From Chryseolinea sp. H1M3-3 (GTDB taxonomy: Bacteria > Bacteroidota > Bacteroidia > Cytophagales > Cyclobacteriaceae): 64,000 bases of DNA. Both the position numbers and the translations under genes were made by a program. The notes beneath the pieces are model-generated. The model was not told the DNA's origin. It did no database searches and saw only the letters and a list, made by a program, of their open reading frames with translations. This document shows positions 1 through 64,000 of this stretch, in pieces; within the stretch, counting starts at the first letter, position 1, and the number at the start of each line of letters is the position of its first letter. Location of the stretch: assembly GCF_029360725.1 (NCBI RefSeq), contig NZ_JARKMY010000019.1:310001-374000 (forward strand). The letters are read 5' to 3'.

Positions 1-1
1 A

Positions 2-1678
2 CAAACAAAAAAGACCTTTTTTCATGTAACGACAGGTATGCGTTACGTTATTCTCTCGGATGGTAAAAAAATAAAACCGGAGAGAATCAATATCGAACAA
101 CGTGAGAAATTTTCCGGCAACATCGTCCAACTTAATCTTGAAGAAGGAAAAGAATTAGTGGTGTACAAATATGCTGCGATCTTATCTTCCGAAAATCATC
201 CTAAAGAAAAACTTGTTGAAAATTGCAGGAAGGTTTTAGATGAAGCATTTGATGCGGGATTCGAGACACTGTTTGCAGAGCACGAAAAAGTATGGGCACA
301 TAAATGGGAGGAATGTGACATTACAATTGACGGCGATGTTGCAGCACAACAGGGAATTCGATTTAACATATTTCAACTGAGCCAGACGTACACTGGCGAA
401 GATGAGCGTTTGAATATAGGGCCGAAGGGATTTACAGGTGAAAAATATGGCGGAAGCACATACTGGGACACTGAGGCTTATTGTATTCCATTTTACCTGG
501 GTACAGCCGAACAAAAAGTTGCAAGAAATTTATTGATCTATCGCTACAAACACCTGCCAAAGGCAATTGAAAATGCGCGGAAGCTAGGATTCAAAGATGG
601 CGCGGCATTTTATCCTTTTGTCACGATGAATGGTGAAGAATGTCACAATGAGTGGGAAATCACGTTTGAGGAAATACATAGAACGAGCGCGATGGCATAT
701 GCAATTCGTGATTACATAGATTATACCGGCGACAGTCATTACTTGGCGGAGTTCGGCCTTGAAGTACTGATCGGCATTTCAAGGTTCTGGGCACAACGGG
801 TAAACTGGTCTTCGGATAAAAATAAGTATGTTATCCTGGGCGTTACCGGCCCGAATGAATATGAAAATAATGTGAACAATAACTGGTACACCAATTACCT
901 GGGTGTTTGGACGTTAAAATATACCCAACAGGCGATTGATTATGTGAAGAAGGAAGACCCAAAAAGGTTTTCAGAGATTGTCGAAAAAACCAAACTAAAC
1001 GAAAAGGAAGAAACAGCAAACTGGAAAGAAATTGCTACCAAAATGTATTTCCCGGAAGATGAGAAGCGGGGTGTTTTCCTGCAACAAGATGGGTTTCTTG
1101 ATAAAGAACTTTTGAGGGTTACGGAACTAAAACCGGAAGATCGCCCCATCAATCAGAAGTGGTCGTGGGATAGAATTCTTCGTTCATGTTTCATCAAGCA
1201 AGCAGATGTGCTTCAGGGATTGTATCTGTTTGAGGATGATTTTGAACAGGAGAGTATTCGGAAGAATTTTGATTTCTATGAACCGATGACCGTCCACGAA
1301 TCATCGTTATCGCCGTGCGTTCACGCTATTCTCGCTTCTAAATTAGGATACAAAGAACGGGCATACGAATTCTACTTGCGCACCGCCCGCTTGGATCTTG
1401 ACGATTATAATAATGACACGGAAGAAGGTTGTCATATTACATCCATGGCAGGTACGTGGATGAGTGTTGTAAAAGGATTTGGAGGTATGCGTGTTAAGGA
1501 AGGTAAACTTCATTTCAACCCATTTATTCCCGACAAATGGAAATCATATTCCTTTCGCTTGGAATTCAGAAATAGGGTAATAAAACTCACGGTAACAAAG
1601 GATAGCTGTGAAACGATTCTGGAATCAGGGGAACCAATGGAGATTGTGCTCAAGGATGAAGTGAAAGAATTAAAGTAA
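2..1678 (+). CDS. GH65 glycoside phosphorylase, probably maltose phosphorylase (5' end cut by window)
   Basis: The reading frame is open from base 2, so the ATG at 38 is internal and the gene begins left of the window. About 558 residues are visible, against roughly 750-770 for the family. The missing part is the N-terminal beta-sandwich and linker. Visible family signatures are ECHNEWEITFEEIHR, then GPNEYENNVNNN, whose first Glu matches the general acid of GH65 phosphorylases, then HESSLSPCVHA and the C-terminal sandwich around FNPFIPDKW. GH65 enzymes split an alpha-glucoside with phosphate to beta-glucose 1-phosphate and a sugar. Maltose is the best guess; kojibiose or trehalose specificity cannot be excluded. 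A hairpin with a T-run follows at 1702. Confidence 0.9.
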   Translation, partial: QTKKTFFHVTTGMRYVILSDGKKIKPERINIEQREKFSGNIVQLNLEEGKELVVYKYAAILSSENHPKEKLVENCRKVLDEAFDAGFETLFAEHEKVWAHKWEECDITIDGDVAAQQGIRFNIFQLSQTYTGEDERLNIGPKGFTGEKYGGSTYWDTEAYCIPFYLGTAEQKVARNLLIYRYKHLPKAIENARKLGFKDGAAFYPFVTMNGEECHNEWEITFEEIHRTSAMAYAIRDYIDYTGDSHYLAEFGLEVLIGISRFWAQRVNWSSDKNKYVILGVTGPNEYENNVNNNWYTNYLGVWTLKYTQQAIDYVKKEDPKRFSEIVEKTKLNEKEETANWKEIATKMYFPEDEKRGVFLQQDGFLDKELLRVTELKPEDRPINQKWSWDRILRSCFIKQADVLQGLYLFEDDFEQESIRKNFDFYEPMTVHESSLSPCVHAILASKLGYKERAYEFYLRTARLDLDDYNNDTEEGCHITSMAGTWMSVVKGFGGMRVKEGKLHFNPFIPDKWKSYSFRLEFRNRVIKLTVTKDSCETILESGEPMEIVLKDEVKELK

Positions 1679-1701
1679 TCGCCTTTTGCAGATAAAGAAT
1701 C

Positions 1702-1724
1702 AGGAGCTTTGGCTCTTTTTTTTT
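1702..1724 (+). terminator. Rho-independent terminator after the GH65 gene
   Basis: AGGAGC at 1702-1707 pairs with GCTCTT at 1712-1717 (six pairs, one G-T) around a TTTG loop, followed by an unbroken T-run to 1724. It lies 23 bases after the stop codon, a classic intrinsic terminator. Confidence 0.8.
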
Positions 1725-2044
1725 GTTAATCTCATTGATAATTGACTTAACAATTGCCTTGTGTTGCAATAAATCAATGGCGTGCGATCAAAGAAAACGA
1801 TCCTCGTCTAATCCGTTTCGCAGCGGTTATCTATCATGCCTACGGCACTCCTCAAATCTTTAATTAAGCGCTACCAATATTTGATGTCTAACGGTACCGG
1901 TTGCGCTGCCTCAAAAACTTTACACATAGATTCGGATATGTGAAGCAAAAACACAAAGTCAAAAAAGAATGGATTCCATTGTGCTGTAGGTCCTATAAGG
2001 ACGATGTATATAAGGAATGATTATTTATAAAAAAGATCATTACA
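1725..2044. other. Intergenic stretch with no gene
   Basis: There is no open frame with gene-like features on either strand and no clear hairpin. Only the -7 element just to its right stands out. Confidence 0.5.
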
Positions 2045-2052
2045 TATATTTG
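2045..2052 (+). promoter_or_regulatory. Bacteroidota-type -7 promoter element
   Basis: TATATTTG matches TAnnTTTG and lies 24 bases before the chosen ATG at 2077. No clear TTG is seen at the -33 position. Confidence 0.5.
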
Positions 2053-2076
2053 CCGATCATAGCACATTGATTGAAC

Positions 2077-2496
2077 ATGAACAACATCAACACAGTAAAA
2101 AAAATGTATGAACTTTTTGCCACGAAGGACTATGAGGCCATTAAAAACATTTTTGATGAAAATATAAGATGGAATCAGATGAAAGGTTTCCCTGACGGCG
2201 GACAATACATAGGAGCGGAGGCGATTTTTGAAAAAGTGTTTGACGGATTTAGAAAAGATTGGACTGGCTGGAAAGCTACCATTACCCGTTACATTGACAG
2301 TGGAGACGGTGTTTTTGTTGTAGGGTTTTACGAAGGCACTTACAACACAACAGGACGATCATTGCGGGCAGAATTTGCTTGCGAGTATAAAGTTAAGGAG
2401 GGAAAAATTACAGAATTCAATCAGTATACAGATACATTTCTAATCGGGCAAGCCATGGGATGGACACAGGAATCAAAGAACACACGAGCAATTTAA
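2077..2496 (+). CDS. SnoaL-like / NTF2-superfamily protein
   Basis: This 139-residue protein has the alpha+beta-cone pattern of SnoaL/ketosteroid-isomerase-like proteins: an N-terminal helix (INTVKKMYELFATKDYEAI), a strand with IRWNQMKGFPDGG, the GAEAIFEKVFDGF helix and a C-terminal sheet ending in FNQYTDTFLIG. A TTG at 2071 is also in frame, but the ATG at 2077 sits well after a TATATTTG promoter element and is preferred. There is no signal peptide. The family covers isomerases, cyclases and many proteins of unknown role, and the substrate cannot be told. It is transcribed alone, with a new promoter before the next gene. Confidence 0.75.
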   Translation: MNNINTVKKMYELFATKDYEAIKNIFDENIRWNQMKGFPDGGQYIGAEAIFEKVFDGFRKDWTGWKATITRYIDSGDGVFVVGFYEGTYNTTGRSLRAEFACEYKVKEGKITEFNQYTDTFLIGQAMGWTQESKNTRAI

Positions 2497-2552
2497 AAAT
2501 TTACGGTGTTGGTTTGCGCCTGTTAACATCATTATATTTTAATAACGCCGTC

Positions 2553-2585
2553 TTGTGAATCGGATGGATTTGCATTTTAGTTTTG
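2553..2585 (+). promoter_or_regulatory. Bacteroidota-type promoter of the class D beta-lactamase homologue
   Basis: TTG at 2553-2555 and TAGTTTTG (TAnnTTTG) at 2578-2585 are separated by 22 bases. The ATG at 2599 follows 13 bases later. Confidence 0.6.
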
Positions 2586-2598
2586 TTACTCAAATACA

Positions 2599-3396
2599 AT
2601 GAGACAAGCCATATTCTTGTTAGCGATATTTGCTGTATCCAAACTTTATGGACAGGCAAATCTATCAACACCATTTCACGACTGTAACATTAAAGGCAGT
2701 ATTACTATTTATGATTACAATGCCAAGAAATGGATATCGAGTGATATTACAGATAGTCACTTTGGTACACTGCCAGCTTCTACCTTTAAAATTATCAATA
2801 CACTGATTGCGCTTGAAACAGGTGTGATCGATAACGAAAACTCAATCGTAAAATGGCCGGGGGAAACGGATACGATTAAGTATGGCCATCGCCCCGATAT
2901 TTATCATGACATCAGCATCAAGGAGGCATTCAAACTATCCGCCGGTTGGGCATATGTTGAATTATCCAAAAGAATAGGCAAGGAGCGATACAAGCGTTTT
3001 CTTGTGGATGCTCATTACGGAAATGCAGACGTATCAATTAAAGATCCGGATTTCTGGAATTTTGGAAAACTTGCAATTTCTCCAGCTAATCAAATTGAAA
3101 TGTTAATTGGCGTGCACGAAGAGACGCTTCCATTCTCCAAAAAGTCATTCTCCATCCTGAAAGAAATGATGATAGAAGAACAAACTAACAACTATACGCT
3201 CAGGGCGAAAACAGGGTGGACGCGGGATGGAGGGAAAGACACTGGCTGGTGGGTCGGCTATGTTGAACGAAAGGATAATATTTATTTCTTTGCCACAAGG
3301 CTTATTAAAGATCGGACAACGTTCAACCCCGATTTCGGAAAATGCAGAAAGGAAATCACTAAGACAATTTTAAGGCAGATGGGGGTAATAGATTAA
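2599..3396 (+). CDS. Class D (OXA-type) beta-lactamase homologue
   Basis: This is a 265-residue serine hydrolase of the penicillin-recognising family, with a signal peptide of about 20 residues (MRQAIFLLAIFAVSKLYGQA). The active-site tetrad STFK is at 61-64, YGN at 140-142 and KTG at 204-206, followed by the GWWVGYVE strand of OXA enzymes. The second conserved box, normally SxV, reads SAG at 114-116. Class D enzymes open beta-lactams in the periplasm through a serine acyl-enzyme and a carboxylated lysine; K64 is kept. Length is normal for the class. Whether it confers resistance cannot be told from sequence. It has its own promoter and its neighbours are unrelated. Confidence 0.88.
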   Translation: MRQAIFLLAIFAVSKLYGQANLSTPFHDCNIKGSITIYDYNAKKWISSDITDSHFGTLPASTFKIINTLIALETGVIDNENSIVKWPGETDTIKYGHRPDIYHDISIKEAFKLSAGWAYVELSKRIGKERYKRFLVDAHYGNADVSIKDPDFWNFGKLAISPANQIEMLIGVHEETLPFSKKSFSILKEMMIEEQTNNYTLRAKTGWTRDGGKDTGWWVGYVERKDNIYFFATRLIKDRTTFNPDFGKCRKEITKTILRQMGVID

Positions 3397-3443
3397 AACC
3401 TCGGACGTGCAGAATGTTAAACGTTACTGATCTATGGTGCCCA

Positions 3444-3475
3444 TTTTGATTTCAACTGCTCTGCGACTAAATTTA
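3444..3475 (+). promoter_or_regulatory. Possible promoter of the 3543 gene
   Basis: TTTTG at 3444-3448 and TAAATTTA at 3468-3475 have good spacing (19 bases), but the final G of TAnnTTTG is replaced by A. Confidence 0.35.
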
Positions 3476-3542
3476 TTGTTCAAACGGAGTGATCTGTAAA
3501 GTTAGCGTGCTTACTTATGCTTCAAGTTTTTCGCGATTGAAC

Positions 3543-4310
3543 ATGAAAGAAACCCTGCTCATAATATTTTTATTCGCAACGAACTATATTTTTGGCCAGT
3601 CGAATAGTGAAAAATTTAAAAACGAAATTCTATCTGATGAATATCTTGTCAAGACAGATATCAGAAATGAATTTATTAAATATGATATCTCTGATATTTT
3701 GACCAAAACTGAAAACTCCAGGATTTTTGGATTCATAGGAGACGACTATCAACGAATTCGCGTAAAGCTAATTTCCGTAATTAAGAATAATGACAAACCA
3801 AGCCAGTACTTTGTTTATGGAAAAAGTATGGTAAAAGAAAACGTCTGTGATTTTCAGGGGACGATCACTGTAACAAATGTATTCAATACCAGAAATCCCG
3901 AAATCCCGGAAGCAAAACAGGGCAAAATTATCGGCGAATATCTGTTCTATGAAAACCCATCACAAAAACACGTGGGACTATTCAAAGGAGTTTTTAGTTC
4001 GAATTGGTACATCGACAAAGACGAAAATCTTAAGTACGATGACTTGTCAGCCGTAGCGGACACTTTTAATAACAATGGATTTGTGGGAACCTGGACCAGT
4101 TATGTCGGAACGGTATCGAAAGTTTGCAATTGGGGAGATAGAAGAATACCAATGGCGGGAAATCTTGACGTAGGGGTAGGTGAATTTTATCCTGATAAAA
4201 AGTACCAGGCAAAGGGTTGGACCAGTTACATCGAGGCATACAACGGTGGAAATGACAAAGAAAAGATCGACAAAGCCCGAAAGATCGAACAAGCCAAATG
4301 GTGGAAATGA
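3543..4310 (+). CDS. Secreted protein of unknown function
   Basis: This 255-residue protein starts with a clear signal peptide (MKETLLIIFLFATNYIFGQS). The frame is open further upstream (to 3489), but the ATG at 3543 is chosen because it places the signal peptide first and follows a promoter-like sequence. The mature part is rich in Asn, Asp and aromatic residues and has two Cys (at CDFQG and VCNWGD) that could form a disulfide. It ends in a charged helix, KEKIDKARKIEQAKWWK. I recognise no family. The next gene, also a small secreted protein, begins 37 bases later in the same direction, so the two may share a transcript. Confidence 0.65.
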   Translation: MKETLLIIFLFATNYIFGQSNSEKFKNEILSDEYLVKTDIRNEFIKYDISDILTKTENSRIFGFIGDDYQRIRVKLISVIKNNDKPSQYFVYGKSMVKENVCDFQGTITVTNVFNTRNPEIPEAKQGKIIGEYLFYENPSQKHVGLFKGVFSSNWYIDKDENLKYDDLSAVADTFNNNGFVGTWTSYVGTVSKVCNWGDRRIPMAGNLDVGVGEFYPDKKYQAKGWTSYIEAYNGGNDKEKIDKARKIEQAKWWK

Positions 4311-4347
4311 AACCGGTAGGGTAAACGTTAGCAAAATTGCTTACAAG

Positions 4348-4956
4348 ATGAAATTAATCTTTTCAATAATACTGATACTCCCTACGTTTGCCCTAATTGG
4401 ACAAAACGGTTATATCAAACTTCAAAATGATTCAACACTTACAGGATATTTGCGGTACTATACTTCAATCAAGGACGGCCATCAGGGAATTGAATTCTGG
4501 AGAACCAAGAAAGATAAGGAACCCCTAAAAATATCAAAGCAGAGAATTAATGAATATGCTATTAAAAAGGACACCTTCAAAGTGCTGCATCAATTCACAC
4601 CATTTCCCGACAACGAAACATTCTTTGAAATAGTCGACGCTAAATTAAAGTCAAGTGGTAAGATCAATTTATATATTATTGATAATTATCAAAATGTAAA
4701 TCGCGTCAGCACGTATACCGGAGGCGGAATTATTCCTGCAATTGTCGATGAGAGTCTGGGGAATTATACGTACATATATATTCTCGAAGACAAAGAAACC
4801 GGCTTTTTAAAAGCCTTGCCTTCCAAGAGAGAAAAATTATTAGAATCGTTAGCTGACTTTTTCCCTGAAAAATATATTAAAAAATACGACGAGGTGAAGG
4901 GTAAGGTAAATTACCGGTCAGTTCCGGCCCTTGTGAAATTATACAATTCAAAGTAA
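4348..4956 (+). CDS. Secreted protein of unknown function
   Basis: This 202-residue protein begins with a signal peptide (MKLIFSIILILPTFALIGQN). The frame runs open from 4180 over the end of the previous gene, but the ATG at 4348 is the only start giving a signal peptide. The opening of the mature region, GYIKLQNDSTLTGYLRYY, and the following GIEFWRTKKDKEPLKISKQ resemble small Bacteroidota proteins with a beta-rich fold that describe a 'trait to be changed'. I cannot name the family with certainty. No catalytic motif is visible. It probably shares a transcript with the gene at 3543 and is convergent with the esterase at 5043. Confidence 0.65.
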   Translation: MKLIFSIILILPTFALIGQNGYIKLQNDSTLTGYLRYYTSIKDGHQGIEFWRTKKDKEPLKISKQRINEYAIKKDTFKVLHQFTPFPDNETFFEIVDAKLKSSGKINLYIIDNYQNVNRVSTYTGGGIIPAIVDESLGNYTYIYILEDKETGFLKALPSKREKLLESLADFFPEKYIKKYDEVKGKVNYRSVPALVKLYNSK

Positions 4957-5042
4957 CACCCTCCCGCAACTCATCGAACATACAATAATTGGACAGGGTC
5001 TTTAGGATATAATTTTAACAGATTCTCAACCTCCGCTCTGGA

Positions 5043-5759
5043 TCACTTTCCATCATCGTCAGCACTGTCCTCATCAGCCTCAAGATCAGACGCTGCAGAA
5101 AACTTGAGCTTTGCTTCTCGCAATATTCGTTGAACCCATTCACTATACATCTTACCCGAGGGATGCAACCCATCAAAAGCTACCAGGTCCGGTTCTTTCA
5201 AACCTCTCCTAGAAATATCGGTGATGTTAATGTATTCTATATTATATTTCTTGGTGATCGATTCATTTACGGCATTAAAAGCATCTATTCCTTTGCTAAT
5301 AACTTGCTGCTTCTCTTTTCCAAAAGGTGTGTACCCGTAATCTGGAATCGATAATACAAATACGCGTGATTTAATTCCGCCGGCAAGTTTGAGCGCGGTT
5401 TGCAATAGCTCTTCAAACTCAGGTCGATAACTTTCAACAGATTTTCCCTGGTAATAATTATTCACACCAATAAGCAATGACACCAGCGTATATTCAGATT
5501 TTATCTTCGCGTCCTTGATTGCTTCTCTCAGGTTATCCGTTCTCCATCCTGTAACAGCAATAATTTTACACTCTACATAATCCAGTCCGCGCACACTCAG
5601 GGAATCCAAGAGTTGAATTGGCCAGCGATCATTTGCCACCACGCTCTCACCAATGGTGTACGAATCACCAAGGGCTAAAAATTTTACATTGTCCTCAATT
5701 ATTAACTGCGCCATTGTCGATGATGAAATCAAAAATAGGAGTGGAGTCAGCACTTTCAT
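5043..5759 (-). CDS. SGNH/GDSL-family esterase or lipase
   Basis: This 238-residue exported hydrolase has the SGNH blocks: GDSY at 31-34 with the nucleophile Ser33, Gly at TGWRTDN (70-76), GVNN at 98-101 in place of the usual GxND, and DGLHPSG at 196-202 carrying the catalytic Asp196 and His199. A short signal peptide (about residues 1-17, ending STMAQ) points to periplasmic or outer-surface action. The C-terminus ends in an acidic tail, ADEDSADDDGK. The family removes acyl groups from lipids, sugars or polysaccharides, and the substrate is not evident. The gene stands alone, convergent with 4348-4956. Confidence 0.85.
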   Translation of the reverse strand: MKVLTPLLFLISSSTMAQLIIEDNVKFLALGDSYTIGESVVANDRWPIQLLDSLSVRGLDYVECKIIAVTGWRTDNLREAIKDAKIKSEYTLVSLLIGVNNYYQGKSVESYRPEFEELLQTALKLAGGIKSRVFVLSIPDYGYTPFGKEKQQVISKGIDAFNAVNESITKKYNIEYINITDISRRGLKEPDLVAFDGLHPSGKMYSEWVQRILREAKLKFSAASDLEADEDSADDDGK

Positions 5760-5866
5760 AATAAATCAAACAGTAGGTCTTTAAATTTTGTTGACTTACG
5801 ACAAAAACAAAGAGGATGGTTTTCGCCATCCTCCGTTATTATTCAGGTAATACATATTGCTTTCAA

Positions 5867-7081
5867 TCAATGGGCAGTTGCAGCCTTTCTTCTTCGAACC
5901 CAGAATAAAAGAATGGTGAACAACACAATCAGGATGATTGGAAATGTCAACATCTTTTGTAGCGTTGCTTGCCCAGCAGCAAGTTCCAATGCATCACCCG
6001 TTAATCCAGTAGATGACGCCTCTTCGCGGGCACTATCGATCCAACCGCCAATAACTGATTGCCAGATGGAAGTTGAAAACATACCTGCAGCACCTACGAT
6101 AGACATCCCAATCGCACCACTTAAAGGAATTTTTTCCGCGGTAAAGCCAATCATATTCGGCCAGAAATAGCAGACGCCGGTTGCAAATACCACTGCAGCA
6201 ACATAAGCCATTGCGCCTGTCTGGGTGCTGAATAAAAAGATCCCCAGGGCAGTTAAAATAGCAGAGGCAAGAAGTACACCTGTCTGATCAAACTTATGAA
6301 CGAACTCACCACCGAAGTACCTTCCGACGGCCATCAATCCAGTGATAAGTGCAAGGATCACCATGGGCTCTGCGCCGCTTTTGGCGAGAATTAATTGGGC
6401 CCACTGCGTAGGACCAAACTCAGAGATAGCAGTAAGGGTCATGCAAGCCGTAATAAAAATAAAGAGCGGCGTGGCCATCGCTTTAAGATTACTTGCCAGC
6501 GAAGAAACTTCGCCAGTTGGTTCCGGAAATGTTTGTCCGTAAAACAAGTATGCATAAATCAGTGTCGGAATCATGATGATCCATATTTGCGCTTCCCACC
6601 CCAAATTCATTTTTGTCATGAACAGGGATACCAGGCTACCGATCACGATACCTCCTGGAAACCACATATGAAATCTATTCAGCAAAGTGTTCATGAGTTT
6701 ACCGCTGTACGCAGTTGCAATCATCGGATTACAGGCAGCTTCAGTACATCCGTTACCAATTCCAATAAGTAAAGTTGAGATGAGCAGACCGACATATCCA
6801 CCGGAATAAATCGTCAGCAGGATACCAAGGGTATGTGCAAAAAAGGCAATAATCATGATTTTTTTCGGCCCAACTGACCCGTAAAATATTCCACCCAACA
6901 CCATTGAAATCGGAAAACCTAAGAACCACATGGAGTTAATTAGTCCGAGTTGTGATGCGCTGAGGCTAAATGTTTCTCCCAGCTGTGGAAGAATACCGGC
7001 TCTGATACTGAAGGAAAAAGCAGTTGTGATTAAGGCAAAGCAACTACCGTAAAAGAGTCTTTTATGGTTTTGATCACTCAT
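5867..7081 (-). CDS. Major facilitator superfamily transporter, probably sugar or nucleoside type
   Basis: This 404-residue membrane protein has about 12 hydrophobic segments in two halves separated by a charged loop near FPEPTGEVSS. The early loop GSVGPKKIMI resembles the G-x-x-x-D-R/K-x-G-R/K-K motif of MFS carriers between helices 2 and 3. GIGNGCTEAACNPMI and GAIGMSIVGAAGMF resemble FucP/NupG-like and other Bacteroidota sugar carriers. It would move a small solute across the inner membrane, driven by H+ or Na+. No catabolic gene lies next to it, so the substrate stays open. The start is the ATG at 7081. Confidence 0.85.
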   Translation of the reverse strand: MSDQNHKRLFYGSCFALITTAFSFSIRAGILPQLGETFSLSASQLGLINSMWFLGFPISMVLGGIFYGSVGPKKIMIIAFFAHTLGILLTIYSGGYVGLLISTLLIGIGNGCTEAACNPMIATAYSGKLMNTLLNRFHMWFPGGIVIGSLVSLFMTKMNLGWEAQIWIIMIPTLIYAYLFYGQTFPEPTGEVSSLASNLKAMATPLFIFITACMTLTAISEFGPTQWAQLILAKSGAEPMVILALITGLMAVGRYFGGEFVHKFDQTGVLLASAILTALGIFLFSTQTGAMAYVAAVVFATGVCYFWPNMIGFTAEKIPLSGAIGMSIVGAAGMFSTSIWQSVIGGWIDSAREEASSTGLTGDALELAAGQATLQKMLTFPIILIVLFTILLFWVRRRKAATAH

Positions 7082-7488
7082 ATATTGTCTGGTTTAAGTT
7101 TGTGTACCGGGAAAATAATAATTTTTCAATTACCACGTAGCATGGCCTTACCGTGGCAATAAAGATAGGGTACCTTGGTCAAGGGTCGGATTTCGGTTCC
7201 ATGTTCTTTGGGTTTCGGTTTATTCCGGTTAAGATGCGCCTAAAAAGAAAATTCTGCAACAGCTTTGTGATTTTGTGTTAGCGAAAGTTAAAAGTGAAGC
7301 TATGGACGTTTAGCTTTGTTGGCCATTTCTCGGAAATATTCCCAAATCAAAAGAATTTTATCTGCGTTGCCTTTGCTACTACTCCTGTAATCCATTAACT
7401 TTTAACTAGCAAGTTTATCGGCTCCAGAGGACAATAACCTTCTTACAAACCTCTTGTTTTATATACAATCTTTAAACTTAAATATAAT
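7082..7488. other. Divergent intergenic region between transporter and metallopeptidase
   Basis: This 407-base region carries the promoters of two divergent genes. A TAGCTTTG (TAnnTTTG form) lies at 7311-7318 on the plus strand, but it is 170 bases from the plus-strand ATG, so its use is doubtful. No open frame of note and no strong hairpin was found. Confidence 0.4.
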
Positions 7489-8337
7489 ATGCGCTGGATC
7501 GGTAGACAAGGAAGTGGTAATGTAGAAGACCGTCGGGGGATGGGCGGTGGTGGCAAAATTGCCATTGGCGGTGGTGCAGGTTTGATTATCGTAATCATCA
7601 GTTTGCTTCTCGGACAAAATCCACTTGATTACCTCAATGCCGATGGCGGCTCTTCCGCTTATGAACAACAGCAGCAGGTGCCCAGACCTGAGGAAGAGAA
7701 CCAACAGGCACAGTTTGTGCGAGTTGTGTTAAAGGATACTGAAGATGTTTGGAACGCGCTGTTCCAGCAACGGGGAGAGGCATACCAGGAACCTGTACTG
7801 GTGCTATTTACCGGGAGCGGTCAATCGGGGTGCGGGATGGCAAGCGCAGCGATGGGACCATTTTATTGTCCATTGGACTCAAAAGTATATATCGACTTAA
7901 GCTTTTATGATGACCTTCAATCACGCTTCGGCGCGCCGGGAGATTTTGCGATGGCATACGTTGTTGCCCATGAAGTTGGTCATCATGTTCAACATTTGTG
8001 GGGCATCACAGATAAGGTACATGGAATGCGTGATCGACTCAACGAAGAAGAAAATAACAAGATGTCGGTGAAGCTTGAACTTCAGGCTGATTTTCTGGCC
8101 GGAGTCTGGGCACATCATAATCAAAAATTAAATAATATCCTGGAGCCTGGCGATATAGAAGAAGCATTGAATGCGGCGAATGCTATTGGCGATGATCGTC
8201 TTCAAAAGCAATCTCAGGGCTATGTGGTACCAGATGCATTTACCCACGGCACTTCCGAACAACGGATGTTTTGGTTTAAGAAAGGTTTCGAGACTGGCGA
8301 TATTGAGCAGGGAGATACTTTTAGGGAGGATTTGTAG
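7489..8337 (+). CDS. ypfJ: YpfJ-family neutral zinc metallopeptidase
   Basis: This 282-residue membrane-anchored protein follows the YpfJ pattern: a short basic N-terminus with RRGMGGGG, one membrane segment at about 24-41, a Gln-rich linker, then the peptidase domain. The zinc site HEVGHH is at 161-166 (His161, Glu162, His165), with ELQADFLAGVW (197-207) probably giving the third ligand. CGMASAAMGPFYCP (115-128), with two Cys, is a family hallmark. It is predicted to have its catalytic domain outside the inner membrane. Physiological substrates are unknown for the family. It is transcribed alone. Confidence 0.9.
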   Translation: MRWIGRQGSGNVEDRRGMGGGGKIAIGGGAGLIIVIISLLLGQNPLDYLNADGGSSAYEQQQQVPRPEEENQQAQFVRVVLKDTEDVWNALFQQRGEAYQEPVLVLFTGSGQSGCGMASAAMGPFYCPLDSKVYIDLSFYDDLQSRFGAPGDFAMAYVVAHEVGHHVQHLWGITDKVHGMRDRLNEEENNKMSVKLELQADFLAGVWAHHNQKLNNILEPGDIEEALNAANAIGDDRLQKQSQGYVVPDAFTHGTSEQRMFWFKKGFETGDIEQGDTFREDL

Positions 8338-8628
8338 GCAGGCAATTAGTGGTCAGGTATTCTGTGATCAGGTAAACGGTATTGATAGTACCATCGTACT
8401 TTTAGGAAAAAAAATCCAAACCCAAGTTTTGAAATATTTTGTGCTTCGATTGAAGTGAGTAGATTTTTTTAAACCGCTATATTTGGCCTATTGAAAAGGC
8501 AAAATCTACAAGTCCATCGCATCTATGCAACCTTAATATCAATTGTCATACGTTGGGTCCGTCCCGTCCCGGCATCAATGGATCTATACGAATCTGAAAA
8601 TAAACCTTAAACTTTAAAATTTAATTTT

Positions 8629-8730
8629 ATGTCAAAGTCACGCGATCAGAAGAAAGAAACAAAAAAACCAGCAGCCAAATCGTTGAAAGAAAAACGTGCC
8701 GAGAAGAAAGCAAAGAAGGCTGGTAAGTAA
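8629..8730 (+). CDS. Very small Lys/Arg-rich protein
   Basis: This 33-codon frame starts MSKSRDQKKETKKPA and ends EKKAKKAGK; nearly half of its residues are Lys or Arg and there is no hydrophobic stretch. Similar tiny basic proteins beginning M-x-K-S-R-D-Q-K-K occur in many bacteria (recalled, not searched), which is why I take it as a gene. It could bind nucleic acid or ribosomes, but that is speculation. It is followed 10 bases later by a large inverted repeat and is convergent with the DUF2911 gene. Confidence 0.55.
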   Translation: MSKSRDQKKETKKPAAKSLKEKRAEKKAKKAGK

Positions 8731-8740
8731 AGTGTAAATT

Positions 8741-8786
8741 GTTATCCGTTATCCGTATCATTAGAGCGATTCGGATAACGGATAAC
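8741..8786. repeat. Perfect 15-bp inverted repeat between convergent genes
   Basis: GTTATCCGTTATCCG at 8741-8755 is the exact reverse complement of CGGATAACGGATAAC at 8772-8786, with a 16-base loop. Each arm is itself a tandem duplication of the 7-mer GTTATCC. On the plus strand an A-run follows, not a T-run, so it is not a classic terminator. It may stop or stabilise both converging transcripts. Confidence 0.75.
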
Positions 8787-8795
8787 AAAAAAATA

Positions 8796-9647
8796 TTAAT
8801 TCAGGGATTTCAATAGTTCTTCATTCATCATTTGATAGTCACGGTTGTTCGCTTCCTTAGCAGCTTTTAAAGATGCATTTGCCGACGCTGAAGCTGCCGT
8901 CTTGTCACCAAGGGCTTTTTCAATTTTAGCTTTTTGATGGAGAACCCAGAATGCAGTCGGATTAGCTTTTGCAGCTTCGTCGATCCACACTTTTGCTTGT
9001 TTCAAATCTTTACCATTCTCTAGATAATAGACTGCGGCTTGGAAATAGTTGTTAGGATTTACTTTTGTAGATGCTTCAATTGATTTCATAACCTTAGCAT
9101 CATAATCCGTTGCAATCGTGAATTTTACGGAAGTATTTTCCCAGGCCATCTGAACCTTTGCACTCTTGCTGTCATCAGAAATATCGCCGATGTTAAAGGT
9201 TAATGTCTCAACTTTTTCGGCAAGTTTTGTTGGCTTCACTTTAAACTTTGCAGCGTCTTTGCTGGCATCATATGCATTCATATTGCCGCCAAGACCAAGG
9301 TCTTTGTACAAGGAAACAGTCCATTCAGTTTCGCCGGGCCATGTGAGAATAAGATATTCACCTTTGGGTACAGCAGTACCTTCAACTTTTACGTCGTCTG
9401 AAAATGTGATCTTTGTTCCGTTGTTAGCGCCGGTTCTCCAGATTTTTCCATAAGGCACCAAAGCAGAAGCATCCGTTGTAAAAATTTTTCTACCCTTAAC
9501 GCGTGGCCTGAAGTAATCAATTTTTACATCGGTAAGTCCCACGACTGTGGACACAGAGCCTGCCGGACTAGGTTGTGGGGTTTGAACCTGGGCCTCCACA
9601 ACTAGCGATAAAATAGCGAGGGCAACAATCAATAAACTTTTTTTCAT
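8796..9647 (-). CDS. DUF2911 domain protein with C-terminal TPR
   Basis: This 283-residue exported protein has a signal peptide at about 1-19 (ending VVEAQ). The DUF2911 domain follows (about 27-175) with its signature pattern: SPAGSVSTVVGLTDVKIDY, RPRVKGRKIF, VPYGKIWRTGANNGT and a closing YDAS segment. Residues 195-283 are helical with TPR-like repeats (NYFQAAVYYLENGKDLKQAK, AFWVLHQKAKIEKALGD). The domain is widespread in Bacteroidota and has no established function. The start is supported by a good promoter, TTG-N23-TAACTTTG, about 33 bases upstream. Confidence 0.88.
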   Translation of the reverse strand: MKKSLLIVALAILSLVVEAQVQTPQPSPAGSVSTVVGLTDVKIDYFRPRVKGRKIFTTDASALVPYGKIWRTGANNGTKITFSDDVKVEGTAVPKGEYLILTWPGETEWTVSLYKDLGLGGNMNAYDASKDAAKFKVKPTKLAEKVETLTFNIGDISDDSKSAKVQMAWENTSVKFTIATDYDAKVMKSIEASTKVNPNNYFQAAVYYLENGKDLKQAKVWIDEAAKANPTAFWVLHQKAKIEKALGDKTAASASANASLKAAKEANNRDYQMMNEELLKSLN

Positions 9648-9679
9648 TGGTGGTATGTTTATATTTTAAGTTTGGGTGT

Positions 9680-9713
9680 CAAAGTTAACTAATCTTTTGA
9701 GAGATTGAATCAA
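9680..9713 (-). promoter_or_regulatory. Bacteroidota-type promoter of the DUF2911 gene
   Basis: Read on the minus strand, TTG (9713-9711), a 23-base spacer and TAACTTTG (9687-9680) match the TTG...TAnnTTTG pattern. The start codon is at 9647. Confidence 0.6.
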
Positions 9714-9719
9714 GAAAAC

Positions 9720-10310
9720 ATGAAGCTTGCAGATAGCTTTTACCAGCGGACAAATGTCGTGAAGATTGCACGTGAATTACTGGGTAAAGTGTTGTATACG
9801 AACATCAATGGAATTGTCACTGGCGGTATGATCGTGGAAACAGAAGCGTATTCCTGGAAGGAGAGAGGCTGTCATGCGTATGGAGCAAAGAAGACCCAGC
9901 GCAATGCAGTGATGTTTGAAAACGGTGGATTTACCTATGTGTACCTCTGCTATGGCATGCATTATCTGTTTAACATCGTTACGAACCAACCGGATATTCC
10001 CGAGGCAGTACTGATCCGCGCCCTTGAACCTCTCCACGGAATTGAGGAGATGCATTTGCGAAGAGGCAAGTTGAAAAACAATTTTCATCTTACCTCCGGT
10101 CCTGGCAAGTTGACTAAAGCGATGGGCATTGACAGAAAGTTAAATGCAAAGTTTTTACAAGGTGACGAAGTTTGGGTCGAAGATAAAGGCCATCGGATTC
10201 CAACGCGTAACATCATTGCAAGTCCACGTATAGGTATAGACTATGCGGGAGAAGACGCATTGTTACCCTGGAGGTTTACAGTAAAAGGAAATGATTGGGT
10301 GAGTAAGTAA
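9720..10310 (+). CDS. DNA-3-methyladenine glycosylase (alkyladenine glycosylase family)
   Basis: This 196-residue base-excision repair enzyme of the AAG/MPG fold cuts alkylated purines and deaminated bases out of DNA. The core GGMIVETEAYS (35-45) has the water-activating Glu40, and CHAYGAKKTQRNAVMF, YVYLCYGMHYLFNIVT, AVLIRALEP and LTSGPGKLTKAMGI are the family blocks in the expected order. Length is typical of bacterial members. A TTG at 9705 is also in frame, but the ATG at 9720 is preferred because it gives the usual short N-terminus. It is divergent from the DUF2911 gene. No other repair gene is nearby. Confidence 0.92.
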   Translation: MKLADSFYQRTNVVKIARELLGKVLYTNINGIVTGGMIVETEAYSWKERGCHAYGAKKTQRNAVMFENGGFTYVYLCYGMHYLFNIVTNQPDIPEAVLIRALEPLHGIEEMHLRRGKLKNNFHLTSGPGKLTKAMGIDRKLNAKFLQGDEVWVEDKGHRIPTRNIIASPRIGIDYAGEDALLPWRFTVKGNDWVSK

Positions 10311-10319
10311 GCGAATACA

Positions 10320-10349
10320 TTTGAGAAATGAATCAGGAGCGTATATTTG
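10320..10349 (+). promoter_or_regulatory. Strong promoter that decides the start of the PD40-OmpA gene
   Basis: TTTG at 10320-10323, an 18-base spacer and TATATTTG at 10342-10349 fit the Bacteroidota consensus. Because it lies downstream of the in-frame ATG at 10328, translation should start at 10373. Confidence 0.65.
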
Positions 10350-10372
10350 CAGCAAATTGTTTCTTTCAACGC

Positions 10373-11944
10373 ATGAGATTTATTTTTTCCTCAGCCTTAT
10401 TATTCGTGACTTTTTTATCTTCAGCGCAAAGCTTAACCACGAATTCCTTTCAACAGTCTAACACAGGTTATGATGAGCTAAACCCAGTGATCAGTCCTGA
10501 TGGTCGTTCACAATATATTACAGTAGCTAATCATCCCCAGAACGAAGGAGGTAAAAGAGATCCGGGTGATATCTGGATTTCTGTGCTCACCGAAAATAAT
10601 CAATGGTCTGCGCCGGTTCATGCAGGACCCGTGTTAAACGACAACAGCTACAACGCGGTAGCAGGCTTTTCGGCAGACGGAAGCCTGATGTTTTTATTAA
10701 GTCACTATGGCAGCGGTGGAAATGCGGCGCGTACACAAGGTATTTCTATGTCACGTTCAAGTGGCAACGGTTGGTCTAAGCCAGAAAACATTGCTATCCC
10801 ATATTTCCAGAACAAATCCGGTGTACTGAGTGGGTACATACTACCTGATCAATCTGTGTTTATATTTTCAGCTGAAACATACGGATCCCGTGGTGTTGAA
10901 GATATTTATGTATGTACAAAAAAATCAGACGGTACCTGGTCGGAACCAAAAAATTTGGGAGGAACAATTAATACACCTTTCCAGGAGCTTAGCCCTTCCC
11001 TGTCAAACGATGGTAAGACACTCTACTTTTCAACCAATGGAAGCAAAGGTGCCGGAAGCTTCGATGTATATTCTTCAACACGGCAAGATGATACCTGGAC
11101 GAATTGGTCAACGCCGGAAAATCTTGGCAATGCTATCAATTCAGAAGGACGCGAATTGTTTTATCGCCCCTATGAAAAATCTGGTTATGCTTTATATACA
11201 AGTACAAAAAATAGCGACGGTTATGGTGATGTGAAAATATTTATCAGCGGCGAACCCGCTATTCAAGATACCATACCGGCGGCAGTTCCCGACACCATTA
11301 AAATTGTGGAGGTGCCACGAGAAGCCACAGCTGATAAACGCGTAAAAGTTTATGGGAAAGTAACAAACTCAAAGACTGGTGAACCGATCAACGCAAGCAT
11401 TTACTTTTCTTCCGCGTTCCTAAGTGAATCTTCTCGGTCGACCACTGAATCAGGTTACGATGTGTTGGTTCCTTCCACAGAACAATATTCCGTAAAGATT
11501 GAAGCGCCAGGGTATATCAGCACGCTTGAGAAACTTGACATCCAAACTTATGAAATGAAGGAGCTTGAAATGAATTTTAAGCTTCAGCCGGTTGAAGTTG
11601 GAACGACCGTCAATTTGAAAGACATCCTGTTTGAACAAGGTAAAACCACGCTGTTATCTCAATCATACCCGGAACTTGATCTTGTCGTTGCATTTCTAAA
11701 GTCAAACCCGAAAGTAAAAATTGAATTGGCTGGCCACACAGATAATCGTGGTATACCAGGACAAAACTTGAAGTTGTCTCAAGCGCGGGTAGAAAAAGTA
11801 AAATCGTACCTGGTCTCCAAAGGAATTGAAAAAAAACGAATTACCGGAAAAGGATATGGCGGATCAAAACCTATTGCCAGCAACGAATCCGAAGAAACGA
11901 GACTGTTAAACAGAAGGGTGGAGTTTACGATCAAGAAGTACTGA
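10373..11944 (+). CDS. PD40-repeat OmpA-family outer-membrane protein
   Basis: This 523-residue protein has a signal peptide at 1-19 (MRFIFSSALLFVTFLSSAQ). About 25-270 is a beta-propeller of PD40/WD40-like repeats (repeated NPVISPDGR, AGFSADGSLMF, SPSLSNDGKTLYFSTNG). A carboxypeptidase-regulatory-like beta domain follows (about 320-395), then a C-terminal OmpA peptidoglycan-binding domain with GHTDNRG near 453 and LSQARVEKVKSYL. It probably sits in the outer membrane or periplasm, anchored to the wall. An upstream in-frame ATG at 10328 would add 15 residues in front of the signal peptide and lies inside the promoter, so it is rejected. This architecture also occurs in gliding and secretion-related proteins of Bacteroidota. 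Confidence 0.9.
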   Translation: MRFIFSSALLFVTFLSSAQSLTTNSFQQSNTGYDELNPVISPDGRSQYITVANHPQNEGGKRDPGDIWISVLTENNQWSAPVHAGPVLNDNSYNAVAGFSADGSLMFLLSHYGSGGNAARTQGISMSRSSGNGWSKPENIAIPYFQNKSGVLSGYILPDQSVFIFSAETYGSRGVEDIYVCTKKSDGTWSEPKNLGGTINTPFQELSPSLSNDGKTLYFSTNGSKGAGSFDVYSSTRQDDTWTNWSTPENLGNAINSEGRELFYRPYEKSGYALYTSTKNSDGYGDVKIFISGEPAIQDTIPAAVPDTIKIVEVPREATADKRVKVYGKVTNSKTGEPINASIYFSSAFLSESSRSTTESGYDVLVPSTEQYSVKIEAPGYISTLEKLDIQTYEMKELEMNFKLQPVEVGTTVNLKDILFEQGKTTLLSQSYPELDLVVAFLKSNPKVKIELAGHTDNRGIPGQNLKLSQARVEKVKSYLVSKGIEKKRITGKGYGGSKPIASNESEETRLLNRRVEFTIKKY

Positions 11945-12113
11945 GGGTTTTTTTATCGATAAATCAACTAGTAGTTTTTTAAGGTATAGCTGGAAATTTA
12001 TATTCAAATCCGGTCTTCCGTACGTCGGGGGTTCATCTATGAATCAAGGGTAAGGGACTTGTTAAAAGTCTAAACTCTCACTATCTTAGGTGGCGAGGTC
12101 GAATGCTATGCCG

Positions 12114-12133
12114 TTAGGACATTGAGGTCCTAA
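12114..12133. repeat. Small inverted repeat downstream of the PD40-OmpA gene
   Basis: TTAGGAC at 12114-12120 pairs with GTCCTAA at 12127-12133 around a 6-base loop. No T-run follows, and it could be a chance hairpin. Confidence 0.3.
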
Positions 12134-12210
12134 ATCGTAAACAGAAGACTCATTCGGACTTCCAAACCTAACCCATTTACATTCCGTTTAAACATTAAAC
12201 TTCTGCCATT

Positions 12211-12330
12211 ATGAATATTTTAAAACGAGTTGGAAAAGGATTCCTTTTATTGCTCCAGGCTGAGATGATGTTTTATGCAGCAGTTCTTGCGATCACGGGT
12301 CTAGTGTATCTCATCAGTTCACTGCTGTAA
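12211..12330 (+). CDS. Small single-pass membrane protein
   Basis: This 39-codon frame opens MNILKRVGKGFLLLLQ and ends YLISSLL. A basic N-terminus leads into one long hydrophobic segment, as in small inner-membrane proteins. It lies alone in the gap between the PD40-OmpA and GH5 genes. A small hairpin (GCCGT/ACGGC, 12337-12350) follows directly after the stop. No family is recognised, and it rests on composition only. Confidence 0.4.
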   Translation: MNILKRVGKGFLLLLQAEMMFYAAVLAITGLVYLISSLL

Positions 12331-12336
12331 CACGTA

Positions 12337-12350
12337 GCCGTAATAACGGC
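12337..12350 (+). terminator. Short hairpin just after the small membrane ORF
   Basis: GCCGT and ACGGC form a five-pair stem with an AATA loop six bases after the stop codon. There is no T-run, so terminator function is uncertain. Confidence 0.25.
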
Positions 12351-12420
12351 AATTTGAACGTTAGGCCAATTCTCGAAGTCACCCAAGCATTTGGAATCAC
12401 TCGGTCCAAAATCACTCTTT

Positions 12421-13425
12421 CTATTTTTTCTGCAACGCTGCTTTAAAATATTTCCCCTGTCTTGAAGGCGTAAAATTCCAATCCGTGAAAAGCATCGGTG
12501 ACCATTGTGGATCGAAAACCCAGACCGTATAAGAGATGCCTCGTTCAGCGCAATACTTGGTTATCGCATCGCCATAAGATTCGTCGCTAATAACAGGAAC
12601 ATGTGCACCTTTGTCATCGGGTCCGCAGAATCCGATTTCCGTTAAAATCAACGGATATTTTTCAGCTACAAAACCCCAGTCAGCCGTCCATTGTGCTTCC
12701 CAGGGTTTCTGGCGTTTCATTGGATATGGGTGACTTACATACCCAATTCCTTCGGCGTTAATCGGATCTGTTGCCACGGGTTTAAGATCATAAGCCCAGT
12801 TAAATCCACCGACCAGGGGTACCGTTGTACATCCGTGCGCGCGGATGATTCCAATCATCTCTTCAACAAGCGCCTTCCATTGCGGCCATGTACATTGCCC
12901 AAGTTGACCATTGTAAATAGTGGGTTCATTAAAAAGTTCGAAGAAGGCTACGCTAGTATTGTCTTTATATTGTTTGGCCATGGTACGCCAAAATTCGAAC
13001 GTTTCCTTTTGCGTGGTTTCATACATATCATTCTGATACATCTCCGTTCTCAAATTCCCAATGCTGTGCCAATCGATAATGACATACATCCCCATTTCCT
13101 TCGCCCATGCAATTCCCTGGTCCAGTAGTTTGATATAATTTTCTTTTCCTTGTTCACGCCATGCGGCGGGATGAACAGGAAAACGGCAAATATTAGCGCC
13201 CCAGTTTTTCATTTCCTGAAAGTATTCCTTGTTCCAGTGGCCTTCTTTGGACAATTTGTTCGGATCACTGGTATCGAGCCCACGGAAAACAATAACCTTA
13301 TCGTCAGCTGTTACAAATTTATTTCCCTTGACACCGATGCGACTAAGCTCTTTGTTTTGTGAATAGGCGCTCAGACAAATAAAACAAACGAGACTAAAAG
13401 TGAGGGTTGCAAAATGGTTTTTCAT
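12421..13425 (-). CDS. GH5-family endoglucanase-like glycosidase
   Basis: This 334-residue exported enzyme has a signal peptide at about 1-22 (ending SAYSQ). The TIM barrel carries GH5 landmarks: RFPVHPAAWR (81-90), YVIIDWHS (114-121), FELFNEP (162-168) with the acid/base Glu167, HPYPM (232-236), and LTEIGF (261-266) with the nucleophile Glu263. GH5 enzymes cut beta-1,4 glucans or mannans with retention. The exact substrate is not set by the sequence, though cellulase-like activity is the simplest guess. No carbohydrate-binding module is attached, and no SusCD pair is in the window. It is divergent from the PHP metallohydrolase at 13586. Confidence 0.9.
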   Translation of the reverse strand: MKNHFATLTFSLVCFICLSAYSQNKELSRIGVKGNKFVTADDKVIVFRGLDTSDPNKLSKEGHWNKEYFQEMKNWGANICRFPVHPAAWREQGKENYIKLLDQGIAWAKEMGMYVIIDWHSIGNLRTEMYQNDMYETTQKETFEFWRTMAKQYKDNTSVAFFELFNEPTIYNGQLGQCTWPQWKALVEEMIGIIRAHGCTTVPLVGGFNWAYDLKPVATDPINAEGIGYVSHPYPMKRQKPWEAQWTADWGFVAEKYPLILTEIGFCGPDDKGAHVPVISDESYGDAITKYCAERGISYTVWVFDPQWSPMLFTDWNFTPSRQGKYFKAALQKK

Positions 13426-13585
13426 GGATGTAAAGTTGAAAGCGGTTTAGCATTGGATATTTGAGTTGCATGAAACGGCATTATAATTTTTAGCGTCCTA
13501 AAAGTAATAGAAAAAATGGTTAAAAGAATTAACTTTTACCGCCTTGGGTGTATGTGAAGATCAGACATTAAAATGAGCGTGTGAC

Positions 13586-15643
13586 ATGGTGAATTACTTT
13601 GTGAGAATTGTATGCATAGGGATATTATTGGGCTATGAAAGCTATGGTCAGGGTGTAGCTCTCGATAACGTCATGCACCACTTGCGAAATGGTGGAAGCA
13701 GGGAATGGTCCGAATTCCCGTTAGATGCAAACGAAAAAGAACTCGTTATACATTTTCGCGGGCATGTCAATGTCAGTGAACAAACATTATCGTTGCAGCA
13801 ATACGATGTAAAACAAAACTGGAAAATACAAATTAATAATCGCGAGATCGGTTCACTTGTCATTGATGAACAAGCCATGATGACCTACTATTCAATTCCA
13901 TCGAATTTACTTCTAGATGGAGAGAATAAATTGCAAATCAAATGTAGTGACTATACAACATCGGATGATATAAAGGTTGGCAATATTAAAATTGATACGC
14001 GCCAATTGAAAGATGTGCTTTCTGAAGCTGCTGTTGAAATTAGTGTTTTAGAGGAGATATCAAAAAAACATCTTCCTTGCCGACTGACGATCGTAAATCA
14101 TAATCGAATTCTTCAAACCGTAACATCACCTGAAACTGCACAGCTAGCCATCAGACCGGGCATCGTGTATTCCGGAAATGGAAAGGTGCTGCTGCATTTG
14201 CCCGCCGGACGGTATACCCTATACGCGGGCCGTGGTTTTGAATATAATGTTGATTCGATTCAATTAAATTTGAAAGCTGGAGATCATATTAAAAAAACTT
14301 TACAACTGAAACGTGAAGTTGATACGGAGGGCTGGATCAGCAGCGATACACACATCCATACGTTTACGCATTCACGCCATGGTGATGCCTCGATAGAAGA
14401 ACGTGCCATTACCATTGCAGGAGAAGGAATTGAATTACCCATTCTTACAGATCATAATCTGAATATTGATTTATCACCGGCAGCAAAAGCGATGGGTGTT
14501 GCTGAGTTTTTTACACCGGTAACAGGAGATGAACTGACAACGAAATTCGGGCATTTCAATTTGTTTAAAACTTCGGTAGGAGCACCTGCCATCGATCACG
14601 AAGTAAAGGATTGGAACGATGTATTAGAAAATATCGGTGATGTTAAAAACCGGGGCGCTGTAATTCTCAATCACGCCCGTGATATTCATCACGGCTTTCG
14701 TCCATTTGGTCCGGAACGTCATTTATCCAGTGCTGGTACATCCGCGGAGGATTGGAAATTTCCAGCCAATGCAATGGAAGTTATTAACTCGGGCTCGCAA
14801 CAAACTCACATCATGAATCTCTTTCACGATTGGTTTGGTATGCTTAACCGCGGTTATTTTTTAACACCAGCCGGATCAAGCGATTCGCATGATGTAAGTC
14901 GTTTTATTGTAGGTCAAGGCAGAACGTATATACAATGCAATGACAAAGATCCTGGTGAGATAAACGTCGATGAGGCAATTAAAAATTTTCGAGATGGAAA
15001 AGTGATGGTTAGCTTAGGATTAATGACTAAAATTCTTGTCAATGATCAATACGGGCCTGGCGATATTGCTCCGTATTCCAATAGGCTCACCGTTACAATT
15101 GAGGTCACGGGTCCGTCGTGGACAAATGCAGATCGCGTGGTTCTGTATTCCAATGGAAAAAAGATCCGTGAAGAATTGATTAATACACAAAATTTGGCAG
15201 GTATGAAATGGAAACGTACCTGGAATCTTCAACTTCCTAAACATGATATTTTCCTGGTTGCCATTGCAGAAGGTCCTGGTCAGGGAATGCGTTATTGGCC
15301 AATAGCAAAGCCATATCAGCCAGCGTCAACAGATTGGACACCCAAATTGATGGGCTCAACCGGCGCCGTCTGGTTTGATGGAGATAAAAATGGCAGACGG
15401 GATTCTGCCTTTGATTATGCTAAAACGATCGTCGATACGTCAAAGGGAGATGTCGACAACATCATAAAACAACTCGCCGCATTTGACGAAGCCGTTGCAA
15501 TTCAAGCTGCTGTTATATTGTGGAAACAAGGGAAAATTCTGACTTCGCCGGAGATAACAAAAGCTTTGAGGAGTGCAGAGGCGAAAACAAAATCGGGATT
15601 TGAGGTAGCGACGAATGAAATAAAATTGTTGAAACGGGATTGA
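13586..15643 (+). CDS. CehA/McbA-like PHP-domain metallohydrolase, exported
   Basis: This 685-residue protein has a signal peptide at about 1-21, an N-terminal beta-rich region (25-245), then a PHP metal-dependent hydrolase domain. Metal-binding motifs are visible in order: DTHIH (254-258), LTDHN, GDELTTKFGHFN, NHARD and SSDSHD. The C-terminal 150 residues include a small beta domain and a helical end. CehA and McbA cleave carbaryl-type esters or carbamates, but most members have unknown substrates, so only the fold and metal site are claimed. It is divergent from the GH5 gene. Confidence 0.82.
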   Translation: MVNYFVRIVCIGILLGYESYGQGVALDNVMHHLRNGGSREWSEFPLDANEKELVIHFRGHVNVSEQTLSLQQYDVKQNWKIQINNREIGSLVIDEQAMMTYYSIPSNLLLDGENKLQIKCSDYTTSDDIKVGNIKIDTRQLKDVLSEAAVEISVLEEISKKHLPCRLTIVNHNRILQTVTSPETAQLAIRPGIVYSGNGKVLLHLPAGRYTLYAGRGFEYNVDSIQLNLKAGDHIKKTLQLKREVDTEGWISSDTHIHTFTHSRHGDASIEERAITIAGEGIELPILTDHNLNIDLSPAAKAMGVAEFFTPVTGDELTTKFGHFNLFKTSVGAPAIDHEVKDWNDVLENIGDVKNRGAVILNHARDIHHGFRPFGPERHLSSAGTSAEDWKFPANAMEVINSGSQQTHIMNLFHDWFGMLNRGYFLTPAGSSDSHDVSRFIVGQGRTYIQCNDKDPGEINVDEAIKNFRDGKVMVSLGLMTKILVNDQYGPGDIAPYSNRLTVTIEVTGPSWTNADRVVLYSNGKKIREELINTQNLAGMKWKRTWNLQLPKHDIFLVAIAEGPGQGMRYWPIAKPYQPASTDWTPKLMGSTGAVWFDGDKNGRRDSAFDYAKTIVDTSKGDVDNIIKQLAAFDEAVAIQAAVILWKQGKILTSPEITKALRSAEAKTKSGFEVATNEIKLLKRD

Positions 15644-15877
15644 ATCTTACACCATTAAATTACGCCGGTAAACTCTCCAGATTAATTAGTACATGAATGT
15701 GTCGAGCGAATGATGAGGACAGGATCAGAAACTAGCTCAACTATTCGTTAAAACTCTAAGGGTAAGCTATCTCGTGGGTCAAAATAGTTTCCGCAAATTC
15801 GAAGTCGGGATTATCATTATGCACTTTTATCCGTTAACTTTAATTACCGATCGATATCTCAAAATACCCTCAATAAA

Positions 15878-16540
15878 ATGAAACCCGTTCAACAAGTAAA
15901 CCGAAGGAAGTTTTTCAAAACGACTGCTTCCGTTGCTACAAGTCTCATCGGCTTTAGCGGATTAAACCAAGTTGCTTATGCAAATGAAATCGCTTCCGAT
16001 GAAAGTGTTTTTGTAATCGGACCTTTGGAAGGTTATTCGCCTCAAATTGGAACATTGGTATCTATGCTGAACTATAACCGCCATACAATCATCTCTATGG
16101 TTAAATCTATGTCCATGCAGCAACTGGATTACCAGCACGATGCGCATGCCAATACCATCGGTGCCTTAATAATGCACTTAGGCGCCACGGAGAAGTTTTA
16201 TCAGGCCAATACATTCGAAGGCAGGCAAGATTATAATGATGAAGAAAAAAAAATGTGGGGAGCTGCGATGAAGCTGGGCGATGAAGGCAGAAAAAATATT
16301 AAAGGAAAGGAAGTCCAATATTATATTGATGCCATTACTGAAGTACGACAAAAGACCCTGGCCGAATTAAAAAAGAAAGACGATAACTGGTTGTTAGCCG
16401 TTGATCCTGAATGGTCAAAAGAGCGCCCGCTAAACACGTACTGGAAATGGTTTCATGTCTGTGAGCACGAAGCAAATCACCGCGGGCAGATTGCATTTTT
16501 AAGAAGTCGCCTGCCAGGGGCTAAACCGGGTAATGATTAA
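15878..16540 (+). CDS. Tat-exported DinB-family protein
   Basis: This 220-residue protein opens with a twin-arginine signal (NRRKFFKTTASVATSLIG), with cleavage likely after VAYA near 35. The remainder is a DinB four-helix bundle, with metal-ligand histidines expected in the LIMHLGATEKFY helix and in HVCEHEANHRGQIAFL. DinB-like proteins bind Ni or Zn, and many act as thiol transferases or have no known role. Export through Tat implies folding around a cofactor before transport. It lies upstream of the Tat-exported molybdenum oxidoreductase genes in the same direction, with 233 bases between them. Confidence 0.8.
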   Translation: MKPVQQVNRRKFFKTTASVATSLIGFSGLNQVAYANEIASDESVFVIGPLEGYSPQIGTLVSMLNYNRHTIISMVKSMSMQQLDYQHDAHANTIGALIMHLGATEKFYQANTFEGRQDYNDEEKKMWGAAMKLGDEGRKNIKGKEVQYYIDAITEVRQKTLAELKKKDDNWLLAVDPEWSKERPLNTYWKWFHVCEHEANHRGQIAFLRSRLPGAKPGND

Positions 16541-16773
16541 TATCGCTATTGTATATTAATGTTGCTCAATATTTCGATTTGATCTGCGCAAGTTTTTGAT
16601 GGCAGGCCAAGAATATCAAACGATGCATCTTTAGCCATACTACGATTAATATGCCTGCCTCGATTTCCTTTTCGAATACAATTATCAGGGCGTTGAGACA
16701 ATTATGAACAAAATTTGTTAACGAATAATTACGTTTCATGTAATTATCTGGATCCGCTAACCACCAATTGCCT

Positions 16774-17223
16774 ATGGTACTAAACATAAACAATAAGCAA
16801 CATTCAGTAAACGCTGGCCCTGACGAAAGTTTGCTGATGGTATTGCGCAATCACCTCGATCTTACAGGAAGCAAATATGGATGCGGGGAAGGCGCTTGTG
16901 GCGCATGCACTGTATTGATAGATGGAAAGGCCACCCGTTCGTGCATAACACCAGCCAGTAGCATGGAAGGAAAAGAAATCACCACCATTGAAGGCCTGGA
17001 AAAGAATGGTGAGTTGCATCCGGTACAAACGGCGTTTCTTAATGCTGATGTATTTCAATGTGCATACTGCGCGCCTGGCATGATCATGTCAGCGGTATCC
17101 TTGCTTCAAAAGAACTCAAATCCTTCGGATCAAGACATAGTATCCGCTATGCAAGGTAACATTTGCCGGTGCGGCACTTATCCACGTATTATTAAAGCAA
17201 TTCAGGAAGCTTCAACGGTATAA
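16774..17223 (+). CDS. [2Fe-2S] subunit of a molybdenum oxidoreductase (IorA/CoxS type)
   Basis: This 149-residue small subunit has a plant-type [2Fe-2S] domain with Cys37, Cys42, Cys45 and Cys57, and a helical [2Fe-2S] domain with CxxC at 96-99 and CRC at 131-133. It hands electrons from the molybdenum centre of the large subunit to an acceptor. A TTG at 16768 is in frame, but the ATG at 16774 gives the standard beginning VLNINNKQH. The large subunit starts three bases after its stop. It has no signal of its own, so it probably rides through Tat with its partner. Confidence 0.93.
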   Translation: MVLNINNKQHSVNAGPDESLLMVLRNHLDLTGSKYGCGEGACGACTVLIDGKATRSCITPASSMEGKEITTIEGLEKNGELHPVQTAFLNADVFQCAYCAPGMIMSAVSLLQKNSNPSDQDIVSAMQGNICRCGTYPRIIKAIQEASTV

Positions 17224-17226
17224 ATT

Positions 17227-19335
17227 ATGAAAGCAGAAAAGCCAGACATTGCGCCGGAGCAGTATGAACTGTTTGAAAAACCATCGCATCAGTTTAAAAT
17301 GAACAGGAGAAGCTTCTTTGAAATATTGGGAAGTGGTATTGCTGTTACGTTTACCCTCACAACCGGTTTATCAAAAGAACTGATATCACCCGTGCCGGAA
17401 GATCAGGTTGCAGCATGGATTCATGTGAACGAGACAGGTCAGGTTACTGTGTACACCGGTAAAGCAGAAGTAGGACAAAACATTCGAACTTCTCTCGCGC
17501 AAATTGTGGCGGAAGAATTCCCGGTTTCAATGGACAAGATTGATATGGTAATGGGAGACACGGCGCTTACGCCATACGATCGCGGCACATTTGGAAGCAG
17601 GTCTATTCCTTACATGGGACCACAATTGAGAAAAGCTGCTGCAACTGCTCGGGAGATCCTGATGGACATGGCCGCAGCAAAATGGAAAATTGAACGCAGA
17701 CAGTTGTTCATGGAAAACGGCGTCATAAAAAATACTACAGCCGATCAATCCATAAATATTGGTGAATTAACAAAAGGCGAGAAGCTACTCAAATCCATTA
17801 ATGATAAAGTAAATATTAAGCGCGTCGACGAATGGAAAGTCGCGGGAACCTCCATTAAAAAGGTGAGAGGCGAATCATTTGTTACGGGCAAACATAAGTT
17901 TGTTTCCGATATGAAGTTGCCGGGTATGCTTTATGGAAAGGTCCTTCGTGCTCCTTCTTTCGGGGCATCGCTGATATCGGTTGATGCAAAGGCTGCGAAA
18001 GATATGAACGGAGTGACGGTCGTTCACGAGGGAGATTTTATCGGAGTGGCAGCCCCCGATTTGGCTACTGCATCCAAAGCTATAAAAGCAATTAAAGCGG
18101 AATGGAAGACAACTCCTCAACCATCTCGAACGGAAATATTTGATTACATCAGGAAGCACTCGGACAAAAATGGTTCCGACGAAGGTTCCGCTGGCGATGC
18201 TGCCAATGCGTTTACCAATGCGGAGGTAAAGATTGAAAAAACATTTACGATCGACTATATCGCACATGCTCCTTTAGAACCCCGCGCGGGTCTTGCGCAA
18301 TGGGCAAATAATAAACTTACGGTTTGGACAGGAACGCAACGTCCTTTTGGTGTGCAAGAAGATCTTGCGGAAGTATTTAACATGCCAAAAGAAAACATTC
18401 GCGTTATCCAACCCGATACAGGCTCAGGGTATGGCGGAAAACATACAGGCGAAGCTGGCATTGAAGCTGCGCGCTTAGCGAAAGCTGCAACTATGCCGGT
18501 GAAAATTGTGTGGACACGTGAAGAAGAATTTACCTGGGCATATTTTCGTCCCGCTGGTGTTATCGATATAAAAGCAAGCGCAGGCAAAGACGGTAAGTTA
18601 ACATCCTGGGAATTTCACAATCATAATTCGGGTGGATCAGGAATTGAAACACCATATGAGGTGACCAATAAGAAGATTCAATTTCACGGCATGGATTCTC
18701 CGTTGCGTCAGGGCAGTTACCGTGGATTGGCTGCCACTGCCAATGTCTTTGCAAGAGAATGTATAATGAATGACCTCGCTAGGGAACTAAAGCAAGACCC
18801 ATTGGAGTTTCGGTTGAAAAATTTGCGTGAACAGCGGATGAAGGATGTACTCCAAGCTGCGGCGCAAAAGTTTGGATGGAATAAAAAGCCGGACGCTAAC
18901 CATGGCTATGGAATTGCGTGTGGCAATGAAAAGGGAAGCTATGTTGCCACCTGCGCGGAGGTATCAATAGATTCCTCAAACGCGATTCCAAAATTGCTGC
19001 GTGTAGTCGTTGCGTTCGAATGCGGGGCTATTATCAATCCAGAACATTTGAAAAATCAAATTCAGGGCGCAGTAATTCAAGGATTGGGCGGCGCACTCTT
19101 TGAACGCATTGACTTCAAGGACGGAAAAATACTAAATGCATCTTTTTCAAAGTATCGTGTGCCGCGGTTTAGCGACACTCCCGAACTGGACGTTGTCATG
19201 CTCAACCGGAAAGATATCCCTTCAGTGGGAGCAGGGGAGACACCTATTCTTGGTATTGCACCGGCAGTCAGGAATGCGATAGATCATGCAACCGGAAGGA
19301 AGATGTATGGCCTGCCGCTGGACATGACCACGTAA
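17227..19335 (+). CDS. Molybdopterin-binding large subunit of an IorB-type oxidoreductase
   Basis: This 702-residue subunit of the xanthine dehydrogenase family carries the molybdenum cofactor. A Tat motif, NRRSFFEILGSG, begins near residue 26 after a leading segment (EQYELFEKPSHQF) that is typical of this subfamily, which supports the start at 17227. Cofactor motifs include PDTGSGYGGKHTGEAG, GSYRGLAATANVFARE and VGAGETP, with the likely catalytic Glu671. There is no FAD subunit gene next to it, as in isoquinoline 1-oxidoreductase and aldehyde dehydrogenases of this type, which pass electrons to c-type cytochromes. The substrate is unknown; an aldehyde or N-heterocycle is likely. Confidence 0.92.
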   Translation: MKAEKPDIAPEQYELFEKPSHQFKMNRRSFFEILGSGIAVTFTLTTGLSKELISPVPEDQVAAWIHVNETGQVTVYTGKAEVGQNIRTSLAQIVAEEFPVSMDKIDMVMGDTALTPYDRGTFGSRSIPYMGPQLRKAAATAREILMDMAAAKWKIERRQLFMENGVIKNTTADQSINIGELTKGEKLLKSINDKVNIKRVDEWKVAGTSIKKVRGESFVTGKHKFVSDMKLPGMLYGKVLRAPSFGASLISVDAKAAKDMNGVTVVHEGDFIGVAAPDLATASKAIKAIKAEWKTTPQPSRTEIFDYIRKHSDKNGSDEGSAGDAANAFTNAEVKIEKTFTIDYIAHAPLEPRAGLAQWANNKLTVWTGTQRPFGVQEDLAEVFNMPKENIRVIQPDTGSGYGGKHTGEAGIEAARLAKAATMPVKIVWTREEEFTWAYFRPAGVIDIKASAGKDGKLTSWEFHNHNSGGSGIETPYEVTNKKIQFHGMDSPLRQGSYRGLAATANVFARECIMNDLARELKQDPLEFRLKNLREQRMKDVLQAAAQKFGWNKKPDANHGYGIACGNEKGSYVATCAEVSIDSSNAIPKLLRVVVAFECGAIINPEHLKNQIQGAVIQGLGGALFERIDFKDGKILNASFSKYRVPRFSDTPELDVVMLNRKDIPSVGAGETPILGIAPAVRNAIDHATGRKMYGLPLDMTT

Positions 19336-19443
19336 GCTTACAGAGACAATCAGGTAATTCACTAAATACGGAAGATACATCGTGTGACTAAGGATGCCTT
19401 TTATTGCCAGTAGTTTTTTGAACTCCCTGCCAGAAATACAAAA

Positions 19444-19498
19444 GGCTTGCACGACGCAAAAACGAATTTAACCTGTTCGCCTTGGCATCGTGCAAGCT
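19444..19498. repeat. Long inverted repeat between convergent genes
   Basis: GCTTGCACGA (19445-19454) and TCGTGCAAGC (19488-19497) are exact reverse complements, with a 33-base interior that holds a smaller CGAA/TTCG pairing. It lies between the converging genes at 17227-19335 and 19588-20442 and may end both transcripts. Confidence 0.6.
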
Positions 19499-19587
19499 CC
19501 AATTACCGCCGAAGTTTTAATACTTACGCTTTGTACAATCATTTCTTGAAATCAGGTCGCGGCTAACGATGACACTACTTGCGCTCA

Positions 19588-20442
19588 CTATTTAAGCGAC
19601 TTTAGATACGCCACATGTTGCGGCAATTGTTCCAGCGCTCGCGTAGATTCGTCTTCTATAAAAAAATGTTTAATGCCTATTTGTTTGGCAGTTTTCATAA
19701 CCTCTCCAATTCCAACGTCACCTGTACCGAGCACTACATTTGTTTCCTTATCCTGGCGTCCGTTTAGATTGTCAGGTGTTCCAACTCTTCTGTCCTTAAG
19801 ATGAAGGCTTTTCCAACGCGTTGGATATTTTTTTAGTAGTGCTACAGGATCTTGTCCAGGATTTTTCATCCAAAAAACATCCATCTGAAGCGTTACATAT
19901 TCCGGTTTGGTGTTTTCCATAAAGTATTCGAAAAGCGTTCCTTTTCCTTCTGCATATTCTCTAAACTCATAGCCATGGGCATGATAGGATAATGTCAAGC
20001 CGTTTTCCTTTAATGTTTTGCCGGCAGCATTAAATACTTCAACTCCTTTTTTCATGTCTGCAAAGGTGAAGTTATCGCCGTCATGAGGAATCCAATAGCA
20101 GATGACGTATTGAGCACCAAGTGCTTTTGCATTCTTAATAATTTTTTGAATGCTGTCTTTGTTTTGCAGATTATCGAAACCAGCACCGGTGGCAATTACC
20201 TTTAATCCATTTTGCTCTACTAACTTTCTGAAAGCTGCGGGATCCATATTTCTGCCGCCACCTCCTTCAATCTCCGTTATCCCGAGTTCCTTTAATTTTG
20301 CGATAACTGCTGGCATTCCTTCCGGCATCATTTTACGCATCGTGCCTAACTGAATTCCAATTGCCTGCGCGTGGCTTTCCAGAACGCAGGCTGGAATGAT
20401 CAGCATCAATATCAACAGACATTTCGTTGTTAACTTTTTCAT
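19588..20442 (-). CDS. Exported sugar phosphate isomerase/epimerase-like TIM-barrel protein
   Basis: This 284-residue protein starts with an export signal (about 1-25, ending SHAQ). The rest is an AP-endonuclease-2-type TIM barrel with the usual metal-site strands: ITEIEGGGGRNMD, LSYHAHGYEF, LQMDVFWM, SLHLKDRR and FFIEDES. Members act as sugar isomerases, epimerases or inosose dehydratases. Export makes a phosphorylated substrate unlikely and suggests free sugars outside the inner membrane. It is divergent from the PVC-type haem dehydrogenase at 20697, and such proteins often lie together in Bacteroidota sugar-oxidation clusters. Confidence 0.85.
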   Translation of the reverse strand: MKKLTTKCLLILMLIIPACVLESHAQAIGIQLGTMRKMMPEGMPAVIAKLKELGITEIEGGGGRNMDPAAFRKLVEQNGLKVIATGAGFDNLQNKDSIQKIIKNAKALGAQYVICYWIPHDGDNFTFADMKKGVEVFNAAGKTLKENGLTLSYHAHGYEFREYAEGKGTLFEYFMENTKPEYVTLQMDVFWMKNPGQDPVALLKKYPTRWKSLHLKDRRVGTPDNLNGRQDKETNVVLGTGDVGIGEVMKTAKQIGIKHFFIEDESTRALEQLPQHVAYLKSLK

Positions 20443-20696
20443 GTGTTGTAATGTGTTTAGTGGTTGAGTTGCTTAGGTAACTTGGGTTTATTGAATCAGT
20501 CCCAGGCTAATTAAGCTAATTCCATGAATTGTCAAACAGGATTTTTTTCAGAGGTGGATGATATTCATTTTTATCATCTCCGCAATCCTTCGGAGGGCCA
20601 TTAAAGACCAACGGTTGACAGATTCCTCATATCTTATTTAAGCGGCTATGATATTAATGCGTAACAGGATATTTTGCATACCCAATTAACCACATT

Positions 20697-23465
20697 ATGA
20701 TTTCAATGAAAGTCTTTCGCATCCGGCATGTTTATTTTTTTGCCGGTACCGTGTTTATTTTTTCCGCCTGTTCTAAAGCTAACAAAGAAGCAGACAAGGC
20801 AAGTTGGCCGGTGGTAAAATTACCCGAGGGCGCCGACACTACCAGTGAATATTGGAAAGGTATTGATCTCGAACCGAAACCTCCGGTGCTTCCATTGCCT
20901 GTCGACGAAGAAAAAGATAAGTTTATTTTGCCGAAGGGATATTCATTAGAAGCCGTGCTGACCGAGCCTCAGATCCAGCAGCCGGGTGCAATTACATTTG
21001 ATGGTAACGGGAGAATGTATGTACTGGAACTTCGTTCATACATGCTAACAGCCGATTCAAAAGGTACACTCGAACCCGTGAGTGGAATTTCCCGCTGGGA
21101 GGACGAAGACAATGATGGGGTGTATGAAAGTGGCGGTATGTTCGTAGATAGCCTCGTGTTTCCGCGCTTCGTATTACCCGTTGGACCCAACAGCATTCTT
21201 ACCATGGAATCCAATGCCGACAATGTTTATAAATACACCGACACAAATAACGACGGCAAAGCAGATAAGAAGGAATTTTTTACAGGCAATTTTGGTCGCG
21301 CCGGTAATGTTGAACATCAGCAGGCATTTTTATACTGGGGTATGGATAACTGGTTATACAGTACCGTTAATCCATTTCGCGTTCGCGAAACGCCAAACGG
21401 TGTTATACGCGAATCAACGGCATCGAACCACGCGCAGTGGGGAATAACTCATGATGATGACGGCAAACTCTGGTTTCAAGGTGGCTCGAATGGATTGCCT
21501 TCCTATTTTCAGTTTCCAGTTCACTATGGTGACTATATTGTTGAAAAGAATTTCGCCGAAGGTTTCGATGTGCCGTGGGGTGCACCGGTACTCGTAGCCG
21601 ACATGCAAGGTGGTATGGCCGCGGTGAGGATGCCTGAGGGAACGCTCAATCGTGTAACGGGCGCATCTGGTAACGATATCTTCCGGGGTCACCGCCTACC
21701 CAAAGAGTTGGTTGGACAGTATTTTTACGGTGAGCCAGTAGCCCGTATCGTAAGACAAGTCAATACAGAAATAAAAGGTGGGTTGTCCATACTGCATAAT
21801 GTATATCAGGATCAGAAAGCAGAATTTATTCGCTCGTCAGATCCGCTTTTCAGACCCGTCGATATGGCGACAGCACCTGATGGTACCCTGTACATTGTTG
21901 ATATGTATCATGGAATTATTCAAGAGGGCGAATGGACACCTGTGGGTTCCTATCTAAGAGCGAAAATCGAGCAGTATCAATTGGATAAGGTGATAAACTT
22001 AGGACGGATCTGGCGATTGACATACGAAGACATGGATCGCGATAAAACGAAGCCCAGAATGTATGAAGAATCATCGCAGGAATTGTTAAAGCACCTCAGT
22101 CACCCGAATGGCTGGTGGCGCGATATGGCCCAACAGGTATTAGTGCAACGGCAAGATAAATCTGTAGCCCCAGCGTTGGTTAACATCGTAAAAACAAGCG
22201 ATAACCTGGTAGCAAAATTCCATGCACTATGGGTATTGGAGGGCATTGGAGCGCTGGAATCGCCGCTCGTTAAAGAACTGTTAAAAGATTCAAACCCACG
22301 CATGCGGGCGATGGCGCTTTGGGTAAGCGAATCACTTTATAAAGCTGGAGATAAGTCCTTTGCCGATGACTATCTTAGCATGATGGACGACAAAGACACG
22401 CAGGTAAAAATGCGTGCTATGATGACCGGTAGACTTTTGAAAATTCCGGGCACCAATGACAAAGTTAAAAAGGTTATGGCGAGTGATACGACGGCTGGTG
22501 TCCAGTTAGTAGGAAAGCAAGTTTTGGAACCACCCGTGGTTACCGCCTTTTTTGGAAGAAGTAATCCAAACTTCAGCGAAGAAGAGCAGGCACTTGTAAG
22601 CGAAGGGGCGAAGATTTTCAGCAGCCTGTGTGCAACATGTCATGGTCCGCTGGGCAACGGAACGCCTGCTGGCCAGGGCAAGCTATTAGCACCATCGTTG
22701 GTGGGCTCGTCTCGCATCCAGGCCCATCCTGATTACATTGTTAAAACCCTTCTTCATGGCATGACGGGGGATATCCAGGGTGAATCGTATGCAGGTATTA
22801 TGATGGCGCCTATGGGTAGCAATAACGACAAATGGATCGCTTCCGTCGCCTCTTTTGTAAGGGCCAATTTCGAGAATGAATCTTCATTGATCACGCCAGC
22901 CGACGTAGCACGCGTGCGGAAGGAAACTGCGCAGCAAAAATCTATGTATAAGTTTGATGCATTGTGGGCATCCATTCCAAAAGTGCTGGAGGCTGATCCG
23001 CAATGGAAAATGACCGCAAGTCATACAGGGGAAGTCCGGAAAGGGAGCACCGCATCGGCACTTGGAGCGTTTAACTTTGAAGGTTGGACCACGGGCGTTA
23101 CGCAACAAAAAGGGATGTGGTTCCAGGTTGAACTTCCAAAAGTGGCAACCATTTCTGAAATTCAGTTTAAGTCGCCACCGATCAACAGGGGCTGGAGACA
23201 AGGCTCGCCACCACCTATTCATACCTATCCAAGGGGATATGACTTGGAAGTCTCCATGGACGGCAGTCAGTGGACGAAAATAGTTAGCGATGGTGAAGGC
23301 TCCGGAGCAAATACTACCATTCGATTCAACCCGGTTCAAGCAAAATTTTTCCGCATTACGTTGACTAAATCAGAATCCATCGTTCACGGAGAAAGAAGGG
23401 GTCAACCATTTGACTATGAAGTGGCATGGACAATGCGAGAGTTTAAACTGTACGGTTTCTTATAG
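20697..23465 (+). CDS. PVC-type haem-binding dehydrogenase lipoprotein with HEAT, cytochrome c and F5/8-type domains
   Basis: This 922-residue lipoprotein has its lipobox near FSAC with Cys25. Residues 70-430 form a six/seven-bladed propeller of the PVC-type membrane-bound dehydrogenase family (ending in DMATAPDGTLYIVDMYHGII). HEAT-like helices follow at about 450-620, then a cytochrome c domain with CATCH at 645-649 and a distal Met (probably in MMAPMG). A discoidin/F5-8-like beta domain is at about 745-922. The layout suggests a sugar-type dehydrogenase that passes electrons to its own haem on the periplasmic side of a membrane. Both ATG 20697 and ATG 20706 fit. Confidence 0.88.
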   Translation: MISMKVFRIRHVYFFAGTVFIFSACSKANKEADKASWPVVKLPEGADTTSEYWKGIDLEPKPPVLPLPVDEEKDKFILPKGYSLEAVLTEPQIQQPGAITFDGNGRMYVLELRSYMLTADSKGTLEPVSGISRWEDEDNDGVYESGGMFVDSLVFPRFVLPVGPNSILTMESNADNVYKYTDTNNDGKADKKEFFTGNFGRAGNVEHQQAFLYWGMDNWLYSTVNPFRVRETPNGVIRESTASNHAQWGITHDDDGKLWFQGGSNGLPSYFQFPVHYGDYIVEKNFAEGFDVPWGAPVLVADMQGGMAAVRMPEGTLNRVTGASGNDIFRGHRLPKELVGQYFYGEPVARIVRQVNTEIKGGLSILHNVYQDQKAEFIRSSDPLFRPVDMATAPDGTLYIVDMYHGIIQEGEWTPVGSYLRAKIEQYQLDKVINLGRIWRLTYEDMDRDKTKPRMYEESSQELLKHLSHPNGWWRDMAQQVLVQRQDKSVAPALVNIVKTSDNLVAKFHALWVLEGIGALESPLVKELLKDSNPRMRAMALWVSESLYKAGDKSFADDYLSMMDDKDTQVKMRAMMTGRLLKIPGTNDKVKKVMASDTTAGVQLVGKQVLEPPVVTAFFGRSNPNFSEEEQALVSEGAKIFSSLCATCHGPLGNGTPAGQGKLLAPSLVGSSRIQAHPDYIVKTLLHGMTGDIQGESYAGIMMAPMGSNNDKWIASVASFVRANFENESSLITPADVARVRKETAQQKSMYKFDALWASIPKVLEADPQWKMTASHTGEVRKGSTASALGAFNFEGWTTGVTQQKGMWFQVELPKVATISEIQFKSPPINRGWRQGSPPPIHTYPRGYDLEVSMDGSQWTKIVSDGEGSGANTTIRFNPVQAKFFRITLTKSESIVHGERRGQPFDYEVAWTMREFKLYGFL

Positions 23466-23533
23466 GGAAAACAAATGATCCGCTAATCAAAATTAGAATC
23501 CTGTTGTTTAATCCAGAAGATAAGAAACAACGG

Positions 23534-24310
23534 ATGGGTACAAACGCAATCAAAGAAAGGAAGAGACTTTTAGCCAGGATTGAAAATCTCTTTGAGGGTC
23601 CACTGATCATACTCGGATTTATCTGGCTGATTTTACTGGTTGTCGAACTTGTGTTCGAGACGAACCCATTGCTCGAACGAATTGGTGTCGTCATTTGGAT
23701 TATTTTCATTATTGATTTTTTGTTGAAGTTTTCTCTTGCGCCAAAGAAAGTTCAATACATCAAGTCGAACGTACTAACGGTGATCTCCTTAGTCGTACCT
23801 GCGTTACGTATTGCACGCGTCTTTCGTGTCGTACGGATTCTGCGGTTTTCAAGAAGTTTAAGATTGGTTAAAATTATCGGCAGTCTAAATAGAGGTATTA
23901 AAGCGCTATCCGCCACGATGGAGCGGCGGGCTTTCGGATATGTTTTGCTGTTGACAACAATTGTAATTTTTGCAGGGGCGGCAGGAATGTATGCCTTCGA
24001 AAAAGATATTACCGGAGGATTAAACGATTATGGTACGGCACTTTGGTGGACCACCATGATCATGACAACGTTAGGTTCCGAGTATTGGCCTCAAACCCCA
24101 GAAGGGCGGGTGCTATGCATAATCCTATCGCTATTCGCCTTTGCTGTCTTCGGATACATCACTGCGACTATTGCAACATTTTTCCTCGGACGGGACGCGG
24201 AAAACAAAAAGGCTGAGATTGCCGGTGCAAAACAAATTGAGATGCTCCAACGTGAGGTCCTTGAGATGAAAGAAATATTAAAATCTTTTGAGAAGAAAAT
24301 TCGAACTTGA
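23534..24310 (+). CDS. Voltage-gated-type ion channel with unusual selectivity filter
   Basis: This 258-residue protein has six transmembrane segments. S4 is exceptionally regular, with Arg at 92, 95, 98, 101, 104, 107 and 110 and Lys113, every third residue. The pore loop WWTTMIMTTLGSEYWPQ (171-187) has TTLGSEYW where potassium channels carry TVGYG. A heptad-rich helix (222-255) follows the last segment and could form a tetrameric coiled coil. An upstream TTG at 23504 is in frame, but the ATG at 23534 is preferred. Ion preference is not deducible from the filter. The gene follows the PVC-type dehydrogenase after 68 bases. Confidence 0.85.
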   Translation: MGTNAIKERKRLLARIENLFEGPLIILGFIWLILLVVELVFETNPLLERIGVVIWIIFIIDFLLKFSLAPKKVQYIKSNVLTVISLVVPALRIARVFRVVRILRFSRSLRLVKIIGSLNRGIKALSATMERRAFGYVLLLTTIVIFAGAAGMYAFEKDITGGLNDYGTALWWTTMIMTTLGSEYWPQTPEGRVLCIILSLFAFAVFGYITATIATFFLGRDAENKKAEIAGAKQIEMLQREVLEMKEILKSFEKKIRT

Positions 24311-24349
24311 TGCATCAGCATAATCATGAGATCTTTTGCAAAAGCGTCA

Positions 24350-24363
24350 AGGACTTTTGTCCT
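24350..24363. terminator. Weak hairpin between convergent genes
   Basis: AGGAC-TTTT-GTCCT forms a five-pair stem in the gap between the channel gene and the YceI gene. No T-run follows. A 12-base palindrome, CTTTTGCAAAAG, lies just before it at 24333-24344. Confidence 0.25.
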
Positions 24364-24447
24364 GGAGACCTTAATTTCCTGGCATAACCATGGAATGTTG
24401 TGCGGAAACGGTATTGCCGTAGGTAATAATTCTCTTGTTTGAATTTA

Positions 24448-24978
24448 TTAATGAATATTGACACTAGCCTGAACATCTACATTTACAATTTCATCAAGCG
24501 TAAGACTTTCTTCACCGATTTTAAAGTCAAGTCGATTGATTTTAAAATTGGCGGTGTAAGAAATTTTGCGACTTTCCTGCCTGACGGTTAGAGGCACAAT
24601 AATATTTTTCGTTATTGATTTAATGGTGATTGCGAATTCAGCATCGAACTTATTTTTGCCGGTTTTCTTGAAACGAATGGAGCGAACATGAATTTTTGGA
24701 TAATTCTCTATGTCGAAAAAGTCGCTTCGCTTAAGGTGTTTATCCCGAATGTCAATTCCAGTTCTAATAGTAGCTGGATCCAAGATGGCCTCCATAATTC
24801 CATGAGACGGATCGTTGATATCAAATTCAATTTTTGAATCAATGACACCGATAGACCCTTCAACGTCAAACCCAGCATTATTGACGTTGAAGTTTACCGT
24901 GCAACTGGGCACAGGCGATGTGTTCATTTGTGCTGATTTAATTGCCAACACAAAAAGAAAAATTGTCAACATCTTCAT
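24448..24978 (-). CDS. YceI-family exported lipid-binding-type protein
   Basis: This 176-residue protein has a short signal peptide and the YceI lipocalin-like beta barrel: FNVNNAGFDVEGSIGVID, then FDINDPSHGIMEAILDPATIRTG and DKHLKRSDFFDIENYPKI, the best-conserved stretch of the family. YceI proteins bind polyisoprenoids such as quinones. Its ATG overlaps the stop of the upstream di-haem cytochrome gene by four bases (ATGA), so the two are translationally coupled and probably work together, for example in a quinone- or haem-linked redox process. That pairing of function is inference. Confidence 0.88.
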   Translation of the reverse strand: MKMLTIFLFVLAIKSAQMNTSPVPSCTVNFNVNNAGFDVEGSIGVIDSKIEFDINDPSHGIMEAILDPATIRTGIDIRDKHLKRSDFFDIENYPKIHVRSIRFKKTGKNKFDAEFAITIKSITKNIIVPLTVRQESRKISYTANFKINRLDFKIGEESLTLDEIVNVDVQASVNIH

Positions 24979-26489
24979 AGGGTTTTCATAAAGGCAATTA
25001 ACGCACGCTTATCACCATCACTCAACTCCATGCCAAACGGATGGCCCTTCACGGCCATCGTCTTGACGTGTGGTGGCTTGAATCCGGTGGGAATAAAATC
25101 AGGTTGAAGTCGTTTAGGATCCAGCACTTCTTCCAGTGTACTAAGGCTACCGTTGTGAAAGAAAGCGCTTTGATACCAGACACCTCGCAATGATGGCACT
25201 TTGTAATAGCCTGTTCCTCGTCTGGTATACAAGGCGGATACTGAGTCTGTTTCTACGGATACATTAAAGATGTCGTACTTTTCAAAATGTTCTTTAGGAG
25301 GCTCAAACCCGTTCACCGGTGTGAGCTTGTTATTGGTGTACAACGGAGGCGTATGGCATGAAACACATCCGGCTTTGGCGAAGACTGCCCGTCCTCGTGT
25401 AATTAATTCAGCGGGAAACTTGTTTGGATTTTTTGGTGGTTTAAGCGAATAGATGTATTGCGTCAATGCATACAGCTGTGCGTCTGTATATTTCTTTCCG
25501 ACATATCCAAACGGATGATTCCATTCCTTGGGAGCTGGTAGTTCTGAATTCTTGTTTTTTCCGCCTGGAATATAACCGTTATAAGAAGTAAGCATGTCCA
25601 TTCCTTGATTGAAGGCTGCATAACGCATGAGGTCGCCGGGACCATTATGTCTCATTAAGCCGGTGCGATCAAAATACTTGATGTCTTTAATCCCGATCAG
25701 GCTGGGCACCGCGAAAGGATATTCGTAACCACCACCTTGCCGGTCTATGACACCACCGGGTGCTGACTGAATATAGTCCGCAAACTCATTCGCATTCGAG
25801 GGCATAGTCTTTACGTTGGATGGTGACCATGGTGCATAATTCAATTGATGTGATCCTTGCTGCAAAATTGGAAAAGGAATTTTTCCACTACGGATTGCAT
25901 TTGCAAAATTTGTATTGTTAAAAAGATTTCCCTGTGCCCCTGCAATCACTTCGCCGTTATCCATTATTCGGGTGTGACACGACGCGCAGGAAACTGATCC
26001 AACCATAAGTTTTCCTTTCTCCGAAAGTACATAGCGATTGAAAGGGTAAATGCCGTCAAGGGTAGTTCTCCCGTTTGAACCTTCGAATAAACTTTTGCTT
26101 AACTTTGACACGCTGTCATTCATAGGGCTATACGCAACTGGCCAGTTAAAAACAAGTTCCCCAGCTTTGATCCAATCTTCTGGTGTTTTTAGTTTGGTCG
26201 GATCAAAGACTACCTCGGGCTCAAGATTTCTCAATGAATCGACATAACCTGGTTTTTCAAATTCCCTGAGGTATACCGGAAATGTTTTGTAAATAATATG
26301 ATCCGGTAACGAATTGTAATATTCCTCTGGCGCATATACTACCTTCACGCTAGCGTCAGGTGGAGGTAGATGGAATGCCTTGATAGCTTCTAAGTTCCAT
26401 GTTTTTGGTATGCCATTGAAATTTTTTATAAACGAAGTGACGGGAAGTATCATTAAAGTACCCGCAAGCAGGAGAATGATTTTTTTCAT
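24975..26489 (-). CDS. Di-haem c-type cytochrome of the peroxidase / RoxA-like family
   Basis: This 504-residue exported protein carries two haem-binding motifs, CASCH at 168-172 and CVSCH at 375-379. The C-terminal stretch YKVPSLRGVWYQSAFFHNG followed by SLSTLEEVLDP is typical of di-haem cytochrome c peroxidase-like proteins. An N-terminal extension of about 160 residues before the first haem and the total length are closer to RoxA-like rubber oxygenases and other long members than to classic CcpA (about 340). It should act in the periplasm. It is the first gene of a two-gene operon with the YceI gene. Confidence 0.88.
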   Translation of the reverse strand: MKKIILLLAGTLMILPVTSFIKNFNGIPKTWNLEAIKAFHLPPPDASVKVVYAPEEYYNSLPDHIIYKTFPVYLREFEKPGYVDSLRNLEPEVVFDPTKLKTPEDWIKAGELVFNWPVAYSPMNDSVSKLSKSLFEGSNGRTTLDGIYPFNRYVLSEKGKLMVGSVSCASCHTRIMDNGEVIAGAQGNLFNNTNFANAIRSGKIPFPILQQGSHQLNYAPWSPSNVKTMPSNANEFADYIQSAPGGVIDRQGGGYEYPFAVPSLIGIKDIKYFDRTGLMRHNGPGDLMRYAAFNQGMDMLTSYNGYIPGGKNKNSELPAPKEWNHPFGYVGKKYTDAQLYALTQYIYSLKPPKNPNKFPAELITRGRAVFAKAGCVSCHTPPLYTNNKLTPVNGFEPPKEHFEKYDIFNVSVETDSVSALYTRRGTGYYKVPSLRGVWYQSAFFHNGSLSTLEEVLDPKRLQPDFIPTGFKPPHVKTMAVKGHPFGMELSDGDKRALIAFMKTL

Positions 26490-26724
26490 TTGATAAGTTG
26501 TAAAGTGACGTTAACAAAAAAGTGTATTCGCCTTATTGAGAATTTTTTGTGGCACAAAGTTTTAGAATTGCCGCTGGTGTAGAAATAGTACTAAAGAATC
26601 AATTTCATAACCCTATTCTGAAAAATCACGTATAGATACTATTGCTTCCAACGTTGACAATAATTAGGTGACACTTTGGGGCATTTCTTAGCAGTACTTT
26701 CGAAACAAAAAACATTGTCTGAAC

Positions 26725-27492
26725 ATGAAGAGAGAGGCCCAGAACACCGCAAAGGCTTACGAGAATCTTTTTGCAAGCGAACAAATCAAGGGATCACAGC
26801 ATGATGAGTATAAAGCTGAGGATAATAGTGATATCATTTTTACCCATTTGCGATTTGCGGAAATGATATTTCCTGAGGGTGGAATAATGCTTTGCCCAAT
26901 CTCCCATGTAAAATCCAAATATGTGGGTATCAATTGCGAAAGAATTTTTGGTCATCCTCATGATTTTTTAGAAAAGCTTGACCTTGCTGATTTTTTTCAG
27001 CTTGTGCATGAAGATGATCTTCATCCCTTGAAGCAATGCTTCGCTTTCATCAAACAATCGGAGCCTTACGATCCATCTGCCCACCGATTTGTGATACGGT
27101 ATCGGGTAAGAAATAAACACGGTGAATATGTGCATATTCAAAATGATAATCTTGCCATCAAAACTTCCAACGAAACGTATTTGTATCTGATGGTCTTCTC
27201 CAATGTTTCCGCGGAAGAAAAGTTTTACCATGTAACACTGGATGTATTCAAACAAGGGAAAAATGGTTTTATAAAATCTTATACCTATAATCCCAAGCAA
27301 GAACAAAAAGGTATTACACCACGTCAAAATGATATTGCAAAACTAATCGTAAAAGGTTTTACAAATCAGGAAATTGCCGATCAGCTTTCTGTGAGTATAT
27401 ACACAGTCAAGAATCATAAGCAAATGCTTTTCAGGAAAGCAAATGTAAAAAACAGCCTCGAACTCGCTAACTACGTGAGGCAGAACTATTGA
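26725..27492 (+). CDS. PAS-LuxR transcriptional regulator
   Basis: This 255-residue regulator has an N-terminal PAS-like sensor (about 55-165, with YVGINCERIFGHPHDF and FFQLVHEDDLHPL) and a C-terminal LuxR/GerE helix-turn-helix at 197-252 (ITPRQNDIAKLIVKGFTNQE, then IADQLSVSIYTVKNH). There is no receiver domain, so it would respond to a bound ligand or partner and not to phosphorylation. It ends five bases from the end of the convergent VOC gene. Possible targets include the divergent di-haem cytochrome operon, 235 bases away. Confidence 0.88.
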   Translation: MKREAQNTAKAYENLFASEQIKGSQHDEYKAEDNSDIIFTHLRFAEMIFPEGGIMLCPISHVKSKYVGINCERIFGHPHDFLEKLDLADFFQLVHEDDLHPLKQCFAFIKQSEPYDPSAHRFVIRYRVRNKHGEYVHIQNDNLAIKTSNETYLYLMVFSNVSAEEKFYHVTLDVFKQGKNGFIKSYTYNPKQEQKGITPRQNDIAKLIVKGFTNQEIADQLSVSIYTVKNHKQMLFRKANVKNSLELANYVRQNY

Positions 27493-27497
27493 AAGGT

Positions 27498-28010
27498 TTA
27501 TTGTTTCTTCATATACTGATCCCAATATCCTTGTTGAGGTTCTATTTGTTCGACAACATCAACCCAAAGATTGTTGGGATCTAAAACACCAAACCGTCTT
27601 TGTCCCCACGGTTCATCTTTCAATGGATATGCAATGGGAAGTTTACGGCTTTTCAACGATTCATATACGATCTTTGCATCAGAGACTTCAAGTGTTATAA
27701 ATGATCCATTGCCATTGAATGCCCTTGGGTTAGGCGGAGTTGTTGGATGTTTTTCATCCATAAAGGCGATATTGAATTTTGAGTCGCCAGCACTCTGAAG
27801 CAATACAAAAAAACCAGATTCGAATAGCTTTGTAAATCCAAAATATTGTTCATAAAATTTCACGGTCTCCTCAAGTTTTGCAGTGATAAAAACCGTATAC
27901 ACATGATCGATTTTAATTACATTCATTGTATCTGATATTACGTTTTGTTGACTCCAGGCAGCAGATGTAATGGTCGCTATAAACAGCGCTGTTAACATGG
28001 ATTTCGTCAT
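27498..28010 (-). CDS. Exported VOC (glyoxalase/bleomycin-resistance) family protein
   Basis: This 170-residue protein starts with a signal peptide (MTKSMLTALFIATITSAAWS, cleaved about residue 20), unusual for this mainly cytoplasmic family. The VOC fold is seen in IDHVYTVFITAKLEETVKFYEQ, YFGFTKLFESGFFVLLQ and EPWGQRRFGVLDPNNLWVDV. His36 and the Glu near the end of the last strand could be metal ligands. The substrate is unknown. The AraC gene upstream in the same direction (28073-28888) is a plausible regulator or operon partner. Confidence 0.85.
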   Translation of the reverse strand: MTKSMLTALFIATITSAAWSQQNVISDTMNVIKIDHVYTVFITAKLEETVKFYEQYFGFTKLFESGFFVLLQSAGDSKFNIAFMDEKHPTTPPNPRAFNGNGSFITLEVSDAKIVYESLKSRKLPIAYPLKDEPWGQRRFGVLDPNNLWVDVVEQIEPQQGYWDQYMKKQ

Positions 28011-28072
28011 TTGTCAAAGTTTTTACAAAGCTGCTTTTCGCAGGCGGAAATGTCTTGTAAAAAACGGACATC

Positions 28073-28888
28073 TTAGGAATGTAATGCCTCGGAAGGAGTG
28101 AGGCCAAAAAAACTTTTGAAGTCCTTCACAAAATGCGGTTGATCATAATACCCGGCATCATATAGCAACTTATTGTAGCCCGGACCATCCGATGAAGCTA
28201 GGAGGTGAAAAAAGTATTGAAAACGAATTATTCTACAAAACATTTTCGGAGAAGTACCCACATAAAAATCAAAAAGTCGTCGTAGTTGTCTCGGACTTAG
28301 GCCTGTATCAATTTCACGTTCCAAATGAACACCGCCGTGTGTTTTACATATTTTCAAAATTGCCTGGTGTAGGCGAGGGTCAACGGCAAATTTTTGTTCA
28401 GCAGTTTTTTTTAAAAAGTATTGATCAAATATCTCTTTTACAAGGCTAAAATCCCTAACACCTTCGAGCAGTTGGCATAATTGTTTTGAAACCCCAGGAA
28501 CGACATTACCAAAATTCTCTTCCTTATTTGCTAATAGCGATGCATCAATCCCGAAGAGGCACGTAAAAGCCGCAGGCATGAACCTGATGCCGATATAATC
28601 GAACGAAAGCCCCAGGTCGAACGATGAATACGACGTACTACAACCCATAACACTGCTGTCGTTAACATTATTCATATCAAAAAAAATGTCAATGCACCCG
28701 TCAGGAATTACGCGGTAAGTAAACGGGGAAATTAAATTCCCCGACTTAAGTCGCCAATAGCAATATATAAAGTCTGTAAGCGCAAAGGCTGGTTTTAATT
28801 CGGTATAAGAAACAAATGGATCTGCTGGCCTGACCGTTGGCTGCATAGGTGTGAATGTCTGTTGGTGAAAAGTTTCAATCATTGCCAT
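28073..28888 (-). CDS. AraC-family transcriptional regulator
   Basis: This 271-residue regulator has an N-terminal sensor domain of the DUF6597 type (with IYCYWRLKSG and VIPDGCIDIFFD) and a C-terminal AraC HTH ending in YYDQPHFVKDFKSFFGLTPSEAL. The frame is open to a TTG at 28912, but the ATG at 28888 (MAMIETF) is chosen as the first ATG; the ATG two codons later is also possible. It lies 62 bases upstream of the exported VOC gene and may control it. Confidence 0.87.
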   Translation of the reverse strand: MAMIETFHQQTFTPMQPTVRPADPFVSYTELKPAFALTDFIYCYWRLKSGNLISPFTYRVIPDGCIDIFFDMNNVNDSSVMGCSTSYSSFDLGLSFDYIGIRFMPAAFTCLFGIDASLLANKEENFGNVVPGVSKQLCQLLEGVRDFSLVKEIFDQYFLKKTAEQKFAVDPRLHQAILKICKTHGGVHLEREIDTGLSPRQLRRLFDFYVGTSPKMFCRIIRFQYFFHLLASSDGPGYNKLLYDAGYYDQPHFVKDFKSFFGLTPSEALHS

Positions 28889-29022
28889 GATTAATCTGAT
28901 AAAGATAATCAATTCATTTCTCGAATCGAACGTCCGTCAATCACCGTAAAACGTTTTTAAAGTGTTATGGCTGGGGACGTGGTTTATACGCATATATGAT
29001 TAGAGCATCCTGACACTTTCAT

Positions 29023-30945
29023 TCAGGCGTGCGCTGGAATGGTAATAATAAATTCACTGCCTTCACCGGGTTTACTTTTTACTTGAATATCCCCATGATT
29101 TTCTTTCATCAGCTCCTTGCATAATGTCAGGCCTAGTCCGGTGCCCTTTTCGTTATTGGTGCCAGGCTGGCTAACGTTTCCGGTGAGTGTAAATAGATTG
29201 TTTTGAATGTCTAATGGAATACCAATACCCTGGTCTTTTACTGAAATGAGAACTGATCCATTCGACCTGGATGCAGCGATACTAACCTCCTTATTGGGAT
29301 GACTGAATTTGATACTGTTCGACAGCAAATTTCTAACAACGGTGTCAATGGCATGATAATCGGCGTAGGCAAACAATTCTGCCTGCGGCTCGTGCCTGAT
29401 GGTTACTCCCTTGGTTTCCGCGATAGTCTTGTAGAAAGAAATATTTTTTTGAATTAAATCGAGCGTATTGATCTTGTCGAACTTTGCTTTTCTTTTTTGT
29501 GACGAAGCAATTGACCACTCCAAAATATTATTGATCAGGTTGGTGAGATTGTCGAGTGACATGTCAATCTTCGTTCTAATTTGGATAAGTTCCTGTGGAG
29601 TGAACGCATCTAAATGACCTGTAAGCAAATGGGAGAGTCCTTTCAAAGAGCTGAGGGGACCGCGTAGGTCATGCGATAAAATAGAGAAAAATCTGTCTTT
29701 GTCTTTATTCAGTTTATCAAGGTCGTTTCGCTGCTGTTCAATTTCTTTGTTCTTAACGGTGAGACTATCCTTTTTACTTTTTGTAGCTCGATAAGCGTAA
29801 AACACCAGCGCTAAGATGATGACCATCAAAACAATTCCTGCCGTTAGCCCATAGGTCACAATATTTTTCCGTTCTACTACAGCTTGCTGCAACTCCCTGT
29901 CTTTTTTTAGCAGCGCAATTTCTCTTTCTTTTTCTTCGAGGTTAAATCTTGTTTTCAGTTCTTCAAGGTTGGACCTGTGGTTCTCATTGTTGAGACTATC
30001 TGCCGTGCGATTATATAATTTTTGATATTCCAATGAAGCCTTGAAATTACCCTTTTCTTCTTCCAGGGACGATAAGAGTTCGTATGCATTAAGCATAGTA
30101 GAAAGCGCTGTGACTTCTTTCCCTTTCTCTAATGCCAGCGTAACATATTTTTTCGCCTCATTATTTTTTCCTTGTATTTTTTTTATTCTCGCGATGGAAA
30201 TTAGATTAATAGCTTGGGCTTTCACATCCAGCGCTTTTTCATAAAGGCTGTCCGCTTTGTAGTAATATTGCAAAGCCTCATTCCATTGTTTGCTGTTTTC
30301 AGATAGCAAGCCGAGGTTAGAGTATCCGCGGGAGATGCCGTATATGTCATGATTCTTCTCTTTAATCTTAAGCGACTGTAAAAAATAATCTTTTGCCATC
30401 GCATCGTCATTCAATTCCTGATAAATCATCCCTATATTATTCAAGGCATATGACTCGCCCTTTGAATCACCCATTTGCCTGAAGATTTCAAGAGCTTGTT
30501 TGAAATATGCTAATGATTTTTCGTAATCACCCGAATTTGCATAGATGATACTGATATCATTTAACGCATTGGCTATTTGTACCTGATCGTTAATTTCTCG
30601 ATATAGTTTTAACGCCGTAAACATTTCAGTCAGGGCTTCAGCGGCATTGTCCTGATCCCTTTTCAATCGCCCGATTTGAAGCAATGCATCGGCCCTTCCT
30701 TTTGTATACTGAATCGCATCTGCCTTCTTTAAACTCGCCGAAGCATAAGCCATTGCTGAGTCGTTTTGAAAGCCTTGATACTTCATGGATATGGTAAGCA
30801 GCAAGTGGATTTCCGTGGTGTCACTAACATCAGGTGTCGTTAATGCAAGCTTGAGGCTATCTATACTTTCAACGCGCTGCCCAAGAAGTAAAAAATGGCA
30901 GTGCAGTGTAAGAAATAATAAAAGGGTAAATACCGTCTTATTCAT
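29023..30945 (-). CDS. TPR-containing sensor histidine kinase
   Basis: This 640-residue protein has a signal peptide (about 1-23), seven or so TPR repeats at about 50-330 in the periplasm, one membrane segment at about 365-386 and a coiled coil. The kinase core has the H-box SILSHDLRGPLSSLKG with His425, the N-box NLLSNSIKFSH, and the G-boxes DQGIGIP and GTGLGL. It would phosphorylate a partner regulator in trans. No response regulator is adjacent, so it is an orphan. A TATATTTG element at 30987-30994 supports the start at 30945. Confidence 0.93.
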   Translation of the reverse strand: MNKTVFTLLLFLTLHCHFLLLGQRVESIDSLKLALTTPDVSDTTEIHLLLTISMKYQGFQNDSAMAYASASLKKADAIQYTKGRADALLQIGRLKRDQDNAAEALTEMFTALKLYREINDQVQIANALNDISIIYANSGDYEKSLAYFKQALEIFRQMGDSKGESYALNNIGMIYQELNDDAMAKDYFLQSLKIKEKNHDIYGISRGYSNLGLLSENSKQWNEALQYYYKADSLYEKALDVKAQAINLISIARIKKIQGKNNEAKKYVTLALEKGKEVTALSTMLNAYELLSSLEEEKGNFKASLEYQKLYNRTADSLNNENHRSNLEELKTRFNLEEKEREIALLKKDRELQQAVVERKNIVTYGLTAGIVLMVIILALVFYAYRATKSKKDSLTVKNKEIEQQRNDLDKLNKDKDRFFSILSHDLRGPLSSLKGLSHLLTGHLDAFTPQELIQIRTKIDMSLDNLTNLINNILEWSIASSQKRKAKFDKINTLDLIQKNISFYKTIAETKGVTIRHEPQAELFAYADYHAIDTVVRNLLSNSIKFSHPNKEVSIAASRSNGSVLISVKDQGIGIPLDIQNNLFTLTGNVSQPGTNNEKGTGLGLTLCKELMKENHGDIQVKSKPGEGSEFIITIPAHA

Positions 30946-30986
30946 TGCATGAAAATAAATCTAATTCGCACAACACGTTATCCGAA

Positions 30987-30994
30987 CAAATATA
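30987..30994 (-). promoter_or_regulatory. -7 promoter element of the TPR kinase gene
   Basis: The minus strand reads TATATTTG (TAnnTTTG), 41 bases before the start codon. No clear TTG is seen at the expected -33 position. Confidence 0.5.
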
Positions 30995-31085
30995 ATTGTT
31001 TAAAATACTTTTGCTTTAAAAGATAATATAAAACATGTACGGCTAGCTAAAAATGATAACGTTCTGCAATTTCACAGGTGCAAGA

Positions 31086-31535
31086 TCAGAAATTTATGAA
31101 GAAACGTTTCTTGTCCAGTGACTGGGCACCGAGGCGGTTATAAAATTGGATAGCCTGGTTATTAAAAGCTGGTGTCTGCCACTGCATGTTAATACATCCC
31201 CGCTGAACGGCCACCTGCAGCAAACGGTTCATAAGATCCTTGCCGATGCCAAGGCCCCGGAAAGGTTCGTCGAGGAAAATACAATCGACGTGAAGGTAGT
31301 ATCCGGCATCCCATGTGGAGAAATCAAATGTGAACGACGCATATCCGACAACATTGCCATCCACAACGACAACCCAGCAGTGAAGTGCCGGAGGGGAAGA
31401 AAGTAGTACTGATTTTAGTTTCATGGCTTTCCCCTTTGGTTCGTAGTGCGCTTGCTCATGGGCTGCATGCTTTCCGCACAATACAATTAAAGAAGTAGTA
31501 TCACCCTCTTGAAAATTTCGGATCAAATACTCCAT
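31086..31535 (-). CDS. GNAT-family N-acetyltransferase
   Basis: This 149-residue protein has the GNAT fold. The acetyl-CoA loop RGLGIG (93-98) follows the CIFLDEPF strand, and the C-terminal FNNQAIQFYNRLGA helix is the usual motif B. It moves an acetyl group from acetyl-CoA to an unknown amine. The start codon overlaps the end of the upstream LysR gene by 13 bases (31523-31535), so the two are co-transcribed and likely coupled. The substrate is not deducible. Confidence 0.88.
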   Translation of the reverse strand: MEYLIRNFQEGDTTSLIVLCGKHAAHEQAHYEPKGKAMKLKSVLLSSPPALHCWVVVVDGNVVGYASFTFDFSTWDAGYYLHVDCIFLDEPFRGLGIGKDLMNRLLQVAVQRGCINMQWQTPAFNNQAIQFYNRLGAQSLDKKRFFINF

Positions 31536-32428
31536 GCTGTCGTAATTTCATGCTGTAAAAACTCGATAAACTGTTTAAAGTAGTCCGGCTTTTCCTTGTT
31601 CTTCAATGTTGCGATATAATGTGTTCTCTTCAAACCTTGTTTTCCGATTTTAACCATTTTTAAATGCCCATTATACAGTGATAGGTAAGGTTTTAGCGCC
31701 CACTTGGCCATCACAATAATTCCCATCTCAGCTTTTACCATTTCCAGGCATGCTTCGGTCATCGGTAACACCGTGATCTTCTTCGGTTTTACATTTGCTG
31801 GCTTCAGTACCATTTCATGTACCGTGACAGTATTGATGGGCAATGAATGAATGAATAAATTTTCTTTGGCAAAATCCTCTGCCTCTACATATCTGCGCTC
31901 GGTCCATTCATGCATCCCGCTTACGACAGCAACCATTTCATCCTGGAATAATTCGAGATACTCGATGTTGTCATCCTTGATAATGTCGGTCACGAGTCCC
32001 ACATCAAGATTTCCGGCTAACAATTTCTCCAATGGATAATGCGTCGCCTCCATTACGATCTTAAGTTCAACATTGGGGTAAAGCAAATGAAATTGGCGCA
32101 TCAATGATGGAAGCCAATGATAACTGGAATAACACTCCGTACTAATTCTAATTTCTCCCGACTCACCAAAAACCATTTTTTTTATTTCAGATTCCGTCTC
32201 TGAAAGTTTTTGAAGAATTTCATTAGCTGTGGCATACAATTTTTCCCCCGCATTAGTGAGGACCATCTTTTTATTGATACGGTGAAAGATGGGCGTCCCG
32301 AGTTGGAATTCTGCTTCTTTTAATTGGTGGCTTAACGCCGATTGTGTGAGATGCAATTTATCGATGGCTTTGGTAATACTCCCTTCCTCAACGATTGCTT
32401 TTATTAGCCGTAGATGTCTGATTTCCAT
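31523..32428 (-). CDS. LysR-family transcriptional regulator
   Basis: This 301-residue regulator has the classic N-terminal winged HTH (MEIRHLRLIKAIVEEGSITK, then AIDKLHLTQSALSHQLKEAE) and a two-lobed periplasmic-binding-like effector domain (from about 90). It overlaps the GNAT gene downstream and is divergent from the rhodanese gene at 32635, with 206 bases between. By the usual LysR layout, it probably controls the rhodanese gene and itself from that gap. The effector is unknown. Confidence 0.92.
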   Translation of the reverse strand: MEIRHLRLIKAIVEEGSITKAIDKLHLTQSALSHQLKEAEFQLGTPIFHRINKKMVLTNAGEKLYATANEILQKLSETESEIKKMVFGESGEIRISTECYSSYHWLPSLMRQFHLLYPNVELKIVMEATHYPLEKLLAGNLDVGLVTDIIKDDNIEYLELFQDEMVAVVSGMHEWTERRYVEAEDFAKENLFIHSLPINTVTVHEMVLKPANVKPKKITVLPMTEACLEMVKAEMGIIVMAKWALKPYLSLYNGHLKMVKIGKQGLKRTHYIATLKNKEKPDYFKQFIEFLQHEITTAWSI

Positions 32429-32447
32429 GAACCCATTCTTATGACGA

Positions 32448-32455
32448 CAAAGTTA
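32448..32455 (-). promoter_or_regulatory. -7 promoter element of the LysR gene
   Basis: The minus strand reads TAACTTTG (TAnnTTTG), 19 bases before the LysR ATG. No TTG is present at the usual distance. Confidence 0.45.
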
Positions 32456-32634
32456 GTGATTAGCCCCAGGACTATGAATGAAATTTTCTAATGCATTTGA
32501 TGAAATAAAAGCGTTAAAATGTCTTATTGACATCGAAATTGGATTATGAACGATGCTGATGATGTTGATGAAATCTTTTCGTTTTTATACAACTTGTTTA
32601 TCGCGCACTTTTGATGTGTTTAAACCAAACAACA

Positions 32635-33030
32635 ATGAATGCACAAGTAAATTTCTACGAGAACAAACTTGCTTACGAGATGGATCCCTCCGACCTATTT
32701 GAAGGGATGAATAATGGTGAAAAAATTATTCCGGTGGATGCACGGCGACCGGAAGGTTATAGCAAGGAACACATTCCGGGTGCTATTAATCTCCCGCATC
32801 GATTGATGAGTGAAGAAAGCACCAAGACCCTTGCGAAGGATGTTTTGTACGTTACGTATTGTGATGGTATTGGTTGCAACGCCTCAACGAAGGGTGCGCT
32901 TAAGTTAGCTTCATTTGGATTTAAAGTAAAGGAGCTTATCGGGGGAATTGAGTGGTGGAAGTTGGATGGATATGATACAGAAGGAACGCAAGGTGTAACG
33001 CTGGGTGCAAAGGTTCGATGCTTTTGTTAG
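32635..33030 (+). CDS. Rhodanese-domain protein
   Basis: This 131-residue protein has one rhodanese domain: VDARRPEGYSKEHIPGAIN (34-52), the active-site loop CDGIGC (76-81) and a closing KELIGGIEWWKLDGY. Rhodaneses carry sulfur as a Cys persulfide, here probably on Cys76. The loop has a second Cys in place of the usual Arg, and the protein ends in RCFC, which gives two more Cys at 129 and 131. In-frame starts exist at 32611 (TTG) and 32614 (ATG), but the ATG at 32635 gives a compact domain. It has no signal peptide. The divergent LysR gene is the likely regulator. Confidence 0.85.
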   Translation: MNAQVNFYENKLAYEMDPSDLFEGMNNGEKIIPVDARRPEGYSKEHIPGAINLPHRLMSEESTKTLAKDVLYVTYCDGIGCNASTKGALKLASFGFKVKELIGGIEWWKLDGYDTEGTQGVTLGAKVRCFC

Positions 33031-33036
33031 CTTAAC

Positions 33037-33097
33037 TTACCGAAATGTTGTGCATCATTTCCTTAGTGAGTCATGGTGCACAACGGTGATTCGGCAA
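33037..33097. repeat. Long imperfect hairpin after the rhodanese gene
   Basis: GTTGTGCATCAT (33047-33058) and ATGGTGCACAAC (33073-33084) pair at 11 of 12 positions. The outer flanks TTACCGAAAT and ATTCGGCAA extend the pairing after a bulge. It starts seven bases after the stop codon and abuts the palindromic repeat cluster, so it may end transcription or be part of the repeat element. Confidence 0.6.
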
Positions 33098-33125
33098 AGG
33101 TTTAAAGTCATCCCGGGGGGTGAAT

Positions 33126-33250
33126 GATATTACATCCTAACGGGATTTGTTCGAACGTGATGAATTTTCTAACGATATACCATCCCTAACGGGATTACCA
33201 TGGGCATGAAATATTCTTCTACCAATATATTATCCCTAACGGGACTTATG
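33126..33250. repeat. Cluster of three REP-like palindromic repeats with about 50-bp period
   Basis: ATCCTAACGGGAT (33134-33146), ATCCCTAACGGGAT (33182-33195) and ATCCCTAACGGGAC (33232-33245) are spaced 49 and 50 bases apart. Each is a near-palindrome able to form ATCCC/GGGAT pairing. On the reverse strand each is followed by an AT-rich stretch with TAGAA in two of the three. It lies in a 484-base gap between convergent genes and codes for nothing convincing. Confidence 0.7.
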
Positions 33251-33514
33251 CAATGCAGCAAGGAAATTTGAAGTGTGATTTTCGTTGCTATTCTGTCTTA
33301 TTACGTTGCATTTTTTTATCTTGTAAGGATGTTGGAGATTATGGATGCGTGGTACTTAGACATCGATCGAAAACCTTAACCTGGTTCCACTGTCGCTCCA
33401 CTCTTGCTCCACACTGTCTGCACTTTACAATAGGACTAAATCCGGGATGGTCCATGAATGCCATCCTGATAAAAATTAAAGGTTAGTGGGTTGATGATGA
33501 GTCTCCCTTTCTAT

Positions 33515-33940
33515 TCAGGATTCTTCAGCAGAAAGGACGGGTTTAATATCAATCACCAAAGTGCCATTCAAAGCTTCTAAAGGATATACTTTCAGCTTTC
33601 CATTTGCGATGTCTAAAATTTTTACCCGATGTAAGCCAATTGGATTTGGACGATCGGGAGAACGCGTTGTAAATACACCAACATGCGGCGCATGTATCTC
33701 ATTTCTTGGATAACAGGCCAACGTCTCGCGGTTTGCTAAATGAAACCACGTAAGTAAAATAACGGACTGCCCGGCTTTAAGTCCTTTTAATCCTTCCGAG
33801 AACTTTTCATCAATCTCGACCCAGGCTTCCGGTGCACCTTCATCTCCCTGCAAAGGGCAATCTTCTTTTCGAAGTAACCCAGATCTTACAATACCAACCG
33901 GATAAAGCGTGGGAAGAAGCGTAGTGTCATGATCTGTCAT
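33515..33940 (-). CDS. trmO: TsaA/TrmO-domain tRNA methyltransferase
   Basis: This 141-residue protein consists only of the TsaA/TrmO domain: VGIVRS near the start, ILLTWFHLANRETL, and the family signature FTTRSPDRPNPIGLHRVKI. Escherichia coli TrmO N6-methylates threonylcarbamoyladenosine at position 37 of tRNA and is about 235 residues long. This version lacks the C-terminal domain, as do many short homologues, so its exact substrate is less sure. It follows the Nudix-regulator gene in the same direction after 126 bases. Confidence 0.8.
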   Translation of the reverse strand: MTDHDTTLLPTLYPVGIVRSGLLRKEDCPLQGDEGAPEAWVEIDEKFSEGLKGLKAGQSVILLTWFHLANRETLACYPRNEIHAPHVGVFTTRSPDRPNPIGLHRVKILDIANGKLKVYPLEALNGTLVIDIKPVLSAEES

Positions 33941-34040
33941 ATATTGAAATTATAGTCGAACGATAAAAACTTATGAGCCATGATATAAGCAATAATCAAT
34001 TTACTTCTGAAGCACTCATTCGCCCCTCACTACACTTCAA

Positions 34041-34069
34041 CACTTCGAACATCAACACCTCAACACTTA
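34041..34069. repeat. AC-rich dispersed repeat, copy 1
   Basis: CACTTCGAACATCAACACCT followed by CAACACTTA matches the copy at 63401-63428 with one mismatch over 27 bases. It overlaps the stop codon of the Nudix-regulator gene. Confidence 0.6.
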
Positions 34070-34765
34070 CTTAATTCGGAAACTATAAAGAAAAGGGGCC
34101 TTATGTGCTTCTCCTGAATATTTTTTTTCGTGTCTTATCAATAAATCTGAAGCGAGCATTTTACGCTGAAAAGTAGTACGACGCAGGTTGACTCCAAGGA
34201 TTGCCTCATAAACGTGCTGCAGCTCTTTCATCGTAAATTTTTCGGGTAGTAGATTCATGCCGATTAATTTGCGGTCAATGTTTTCCCGGAGCGTGTCGAT
34301 CGCTTTAGCGACGATGTCAGCATGGTCCAGCATTAATGGTGGTAACTGATCGACAGGATACCATTTACAGAAATCCGACAGCTCGTCTGGCTGGGGCACA
34401 ACTTCATTGTAATTGATAAGTGCATAATAGGCGACGGTAATGAAACGGTCCAGCATCCATCGATATTCACCGCCTGAATCAAAGCCATTAGCCTCCAGTA
34501 TGGTTTTTAATACTTGTGGCTGGTGGCGCTGATAATTACCGAACGTGTAAAACTGTTCCAGGTAAATGTTTTTAAGACCGGTGCGTTCCTCAAGCCCGCG
34601 GCGTACAGCATCATTCAAATCTTCTGTATTTTTTACAAAACCGCCTGGCAGCGCCAGCAATTCCGTGTTGTGGTACTCTAGCAATAGTATTTTTAGTTTA
34701 TCACCCGAAAATCCAAAAATCACTGAATCGTAAGAAATATGGGGAATATAGTCTGTTGACGCCAC
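34067..34765 (-). CDS. NrtR-type regulator with degenerate Nudix domain
   Basis: This 232-residue protein has an N-terminal Nudix domain (about 8-145) and a C-terminal winged HTH (about 170-230, with FTMKELQHVYEAILG and RTTFQRKML), the layout of NrtR-like regulators. The Nudix box has G-x5-E correct, but the REUXEE part reads RGLEER, so two of the catalytic acidic residues are lost and hydrolysis is unlikely. Bacteroidota relatives such as the arabinose regulator use this domain to sense sugars or nucleotide-like ligands. It is divergent from the carboxylesterase, and a 9-bp inverted repeat between them is the likely operator. Confidence 0.85.
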   Translation of the reverse strand: MASTDYIPHISYDSVIFGFSGDKLKILLLEYHNTELLALPGGFVKNTEDLNDAVRRGLEERTGLKNIYLEQFYTFGNYQRHQPQVLKTILEANGFDSGGEYRWMLDRFITVAYYALINYNEVVPQPDELSDFCKWYPVDQLPPLMLDHADIVAKAIDTLRENIDRKLIGMNLLPEKFTMKELQHVYEAILGVNLRRTTFQRKMLASDLLIRHEKKYSGEAHKAPFLYSFRIK

Positions 34766-34781
34766 CTTAAACCTGTTTTTT

Positions 34782-34789
34782 CAAAAATA
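34782..34789 (-). promoter_or_regulatory. -7 promoter element of the Nudix-regulator gene
   Basis: The minus strand reads TATTTTTG (TAnnTTTG), 16 bases before the ATG. The candidate operator lies 26 bases further upstream. Confidence 0.45.
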
Positions 34790-34815
34790 AATGGCATCTC
34801 ACCAAAAAGCTAATT

Positions 34816-34842
34816 ATTATTGTCATGAAATGAGACAATAAT
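34816..34842. promoter_or_regulatory. Candidate operator: perfect 9-bp inverted repeat
   Basis: ATTATTGTC (34816-34824) and GACAATAAT (34834-34842) are exact reverse complements around a 9-base spacer, 27 bases in all. It lies in the 75-base gap between the divergent regulator and esterase genes and covers the first two bases of the esterase start codon, where a bound dimer would block expression. Confidence 0.6.
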
Positions 34843-36490
34843 GAAATACGGTATCACTGTTCTGAAGTTAACCTTTGCCTTAAGTGCCATTTCTATCCTA
34901 AACATGACAGCAAGTGCGCAGCAAAAAGATAGTTTTCCGGTTCAGGCGAAGATTGAACATGGTGTAATTGAAGGACTTTATGATACCCGTTCCGGGCTTC
35001 AACTTTATCTTGGAATTCCATTTGCAAAACCACCAATAGGCGATCTGCGTTGGAAAGCACCCCAGCCGTTGGAGCCGTGGAAGGATGTGTTGAAAACCAA
35101 GGCATTTGGCCCGCGTCCTGTACAAGCTGTCGTGTTTGGTGATATGAATTCACGTTCCAATGGCGTTAGCGAAGACTGTTTATATCTCAACGTATGGACG
35201 CCAGCAAAACGGAACACGTCCGGGCTACCCGTACTTGTGTATTTCTTTGGCGGCGGCTTTGTAGCCGGTGATGGATCCGAGCCAAGATATGATGGTGCAA
35301 GTATGGCGAAAAAAGGTATTGTGGTTGTCACCGTCAATTATCGTTTAAACATCTTCGGATTTTTTGCACACCCAGAACTTAGTAAAGAGTCACCATACAA
35401 AGCATCAGGTAACTATGGACTGCTCGATCAGCATGCCAGCTTGGTATGGGTTCAAAAAAATATTGCAGCATTTGGTGGAGACTCTAAGAAAGTGACGATC
35501 GCCGGAGAATCGGCCGGGTCGATTGCCGTCAGTGCTCAAATGGCATCACCGTTGTCAAGAAATCTAATCTCAGGAGCCATCGGCGAAAGCGGGGCCGGCA
35601 TCAATCCGACGCTGGCACCCGTGCCGCTGATCGAAGCTGAGAAAATTGGATCCGAGTTCGCTAAGAACGCAGGCTATCCAACACTGGCGCAGCTTCGTGC
35701 ATTATCAACACGTGAGATCTACGAAATTTATAACGAGTCAAAACGTTTTGGATTTCCTTCTGTAATCGACGGATATTTTTATCCGAAAACCATCCCTGAA
35801 ATTTTTAAAGCAAAGGAGCAGGCACAAGTACCATTATTACTGGGTTGGAACTCCGCTGAAATTCCTGGCGGAGCATTTATGCAAGGATTGCCTTATTCTG
35901 AAGAGAACTACATCAAAAAAGTAAAGGAAGTATATCCTAATCATGCCGATGAGGTTTTGAAGCTTTATCCGCACGGCAGTCCCAGAGAGATTGAAGTATC
36001 GGCTACGGCCCTGGCTTCGGATAGATTTATTGCCTACAGCACATGGAAGTGGTTTGATCTTCATCGCAAGAACAGTAGCCAGCCCGTTTATCGGTATTTG
36101 TACAGTAAATTACGTCCTCCCTTGGTAGATCAAAATAAAGTGCCCGGTCTGGCGGGCGGGACCGTGGACAAGCAAGATGCGCCAAAAATGCCCGAGCCAG
36201 TCGGCGCACCACACGCCTGCGAAATCGAATATTGCATGGGTAATCTTGACCTTGTTAAGGAATATGCATGGACGAAAGACGACTACGCCGTGTCGGAAAC
36301 AATGCAAAACTACTTTGCCAACTTCATCATTCGCGGAAATCCAAACGGCGACAACCTTCCGAACTGGCCCGCAGCAGAGCCGAACGATGCTTCTCCGCCT
36401 GTAATGATCCTTGATGTGATTTCCAAGGCGGTGGATGCCAAAGATGATGCTCGCTATTTATTCCTTGATAAGGCATACAAGAACAACTAA
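34841..36490 (+). CDS. Exported type-B carboxylesterase
   Basis: This 549-residue alpha/beta hydrolase has a signal peptide at about 1-26 (ending TASAQ). The oxyanion loop is YFFGGGF (134-140). The nucleophile is Ser224 in GESAGS, and the EDCLYLNVW stretch (111-119) is the type-B signature. The catalytic His is probably in APHACEIEY. These enzymes hydrolyse carboxylic esters, and p-nitrobenzyl-esterase-like members are common. The divergent Nudix-type regulator and the inverted repeat over its start suggest ligand-controlled expression. Confidence 0.92.
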   Translation: MKYGITVLKLTFALSAISILNMTASAQQKDSFPVQAKIEHGVIEGLYDTRSGLQLYLGIPFAKPPIGDLRWKAPQPLEPWKDVLKTKAFGPRPVQAVVFGDMNSRSNGVSEDCLYLNVWTPAKRNTSGLPVLVYFFGGGFVAGDGSEPRYDGASMAKKGIVVVTVNYRLNIFGFFAHPELSKESPYKASGNYGLLDQHASLVWVQKNIAAFGGDSKKVTIAGESAGSIAVSAQMASPLSRNLISGAIGESGAGINPTLAPVPLIEAEKIGSEFAKNAGYPTLAQLRALSTREIYEIYNESKRFGFPSVIDGYFYPKTIPEIFKAKEQAQVPLLLGWNSAEIPGGAFMQGLPYSEENYIKKVKEVYPNHADEVLKLYPHGSPREIEVSATALASDRFIAYSTWKWFDLHRKNSSQPVYRYLYSKLRPPLVDQNKVPGLAGGTVDKQDAPKMPEPVGAPHACEIEYCMGNLDLVKEYAWTKDDYAVSETMQNYFANFIIRGNPNGDNLPNWPAAEPNDASPPVMILDVISKAVDAKDDARYLFLDKAYKNN

Positions 36491-36656
36491 CCATTCTGCA
36501 GCTCACATTCAAGCGGTTTTAGAGACCAGGATGGGTATGTAGTCTTTCCTCAGCACTGTGTTTACCGCGTCCATGAAAAAAGGCTTGAACTATTTCAAGA
36601 CTTCTACATGGGAATTCTGACTTTTTAGCTAAAATCGGCTTGCGATTTATCATTGG

Positions 36657-39600
36657 ATGCAAGTACCGATATCATCATATGCTTTAAAAAGAATTACCCT
36701 GGCAAAATCTGCAAGTATACTTTCAGTTTTTGTTTTTGCTATATTTTTTCAGTTCCCATCTCACGCTTCCGCTGATAAAATTGATAGTCTCAAATTAGCC
36801 CTTGCTCAAAAAACAGTTAGAGATACACTGTATTTGCAAAACCTGCTAGCCCTTGCGATCAACATCCGAAATGAAAGTATAGAACAATCACAAACGTATT
36901 TTAAAGAAGCCATTGCTTTAAGCGATGAATTGGCAGCCGTGGAGTATAAGATTCGGTCTTTGTATGGCTTAGGCATATGTTACGGAATGCTTGATCAATA
37001 TGCCGAAGCCATACAATATTTTAATGAGGCCCTAACCCTCGCCCTGATGAATGACTTTAAGGTATACGCAGGCAACAGTTATAACAGCCTGGGTATCGTC
37101 TACAAGCGGTTAGGTGATTATTCCGAAAGCCTTTCATTTTACTCGAAGGCTATGCGTTTATACGATTCGTTGCACGACGAAGAAGGTGTTGCTTCTTGTC
37201 ATGAAAACATGGGAGTCCTTTTCGATCTGATGAAGGAACCAGATATGGCGATGGAACATTATCAGAAATCCAAGACGTTTTATGAAAAGCAAAACGATCT
37301 GCGGAAGTTAACGATTCTCAATTCAAATATTGCCCTGCTGCATTTGCAAAAACAGAACTATAACGAAGCGATTCAGATTTATGAATCAAATCTTGATTAT
37401 TTCCGAACCAATAATTTGAAAAACCACGGGGCGCAGGAAATGGCAAGCCTTGGATATGCCTACTATAAAATTAAAGCATACCAAAAGGCTGATCCTTTAT
37501 TGCTTTCATCCTACAACGATGCCGCTACGCTCAATTTGGATCAGGTTATGGTCGATGCACTGTATACGCTCTCCAAATCGAAATGCGATCAAAAAGATTT
37601 TAATGCAGCGATAAGGTATGCCAGGCGCGCGCAATCCATCGCTGATTCCACACGCAGTCTCAGTCTTCGTTCTAAAGTACAGGAATTGCTTTCGTATAGT
37701 TATCAACAATCTGGTGATCCCACGCGAGCGCTCGAACATTTTAAGATTCATAAATCTCTCAAGGATAGTCTGTTTAACGAAAACAAATTAAAGACTTTTA
37801 AAAGCCAGCAGGTATTAATGGAAGTCCACGAAAAGGATCAGAAAATTGAAGAGCAGTCATTCCGGCTTGCTGCATTAAATAAACAAATTGAACTGGAGAA
37901 CCGATGGAACTGGACGCTGGGCATGGCCAGTATTTCTCTGTTGATAGCAGGAGTTTTATATTATCAAAAATACCGAACACGTATCAAGTATTCTCAAAAA
38001 CTTGAAACGCAAAATGAGTTGATAAGGGAACAAAACGAAGAGATCGAAACCATTAATCAGCAGCTGGAACAACAAATTCAACTTCGTAAAGAGACAGACG
38101 ACACCATCAATTATTTTGCCGCGTCGCTGTTTGGCAAGAATTCAGTGGACGAAATTTTATGGGACGTTGCTAAAAACTGTATAGCCAGACTAGGGCTTGT
38201 TGACTGCGTTATTTACTTAGTCGATCAACAGAGAAACGTACTGGTTCAAAAAGCAGCCTATGGCGGCAAAAATCCTGGAGATTTTCATATCCATGATCCT
38301 ATAGAGATACCGTTGGGATGTGGTATCGTTGGATCCGTTGCTCAGACAGGAGTTGCCGAAATTGTAAACGATACGACACTGGACCCTCGCTATATTGTAG
38401 ATGATGCAGCAAGATTGTCTGAACTTGCCGTGCCTTTAATTATACACAACAAGGTTATCGGCATCATTGACACAGAGCACCCCGAAAAGAATTTTTATAG
38501 CCGATATCATTTAGATGCGTTGAGCACCATTGCATCCATTTGCGCCAGCAAGATTTCTCAAGCCCAAGCAGATGAGGAGGCTATCAAAGCGAAAGAATCG
38601 CAGCGTGAAGCCGATCAAATCAAAAAACTTGACCAGTTGAAGTCGCAGTTCTTCGCTAACATCTCTCACGAATTCCGAACCCCGTTGCATTTGATTTTAG
38701 CACCCCTTCAGAAAGGACAACCGCCCTCAGAAATGGAAATAGAGATGATGGGTAGGAATGCAAAACGACTTCTGCGGTTGGTCAACCAGCTCTTAGATTT
38801 GGCTAAAATTGAGGTCGGCCTGTTAAAAGTAGACCTCAGAAATATTAACGTTAGTCGTTTTTTAACAAGCATCGCTAATTCATTTATTTCCATTGCCGAA
38901 ATGAAAGAAATTTCATATCGGATTCGCATACCTGAACGTGATCACGTAAGTTACCTGGATCCGGATAAGGTTGAGAAGATTGTTTACAACCTGCTTTCTA
39001 ACGCATTTAAATTTACTCCCCAAGGAGGAAAGGTTGACATTGATTTGATTATTGATCAACGTAGCGCACTATATTTAAAAGTTACCGACAACGGGATAGG
39101 TATACCTGAGAACCTTAGGGAAAATATTTTCAGGCGTTTTTATCAGGTTGATGGTTCATCTACCAGGGATTATGAGGGGTCCGGGATTGGCCTTGCGTTG
39201 ACCAAGGAATTGGTGGACCTGCTTGGTGGAACGATTGAAGTGAAAAGCGTTGAGGGAGGGGGCAGCACATTTATAGTTTATCTTCCTATAAACGAGTCTT
39301 TTGATGAAAAGGAGGATGTTGCATTTCCTGGGACAAATATTTATTACCTCGATGCTGCATTACCGTTGGACGATAAGGAAATTGTTCAGGATAACACCGG
39401 TACCGATCGTCCACTGGTGCTCATGGTAGAAGACAACCAGGATTTACTGAATCATGTAAAGAGCCAATTATCCCATGCTTTTAATTTCATTGGAGCGGCA
39501 AATGGACAGGAAGGACTTGACCTTGCCTTGAAAGACATTCCTGATCTGGTCATCACAGATATAATGATGCCCATTATGGACGGTGTGGTGCTTACGAAGC

Positions 39601-40169
39601 GACTTCGGGAAGACGACAGAACCAGCCATATTCCCATTATTCTCCTAACCGCACGTGATGATGGGGAAACAAAAATCAAAGGCTTTGAGACGGGTGCGGA
39701 ACAATATGTGGTGAAGCCGTTTGAAATAGCAGAGCTGTCTGCACGGATAAAAAGTTTGTTGTTGCAACGAGAAAGGCTGAGAAATAAATTCAGCCGTGAG
39801 GTTACCCTTCGCCCTAGTGACGTTGTTGTGAACAACCGCGACGCCGTTTTCCTGGAAAAAATTATACAAATCGTTGAAAACAACCTTACGCAAGAATCTT
39901 TTACAATTGAAGATCTGCAAAGCGAAATTGGTATGAGCCGGATGCAACTGCACCGGAAACTGAAAGCTTTAACCAATCAGTCGGCGAGCGATTTCGTTCG
40001 TACAATAAAACTAAAACGCGCCGCGCAGCTTTTACAACGACCGGGAACCCCCGTTGCCGAGGCTGCATTTCAGTCTGGCTTTAACCACCTCTCGTATTTC
40101 ACCAAATGCTTCAAAGAACAATTCGGGGTTTTGCCTTCGGAGTATAGCAAGGTCACGGTCGATACCTGA
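36657..40169 (+). CDS. Hybrid two-component sensor: TPR-GAF-kinase-receiver-AraC
   Basis: This 1170-residue single-chain system has an export signal (about 1-40), TPR repeats (about 50-390), a membrane segment (about 418-438), a coiled coil, a GAF domain (about 485-635), the kinase core (His671 in NISHEFRTPL, NLLSNAFKFTPQGG, DNGIGIP, GSGIGLAL), a receiver with Asp968 in VITDIMMP, and a C-terminal AraC HTH (about 1070-1165) ending LPSEYSK. It resembles Bacteroidota hybrid regulators but has TPRs in place of the beta-propeller sensor and an added cytoplasmic GAF. It lies 158 bases before a lipoprotein gene, a possible target. Confidence 0.94.
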   Translation: MQVPISSYALKRITLAKSASILSVFVFAIFFQFPSHASADKIDSLKLALAQKTVRDTLYLQNLLALAINIRNESIEQSQTYFKEAIALSDELAAVEYKIRSLYGLGICYGMLDQYAEAIQYFNEALTLALMNDFKVYAGNSYNSLGIVYKRLGDYSESLSFYSKAMRLYDSLHDEEGVASCHENMGVLFDLMKEPDMAMEHYQKSKTFYEKQNDLRKLTILNSNIALLHLQKQNYNEAIQIYESNLDYFRTNNLKNHGAQEMASLGYAYYKIKAYQKADPLLLSSYNDAATLNLDQVMVDALYTLSKSKCDQKDFNAAIRYARRAQSIADSTRSLSLRSKVQELLSYSYQQSGDPTRALEHFKIHKSLKDSLFNENKLKTFKSQQVLMEVHEKDQKIEEQSFRLAALNKQIELENRWNWTLGMASISLLIAGVLYYQKYRTRIKYSQKLETQNELIREQNEEIETINQQLEQQIQLRKETDDTINYFAASLFGKNSVDEILWDVAKNCIARLGLVDCVIYLVDQQRNVLVQKAAYGGKNPGDFHIHDPIEIPLGCGIVGSVAQTGVAEIVNDTTLDPRYIVDDAARLSELAVPLIIHNKVIGIIDTEHPEKNFYSRYHLDALSTIASICASKISQAQADEEAIKAKESQREADQIKKLDQLKSQFFANISHEFRTPLHLILAPLQKGQPPSEMEIEMMGRNAKRLLRLVNQLLDLAKIEVGLLKVDLRNINVSRFLTSIANSFISIAEMKEISYRIRIPERDHVSYLDPDKVEKIVYNLLSNAFKFTPQGGKVDIDLIIDQRSALYLKVTDNGIGIPENLRENIFRRFYQVDGSSTRDYEGSGIGLALTKELVDLLGGTIEVKSVEGGGSTFIVYLPINESFDEKEDVAFPGTNIYYLDAALPLDDKEIVQDNTGTDRPLVLMVEDNQDLLNHVKSQLSHAFNFIGAANGQEGLDLALKDIPDLVITDIMMPIMDGVVLTKRLREDDRTSHIPIILLTARDDGETKIKGFETGAEQYVVKPFEIAELSARIKSLLLQRERLRNKFSREVTLRPSDVVVNNRDAVFLEKIIQIVENNLTQESFTIEDLQSEIGMSRMQLHRKLKALTNQSASDFVRTIKLKRAAQLLQRPGTPVAEAAFQSGFNHLSYFTKCFKEQFGVLPSEYSKVTVDT

Positions 40170-40327
40170 AATGCGTTATCGAAAAGATTAAATGTTACAA
40201 TAGTTCTACTCTCTGGGAAGTCTGTGTTAAACCACGCCCATCACCTCCAAGTAATTTTGTCGTGTTAAACAGGTGTAAGCCGAAATACCTTTAAACAGTA
40301 GGCACGACTAAATTTTGTTAATCTAAA

Positions 40328-41041
40328 ATGTACAATTTAAAATCAATTTGTGTGATGGCCAGTATCCTGGTAGCGACGTTAGCTGGCTGCGAAGACAATG
40401 CGTTTCAAAGAGATCACCGTTCTGTTGGTGGTAAAACTATTGGTGGTGATGGATTTGACGGTCCGAACTACTTTGAAAACTCAAACGGAACGTATCCATA
40501 TCCTAAAATTATCGAGAGGGAATACATTCCTAGCTATGACCTTTTTGCGAATACAAAATGCCTGACATGGCGAATCGAATGGCCGGCGTATGATGGAAGT
40601 TATGACATCAACCAGATTCCAACCGTTTTATCACGTCATACGGGAGTTCTTAATAGCTTTAATTTTTTGAACAACAACAGCGCTCAAAATACTTACAATG
40701 GCACTTTCTCTCTCTATTTCGAAAACAAAGTAGCGTCGGCCAATACCATGTGGAATGAGTTAGAGCATTCTTTTGGCGCAGGGAACAATATGGAAGGCAT
40801 CTATTTCGCCCATAGCGAACAAACCTTGGATAATATAAAAGATTGGGTTACCAAACGCCCCAGTTTATTTGAAAGTTACTGGCCCGGATCCAGTGACAAC
40901 GAACTGGCATATCAGGAGGGGGATTTCATTCAATTTAGACTGGATAACGCGTTAGCGGGTGAACAACTTTATGGTGGTATCAGGATTGTGTCCATGACGC
41001 CGCGAATTATCGAAGTGTATTTGGCCGTCCCCAATATTTAA
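40328..41041 (+). CDS. Lipoprotein of unknown function
   Basis: This 237-residue protein has a lipoprotein signal with the lipobox LAGC (Cys21) and Glu-Asp after the Cys. The mature part begins with a Gly/Asn-rich segment (SVGGKTIGGDGFDGPNYFEN) and then a globular region rich in aromatic residues; no family is recognised. It follows the hybrid sensor in the same direction and is closed by a hairpin at 41067-41098, so it may be an output of that system, though this is only context. A near-consensus -7 element (TAAATTTTG) lies about 15 bases before the ATG. Confidence 0.7.
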   Translation: MYNLKSICVMASILVATLAGCEDNAFQRDHRSVGGKTIGGDGFDGPNYFENSNGTYPYPKIIEREYIPSYDLFANTKCLTWRIEWPAYDGSYDINQIPTVLSRHTGVLNSFNFLNNNSAQNTYNGTFSLYFENKVASANTMWNELEHSFGAGNNMEGIYFAHSEQTLDNIKDWVTKRPSLFESYWPGSSDNELAYQEGDFIQFRLDNALAGEQLYGGIRIVSMTPRIIEVYLAVPNI

Positions 41042-41066
41042 TAGGCAAACAAATTGCCGCAGTAAG

Positions 41067-41098
41067 GAATGTCCCCAGTTCAAGCAGCTGGGGCATTC
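41067..41098. terminator. Hairpin between convergent genes
   Basis: GAATGTCCCCAG (41067-41078) pairs with CTGGGGCATTC (41088-41098) with one bulged T and a 9-base loop. It lies between the lipoprotein gene and the efflux operon and is likely a two-way terminator, although no T-run follows. Confidence 0.55.
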
Positions 41099-41114
41099 TA
41101 ATATATCTGACCTG

Positions 41115-41795
41115 TTAATGTTTGAGAATACGCCCATCCTCCAACTCAATGATGCGTTGTGTTCTTTCAGCAAATCCAGGATCGTGTGTAACGATGAGAA
41201 GGGTTTGATTCAATTCTGCAGACATTTTCTTAAAAAGTTCAAAGACAATTTCGCTGTTCTTTTTGTCCAAATTACCTGTCGGTTCATCACCCATGATGAT
41301 TAAAGGATCGTTGATCAACGCCCGGGCTAGCGCTACCCTTTGCTTTTCTCCGCCTGAAATCTGTGATGCTTTTTTTAGTGCAAGCTTTTCAATGTCCAAT
41401 CTTCTTAAGCGTTCTATCGCACGATGCTCAACTTCTTGTTCAGAAAATTTTCCGAGTTTTAAACCAGGCAGCATGACATTTTCAAGTACAGTAAACTCAT
41501 TCCACAAATAATGGAATTGAAACACGAAACCGATCTTTTCATTTCTGATATGAGCCAGGTGTGATTCACTTTTTTCTCTCGTGGATTCTCCATCAATGAG
41601 CAGCTCACCTTCAAAGTCAGTATCCATAGTCGAAAGCACGTAGAGCAGCGTAGACTTTCCGCTTCCTGATTTACCGACCATCGAAACAAATTCTCCTTTA
41701 GAAATAGAAAACGTTATGTCCTTGAGAACCTGTATTGTTATGGGATCGTGAAAATCCTTGCTAATATTTTTGGCTTCCAGGATAACTTGCTGCAT
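41115..41795 (-). CDS. MacB/LolD-type ABC transporter ATPase
   Basis: This 226-residue ATP-binding subunit has Walker A GKSGSGKS (41-48), signature ISGGEKQRVALARAL, Walker B with IIMGDEPTGNLD, and the switch His in LLIVTHD. The GNLD after Walker B is typical of the LolD/MacB branch. It is the last gene of a three-gene operon with a permease and a periplasmic adaptor, one base after the permease stop. Together they form a split MacAB-like system that uses ATP to push a substrate outward; the substrate is unknown. Confidence 0.93.
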   Translation of the reverse strand: MQQVILEAKNISKDFHDPITIQVLKDITFSISKGEFVSMVGKSGSGKSTLLYVLSTMDTDFEGELLIDGESTREKSESHLAHIRNEKIGFVFQFHYLWNEFTVLENVMLPGLKLGKFSEQEVEHRAIERLRRLDIEKLALKKASQISGGEKQRVALARALINDPLIIMGDEPTGNLDKKNSEIVFELFKKMSAELNQTLLIVTHDPGFAERTQRIIELEDGRILKH

Positions 41796-41796
41796 C

Positions 41797-43056
41797 TTAT
41801 TTTCCTCTGATAATGGCTACGGGGTCAATACGACTCGCTTTGGATGCTGGAAACAGGCCGGCGAAATAAGTTGTGATAAGCGAAAAACTTAAGCCGATTG
41901 CATAATAAATGAGGTCGTAGTTTACTGGGTAGGTTGTGACGGTCGGTAACGCTTCCGTATTGAAAGGAATGTCATCGATGAATTTTGAAATCAGAAAACC
42001 AAGGATGATGCCCGCAATTCCTCCTGAGAACCCAATGCTTAGTGCTATTAAAATAAAAATCCGATTAACGTCCGAACCGGAAAAACCAGTAGCCTTGAGA
42101 ATTGCAATTGAATCCATCTTTTCGTAGATCATCATATTTAAGATATTATAAATACCAAAACCGGCCACAACTAATAACGTAATGCCTACTGCATAGGAAA
42201 TGAGTGAACGGATGGAACTACCGGTTTCGAACTGGGCGTTAACGGTTTGAATATCTTCGGCATCTGTATCAAATCGCTGGTGGTATTCCTTCGCAATCCC
42301 AGGTGCCCATTCGTAATTTTTGAGTTTTATCTGTATGTCTGTAATGTATGAGTTACTCTTTCCAATGATTTTCTGAGCAGTTGCAAGCGATGTGTAAGTC
42401 TGAACCTTGTCTAGTTCTAAAATTCCCGATTGAAAATAACCAACCACCTTCAGCGAGAATTGCGCGCCTTGGGGTGTAGTCACTTGAATGATGTCGCCAA
42501 TATTGGCAATGAGCTGATCTGCCAATGCTTTGCCAAGGATAATGCTATTGGACATAATGTTAATATCCTTGGAAGTACCGTGTGTGATATAATCATCGAA
42601 GAAAAAAAGTCGACGCTCGGCTTCAACATCAATTCCGTTAATGACCCCCGAGATATCAATCGTCCCGGCATTAAAAAAAACCTGTGTATTTATTTTGGGA
42701 GCAATGCCGAGAACGCGATCGTCTTTTTGAATTGCTTTGATGATCGGCTGACTGTTATAAATTTCCCTACGCGTTTCGGTAGGCTTAATCGAATGTATAA
42801 AGTTGTGCGCGCTGCTAAATTTCGGTACTTGCGCTATGGGTTGCCTGTCGTTAACTTTGATTTCGTTGAATAACCTGATATGCGGCGTCCGGTTGAGGAT
42901 CAGTCCATCCAAGAGATCATTGAGGCCGTTCATAAATCCCAGTAACGCGATAAACATGGTGATGCTGAACATCACGCCAATAGCCGCTACCAAGGTCTGT
43001 TTCCATCGTGCTAACAGCAGCGAAGCTGCAATTCTATAAATTAATTTGGCGTTCAC
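41797..43056 (-). CDS. FtsX/MacB-type ABC transporter permease
   Basis: This 419-residue permease has four transmembrane helices in the MacB order: one near 15-38, a large periplasmic domain (about 40-275) and three at about 285-310, 335-365 and 385-405. The FtsX ending SKASRIDPVAIIRGK is typical. Its start overlaps the stop of the adaptor gene by four bases (43053-43056), and the ATPase gene follows directly, so all three are one operon. Confidence 0.92.
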   Translation of the reverse strand: MNAKLIYRIAASLLLARWKQTLVAAIGVMFSITMFIALLGFMNGLNDLLDGLILNRTPHIRLFNEIKVNDRQPIAQVPKFSSAHNFIHSIKPTETRREIYNSQPIIKAIQKDDRVLGIAPKINTQVFFNAGTIDISGVINGIDVEAERRLFFFDDYITHGTSKDINIMSNSIILGKALADQLIANIGDIIQVTTPQGAQFSLKVVGYFQSGILELDKVQTYTSLATAQKIIGKSNSYITDIQIKLKNYEWAPGIAKEYHQRFDTDAEDIQTVNAQFETGSSIRSLISYAVGITLLVVAGFGIYNILNMMIYEKMDSIAILKATGFSGSDVNRIFILIALSIGFSGGIAGIILGFLISKFIDDIPFNTEALPTVTTYPVNYDLIYYAIGLSFSLITTYFAGLFPASKASRIDPVAIIRGK

Positions 43057-44132
43057 TGTACAGGTTTTACGATGACATCTTGGGCAGTTAACCCATCCAC
43101 TATTTCCACACGTTCGTAGTCCTTTAGGCCGGTCGTTACTTTCTTTCGTTCCTTTTCTTTTGTCAATACAAACGACTCGTCAACCAGATATTCGCGTGGA
43201 ATGGTGAGCGCATTTTTTTTGGATTGGATCAGGATATTAGCTTCAACTGATAAAAAAGGGTACAGCACGGGTGGTGATGTTAAAAAGTTTGCTTCAACGG
43301 TAAAGGATTTAGTTCGATCATTCATAACAGGATTAATTTTTGTGACGATGGCTTCAAATACTTTTCCCTTATAGCTGTCCATCGTGACAAAAGCTTTCTG
43401 TTTTTCTTTGATCCGTGAAATGTCGTATTCATCTACTTGTAGTTCGAGGAGAAATTCCTCGTCATCGCCGACCAGAGCAATAGGGCTTTGGTTATTGACA
43501 AGCTCTCCTTTCTCCTTAAGGATATCGTAGACCTTCCCACTGACTTCACTTTTAATGATATATTCGTCGGCCACAGTGCTGCTGATCTCGAGGTTATTCC
43601 TGGATTGATCAGCGTTCAATTTCAGTTGGCGTTCCAAATCGTAATATTGAATTTTTGCAGAACGATAATTATTCACGGAGTTTTTATAATTCAATTCCCT
43701 TTGCTCAAGTTCCACCCGTGAACCTATATTCTGTGCCCATAGATTTTGTTGGCGTTGAAGTAACATGGAGTCATTTTTCATTTTACTCCTCGCGAGGTCA
43801 ATGGCCAATCGTAGGTCTTCGAGCTTTTGGCGGTTCGCACTAAGTTTTGCATACTCCGCGGCCAGCGCAGCATTTCGTTCGCTCAATATAGAAGTCTTAT
43901 TAAAGATTCGCATTAATGGTGTGCCTATGTGAACGCTGTCACCTTCTTCTACCAGTATTTCTTTAACAATTCCACTTACGGTAGAAAATACCTGGTACTG
44001 ATTTTTACTTTTGACAATGCCCGAGGCGTAAACTGATTCGGTAATATCCTCAGTGGTTGGTTGGATCTCTACTTGATCCTTTTTACAAGAGAATAAAACG
44101 GCAAGACCAAGCAACAGAAAAAACAATCTCAT
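43053..44132 (-). CDS. Periplasmic adaptor (HlyD/MacA-like membrane fusion lipoprotein)
   Basis: This 359-residue adaptor begins with a lipoprotein signal, MRLFFLLLGLAVLFSC, giving Cys16. A lipoyl half-motif (SGIVKEILVEEGDSVHIGTP) is followed by a long coiled-coil hairpin (about 90-170), the second lipoyl half (SEVSGKVYDILKEKGELV) and beta-barrel domains. An ATG at 44162 would add ten residues; the shorter form is preferred for its standard signal. It heads the efflux operon, and no TolC-like gene is seen nearby. A TATATTTG element lies about 75 bases upstream. Confidence 0.9.
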   Translation of the reverse strand: MRLFFLLLGLAVLFSCKKDQVEIQPTTEDITESVYASGIVKSKNQYQVFSTVSGIVKEILVEEGDSVHIGTPLMRIFNKTSILSERNAALAAEYAKLSANRQKLEDLRLAIDLARSKMKNDSMLLQRQQNLWAQNIGSRVELEQRELNYKNSVNNYRSAKIQYYDLERQLKLNADQSRNNLEISSTVADEYIIKSEVSGKVYDILKEKGELVNNQSPIALVGDDEEFLLELQVDEYDISRIKEKQKAFVTMDSYKGKVFEAIVTKINPVMNDRTKSFTVEANFLTSPPVLYPFLSVEANILIQSKKNALTIPREYLVDESFVLTKEKERKKVTTGLKDYERVEIVDGLTAQDVIVKPVQ

Positions 44133-44205
44133 GAAATAATAATTTGGAAGCAAGTTCATCATTCCAATCTATCACAGACCTGATGAATATCAGTTTTTCT
44201 GCTAA

Positions 44206-44213
44206 CAAATATA
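44206..44213 (-). promoter_or_regulatory. -7 promoter element of the efflux operon
   Basis: The minus strand reads TATATTTG (TAnnTTTG), 73 bases before the preferred adaptor start. No -33 TTG is clear. Confidence 0.45.
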
Positions 44214-44900
44214 TGGACGTTTAGTTATTGACACGCCGAGGACCGTCAGTGGACTTTCGCTGAAGTTCTGATTATTACGTTTCCGCTTAATCGGAATTTC
44301 CGGACTTGCCGCAATACATCCTGCGCGACTGCATTAGCAAGATGTAAGTACCGCCGACACGGTCCGCCAAAGTAATCACGCACGGGAGCCCGACCGCGCA
44401 CCAACGGTGGGGACCATACGCCACCGTTTGCATAAGACAGCGTGCAAGTGTAGATCGTAGATTCTGTAGCACACAGACTTGTTGTTTAAAAATAGAGGGC
44501 AAGAACAAACGAAAAATAATGTTGAACGCTATACCGTAACCTACCGAACCGGGTATGCGAGGTTGTAGTATTGTTGGTAGAGTCCACTCGGCTCGCAGTA
44601 ATACCAACGGCGATAGCACATTTGACTCTGAGATTGAAAATTAAAACGGAAGGCCAAAGGGGAGTAATCTTAAACTCAGCGTCCACCATTAAGAAGTCGA
44701 GACCCGCTGGCGCTGCATATTCCAGCGCCGCGGGCATCATTGCTAAAGTGACACTGACGCGGGGTGGCGTTTGTCCACCACCGAACACCATCGTTCAAAA
44801 ATGATCGTTGAGAACCTGTAAATCATAGCAAAACCAGCGCTATTCGGATTTTCTGTTATGGCATCGATGTTGACATGGTCCAGATTTCAACCAGAATGTC
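44214..44900. other. 687-base non-coding stretch, visibly richer in G+C than its neighbours
   Basis: This gap between the divergent adaptor and permease genes looks unlike the rest of the window. It has long GC-rich runs (for example around 44340-44430) and a perfect 8-bp hairpin, AACGGTGG/CCACCGTT (44403-44428). Short overlapping frames on both strands look random, with no start context or family. The first bases share the 13-mer TATGGACGTTTAG with 7301-7313. It may be a degraded gene or a dispersed element; no function can be assigned. Confidence 0.4.
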
Positions 44901-47333
44901 ATGTTAAGGAATTACATCAAAATAGCTTTTCGCAATATGGCTCGCGATAAAGCCTACTCGTTTATCAATATTTTTGGCCTGACGGTCGGACTGATGTGTT
45001 GCTTATTATTAGCGCTGTACATCCAGGACGAAATGACTTATGATAAGCATCATAAAGACGTCGATAATCTTTATCGCGTTACGTCCATCATGGGGGAGAA
45101 GGCGGACCATCGAATTATGCGGACAACGTCTGCGCCCATTGTGTGGGGGATAAAAGACGAGATTCCGGAAATTGATGCGGTTACCCGTTTGGTAAATCCG
45201 CCAGGTGTATCGCAGAATCTTATCCGATATGAAGACCATCAATTCTATGAGTCGGATGGCTATATTGCGGACTCCACCTTGTTTAAAATATTCAATTATG
45301 ACTTTAAGGAAGGCAATCCTGATAAAGCACTTGTAGAGGCAAATAGTGTGGTCATCACTGAGCGTCTTGCCACCAAACTTTTTGGTCATGAATCTGCCCT
45401 GAATAAAATCATTTATATCAATCAGGGAGGGCCCTCAGCCGATTTCAAAGTCACCGGTGTATTGGCAGCCAAGCAGAAAAATTCCCACATCGAAGCCAAT
45501 TTCTTCGTGTCTATGACCAGCAGTGGATGGGCGGAATATTTGCGCAGTCCACAAGTATTAGATGAATGGGCGGGTCAAAACTTTATGCTTTCTTACGTTA
45601 AGTTAAATGAGGGGCATACGGCTGAAAGCGTACTGCCTAAAATGAACGAAGTGTTTATTAAACATGGCGCCGACGACTTGAAAGTGCTGGGAATGAAAAA
45701 GACTCTCGGTCTTGAACCGGTTAAGGATATTTACTTGTATTCAACTCCCGGCGACAGTAGCCCGCGCGTGACCTATCTCTATGTGATTGGCTCTATCGCT
45801 GGAGTTATTCTGTTAATTGCCTGTATAAACTTCATGAACCTCAGTACAGCGAAAGCTACCAAACGTGCCAGTGAAGTCGGATTGCGAAAAACACTGGGCG
45901 CTTACCGGAGCTCGTTGATTACTCAATTTCTTGGCGAAGTCATGGTGATTGTTACCATCGCTATTTTATTAAGTGTCGTACTCATGCAGGTTATGCTGCC
46001 CATTTTTAATCAGCTTACACAAAAACAAATCAGCTTTGATGCTGACAACCTATTCTTCTTTTCGACTACACTTGTCGTCATAACAGTAGTTACAGGGTTG
46101 GCCGCGGGAAGTTACCCTGCATTTTATCTCTCTTCTTTCCAACCTGCCAAAGTTTTGAAAGGTAAGTTTGCCCTGAACAATTCCGGAGGTCTTTTACGTA
46201 AGTCATTAGTCGTTTTTCAATTTGTTGTAGCCATCGTATTGATATGCGGCATGATGGTTATTTCCCAGCAATTGAATTTTATGCAGTCAAAAGATCTTGG
46301 CTTTCAGTCTAAGCAAAAAATTATTTTACCATTGCGGACTGAGACGGCCCATAAAAATCATCAATCACTGAGGAATGAATTGTTAAAAATTCCGTCGATA
46401 AAAGATGTTACAGCAACAAACTACGCACCCGGTTCTTATGTATGGACGGATTTTACACTGTATCCTGAGGGATCAAACATGGAGAAAGGTGTGATGGTAA
46501 AAAACAATTGGGTCGAACCGAACTATCTTGATGTGCTGGACATCAAGATAATCGCAGGCCGGAATTTTACGGATAACAGGGAATCGGAAAGCCAAAATAA
46601 AATTATATTGAACCGTATCGCCGTCCGTCAGTTGGGATTCGAACCCGAGACGATTGTTGGGCAAAACCTTTATAGCGAAGGACAATCTGGCCTTCGTACC
46701 TACGAAGTCATAGGAGTGATGGAAGACTTTCATCAGATTACCGTGAAGGAAGCCGTGTTTCCTATGCTGGTTCGCCTACCATTGGAGGTGACAGAGCACG
46801 ATCATTTGGTACTCGATATTCATCCGGATAATTTTCAGGAAAGCATTGGTCAGATTGAAGGAACGTGGAAACAAATCAATGCCGATACGCCTTTTGAATA
46901 TTCCTTTTTAGATGATGACATCAGAAAACAATACGAAGAAGACAAGCGTGTATCCCGGACGATAACAGGCTTTACAATTATTGCTATGATCATTTCGAGC
47001 CTGGGACTTTATGGTCTTTCTACCTATATGGCTGAAAGAAGGTTTAAAGAAATTGGTGTGAGAAAAGTGATGGGAGCCAGTGTTAACGAGATTATGACGA
47101 TGATGTCTTCTGAGTTTGTGCGGCTAGTTGTCATTGCATTCGGTATCGCTGTACCACTGTCGCTTTACGGAATTCACAAATGGTTGGAAAACTTCGCGTA
47201 CAAAACCCCGGTAAGTATATGGATATTTATCGTGGCAGGCGTCAGTGCGTTGTTAATCGCTGTTCTGACGATAAGTTTTCAATCTTTCAAAGCTGCCTCG
47301 GTAAACCCAATCAACTCGCTGCGTACAGAATAA
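44901..47333 (+). CDS. Large FtsX/MacB-type permease (no ATPase domain)
   Basis: This 810-residue permease is of the double-module type common in Cytophagales. The first helix (21-41) comes after NYIKIAFRNMARDKAYSFIN, then a large MacB-type periplasmic domain (50-260) and an FtsX helix block (285-410). A repeat of the whole unit begins at about 425 with LLRKSLVVFQFVVAIVLIC and ends with helices at about 690-800 and the tail SFKAASVNPINSLRTE. It should be an exporter or a mechanotransmission protein partnering an ATPase; the nearest candidate is at 41115. It ends 48 bases from the end of the convergent RidA gene. Confidence 0.9.
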   Translation: MLRNYIKIAFRNMARDKAYSFINIFGLTVGLMCCLLLALYIQDEMTYDKHHKDVDNLYRVTSIMGEKADHRIMRTTSAPIVWGIKDEIPEIDAVTRLVNPPGVSQNLIRYEDHQFYESDGYIADSTLFKIFNYDFKEGNPDKALVEANSVVITERLATKLFGHESALNKIIYINQGGPSADFKVTGVLAAKQKNSHIEANFFVSMTSSGWAEYLRSPQVLDEWAGQNFMLSYVKLNEGHTAESVLPKMNEVFIKHGADDLKVLGMKKTLGLEPVKDIYLYSTPGDSSPRVTYLYVIGSIAGVILLIACINFMNLSTAKATKRASEVGLRKTLGAYRSSLITQFLGEVMVIVTIAILLSVVLMQVMLPIFNQLTQKQISFDADNLFFFSTTLVVITVVTGLAAGSYPAFYLSSFQPAKVLKGKFALNNSGGLLRKSLVVFQFVVAIVLICGMMVISQQLNFMQSKDLGFQSKQKIILPLRTETAHKNHQSLRNELLKIPSIKDVTATNYAPGSYVWTDFTLYPEGSNMEKGVMVKNNWVEPNYLDVLDIKIIAGRNFTDNRESESQNKIILNRIAVRQLGFEPETIVGQNLYSEGQSGLRTYEVIGVMEDFHQITVKEAVFPMLVRLPLEVTEHDHLVLDIHPDNFQESIGQIEGTWKQINADTPFEYSFLDDDIRKQYEEDKRVSRTITGFTIIAMIISSLGLYGLSTYMAERRFKEIGVRKVMGASVNEIMTMMSSEFVRLVVIAFGIAVPLSLYGIHKWLENFAYKTPVSIWIFIVAGVSALLIAVLTISFQSFKAASVNPINSLRTE

Positions 47334-47381
47334 GGGAAGTCTGCGAGGAGAACAGTGCTTACCATTAACACTCACGGCGTT

Positions 47382-47897
47382 TTAGTATACTGCGACGATT
47401 TCGATTTCAATGAATCTGTCCGGGTTAACCAGCTGGGCTACGCCAATGGTCGACCGCGACGGCTTAATTGGATTATCTTTCGTCCCGAAATATTGTCCGT
47501 ACGCATCAAACCATCCTTGAAAATCCATCTTGCCTGTCTTGGTGTCGGGGGCAACATATACACGCATGAACACAATGTTGCTTAAACTTAGGCCTTCTTT
47601 ACCCAAGTCGGTTTTAAATTTTTCCAGTATACCAAGCGCTTGAGTTTTCGTATCACCATAACGTTCTCTTGAGCCATTTGCTGCAGTCGAGTCAACGACG
47701 GGACCCAACGTTCCCGATGAGTAAAAATATTTCTTTCCCGCCGGTATGGTCACCGAAGATGAAATCGCAGATGTCGGGTTTCCCCGGTAAATTACTTTAT
47801 CATTTTTATTAGGAAGTGTTTGTGCTGCGAGTGTAGCTATAGTTGATGCACCAATATACAGTGACATAAAAGTCCGAGCAAACGAAATCGTTTTCAT
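47382..47897 (-). CDS. Exported RidA-family (YjgF/UK114) enamine/imine deaminase
   Basis: This 171-residue protein has an added signal peptide (about 1-25, MKTISFARTFMSLYIGAS.. ending LAAQ) before a complete RidA fold. The substrate-binding Arg of active RidA is kept as Arg148 in KPSRSTIGVAQL, and Glu residues in FIEIEIVAVY match the conserved acidic site. RidA hydrolyses reactive 2-iminoacids and enamines to ketoacids and ammonia. Export is unusual. It is divergent from an exported D-amino-acid-oxidase-like protein, 232 bases away, whose expected products are iminoacids. Confidence 0.88.
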   Translation of the reverse strand: MKTISFARTFMSLYIGASTIATLAAQTLPNKNDKVIYRGNPTSAISSSVTIPAGKKYFYSSGTLGPVVDSTAANGSRERYGDTKTQALGILEKFKTDLGKEGLSLSNIVFMRVYVAPDTKTGKMDFQGWFDAYGQYFGTKDNPIKPSRSTIGVAQLVNPDRFIEIEIVAVY

Positions 47898-48077
47898 ACG
47901 CTTTTGGCTTGGGTTAGTGAATAAAATTCTTTATCAATTAAAGCAATTGGATGTAAGTGTCCATTCAGTGCGCGGACTTTTTTTCATGATTCAGATTACA
48001 CACGTTTGCTGAGAAAGTTTTGTTATACCATAGAGAATTTATGCGCAATCATTTTAAATTTAGATGACGCCCGAAGT

Positions 48078-48100
48078 TACACCATCCTATTGATGGTGTA
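48078..48100. promoter_or_regulatory. Perfect 9-bp inverted repeat upstream of the permuted oxidase
   Basis: TACACCATC (48078-48086) and GATGGTGTA (48092-48100) are exact reverse complements around CTATT. It lies 30 bases before the start codon in the gap shared with the RidA gene, and could be an operator or a leader hairpin. Confidence 0.5.
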
Positions 48101-48129
48101 GAAAGATTTTAACCTAAACTCTTTTCACT

Positions 48130-49302
48130 ATGAAAAACAGAAGAAAATTTCTTCAACTATCGGGCGTGCTTGGTGCAGGACTGTTGACTGGCATAGCAAC
48201 AGCATGTACATCACCGAAAATCTCGCAGAAGTATATCGACCGGAATTTCATCGCATCAAACAAATTTAAACGGTATCCGAAACTTGAGATTTCCCTCGAC
48301 AGAATTGTAAAAGAAACGGTTGGCTTAAGGCCATTTAGAAAGAAAGGATTTCGAGTCGAAAAAGAAGAACTCGGTAGTAAGACAATTATTCATAATTACG
48401 GACATGGTGGGAGCGGATGGTCTCTAAGTTGGGGAACAGCAAAACTTGCCGTAGACCTTGCTCAAACTTCAGGAGAGAAATCATTTGCAGTATTGGGATC
48501 CGGGATTGTCGGAATTACAACAGCCAGGACGTTGCAAGAGCACGGCTTTCAAGCTACCATTTATACGAAGGCACTTCCTCCTCTGGTAACGTCTAGCAAA
48601 GCTACTGGGACGTGGTCTCCTGCGTCACGACTTATTGAAGCGCAATACCTTACTCCGGATTTTGAAGAACGATGGAGAAAAACCGCAATGTATTCGTTTC
48701 GGACGTATCAAAATCTCTTAGGCTTCAATGACATTGTTACCTGGATCGACAATTACATTGTCCGGGAGAAATTTAATCCGGAGCCAGAACCGTTGGATAC
48801 CGACGGAGGGAAATATGCCCGTTTGAGAATAGCAGGAATTTTACCTGAGCGGCAGGTACTGGAACAGAAAGATCATCCCTTTCATGTCGACAAAGTTGTG
48901 AAGCAGACCACCCTTGTGTTTAACATTCCGTCCTACATCAATAAACACCTAAATGATTTTCTTGCCTTTGGAGGAAGGGTAGTGATAAAGGAATTTAAGT
49001 CCCTGGAGGATATCGACGCGCTTCAGGAGAAATGCATTGTTAATTGTACAGGCCTTGGGTCCATGACATTATTCAACGACAATGAAATGCTTCCGATTGC
49101 AGGACAACTTTCGTTCTTAATACCTCAGCCTGATTTCAATTATAGAATCAGTACGGACAACGGATACGCTATACCGAGAAAGGATGGAATTATATTGGGA
49201 GGCAATGCGCTGGAAGGTAGTTGGACAGAAACTCCCGATCGCGCACAAACTGAAAAAGTTGTTCAGGCACTAACGGATGTGATGCACAGAATACGGGCAT
49301 AA
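48130..49302 (+). CDS. Tat-exported, circularly permuted D-amino-acid-oxidase-like flavoprotein
   Basis: This 390-residue protein starts with a Tat signal (KNRRKFLQLSG) with a lipobox-like TAC, Cys26. Motifs of the DAO family occur in the wrong order. VGLRPFR (64-70), which in D-amino-acid oxidase holds the carboxylate-binding Arg near the C-terminus, and HNYGHGGSGWSLSWG (88-102), normally the last FAD motif, come first. Then follows the Rossmann motif GSGIVG (123-128), which normally starts the protein. The chain ends after GYAIPRKDGIILGGNALEG and a helix, where the usual enzyme would go on to VGLRP. Oxidation of an amino acid is likely; the substrate is unknown. Confidence 0.85.
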   Translation: MKNRRKFLQLSGVLGAGLLTGIATACTSPKISQKYIDRNFIASNKFKRYPKLEISLDRIVKETVGLRPFRKKGFRVEKEELGSKTIIHNYGHGGSGWSLSWGTAKLAVDLAQTSGEKSFAVLGSGIVGITTARTLQEHGFQATIYTKALPPLVTSSKATGTWSPASRLIEAQYLTPDFEERWRKTAMYSFRTYQNLLGFNDIVTWIDNYIVREKFNPEPEPLDTDGGKYARLRIAGILPERQVLEQKDHPFHVDKVVKQTTLVFNIPSYINKHLNDFLAFGGRVVIKEFKSLEDIDALQEKCIVNCTGLGSMTLFNDNEMLPIAGQLSFLIPQPDFNYRISTDNGYAIPRKDGIILGGNALEGSWTETPDRAQTEKVVQALTDVMHRIRA

Positions 49303-49322
49303 AACGTCCAATAGTTAATAAA

Positions 49323-49348
49323 AGAATTCCGGCTATCACCGGAATTCT
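49323..49348. terminator. Perfect 10-bp hairpin between convergent genes
   Basis: AGAATTCCGG (49323-49332) and CCGGAATTCT (49339-49348) pair exactly around a 6-base loop. On the minus strand TTTTATT follows, so it acts best as a terminator for the 49355-49630 gene, and may also serve the oxidase gene. Confidence 0.75.
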
Positions 49349-49354
49349 ATTCAT

Positions 49355-49630
49355 CTAATCATGACCCTCAACTTTCACAATTTTGTTATAAATTCCTAGC
49401 AGGAGAAACGGTGCTGCCCACTGTCCGATAAAGAGTGCAGTGTGATTCTTACCTAGGAGTTTTAGTGTAAAGGATGTTGCCATTGCTCCGATCGACGTCC
49501 ACAAAAAAAGATCAGACGGTAATTTTGCCGTTTGTGATTCAATCGCTTTGGCTACGGGTCCCTCTTTACGTTCAGGATTAAAGTTCGAGACCTTGCTTTT
49601 CAATTCTTTTTCCAATGTTTCTGTTGCCAT
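49355..49630 (-). CDS. Small two-helix membrane protein of unknown function
   Basis: This 91-residue protein has a hydrophilic N-terminal third (ETLEKELKSKVSNFNPERK), then two hydrophobic segments (about 40-56 and 64-80) joined by a short loop, and a polar end, KIVKVEGHD. The pattern SDLFLWTSIGAMATSFTL and LFIGQWAAPFLLLGIYNK is recalled from other Bacteroidota, though not searched. It is closed by a strong hairpin at its end. No function is known. Confidence 0.7.
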   Translation of the reverse strand: MATETLEKELKSKVSNFNPERKEGPVAKAIESQTAKLPSDLFLWTSIGAMATSFTLKLLGKNHTALFIGQWAAPFLLLGIYNKIVKVEGHD

Positions 49631-49935
49631 AAATTTTATATTTAATCAGTTTATGTATTTGAGATGAACATATTGTTCAATACCAACTTCATAAATACTG
49701 TGCCTAAAATGAAACCGTCTGTCCATTAAGAATAGGTGGTTGGCCGTCACATGATTTCTACAACACCACCTGACTTGTTGAATATGTTCCGCATGATAAT
49801 GCGCATTTTAATCCCGTGGATTACGTGGTTACGTTCATTGATTAGCGCCCGTTATCTAAGAATGCGATGCCGGGTCCAAAGAACGTATCGCCAGGGAGAG
49901 TGACTTATGCTTAATTAGTAAATAAGTTTAGTCGG
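49631..49935. other. Intergenic stretch with no gene
   Basis: About 305 bases upstream of the small membrane-protein gene and downstream of the 7TMR kinase. No frame, hairpin or consensus -7 box was recognised. Confidence 0.4.
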
Positions 49936-51954
49936 CTATTCAGGACCACTGAGACGTGGCAATTTTACTGTAAAAACCGAACCAACGCCCACTTTACTTT
50001 TCAATTCTACCGATCCGTGTAACCGATCGACCGACCTTTTTAAAATATAGAGACCCAAGCCTGAGCCTGTGGCATTGCTGGTAGCCCTGAAAAACATCTC
50101 GAATATTTTCGGCTGGTGATGATCAGGTATACCCTGACCGTTGTCTTCGACGGCTAGCAGTATATGATCCTGATGGTCTGTTACTCGGATGTTAACATAT
50201 GGTGTATTTTCGTTTGAATACTTAATGGCGTTCTCAATCAGATTTTGCATAATTGCATTCAATAGTGTCCATTCGGAATGAAAGTCGATATCGGGTTGAA
50301 TGTGTTTGTTAAAAGAGACTTTATCATAGTTCGGAAGACTCTCAAATGATGCGATGCAACCATCGATCATTTTGTGGAAATCTATTTTTTGTTTTCGCAG
50401 GTTATCATGACTCAACTTGGTTAAGTTTATCAATCCACTGATAATTTGATTCAAGCGTTCAACTTGCTGATATTGTTTATTGATGTAATCCAGTGCGATT
50501 GGATCTTTGATGTCAATCTTTGCTAAAAACGACAGACCGAGTAATGATGAAATAGGTCCTCTCAGATCGTGCGCGATCCGGTGGAAGAAAGTATCCAGTT
50601 CGGCATTTTTATTTTCGATAATTTCAGTTTGCTGTTGATTCTTTTCCAGTGTTGAATGCAGTTCTTCGTAGGCTTTAGATAGTTGTTCAGTACGAACCAT
50701 TACTTTTATTTCCAGTTGTTCTGTCGCCTCCTGCTGTACTTTCAATGCCATCAATTGGGCATCTTCCTTTTCCTTTTTAAACCGCCGGTATTGATCACCC
50801 AAGGCAAACGCAATGATGATCGTTTCTAATGCTCCACCAATTTCTACAAAATGGGTTGTCCAGAAATTAAATTCAAAAACGCCACTGTTACGCAACGTCA
50901 GTAATAGTCCTCCAACAAAGTAAAAGGTCCATGCGGCAATAAAGAAGTTTGCCGTTTTGTTTCCCTTAATTCTGCAGACAACGCCAGTGATCATGAACAA
51001 GATGGTGCCTAATGTTATCAAATTGTTTCCTGCGGAAGAGACGACATCGGTAGCCACGAGGATGTTGGCGACGATGCCAAGGGGTATCAACGGAACTAGG
51101 GTATAATACATGATTTTAGAATGTTGTTTTACTTCTAAAAACCGTATTGTGAAAATTGTAAAGACGATGGTCAGAACCCCCATTGACATTCTGCCGGCAT
51201 AAAAATTTAAACTGGGGTTTTCTGGCCAAAGGAATTTGCCACCATATCCGGTCGCCGATAAAAATATAATGATCGTGCAAAGGATAGTAAAAATGTATAA
51301 TAAATAATTTATCTCCTTTAGTGTCAGGTAGAGAAGGAGATTATAAAACATCATTACAATTAAAATCCCATAAAATACTCCGTAGCCGATATCTTCAATT
51401 CTTACCTTCTCGTGGAATCGTTCTTTTCCAAGAACATGCAAAGGGAAGGTCTTGGGACTTTTGCCATCGATCCTGATAAAAATGGTGTTCTCAGATTTGG
51501 CATCAAACAGTAGCGGAACTACGTGCCCTGTGTGTGAGATTATTTTTTCACTTTGTTTTCTGTAGTAGCCGGCAGTAGCATGCTGCCATGTGCCGTCACC
51601 CTTTCGTTGATAGAAATCAACATACTCCAGGTAGGGCGCAGGTATTTCGAGATACCATTGGGTTAATTTGATTGGCGATTTCATTTTCAGGCGCAGCCAT
51701 ACCGAAGAACGGGTGTAGCCGAATGCCAGATCTTTCGCAGGATGAAAGCGTTGCTGAATGACAGGGTCGATCACTTGTTCTAAGGACATGGTATTACTGG
51801 AATCCATCAGTACATCGACATATGTATCCAGCCTATAGATTAAAGTTGTATCTGTTAGCACAAAGGTCGTGTCAGCGACAGGCGTTGCATAGGAAGCAAA
51901 CTGATGGAATAGCGCGATAAATAAATATAACTTGAAGTTAAAACAATGGCGCAT
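49936..51954 (-). CDS. 7TMR-DISM sensor histidine kinase
   Basis: This 672-residue kinase has a signal peptide (1-23), an extracellular 7TMR-DISMED2-like beta domain (about 30-180, with SSVWLRLKM and WYLEIPAPYLEYVDFYQR), seven transmembrane helices (about 190-390), a coiled coil, then the kinase core: FFHRIAHDLRGPISS with His462, the N-box NLIENAIKYSN, DNGQGIP and GSGLGL. The extracellular domain is expected to bind carbohydrate-like ligands. It has no partner regulator next to it. The LytTR regulator at 53644 belongs with the LytS-type kinase. Confidence 0.92.
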   Translation of the reverse strand: MRHCFNFKLYLFIALFHQFASYATPVADTTFVLTDTTLIYRLDTYVDVLMDSSNTMSLEQVIDPVIQQRFHPAKDLAFGYTRSSVWLRLKMKSPIKLTQWYLEIPAPYLEYVDFYQRKGDGTWQHATAGYYRKQSEKIISHTGHVVPLLFDAKSENTIFIRIDGKSPKTFPLHVLGKERFHEKVRIEDIGYGVFYGILIVMMFYNLLLYLTLKEINYLLYIFTILCTIIIFLSATGYGGKFLWPENPSLNFYAGRMSMGVLTIVFTIFTIRFLEVKQHSKIMYYTLVPLIPLGIVANILVATDVVSSAGNNLITLGTILFMITGVVCRIKGNKTANFFIAAWTFYFVGGLLLTLRNSGVFEFNFWTTHFVEIGGALETIIIAFALGDQYRRFKKEKEDAQLMALKVQQEATEQLEIKVMVRTEQLSKAYEELHSTLEKNQQQTEIIENKNAELDTFFHRIAHDLRGPISSLLGLSFLAKIDIKDPIALDYINKQYQQVERLNQIISGLINLTKLSHDNLRKQKIDFHKMIDGCIASFESLPNYDKVSFNKHIQPDIDFHSEWTLLNAIMQNLIENAIKYSNENTPYVNIRVTDHQDHILLAVEDNGQGIPDHHQPKIFEMFFRATSNATGSGLGLYILKRSVDRLHGSVELKSKVGVGSVFTVKLPRLSGPE

Positions 51955-52182
51955 TTGACTGCCTTAAAAAATATGTGTTAAAAATAGTCAAATTTGTGAT
52001 GATCAGGTATGTGAGAGGAATAGAATAGGCTTTTTTAAAGCATTAACTCATGTGTGAAATGTGTGGGTTTTGGTCTATGACTAGTAAATCAAGCATCAAT
52101 GTTGGAAAAACTTGGATTCTTTCGAGAAATTGGTTTTGGCATACGAGATTGGTTTATTATTATTTACATTTAGAACCAAGGT

Positions 52183-53619
52183 ATGCGAACACTTTTATGG
52201 CTAATGTTGGCCTTGATTGTTAACAACAGTCAGGCCCAATCAACAAGACCTAACATCATCATCATATTCATGGATGACATGGGTTATGGTGACATCGAGC
52301 CCTTCGGCATGACTGGGCTTTCAACACCGAACTTCAACAGACTCGCAGCGCAGGGCCTAAGGTTAACGAATTTTAATGTAGCCCAAGCGGTGTGTACAGC
52401 ATCACGGGCAGCCTTACTCACGGGGTGTTATCCCAACCGGTTAGGATTGACAGGCGCATTACTGCCGGAATCAAAAGTAGCGCTTCATCCGCAAGAGCAG
52501 ACCATCGCTTCTCTTTTGAAAAGCAACGGTTATGCCACAGCAATTTTTGGTAAGTGGCATCTCGGAAACCGGCCACCTTATTTTCCGTTGCGATATGGTT
52601 TTGACTCGTTTTATGGATTGCCTTATTCGCATGATATCTGGCCGCTTGACTACCAGGGGAATTTGATCACCGATACCAGCAACAGGCGGAGTAAATGGCC
52701 ACCATTACCCATTATTGAAAATGATAAACAAATAGGAACCATTACTTCATTAGAGCAGCAAACACATTGGACAACATCGCTTACGGAGCGGGCAGTCTCT
52801 TTTGTCAAAAGCCACACACAAGAGCCGTTCTTTCTATATGTAGCCCATCCGTTACCACATGTTCCTCTGGCGGTATCGGAGAAGTTCAAAGGAAAAAGCG
52901 ACCTTGGTCTTTTTGGCGACGTGGTCATGGAGCTCGATTGGTCATTGGGTGAGATCATGAAGGTATTGGATAATCAGAAGTTGACCGAGAATACCATATT
53001 AATTGTGACCAGCGATAATGGTCCCTGGGTACATTTCGGTAATCACGCAGGATCAAGTGGCGGCCTTCGAGAAGGCAAGGGTACACCATTTGAGGGAGGT
53101 ACGCGTGTACCTTTTTTGATGCGGTGGCCCGGTAGGATAACACCGGGAAGTGTAAGTGGAGCGTTACTAACGAGCATGGATTTACTGCCTACGATATGTG
53201 CCCTTACAAAATCAAATCTACCTTCAAAAAGAATTGACGGCGTAGATTGTTCTGACTTTCTTCTCAGAAAAACCAACAAGAGTCCGAGAGAGGTTTTCTA
53301 CTATTATTATGGCAACAAACTGATGGGGGTGAGATACAAGCACTGGAAATTAATTTTGCCACATGAGTCGCAATCGTACGTTCATGGCGGCGCAGTGGGT
53401 AAAGATCGCATCCCTGGAAAATTCAATGCAAGCACTTCGGTTCACGGAGGATTATACGATCTTGCGCATGATCCGGGAGAAGTGTATGACATCAGTTCGC
53501 TTAATCCGGATATCGTTGAACAAATAATGAAATATGCCGAAGCGGCGCGTGAAGACCTGGGCGATGAAATTACAGGCACGAAGGGAAACAACATCCGTCC
53601 TCCGGCAACGGTAGATTAG
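52183..53619 (+). CDS. Exported type I sulfatase (arylsulfatase family)
   Basis: This 478-residue enzyme has a signal peptide of about 18 residues (ending NNSQA). The sulfatase signature begins at Cys71 in CTASRAALLTG (CxAxR), where Cys is turned into formylglycine. PNIIIIFMDDMGYGD (23-37) holds the metal-binding Asp pair, and FGKWHLG and TSDNGP are the other active-site blocks. It removes sulfate esters from sulfated sugars or aryl sulfates in the periplasm. No sulfatase-maturing enzyme is present in the window. It is convergent with the LytTR regulator, 24 bases apart. Confidence 0.93.
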   Translation: MRTLLWLMLALIVNNSQAQSTRPNIIIIFMDDMGYGDIEPFGMTGLSTPNFNRLAAQGLRLTNFNVAQAVCTASRAALLTGCYPNRLGLTGALLPESKVALHPQEQTIASLLKSNGYATAIFGKWHLGNRPPYFPLRYGFDSFYGLPYSHDIWPLDYQGNLITDTSNRRSKWPPLPIIENDKQIGTITSLEQQTHWTTSLTERAVSFVKSHTQEPFFLYVAHPLPHVPLAVSEKFKGKSDLGLFGDVVMELDWSLGEIMKVLDNQKLTENTILIVTSDNGPWVHFGNHAGSSGGLREGKGTPFEGGTRVPFLMRWPGRITPGSVSGALLTSMDLLPTICALTKSNLPSKRIDGVDCSDFLLRKTNKSPREVFYYYYGNKLMGVRYKHWKLILPHESQSYVHGGAVGKDRIPGKFNASTSVHGGLYDLAHDPGEVYDISSLNPDIVEQIMKYAEAAREDLGDEITGTKGNNIRPPATVD

Positions 53620-53643
53620 ATTGCTGGGATCAATGGCGCGGCA

Positions 53644-54366
53644 TCATTTCTTCCACAACTTGTCATTCAATACTTTTTCGATTACCTGGTCCCTGAAATT
53701 ACGGCTGATTGGAATTCTCGCAGACTGAATACTGATCTCGTGTTTTTCTATTGAATCAATTTTGGTAGCATTGATAATGTAGGATTTGTGAACACGTAAA
53801 AACGATTCTTTGATTAGATTTTGTTCGATGTCTTTCAGTGTTAGCAGGGTTAGATATTTTCCTTTTGACGTATAGATCCTTACATAATTTTGCATGCCTT
53901 CGATATAAAGGATGTCATCGAAGAATATTTTTTCGTATTTGTTTTCACATTTGATGAAGAAGTAACGCTTGGAATCTGCGTAAGACGCTTGTCCGGATAA
54001 TAGCTGAAAATAATCCTTGGCTTTTTTTGCAGCCTGGCAGAACCGATCGAAGGTGATGGGTTTAAGCAGGTAGTCGAGCACATTCAATTGGAAGCTCTCT
54101 AATGCATAGCTGGGATACGCCGAAGTAATAATTACAATAGGAGGATCTTTCATGATTTTTAAAAAATCCATCCCATTCATTTTGGGCATCTGAATGTCCA
54201 AAAAAATCAGATCAACCTTTTGTTGATCCATTACTTTCATTAGTTCGATCGCATTTTCACAAGTGCCGGCAAGCCGAAGAAAATCTATTTCTCGTACATA
54301 AGTATTTATTCCCTCTCTTGCCAAAGGTTCATCATCAACGATTACACAGTTTAAAGCAGATTCCAT
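53644..54366 (-). CDS. LytTR-family response regulator
   Basis: This 240-residue regulator has a receiver domain (1-125, acidic DDE at 11-13, phospho-acceptor Asp57 in LDIQMPKMNG, Lys in LLKPI) and a C-terminal LytTR DNA-binding domain (about 135-235, with DILYIEGMQNYVRIYTSKGK and FLRVHKSYIINATKI). The kinase gene lies seven bases upstream in the same operon, so it is the cognate partner. Confidence 0.94.
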   Translation of the reverse strand: MESALNCVIVDDEPLAREGINTYVREIDFLRLAGTCENAIELMKVMDQQKVDLIFLDIQMPKMNGMDFLKIMKDPPIVIITSAYPSYALESFQLNVLDYLLKPITFDRFCQAAKKAKDYFQLLSGQASYADSKRYFFIKCENKYEKIFFDDILYIEGMQNYVRIYTSKGKYLTLLTLKDIEQNLIKESFLRVHKSYIINATKIDSIEKHEISIQSARIPISRNFRDQVIEKVLNDKLWKK

Positions 54367-54373
54367 TTGACAA

Positions 54374-55492
54374 TTATGCGCTTTTGTGAATAGGTTGCAG
54401 ATCTGATATCTCTGATAATCTCAGTTTGAGTTCTACTTCAAACTGGTCAGCATCATGATCTATATTTAATACATACTGGCCCGGATAAATCAAGTCGAGT
54501 CTTCTCTTTATATTTTTCAATCCTAATCCACTGTAGCTTACCACATCATTTTCTTTAATCGCAGCTACACTGTTTGCAATTTTAAATTGCAGGTCAAGGC
54601 CTCGTAGTTCAAGGCTAACATTAATCCAATTGGGTTTGTCAGCGTGATCTGATAAATGTTTAAAGGCATTTTCTGTAAATGTAATTAACATGAATGGTGC
54701 AATGCCAAGATGCTGCTTCGGCTGATGATCCATGTTTATAACGACATCAACATTTTTACTTTGCCTGAGTTTTTGTAGTTCAATAAAATTCTCGAGATAT
54801 GTCAATTCATTACTCAAGGGAATTTGCGTTTCATTGCATTCATACAACTGAAACCGGAGCAGGTCCGAAAATTTTGCCAAGGCGTTAGAAGCTAAAACAG
54901 GGTTCTTATGGATCAGGAAAAAAATTGAATTGATGGTGTTAAAAAGAAAATGCGGATTGAATTGTGACCGGAGAAATTTCAACTCGGTTTCAAGCTTTTC
55001 CTTTTCCAGCTCTTGCTGTCTGCGATTACTTTGTATCCAGTTCTTGGTAAGCTTGATGCTCATGGCTAAGGTCATGCTTGCCGCTGATGATGCCAGAGAG
55101 TTGTTTTTAAAAAGAAAGAAGAAGTCTGGACCCATGTTAAATAGTTCCTGGAAAGTTTTTCCTGAGACCCATGTACTGATATAATATCCAGGAACAATAA
55201 GGGCTGCAACGGCAATAATGGTGATGAATACCAATACAACATACGTTACGTACTTTCCTTTTTCCAGAAATTTTGGAATCAAAAAGTAGAGATTAAAATA
55301 GACACCGATTGCCTGAAAGGTTACATAGAACAAAAATTTAAAAGCGTATGGTGTGTTTAGTGCATTCGCAGGCGCAGTTAAGCTTCCTGTAATTAATGAC
55401 CACCAGAGATAATGATAAACAAACCAAAAGGGTAGATGGTAGAGTTTGTATTTGATCAGCCAATTGGTTTTGGCTTTGCCCAGTTCGGCCAT
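54374..55492 (-). CDS. LytS/YehU-type sensor histidine kinase
   Basis: This 372-residue kinase has four hydrophobic segments in the first 150 residues, then the His_kinase domain with the phospho-acceptor His181 in NPHFLFNTINSIFFL and a HATPase end (YSGLGLKNIKRRL). The frame runs on to a TTG at 55525, but the ATG at 55492 (MAELGKAKTN) is the better start. It lies seven bases upstream of the LytTR regulator gene. Confidence 0.92.
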   Translation of the reverse strand: MAELGKAKTNWLIKYKLYHLPFWFVYHYLWWSLITGSLTAPANALNTPYAFKFLFYVTFQAIGVYFNLYFLIPKFLEKGKYVTYVVLVFITIIAVAALIVPGYYISTWVSGKTFQELFNMGPDFFFLFKNNSLASSAASMTLAMSIKLTKNWIQSNRRQQELEKEKLETELKFLRSQFNPHFLFNTINSIFFLIHKNPVLASNALAKFSDLLRFQLYECNETQIPLSNELTYLENFIELQKLRQSKNVDVVINMDHQPKQHLGIAPFMLITFTENAFKHLSDHADKPNWINVSLELRGLDLQFKIANSVAAIKENDVVSYSGLGLKNIKRRLDLIYPGQYVLNIDHDADQFEVELKLRLSEISDLQPIHKSA

Positions 55493-55718
55493 AAACAAAT
55501 CTTTAGGTGGAGCAGTTGCTAACAAAATCTCTCCAATGTGAAAATATTTAAAAGAACCGGATAATGCTGCTAACTACATGCTGCAATGATGTAAAGTTGA
55601 CAACCGGCTCATATTAATTGACGAACAACAAATTCTAGCCTATATATTCCAGCCCTGACGTTATTTCACGATCACTAAGGTTGACGAAACGATCATTTAA
55701 AAGCAGAAAACCTTAAAT

Positions 55719-58700
55719 TTAATTAAACGTAAAGGACCATAATTTACATAAATCGTCCATTGTTTTTTCTTTGTTTTCAATAACAACATAAATGTGATGC
55801 CTGCCGGAAACCGGCATATCAAACGCAGAAGAAATGGTTTTACGCTTTTCCTCGCCACCCGTTGGTTCAAACTTGGTTCTGCTGATGACGGGGCCTGCGA
55901 GTGATTCCAGCCTTACAACGATTTCACCGCCCCGGCTTTCCGATCCATAATCGTAGGTAATATTTTTTATTCCAGAAAGGTCGATGCTTTTTAAGAATAT
56001 ATATGATTTGTTTTTTGCGCTCCCAAACGCATTTCCCCAACGATCAATGCCGATGTGGGCATCAGCGTCGATGGGCCTCATGGATGCACTTCGCAATAGG
56101 ATGGTCTCATTATCCGAAAGGGTGGTTGCACCGTTAGCGTTTTGATCGGTATATCTGGCTGTAAGGGTATAGATGCCAGGATTTTCGTTCGGTTTATGTG
56201 ATGTGAAGTTTACGGCACCTGTTAATGGTAACTTCCGTTTTATGTTCGGATCTGTGATTGATAGAATGAATTGAACCATTTGCTTAGTATCGTCGGCGGA
56301 GAGCTGCGGATGAGCACTCATTACATGTTCTGTTCCCCAGTTTCCACCGCCACCGGCAATAATCTTTTTTGAAAGTGTTTCTAAAGCATTGGTCTTGTTT
56401 TTATAACGCTCGGAGATAGCGGTATACGTTGGGCCAACTGATTTTTTATCAATGGTATGACAAGCTTTACAATCGCTTGAAAGTATCTTGGCGTAGCCCA
56501 AGGGTATGGGTTCGGCAGTTTGAATTAGCTTAGGTCGTGCGATTGTCTCCGACGACGACTGCATTCCGCCGTCAGGGTTATAGGTAACGGTTAGCGAAAC
56601 TTTCGACGGATCAATGACAGGATCTTCTTTATCTGTTACTTTTACTGAATAACGAAATGGTTTATTATCCCAATAGAAGGATTTGTTATCAGCAGATACA
56701 ATAGACACCGTTGGTTTTGTATTGCCAACAAGAACTACCACGGTATCGGTATCGGTCGAGCCATTTTTATCTGTCACTTTAAGAATAGCATGAAATTTAC
56801 CATGGGCATTGTAGGTAAACGTGGGATTTGGATCAGAAGACTTTATTTTTCCGTCAAACGTCCATTCATACGAAAGCGCGTCATCGTCGTCCAGGTCTCT
56901 TGAATTAGCACTTGAGAAAGTGATCTTCAGCGGTGCTTCGCCTTCGATCTCTTTTAACTGTACGGTCGATTGTTCATTCGTGAGAAAGACTTTGGAATTC
57001 CAATTGGCATTTTCAGGATCTGGAATACCAGCGCTTGCAATAGGGGCACGGTTGCCCGTATTGTATTCGATTTTTACCAGCCGCGCATCCGCATTGTCTG
57101 CACCATAGACAGAACCATATTCCAGCATGTACATAACCCCATCGCTACCGAACGCCAGATCGATAGGTCGTCTGAAGTCACCTGTGGTAGCCATGAATGG
57201 TTCGCTATATAAATAATTTTCATTCTGATCAAACCGAAGCGCCAGCACCCAATTTCTCATCCAATCGAACACGAACAATGAACCATCGTAATATTCCGGA
57301 AACTTGTTCTCTGAATCTGCAGCCTTGCTAAAAGTATAAAATTCCCCGGCCATAGCGCTCCTTCCTCCCTGGCCCAGCGCTGGAAATTCTTTCGACGGTT
57401 CATAGGGGTAATAGATCATGGCCGGAATAGCGGGTTTTAATTTTGTAAGGCCGGTATTATTCGGCGAAATGTTTTCGGGTGACGCCGGGTTGAAGCGCGC
57501 CCCGGCCGTATTGGTTGCAAAGTCCCAGTCAAAATACGCTTCGTTGTTTCCTACAAAATATGGCCAGCCAAAATTGCCAGGTTCTTTTGCCTGATTGAAT
57601 TCATCGTACCCGCGAGGGCCCTGAATACTATCCTTGCCGGCATCGGGCCCTATTTCGCCCCAGTATAAAACTGAAGTTTTTGGATTGACCGCAATGCGAT
57701 ATGGATTCCGACAACCCATTACATAAATCTCAGGGAGTGTTTTTTCTGTACCCTTTGCGTATAAATTTCCCTCGGGTATGGTATAGGTACCATCCGGCTC
57801 GGGGTGAATGCGGAGAATTTTTCCTTTCAAGTCATTTGTGTTTGCCGAAGATCGTTGGGCATCAAGGCTGTAAAATTCTTTTCCGGGTCTTTCATCCAGG
57901 GGTGCATACCCATTAGCAGGAAAGGGACTAGAACTGTCTCCGGTCGAAAGATAAAGATTACCCTCTTTATCCCACGCCAGTGAGCCGCCATGATGCGCAC
58001 CGCTGTTTTCCTCCACCGGTACCTTCAACAAAATTTTTTCGGATGTTATATCCAGCGTGTTATCAACTTTTACAGTAAAACGTGATAAGTGAAAATATAT
58101 CGGCTCGCCCTCTATCGGCGGGGAATAGTAGACATATAGATTCCGGTTCGATTCAAATTTCGGATCCAGTGTCAGACCGATGAGACCGGTGCCTCCGCGT
58201 GTGCAGACATCGAACCTGTGCGCTATAGAATTTTTTCCGGTCTTAGTGTTGAACACGTAAAGATTGGCGGTCCGCAATTCTGTAAAGAAAACTAATCCAT
58301 CCTTAGAGACTGCCAATTCCATCGGCGTATTCAGATCATTTACCAAAATTGTTTTTACAAATCTGTTTTCTTCAGGTACTGTAACTGCACGAGCTTTCTT
58401 ATAGTCTTTTTTACCATCGCCCATGGCATATTTGATTCCGCCGAGAATATGTTTTGCAACAAGTGGTTCACTGAAACTTGAATTCTCATGACCGACCGCC
58501 GTATAAAATGACCGGCCACCATCGTATTCATGGTACCAGGCAATGGGGTGATAGGTTCCATGGGTACCGCCCTCATAACTGTTCTCATCCAGTTGTGCCA
58601 ACACATTTATACCGGGATAAAACGTTCCGAAGTTGTACCACTCTTCATTTCGTTCCCAGCGGGAGGGTAAACCAACAGTAGCCGGGTGGTTGTTGTTGGT

Positions 58701-59159
58701 AACATCAATTACACCTTTTCGTGTGCCTGGATTAATGGGGTGACTTGCAAAATGCGCTCCAACGAGTTTGTTATACCACGGCCATTCATATTCCGTGGCG
58801 GCAGCAGAATGAATTCCAACGAAACCACCGCCGGCTTGTATGTATCGCTCAAAAGAAGCTTGCTGCTCGGCATTCAAAATATTGCCGGTGGTGTTCAAAA
58901 AAACAACGGCATCATATCGCTTCAAATCCTCATCGTTAAAGCGCTTGCTATCTTTTGTAGTATCTACGGTGAAGTTATTTTCAGCGCCAAGTCTTTGAAG
59001 AGCTTCGACACCCGCGTCGATAGAAGTATGCTTCCAACCTTTTGTTTTGGTGACGATCAGGATGGAAGGTTTGTGCTCAAAATCAGCGCACCCGCAAAGC
59101 ACAGCAGCAATATTCAGTGCAATCAGCAGGTTAAAGCGGGTGACGGCCGTCTTAATCAT
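55719..59159 (-). CDS. ThuA / glucose-sorbosone dehydrogenase / PKD / cytochrome c / beta-domain fusion lipoprotein
   Basis: This 1146-residue lipoprotein (lipobox VLCGC, Cys24) joins several modules. A ThuA glutamine-amidotransferase-like domain (about 25-245) has FNTTGNILNAEQQ and GGGFVGIHSAA. A PQQ-type glucose/sorbosone dehydrogenase propeller (about 265-640) has YVYYSPP and HHGGSLAWDKEGNLYLSTGD. Then come a PKD domain (about 715-790), a cytochrome c domain with CKACH (897-901), and a C-terminal CBM6-like beta domain. It probably oxidises sugars in the periplasm and passes electrons to its own haem. The frame is open 30 codons upstream (to 59249), but the ATG at 59159 gives the lipoprotein signal. 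Confidence 0.9.
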   Translation of the reverse strand: MIKTAVTRFNLLIALNIAAVLCGCADFEHKPSILIVTKTKGWKHTSIDAGVEALQRLGAENNFTVDTTKDSKRFNDEDLKRYDAVVFLNTTGNILNAEQQASFERYIQAGGGFVGIHSAAATEYEWPWYNKLVGAHFASHPINPGTRKGVIDVTNNNHPATVGLPSRWERNEEWYNFGTFYPGINVLAQLDENSYEGGTHGTYHPIAWYHEYDGGRSFYTAVGHENSSFSEPLVAKHILGGIKYAMGDGKKDYKKARAVTVPEENRFVKTILVNDLNTPMELAVSKDGLVFFTELRTANLYVFNTKTGKNSIAHRFDVCTRGGTGLIGLTLDPKFESNRNLYVYYSPPIEGEPIYFHLSRFTVKVDNTLDITSEKILLKVPVEENSGAHHGGSLAWDKEGNLYLSTGDSSSPFPANGYAPLDERPGKEFYSLDAQRSSANTNDLKGKILRIHPEPDGTYTIPEGNLYAKGTEKTLPEIYVMGCRNPYRIAVNPKTSVLYWGEIGPDAGKDSIQGPRGYDEFNQAKEPGNFGWPYFVGNNEAYFDWDFATNTAGARFNPASPENISPNNTGLTKLKPAIPAMIYYPYEPSKEFPALGQGGRSAMAGEFYTFSKAADSENKFPEYYDGSLFVFDWMRNWVLALRFDQNENYLYSEPFMATTGDFRRPIDLAFGSDGVMYMLEYGSVYGADNADARLVKIEYNTGNRAPIASAGIPDPENANWNSKVFLTNEQSTVQLKEIEGEAPLKITFSSANSRDLDDDDALSYEWTFDGKIKSSDPNPTFTYNAHGKFHAILKVTDKNGSTDTDTVVVLVGNTKPTVSIVSADNKSFYWDNKPFRYSVKVTDKEDPVIDPSKVSLTVTYNPDGGMQSSSETIARPKLIQTAEPIPLGYAKILSSDCKACHTIDKKSVGPTYTAISERYKNKTNALETLSKKIIAGGGGNWGTEHVMSAHPQLSADDTKQMVQFILSITDPNIKRKLPLTGAVNFTSHKPNENPGIYTLTARYTDQNANGATTLSDNETILLRSASMRPIDADAHIGIDRWGNAFGSAKNKSYIFLKSIDLSGIKNITYDYGSESRGGEIVVRLESLAGPVISRTKFEPTGGEEKRKTISSAFDMPVSGRHHIYVVIENKEKTMDDLCKLWSFTFN

Positions 59160-59500
59160 ATTGGAATAAATCATTCTTATGCATAATATCAATCTATCGG
59201 CATAAATAAAAATATCGTATGCGTATTCCATCGGTGGTACGACGTACAATGGCCATCCGTAAGATTATTTGGAATATTGGTACAAGTTCGGACTAAGCGT
59301 AGGGACTACTGGCGGTTTCTATTGAATATAAATTCCGCAAGGCCTGATCTCTGGAGGTACTATATGGCCAATTAAATGGAAGTGCCGGATCCCTTTATGT
59401 AATCGCATGTGCATTGGATCCAGAAGTGAGATGGTCGCCGAAAATTATCTCAAAAATAGCTATCGCCATAAAAACTGTTTTTATTTGCGAAACTTTTCCC
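59160..59500. other. Divergent gap between fusion dehydrogenase and PepSY genes
   Basis: About 340 bases. The frames that extend both genes into it lack signals and are judged non-coding. No inverted repeat of note was found. Confidence 0.4.
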
Positions 59501-60046
59501 ATGAAATTAACTTCCCGTAACACCCACCGTGATATCGCTTACTTTTATGTAGGATTGATTATTTCTTTTTCTATTTCCGGCATTTTTTTAAATCACCGGC
59601 AAGATTTTAATCCGAGGCGTTACACCTATGAGTCTAAGGAAATTGTTGTTCCCGTTCCTGCAACCAAGGAAGTTATCAATGAAGCATTCATTGCCGCATT
59701 TTCGCAGCAACAGCATATTGACGATGATGTTAGAAGATTTTCTGTTGAAGGGAGCATGCTCAAGATATCTTATGCAAATCATGATGTACAGGTAGATATA
59801 GCAACAGGTAAAGGTAAGATTGAGACTTATAAAACCATTCCGTTGCTGGGCCACATGACTAAGTTGCACCTGGACACCAGCAAATGGTGGATCTATTATT
59901 CAGATGTATTTGGACTAGGTATGCTCACCATCGCTATTACAGGAATGTTCATTGAGCGTGGGAAAAATAGCTTCAGTAAAAGAGGATGGAAGCTTGCTGT
60001 TGTTGGCATTGTGTTTCCATTGATCTTTCTTTTCATAATTAGCTAG
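59501..60046 (+). CDS. PepSY-associated membrane protein
   Basis: This 181-residue protein has one membrane helix near the start (IAYFYVGLIISFSISGIFLN, about 11-30), a PepSY-like domain (about 45-115) and two more helices (about 130-180, YYSDVFGLGMLTIAITGMFI and a final hydrophobic tail). The frame is open from 59414, but the ATG at 59501 gives the compact protein. PepSY-TM proteins are often linked to iron uptake and reduction. Only the fold is claimed here. A hairpin with a T-rich tail follows. Confidence 0.78.
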   Translation: MKLTSRNTHRDIAYFYVGLIISFSISGIFLNHRQDFNPRRYTYESKEIVVPVPATKEVINEAFIAAFSQQQHIDDDVRRFSVEGSMLKISYANHDVQVDIATGKGKIETYKTIPLLGHMTKLHLDTSKWWIYYSDVFGLGMLTIAITGMFIERGKNSFSKRGWKLAVVGIVFPLIFLFIIS

Positions 60047-60084
60047 TACCACACAGGCCACGTTGCTAACCGGGCCACTGTCGG

Positions 60085-60112
60085 AGCTAACGTTAGCTTG
60101 TAATTTTTTATT
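60085..60112 (+). terminator. Palindromic terminator after the PepSY gene
   Basis: AGCTAACGTTAGCT (60085-60098) is a perfect 14-base palindrome, giving an AGCTA/TAGCT stem with an ACGT loop. A T-rich stretch, TGTAATTTTTTATT, follows. Confidence 0.55.
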
Positions 60113-60275
60113 TTGTCAAAACGACCTTTAAGCGAATTTGTATTCGGCATCATTGATTGAATCCAGGGTGTTGTTTTGATTTAAATTTTTGTACAAAAGT
60201 CGAAAGTTCTCATGGTGGTTCGCACTACTTTTAGGTATCACTTTCCTGGAATACTTAAAAAAAACACCAGCTCCC

Positions 60276-60854
60276 ATGACTCAAGAAATTAACCACGCGA
60301 AGCCAAAGTTTTATGATCAAATTCTTGAAGCAACAAATGCTTCAGGATTTTCAATGGCGTCCGATATGATGACGTGCTCGCTTTTAAGAACACTGGCCGC
60401 TTCGAAGCCTGGAGGAAAGTTTCTAGAACTTGGAACAGGCACTGGCCTGTCGACTTCGTGGATACTGGACGGGATGGATGATGGATCTTCATTAATTTCT
60501 ATCGACAATGATCAAAAATTGCTGGAGATAGCAAACAGATTTCTAGGCAGTGATAAACGATTGACGTTAGTATCAACGGATGGCGGCGAGTGGATAAGCA
60601 ACAATGCTGAGCAAAGGTTCGATTACATTTTCGCCGATACATGGCACGGTAAATATCTGATGCTGGATGAAGCATTGTCGATGTTGAATAAAGGAGGACT
60701 TTACATTATTGATGATATGTTGCCTCAGCCGAACTGGCCGGAAGGTCATCATGCTAAGGCAATCAATCTCCTTGATTGCCTGGATAGCAGGGACGACCTA
60801 ATTTTGACGAGACAAGTTTGGGCAACCGGTATTGTGATTGCTGTGAAGAAGTAA
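60276..60854 (+). CDS. O-methyltransferase-like class I SAM-dependent methyltransferase
   Basis: This 192-residue enzyme has the SAM-binding motif FLELGTGTGLST (about 48-59), the acidic loop LISIDND (about 73-79) and the catalytic-site stretch YIFADTWHGKY, which resembles the divalent-metal-dependent catechol-type O-methyltransferase fold. A longer in-frame start (TTG 60189) would add a hydrophobic N-terminal stretch; the ATG at 60276 is preferred. The substrate is unknown. It is convergent with the GNAT gene at 60917. Confidence 0.85.
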   Translation: MTQEINHAKPKFYDQILEATNASGFSMASDMMTCSLLRTLAASKPGGKFLELGTGTGLSTSWILDGMDDGSSLISIDNDQKLLEIANRFLGSDKRLTLVSTDGGEWISNNAEQRFDYIFADTWHGKYLMLDEALSMLNKGGLYIIDDMLPQPNWPEGHHAKAINLLDCLDSRDDLILTRQVWATGIVIAVKK

Positions 60855-60916
60855 CTGCCTGTGGTGTACAATGGACATGGAATTCAATGATTCTGGCAGG
60901 TATTTTTTACCGGAAA

Positions 60917-61378
60917 TCAGATACCGATTTCCAACTCCATTTTTACATCGGCAGTTTCAAAGGGACTGTCGGTGACTTCCACGTATTGAAATCCATATTT
61001 TTGATACAACCCTAGCGCTGGGCGTAGCTGATGATTTGAAAATAAAACAATTTTCCTTGCTTTCAACGATCGGGCCATAGCCAGACATTTTTCCAATAGC
61101 AGTTTACTTACACCTCTTCCTTGCCAGGCGGGAATGACAGTCATTTTTGCTAGTTCAAAGATGCCATTGTGTTCGTGAATAAGGGCCGCACTTCCAACTA
61201 TTTCGTGGTCGACTCTGGCAAGATAAATTGCGCCGCCTCCATCGAGAATTTTGCCCCGAGGATCATTCAACATCATAAGATCTGGTTCTTCAAGAAGATT
61301 ATATTTATCCAGCCATTCAAGGTTTATCCGTTTGAAATCTGTGGCGTATTTGTCGGCGTATTCAATTAATTCTACCAT
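60917..61378 (-). CDS. GNAT-family N-acetyltransferase
   Basis: This 153-residue protein has the GNAT fold: AIYLARVDHEIVGSAALI, then MTVIPAWQGRGVSKLLLEKC carrying the acetyl-CoA loop QGRGVS, and the ending ALGLYQKYGFQYVEV. It has no signal peptide and would act on a small amine or protein N-terminus in the cytoplasm. The substrate is unknown and no partner is adjacent. Confidence 0.88.
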   Translation of the reverse strand: MVELIEYADKYATDFKRINLEWLDKYNLLEEPDLMMLNDPRGKILDGGGAIYLARVDHEIVGSAALIHEHNGIFELAKMTVIPAWQGRGVSKLLLEKCLAMARSLKARKIVLFSNHQLRPALGLYQKYGFQYVEVTDSPFETADVKMELEIGI

Positions 61379-61891
61379 ATCTGTTTTACACCATTACGGA
61401 TATTGCGATTAATTGGATAAAAAAACGACAAAAATATTTGTTGATCTCAAGGAGCTTAAAAAGGTATCGGCATTGCAGCTTTTGCCCTGGAATCGAAACG
61501 GCAACACCTTAACTGAGATGAGGGTTAGCTTCAGGGTAGCTGGCCGTTAGTTTTGTCCATCCTTCAGTCGTCTTACACTCATCCTACAGTCAATCTACAT
61601 TGAGCCATTCATTCGGGATACGGGGTTGAAAAGGAGGTCTAAAGAATGGAAATTGAGTATACAAGATAAAAAAAATGACAAAACAATTTGCAGTTTGAAT
61701 GAAAAAAACCAGATGGCAAACCGCATGTCAACATGGCTAGTGACAATAATCATATTCAGATATAAGATTCGTCATATCACAAACCAGTCGAAAAGTGAAG
61801 TTTGCCCTAATATGCATAAGGTATACCTTAGGAAAGCGCGTTCCAGACGGTTCAAATTGCAGGGTTCAAAATCGAAGTTCAGTATATAAGA
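61379..61891. other. 513-base gap without a convincing gene
   Basis: An 87-codon frame at 61626-61889 is rich in Lys, Arg and Ser, begins with TTG and shows no domain, so it is not called. AAGGAGGT at 61631-61638, a perfect Shine-Dalgarno sequence unusual in this phylum, precedes a seven-codon frame (MEIEYTR) at 61645. No promoter or terminator is clear. Confidence 0.4.
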
Positions 61892-62380
61892 ATGGCTTCA
61901 CTTAAATTACCGCTCATTGTAAAGGTCACAAGACATCTTTCCCTGATCGAAAGATTTTTCATTGTTGGGCTTTTGGTCGGAATAATTTTGATGGCTTTAA
62001 AATTAGATTCAAACGTGATCAAGATATCACTGGGTGGCTTGGCTTTAACGTTTTTCATGTATACCTATAGACCGGTGATGATACAATGGTCAGAAAATGA
62101 AAACCCCGGGCTAACAGAGTTGTTGGCGTTCGTGATACTTCCTAAAGCGATGTGGATTAGTACATCATTGCTCGCCTTTGGTATCCTTTTATATTTACTT
62201 TACACGGGCAACCATGGATACAAACCAGTATTATTGATAGGCATTCAGATTTTTTGCATAGCTACCACGTTGGTGCTGTTCTTTCAAGTCCGAAGAGTAA
62301 AACATTTAAATACATTAGCCCCTATTTTATTAAGAGCTGTCCCAATGGCAGCTGTGGCCTTGTATATATTGTTGAAATAG
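61892..62380 (+). CDS. Membrane protein of unknown function
   Basis: This 162-residue protein has about five hydrophobic segments (for example FFIVGLLVGIILMALKL, ISLGGLALTFFMYTY, MWISTSLLAFGILLYLL and VLLIGIQIFCIATTLVLFF) joined by short polar loops, and little else. It starts at the ATG at 61892. I recognise no family. It lies 47 bases before the prenyltransferase-like gene in the same direction, perhaps as an operon. Confidence 0.65.
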   Translation: MASLKLPLIVKVTRHLSLIERFFIVGLLVGIILMALKLDSNVIKISLGGLALTFFMYTYRPVMIQWSENENPGLTELLAFVILPKAMWISTSLLAFGILLYLLYTGNHGYKPVLLIGIQIFCIATTLVLFFQVRRVKHLNTLAPILLRAVPMAAVALYILLK

Positions 62381-62427
62381 AAAGATTGTAGTAAAATAAA
62401 CTGTTTTGAATAGAAGTCAGGTAAGCA

Positions 62428-63372
62428 ATGAACACAAACGAAATAACATCGTGGCTTTTAGAAGGTGATGTGTCCATCCAATATCAAACCTATAAAGACC
62501 TTCTGGACACTAACAAGCCCCGCCTTCAAAAAAGGATTGAACAGGAGGGGTGGGGAAAGAAATTTCTTTCATTTAGAAACCCGAACGGTCACTGGGGCAG
62601 GGGCTTTTATCAACCGAAATGGACGTCGACACATTACACGATGCTGGATTTAAAAAATCTTTGTATTTCTCCGGCCAACAAAGAAATCAAGGCAACTGTA
62701 GCCCTAATCTTACAGAACGAGAAGGCGCAAGACGGCGGCATCAACCCGAATCGTGAGATAGCCGCAAGCGATGTGTGTATTAATGGAATGGTCTTAAATT
62801 ATGCATGCTATTTTATGGCGAAAGAAGAATCTCTTAGGTCAATCGTAGATTTTATTCTTTCTCAATGGATGGCTGATGGAGGTTTCAATTGTCGGTCAAA
62901 CCGGGGAGGGGCAGTACATAGCTCGTTGCATACTACTCTTTCTATCCTGGAGGGAATTTTTGAATATGAAAGAAATGGATACACTTACAGATTAAAAGAA
63001 CTTCGGCAGGCAAAAAAGAAATCCCAGGAATTTATTTTGATGCACAAACTGTTCCGTTCCGATAAAACCGGAGAAATCATTAATGAAAATTTTTTAAAGC
63101 TTTATTATCCCCCCCGGTGGTACTATGATATACTCAAGGCAATGGACTACTTTCAGGCAGAACGATTGAAGTACGACAGCAGAATGAGCGACGCTGTGCA
63201 GGTCATTCTCGACAAGCGAACGCAAACAGGACAATGGAAACTTCCGGCAAAGCATCCCGGGGCAGTCCACTTTGACATGGAGCAAGCCGGCGAGCCCAGC
63301 CGCTGGAACACCCTAAGAGCCTTACGTGTGATGCGGTTTTATTCACCGGAGTCAAATCGGAAAATTTACTAG
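62428..63372 (+). CDS. Prenyltransferase/squalene-cyclase-like alpha-toroid protein
   Basis: This 314-residue protein has alpha-alpha toroid repeats with the GGF/W-type pattern: DGGINPNREI, WMADGGFNCRSNRGG, LHTTLSILEGIFEY, RWNTLRALRVMRFY. This fold is shared by squalene cyclases, protein prenyltransferases and complement-like proteins. The usual DxDD or QW cyclase motifs are absent, so no reaction is claimed. There is no signal peptide. The DinB-family gene follows after 60 bases. Confidence 0.65.
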   Translation: MNTNEITSWLLEGDVSIQYQTYKDLLDTNKPRLQKRIEQEGWGKKFLSFRNPNGHWGRGFYQPKWTSTHYTMLDLKNLCISPANKEIKATVALILQNEKAQDGGINPNREIAASDVCINGMVLNYACYFMAKEESLRSIVDFILSQWMADGGFNCRSNRGGAVHSSLHTTLSILEGIFEYERNGYTYRLKELRQAKKKSQEFILMHKLFRSDKTGEIINENFLKLYYPPRWYYDILKAMDYFQAERLKYDSRMSDAVQVILDKRTQTGQWKLPAKHPGAVHFDMEQAGEPSRWNTLRALRVMRFYSPESNRKIY

Positions 63373-63400
63373 TACAAAGGTTAAATTATACCCCACTCCA

Positions 63401-63428
63401 CACTTCGAACCTCAACACCTCAACACTA
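63401..63428. repeat. AC-rich dispersed repeat, copy 2
   Basis: CACTTCGAACCTCAACACCT followed by CAACACTA matches 34041-34069 with one mismatch over 27 bases. It lies just before the DinB gene start at 63433. Confidence 0.6.
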
Positions 63429-63432
63429 AAGC

Positions 63433-63891
63433 ATGAGCACTACAACCCTCTATCTCCAAACCTGGGCAGAAGCACGAACCCGCTTTACCAATATTCTGAA
63501 AGACATAAAGGAAGAGGATCTGAAACGGAAATTGCAAAACACGAAGAACAGCGCTGGCTTTCTGATCCGCCACGTCGGCGATGTAGAATTTCTCTTTGCG
63601 AAAAATGTTTTTGGTGCGATAGACCTGAGAGTTCAAGCTAAAACTGTGATTGCTCAGCACGATACAGGTGAATGGACAAACTTGCAAGAGCTTATCATTT
63701 ATCAGCAGGAAGCTGCCCAAGAATTAAAAAAAATCATTGAAGCACAAAACGATGATGATTGGATTAAAACAATCATCACAAAAGAATTCGGTACTAAAAC
63801 AAAAGCAGAAGCGCTTGGCAGAATTATGTCGCATACAGCCTATCACGCAGGACAACTGGGATTAACATTGAAATACGGTACCATAATATGA
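63433..63891 (+). CDS. DinB-family protein
   Basis: This 152-residue protein has a DinB four-helix bundle with the expected metal-ligand His positions: the IRHVGDVEFLF helix and SHTAYHAGQLGL near the C-terminus. It has no signal peptide, unlike the DinB protein at 15878. The family includes thiol transferases and many proteins of unknown role. It begins five bases after the second AC-rich repeat. Confidence 0.82.
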   Translation: MSTTTLYLQTWAEARTRFTNILKDIKEEDLKRKLQNTKNSAGFLIRHVGDVEFLFAKNVFGAIDLRVQAKTVIAQHDTGEWTNLQELIIYQQEAAQELKKIIEAQNDDDWIKTIITKEFGTKTKAEALGRIMSHTAYHAGQLGLTLKYGTII

Positions 63892-63899
63892 TTTGAAAG

Positions 63900-64000
63900 T
63901 TAGTTCACTATCGGACATAAATAGTTCAAATCGTACAATTCCAGTTGCATGTTTCTTTTGGCGGTATAGGTAAAACAGGTCTGGCCCCATATTCGTAGAG
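63900..64000 (-). CDS. 3' end of an unknown gene cut by the right edge
   Basis: Thirty-two codons are open on the minus strand from the window edge to a TAA at 63902-63900; the C-terminal residues read LELYDLNYLCPIVN. It would be convergent with the DinB gene, eight bases apart. The stretch is too short to assign a family, and it may be chance. Confidence 0.3.
   Translation of the reverse strand, partial: LRIWGQTCFTYTAKRNMQLELYDLNYLCPIVN

Follow-up and report, generated by a model that had tools for sequence, protein, structure and literature searches.

A naturally circularly permuted D-amino-acid-oxidase-fold protein with a putative twin-arginine signal and a Rid-family neighbour in Chryseolinea sp. 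H1M3-3

The D-amino-acid oxidase (DAO) fold typically has one linear order, with the Rossmann block and its GxGxxG motif standing before a C-terminal block that carries FAD and substrate residues. In human D-amino-acid oxidase (DAAO), we take R283 to be the carboxylate-binding Arg and Y228 to be the active-site Tyr. Flavoproteins that act on amino acids have been connected with Rid proteins in several ways: UK114 is reported to hydrolyse the imino acids that L- or D-amino acid oxidases produce (PMC5979572), Rid genes cluster with those of FAD-dependent amine oxidases (PMC4433059), and Rid2 and Rid3 proteins deaminated in vitro the iminoarginine that DauA, a D-arginine dehydrogenase, releases (PMC5619798). 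The last study classes PFL_1385 and PSPTO_3006 as Rid3. No permuted D-amino-acid oxidase was described in the titles and abstract openings of part of the matches in the open-licence full-text literature, which is weak evidence of absence. A search of the same literature for exported D-amino-acid oxidases gave no paper on a permuted one either, and a term search for 'permut' found no occurrence in PMC9844085 or PMC4699246.

We analysed a stretch of 64,000 nucleotides from Chryseolinea sp. H1M3-3 (NZ_JARKMY010000019.1, positions 310,001 to 374,000), here called the window, which encodes a DAO-fold protein with this order reversed (Table 1). Its DAO fold has thus been circularly permuted in nature. 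An initial annotation had proposed a circular permutation with a Tat/lipobox N-terminus, and the permutation is upheld by chain rotation, by a block swap against Pfam, by the element order of two AlphaFold2 (AF2) models and by the breadth of the relatives.

Table 1. Coordinates of the permuted gene, its parts and the Rid-family neighbour within the window.
Feature	Position	Strand	Basis
Rid-family (Rid3-like) protein, probably exported, probable imine deaminase partner	47382..47897	-	divergent; PF01042
Permuted DAO-fold flavoprotein, 390 aa	48130..49302	+	ORF, PF01266, rotation test, AF2 model
Twin-arginine signal (RRKF) and lipobox-like end ATAC, Cys at residue 26	48130..48207	+	TIGR01409; ATAC by eye
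Former C-terminal block, now first: residues 59–112, with R67 and HNYGHGG 88–94	48304..48465	+	phmmer, AF2
Five-residue joint 113–117, former C-terminal helix to Rossmann beta-1	48466..48480	+	DSSP of AF2 model, rotation optimum
Former N-terminal and central part: Rossmann beta-1, GSGIVG 123–128, substrate domain, Y346	48481..49299	+	phmmer, AF2, rotation

Permuted order of the DAO fold

The ORF is intact from ATG to TAA with 0 internal stops. Its motifs stand where the initial annotation had placed them, with VGLRPFR at residues 64–70, HNYGHGG at 88–94 and GSGIVG at 123–128, and the chain ends at the point where a classic chain continues into VGLRP. In a phmmer search against solved chains, residues 59–112 aligned with 320–373 of 7ct4 and residues 237–377 with 142–297, that is, in swapped order. 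When the blocks were exchanged, the PDB search gave one main aligned piece (7ct4 142–372). The Pfam model PF01266 (DAO; cut-off 27.9) matched the native chain in two stretches with 100.9 bits (1.4e-28), and the swapped chain in one stretch with 110.7 bits, covering positions 3–353 of 353. A profile search with the segments swapped had been proposed from the start as a check, and it turned the two DAO stretches into one full-length match. Among 25 NCBIfam models listed for the protein, the cut-off was reached by the general Tat signal model only.

The rotation test used a profile (length 322) of 20 classic-order relatives (L026–L029, L032–L047), against which every third rotation of the mature part of 54 permuted proteins was scored; L048, the second copy of L001, was excluded. 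The window protein scored 139.0 bits in its native order (profile 4–261) and 217.9 bits when rotated (profile 4–317 of 322). The best start is the first residue of the joint, 10 residues before GxGxxG, and the gain of 79 bits at this point argues against chance. The best single-domain score rose on rotation in 54 of 54 proteins, with best starts 7–13 residues before GxGxxG; in two of them, L013 and L024, the best domain after rotation was the later part of the profile only (from 135 and 132, respectively). As a control, each of the 20 classic proteins was scored against the profile minus itself, and the maximum gain for any rotation was 2.7 bits. The largest shifts in best start among these (75, 60 and 27 for L029, L041 and L045) brought 1.4, 0 and 0 bits.

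AlphaFold2, with an input alignment of 26 permuted proteins, gave a confident model of the window protein (mean pLDDT 85.9, pTM 0.84), in which the segments of ≥3 residues with pLDDT <50 are 10–35, 37–46 and 221–223. The former C-terminal block comes first, as strands 59–70, 75–81 and 84–90 and helix 100–112, followed by strand 118–122 and further elements up to a last helix at 371–386. The classic relative L032 (input alignment of 13; pLDDT 91.6, pTM 0.90) starts with beta-1 and ends with strands 261–271, 276–279 and 285–289 and helix 292–314. These four terminal elements are the same four that stand at the front of the window protein. According to the models, the new chain ends fall in the old loop preceding the long strand, and five residues join helix 100–112 to beta-1.

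A predicted fold unlike DAO, named at the outset as a result that would speak against the permutation, was not seen. The Foldseek matches of the window model at ranks 1–25 are mammalian DAAO and human D-aspartate oxidase (E 7.4e-16 to 1.2e-13), and human DAAO ranked first for both the window and the L032 models. On 4qfd_A the window model gave a partial sequential alignment (TMq 0.54, TMt 0.65, E 7.4e-16), whereas L032 aligned over the whole chain (TMq 0.86, TMt 0.85, E 8.2e-27). A partial fit for the permuted and a whole fit for the classic model is what a permutation would predict, while Foldseek by itself does not place the second block.

In an alignment to human DAAO 6kbp, counted by hand, R67 corresponds to R283 and Y346 to Y228. 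One of the Foldseek matches, 4yjd, is titled as a Y228L/R283G variant. The 59 permuted sequences compared, the window protein included, all share R67, R70, H88, Y90, H92, G93, G94 and the three Rossmann glycines; 57 have Y338 and 58 have R350. At the position of Y228 only 25 of the 59 have Tyr (12 have Asn, 11 Ser and 11 other residues), and substrates may therefore differ widely.

Relatives, descent and export signals

Relatives were sought with a back-translated pattern scan of one genome per species (84,980 species), which reaches close relatives only and thus gives a lower bound. It returned 29 loci, of which L001–L025 are permuted and L026–L029 classic. In a sample of 395 genomes from the window's phylum, 17 matched at E 1e-10; full-length permuted-type matches came from two (the window's own genome and G190), and the other 15 gave partial matches, their 16 fetched loci (L032–L047) having the classic order. 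The sample of the window's order contained 43 genomes out of 390 with an oxidase match at E 1e-20, counting a weak partial match in G602 and a broken copy in G465. The latter copy (G465:C116:15680-16750) has eight in-frame stops and adjoins a stop-free Rid gene.

By record title, the permuted sequences come from six phyla, namely Bacteroidota, Acidobacteriota, Gemmatimonadota, Pseudomonadota, Planctomycetota and Actinomycetota. Similar permuted sequences had been mentioned for other Bacteroidota in the initial annotation; they are present there but are not confined to that phylum. The order is also found in the named isolates Bauldia litoralis, Alteromonas lipolytica, Asticcacaulis sp. and Henriciella mobilis. 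On plasmids, the permuted gene was found in Bradyrhizobium, Niveispirillum, Rhizobium, Nonomuraea and Kozakia; the copy on a Mesorhizobium plasmid is frameshifted. With annotated plasmid copies named only FAD-dependent oxidoreductase, and with the broken DAO match of the window protein in domain tools, the rearrangement is easily missed.

Two loci carry tandem copies. An Acidobacteria MAG (L005:4777-8385) has three tandem homologues of the permuted gene, and L001, labelled Thalassovita (Pseudomonadota), has two tandem permuted genes near genes that look SusC/SusD-like by eye. The label of L001 looks wrong, because in the tree its sequence falls among those of the window's order, and the same gene pair is found in G584 of that order.

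Two trees were built from de-permuted prokaryotic sequences, both with the classic sequences taken as outgroup. The first (45 permuted and 25 classic sequences, the latter L026–L029, L032–L047 and L081–L085) has one branch dividing permuted from classic (SH-aLRT 88). In the second, where the four longest-branch classic rows had been removed (45 permuted and 21 classic), the 45 permuted sequences form one group (97/88) that recurs in 98% of 200 bootstrap trees, and within it the 36 members scored as exported make up a single nested group (100/99). Since the exported members nest within the permuted group, the permutation probably preceded export. With the classic outgroup, the simplest history was probably a single permutation in a cytoplasmic enzyme and then a single gain of export.

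The N-terminus of the window protein reached 18.2 bits with the Tat model TIGR01409 (NCBIfam cut-off 16.7) and 15.4 bits with PF10518 (Pfam cut-off 22.7), and its genome encodes TatC. Regular expressions found RR followed by a hydrophobic run in 50 of the 59 permuted proteins and a lipobox-like Cys in 40. Of the nine without an RR signal, six belong to the Phycisphaerales clade and the other three to rhizobia and Nonomuraea. These sequence features suggest that Tat exports the permuted protein and that it is then lipid-anchored. An origin of the permutation tied to export, as a by-product of it, was rejected in view of the nine proteins without RR signal and the single nested group of exported members.

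The Rid-family neighbour and other genes of the loci

The Rid-family protein encoded beside the permuted gene, which the initial annotation had overlooked, scored 39.8 bits with PF01042 (cut-off 27.3) and 31.1 bits with TIGR00004 of NCBIfam, below the cut-off of 106.25. Its closest solved chains are PFL1385 (9bkc, E 9.2e-25) and PSPTO3006, and its N-terminus has a hydrophobic stretch that looks signal-like by eye. All 18 aligned Rid proteins of these loci have an Arg at one shared column, which presumably corresponds to the catalytic Arg105 of PMC4433059. A RidA precedent from chitin oxidation was discarded, as the deaminase OngC stands in a tree with PLP-dependent enzymes in that paper (PMC9537276).

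Within a flank of ~1.5 kb, a Rid gene lies near the permuted gene in 14 of 28 loci of the order (L031 and L049–L075; L048, from the genome of L001 and with no Rid in reach, was excluded) but in 0 of 16 classic loci (L032–L047), with a Fisher p of 0.0005 that is only a guide as the loci are related. Among the 390 genomes of the order, 43 have the oxidase, 58 have Rid (E 1e-22) and 17 have both, against 6.4 expected (p 2e-5), the overlap being counted by hand from the two match lists. The two genes are adjacent in 16 of these 17, with the matches 196–262 bases apart and either divergent (14) or on the same strand (2); in G584 they are on separate contigs. At E 1e-22, genus g235 gave no Rid match in any of its 19 sampled genomes with the permuted gene, and in the species scan Rid was in reach in only 3 of the 25 permuted loci (L002–L004). 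Conversely, the permuted oxidase is missing in 41 of the 58 genomes of the order in which Rid was matched. Inspection by eye of six such Rid-only genomes found no flavin oxidase adjoining Rid in five of them; in the sixth (L104) a similar Rid adjoins a flavin amine oxidase that carries an RR signal.

Further neighbours in the window are a MacB/FtsX-type permease (44901-47333), a 7TMR-DISM histidine kinase (49936-51954) and a sulfatase (52183-53619). Twelve wider regions, minus L095 and L098, were examined. In two of the loci (L089:2350-14873 and L002:795-12683), the permuted gene is accompanied by SusC-like (by eye) and SusD-like genes (PF12771 in L002) and by genes for a class-V aminotransferase, Rid, a flavin amine oxidase and a class-I/II aminotransferase. 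Both aminotransferases and the amine oxidase have RR signals by eye, and each locus is apparently one of exported amino-acid enzymes. PLP enzymes outside the cytoplasm are unusual. Elsewhere, a beta-eliminating lyase lies near the permuted gene in L092 (genus g235) and a cytochrome c in L080, and the signal-less Rhizobium and Nonomuraea members, from two phyla, adjoin a TPP enzyme like indolepyruvate/phenylpyruvate decarboxylase that scores below the curated cut-off (L078:4921-6705 and L079:5066-6679). These other neighbours come from single loci or close kin. No operon conserved across phyla was seen, and neighbours vary among the loci compared.

Proposed function and comparison with known systems

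We consider it likely that the protein is an extracytoplasmic amino-acid oxidase or dehydrogenase with a permuted DAO fold, whose imine product is hydrolysed by the exported Rid. The five-residue loop would have linked the ancestral C-terminal helix to Rossmann beta-1, with new chain ends created in the loop that precedes the long strand bearing the carboxylate-binding Arg, such that FAD and substrate residues would still come together in the folded protein as they do in classic DAO. After transport in the folded state by Tat, the mature protein would be anchored as a lipoprotein on the extracytoplasmic side, where it may dehydrogenate an amino acid, most likely a D-amino acid, at its alpha-carbon, passing electrons to oxygen, with formation of H2O2, or to a respiratory acceptor (O2 or cytochrome). 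The alpha-imino acid would be released and converted by the neighbouring Rid to keto acid and ammonia.

That the rearranged order is an artefact of frameshift, misassembly or fusion of two genes has a negligible probability. An assembly joint at about 48470–48500, raised in the initial annotation, is excluded by the identical block order of 58 other sequences, which keep near-constant spacing across six phyla, isolates included; the stop-free frame and the confident AF2 model argue the same way. Nothing in the window favours an artefact; among the relatives, the Mesorhizobium plasmid gene (L086:3926-4989) is frameshifted within GxGxxG and annotated as two FAD-dependent oxidoreductases. These two ORFs were rejected as a split-gene intermediate, the break lying inside GxGxxG and not at the joint. 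Also very improbable is a flavin-binding or structural lipoprotein that has lost catalysis. No activity is known and the Y228 position drifts, but R67, R70, HxYxHGG and GxGxxG are present in 59 of 59 proteins and several neighbours encode amino-acid enzymes.

Two further alternatives carry more weight, though we hold each to be rather unlikely. The same permuted fold could act on glycine, an N-substituted amino acid, an amino-sugar acid or an L-amino acid, as might be suspected from the 34 of 59 proteins where the Y228 equivalent is not Tyr, from neighbours that vary by clade and from weak matches to glycine oxidase chains. The best sequence and fold matches nevertheless come from DAAO and D-aspartate oxidase and not from glycine or sarcosine oxidase, and the window protein keeps the equivalents of both R283 and Y228. 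The Rid neighbour, for its part, could be incidental, serving other exported enzymes and lying close by common descent only. The many Rid-bearing genomes without permuted oxidase and the Rid of L104 beside another RR-signal flavoenzyme fit this; the adjacency in nearly all genomes with both genes, in two arrangements, speaks against it. An amino-acid oxidase or dehydrogenase acting with Rid is the reading we prefer. The presence of Rid next door points to oxidation of amino acids outside the cytoplasm and to removal of the imine on the spot.

More tentatively, and with somewhat less than even confidence, we propose that a single old permutation founded the six-phylum lineage. By taking the Rossmann strand off the N-terminus it would have pre-adapted the enzyme for Tat and a lipid anchor, leading to an uncharacterised extracytoplasmic oxidation route made up of the permuted oxidase and exported Rid, joined in some loci by exported transaminases and an amine oxidase. 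As a natural permutant of a textbook flavoenzyme, the protein is a ready test of how far the DAO fold tolerates a change in chain order, and its altered termini make it a new scaffold for building biosensors and biocatalysts.

Of the described enzymes, DAAO and D-aspartate oxidase (human DAAO 4qfd/6kbp, human DASPO 6rkf, fungal DAAO 7ct4) resemble the window protein in fold, FAD motifs, carboxylate Arg and HNYGHGG, whereas the latter has a permuted block order, a Tat/lipoprotein-like N-terminus and a catalysis that is predicted only. The classic prokaryotic DAO relatives (L026–L029, L032–L047, L081–L085) share the HNYGHGG-type motif but have their Rossmann block first, and no RR-plus-hydrophobic signal precedes it in translations judged by eye. 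Models of the glycine oxidase ThiO and D-amino acid dehydrogenase match the window protein partly and far below curated cut-offs (TIGR02352, 43.1 bits against 250.8). For the Rid protein, PFL_1385 and PSPTO_3006 are the closest solved relatives, and together with DauA they provide the precedent of an imine-releasing flavoprotein working with Rid (PMC5619798). That pairing was tested in vitro, whereas here the genes for a permuted flavoprotein and for Rid lie side by side and both products are probably exported.
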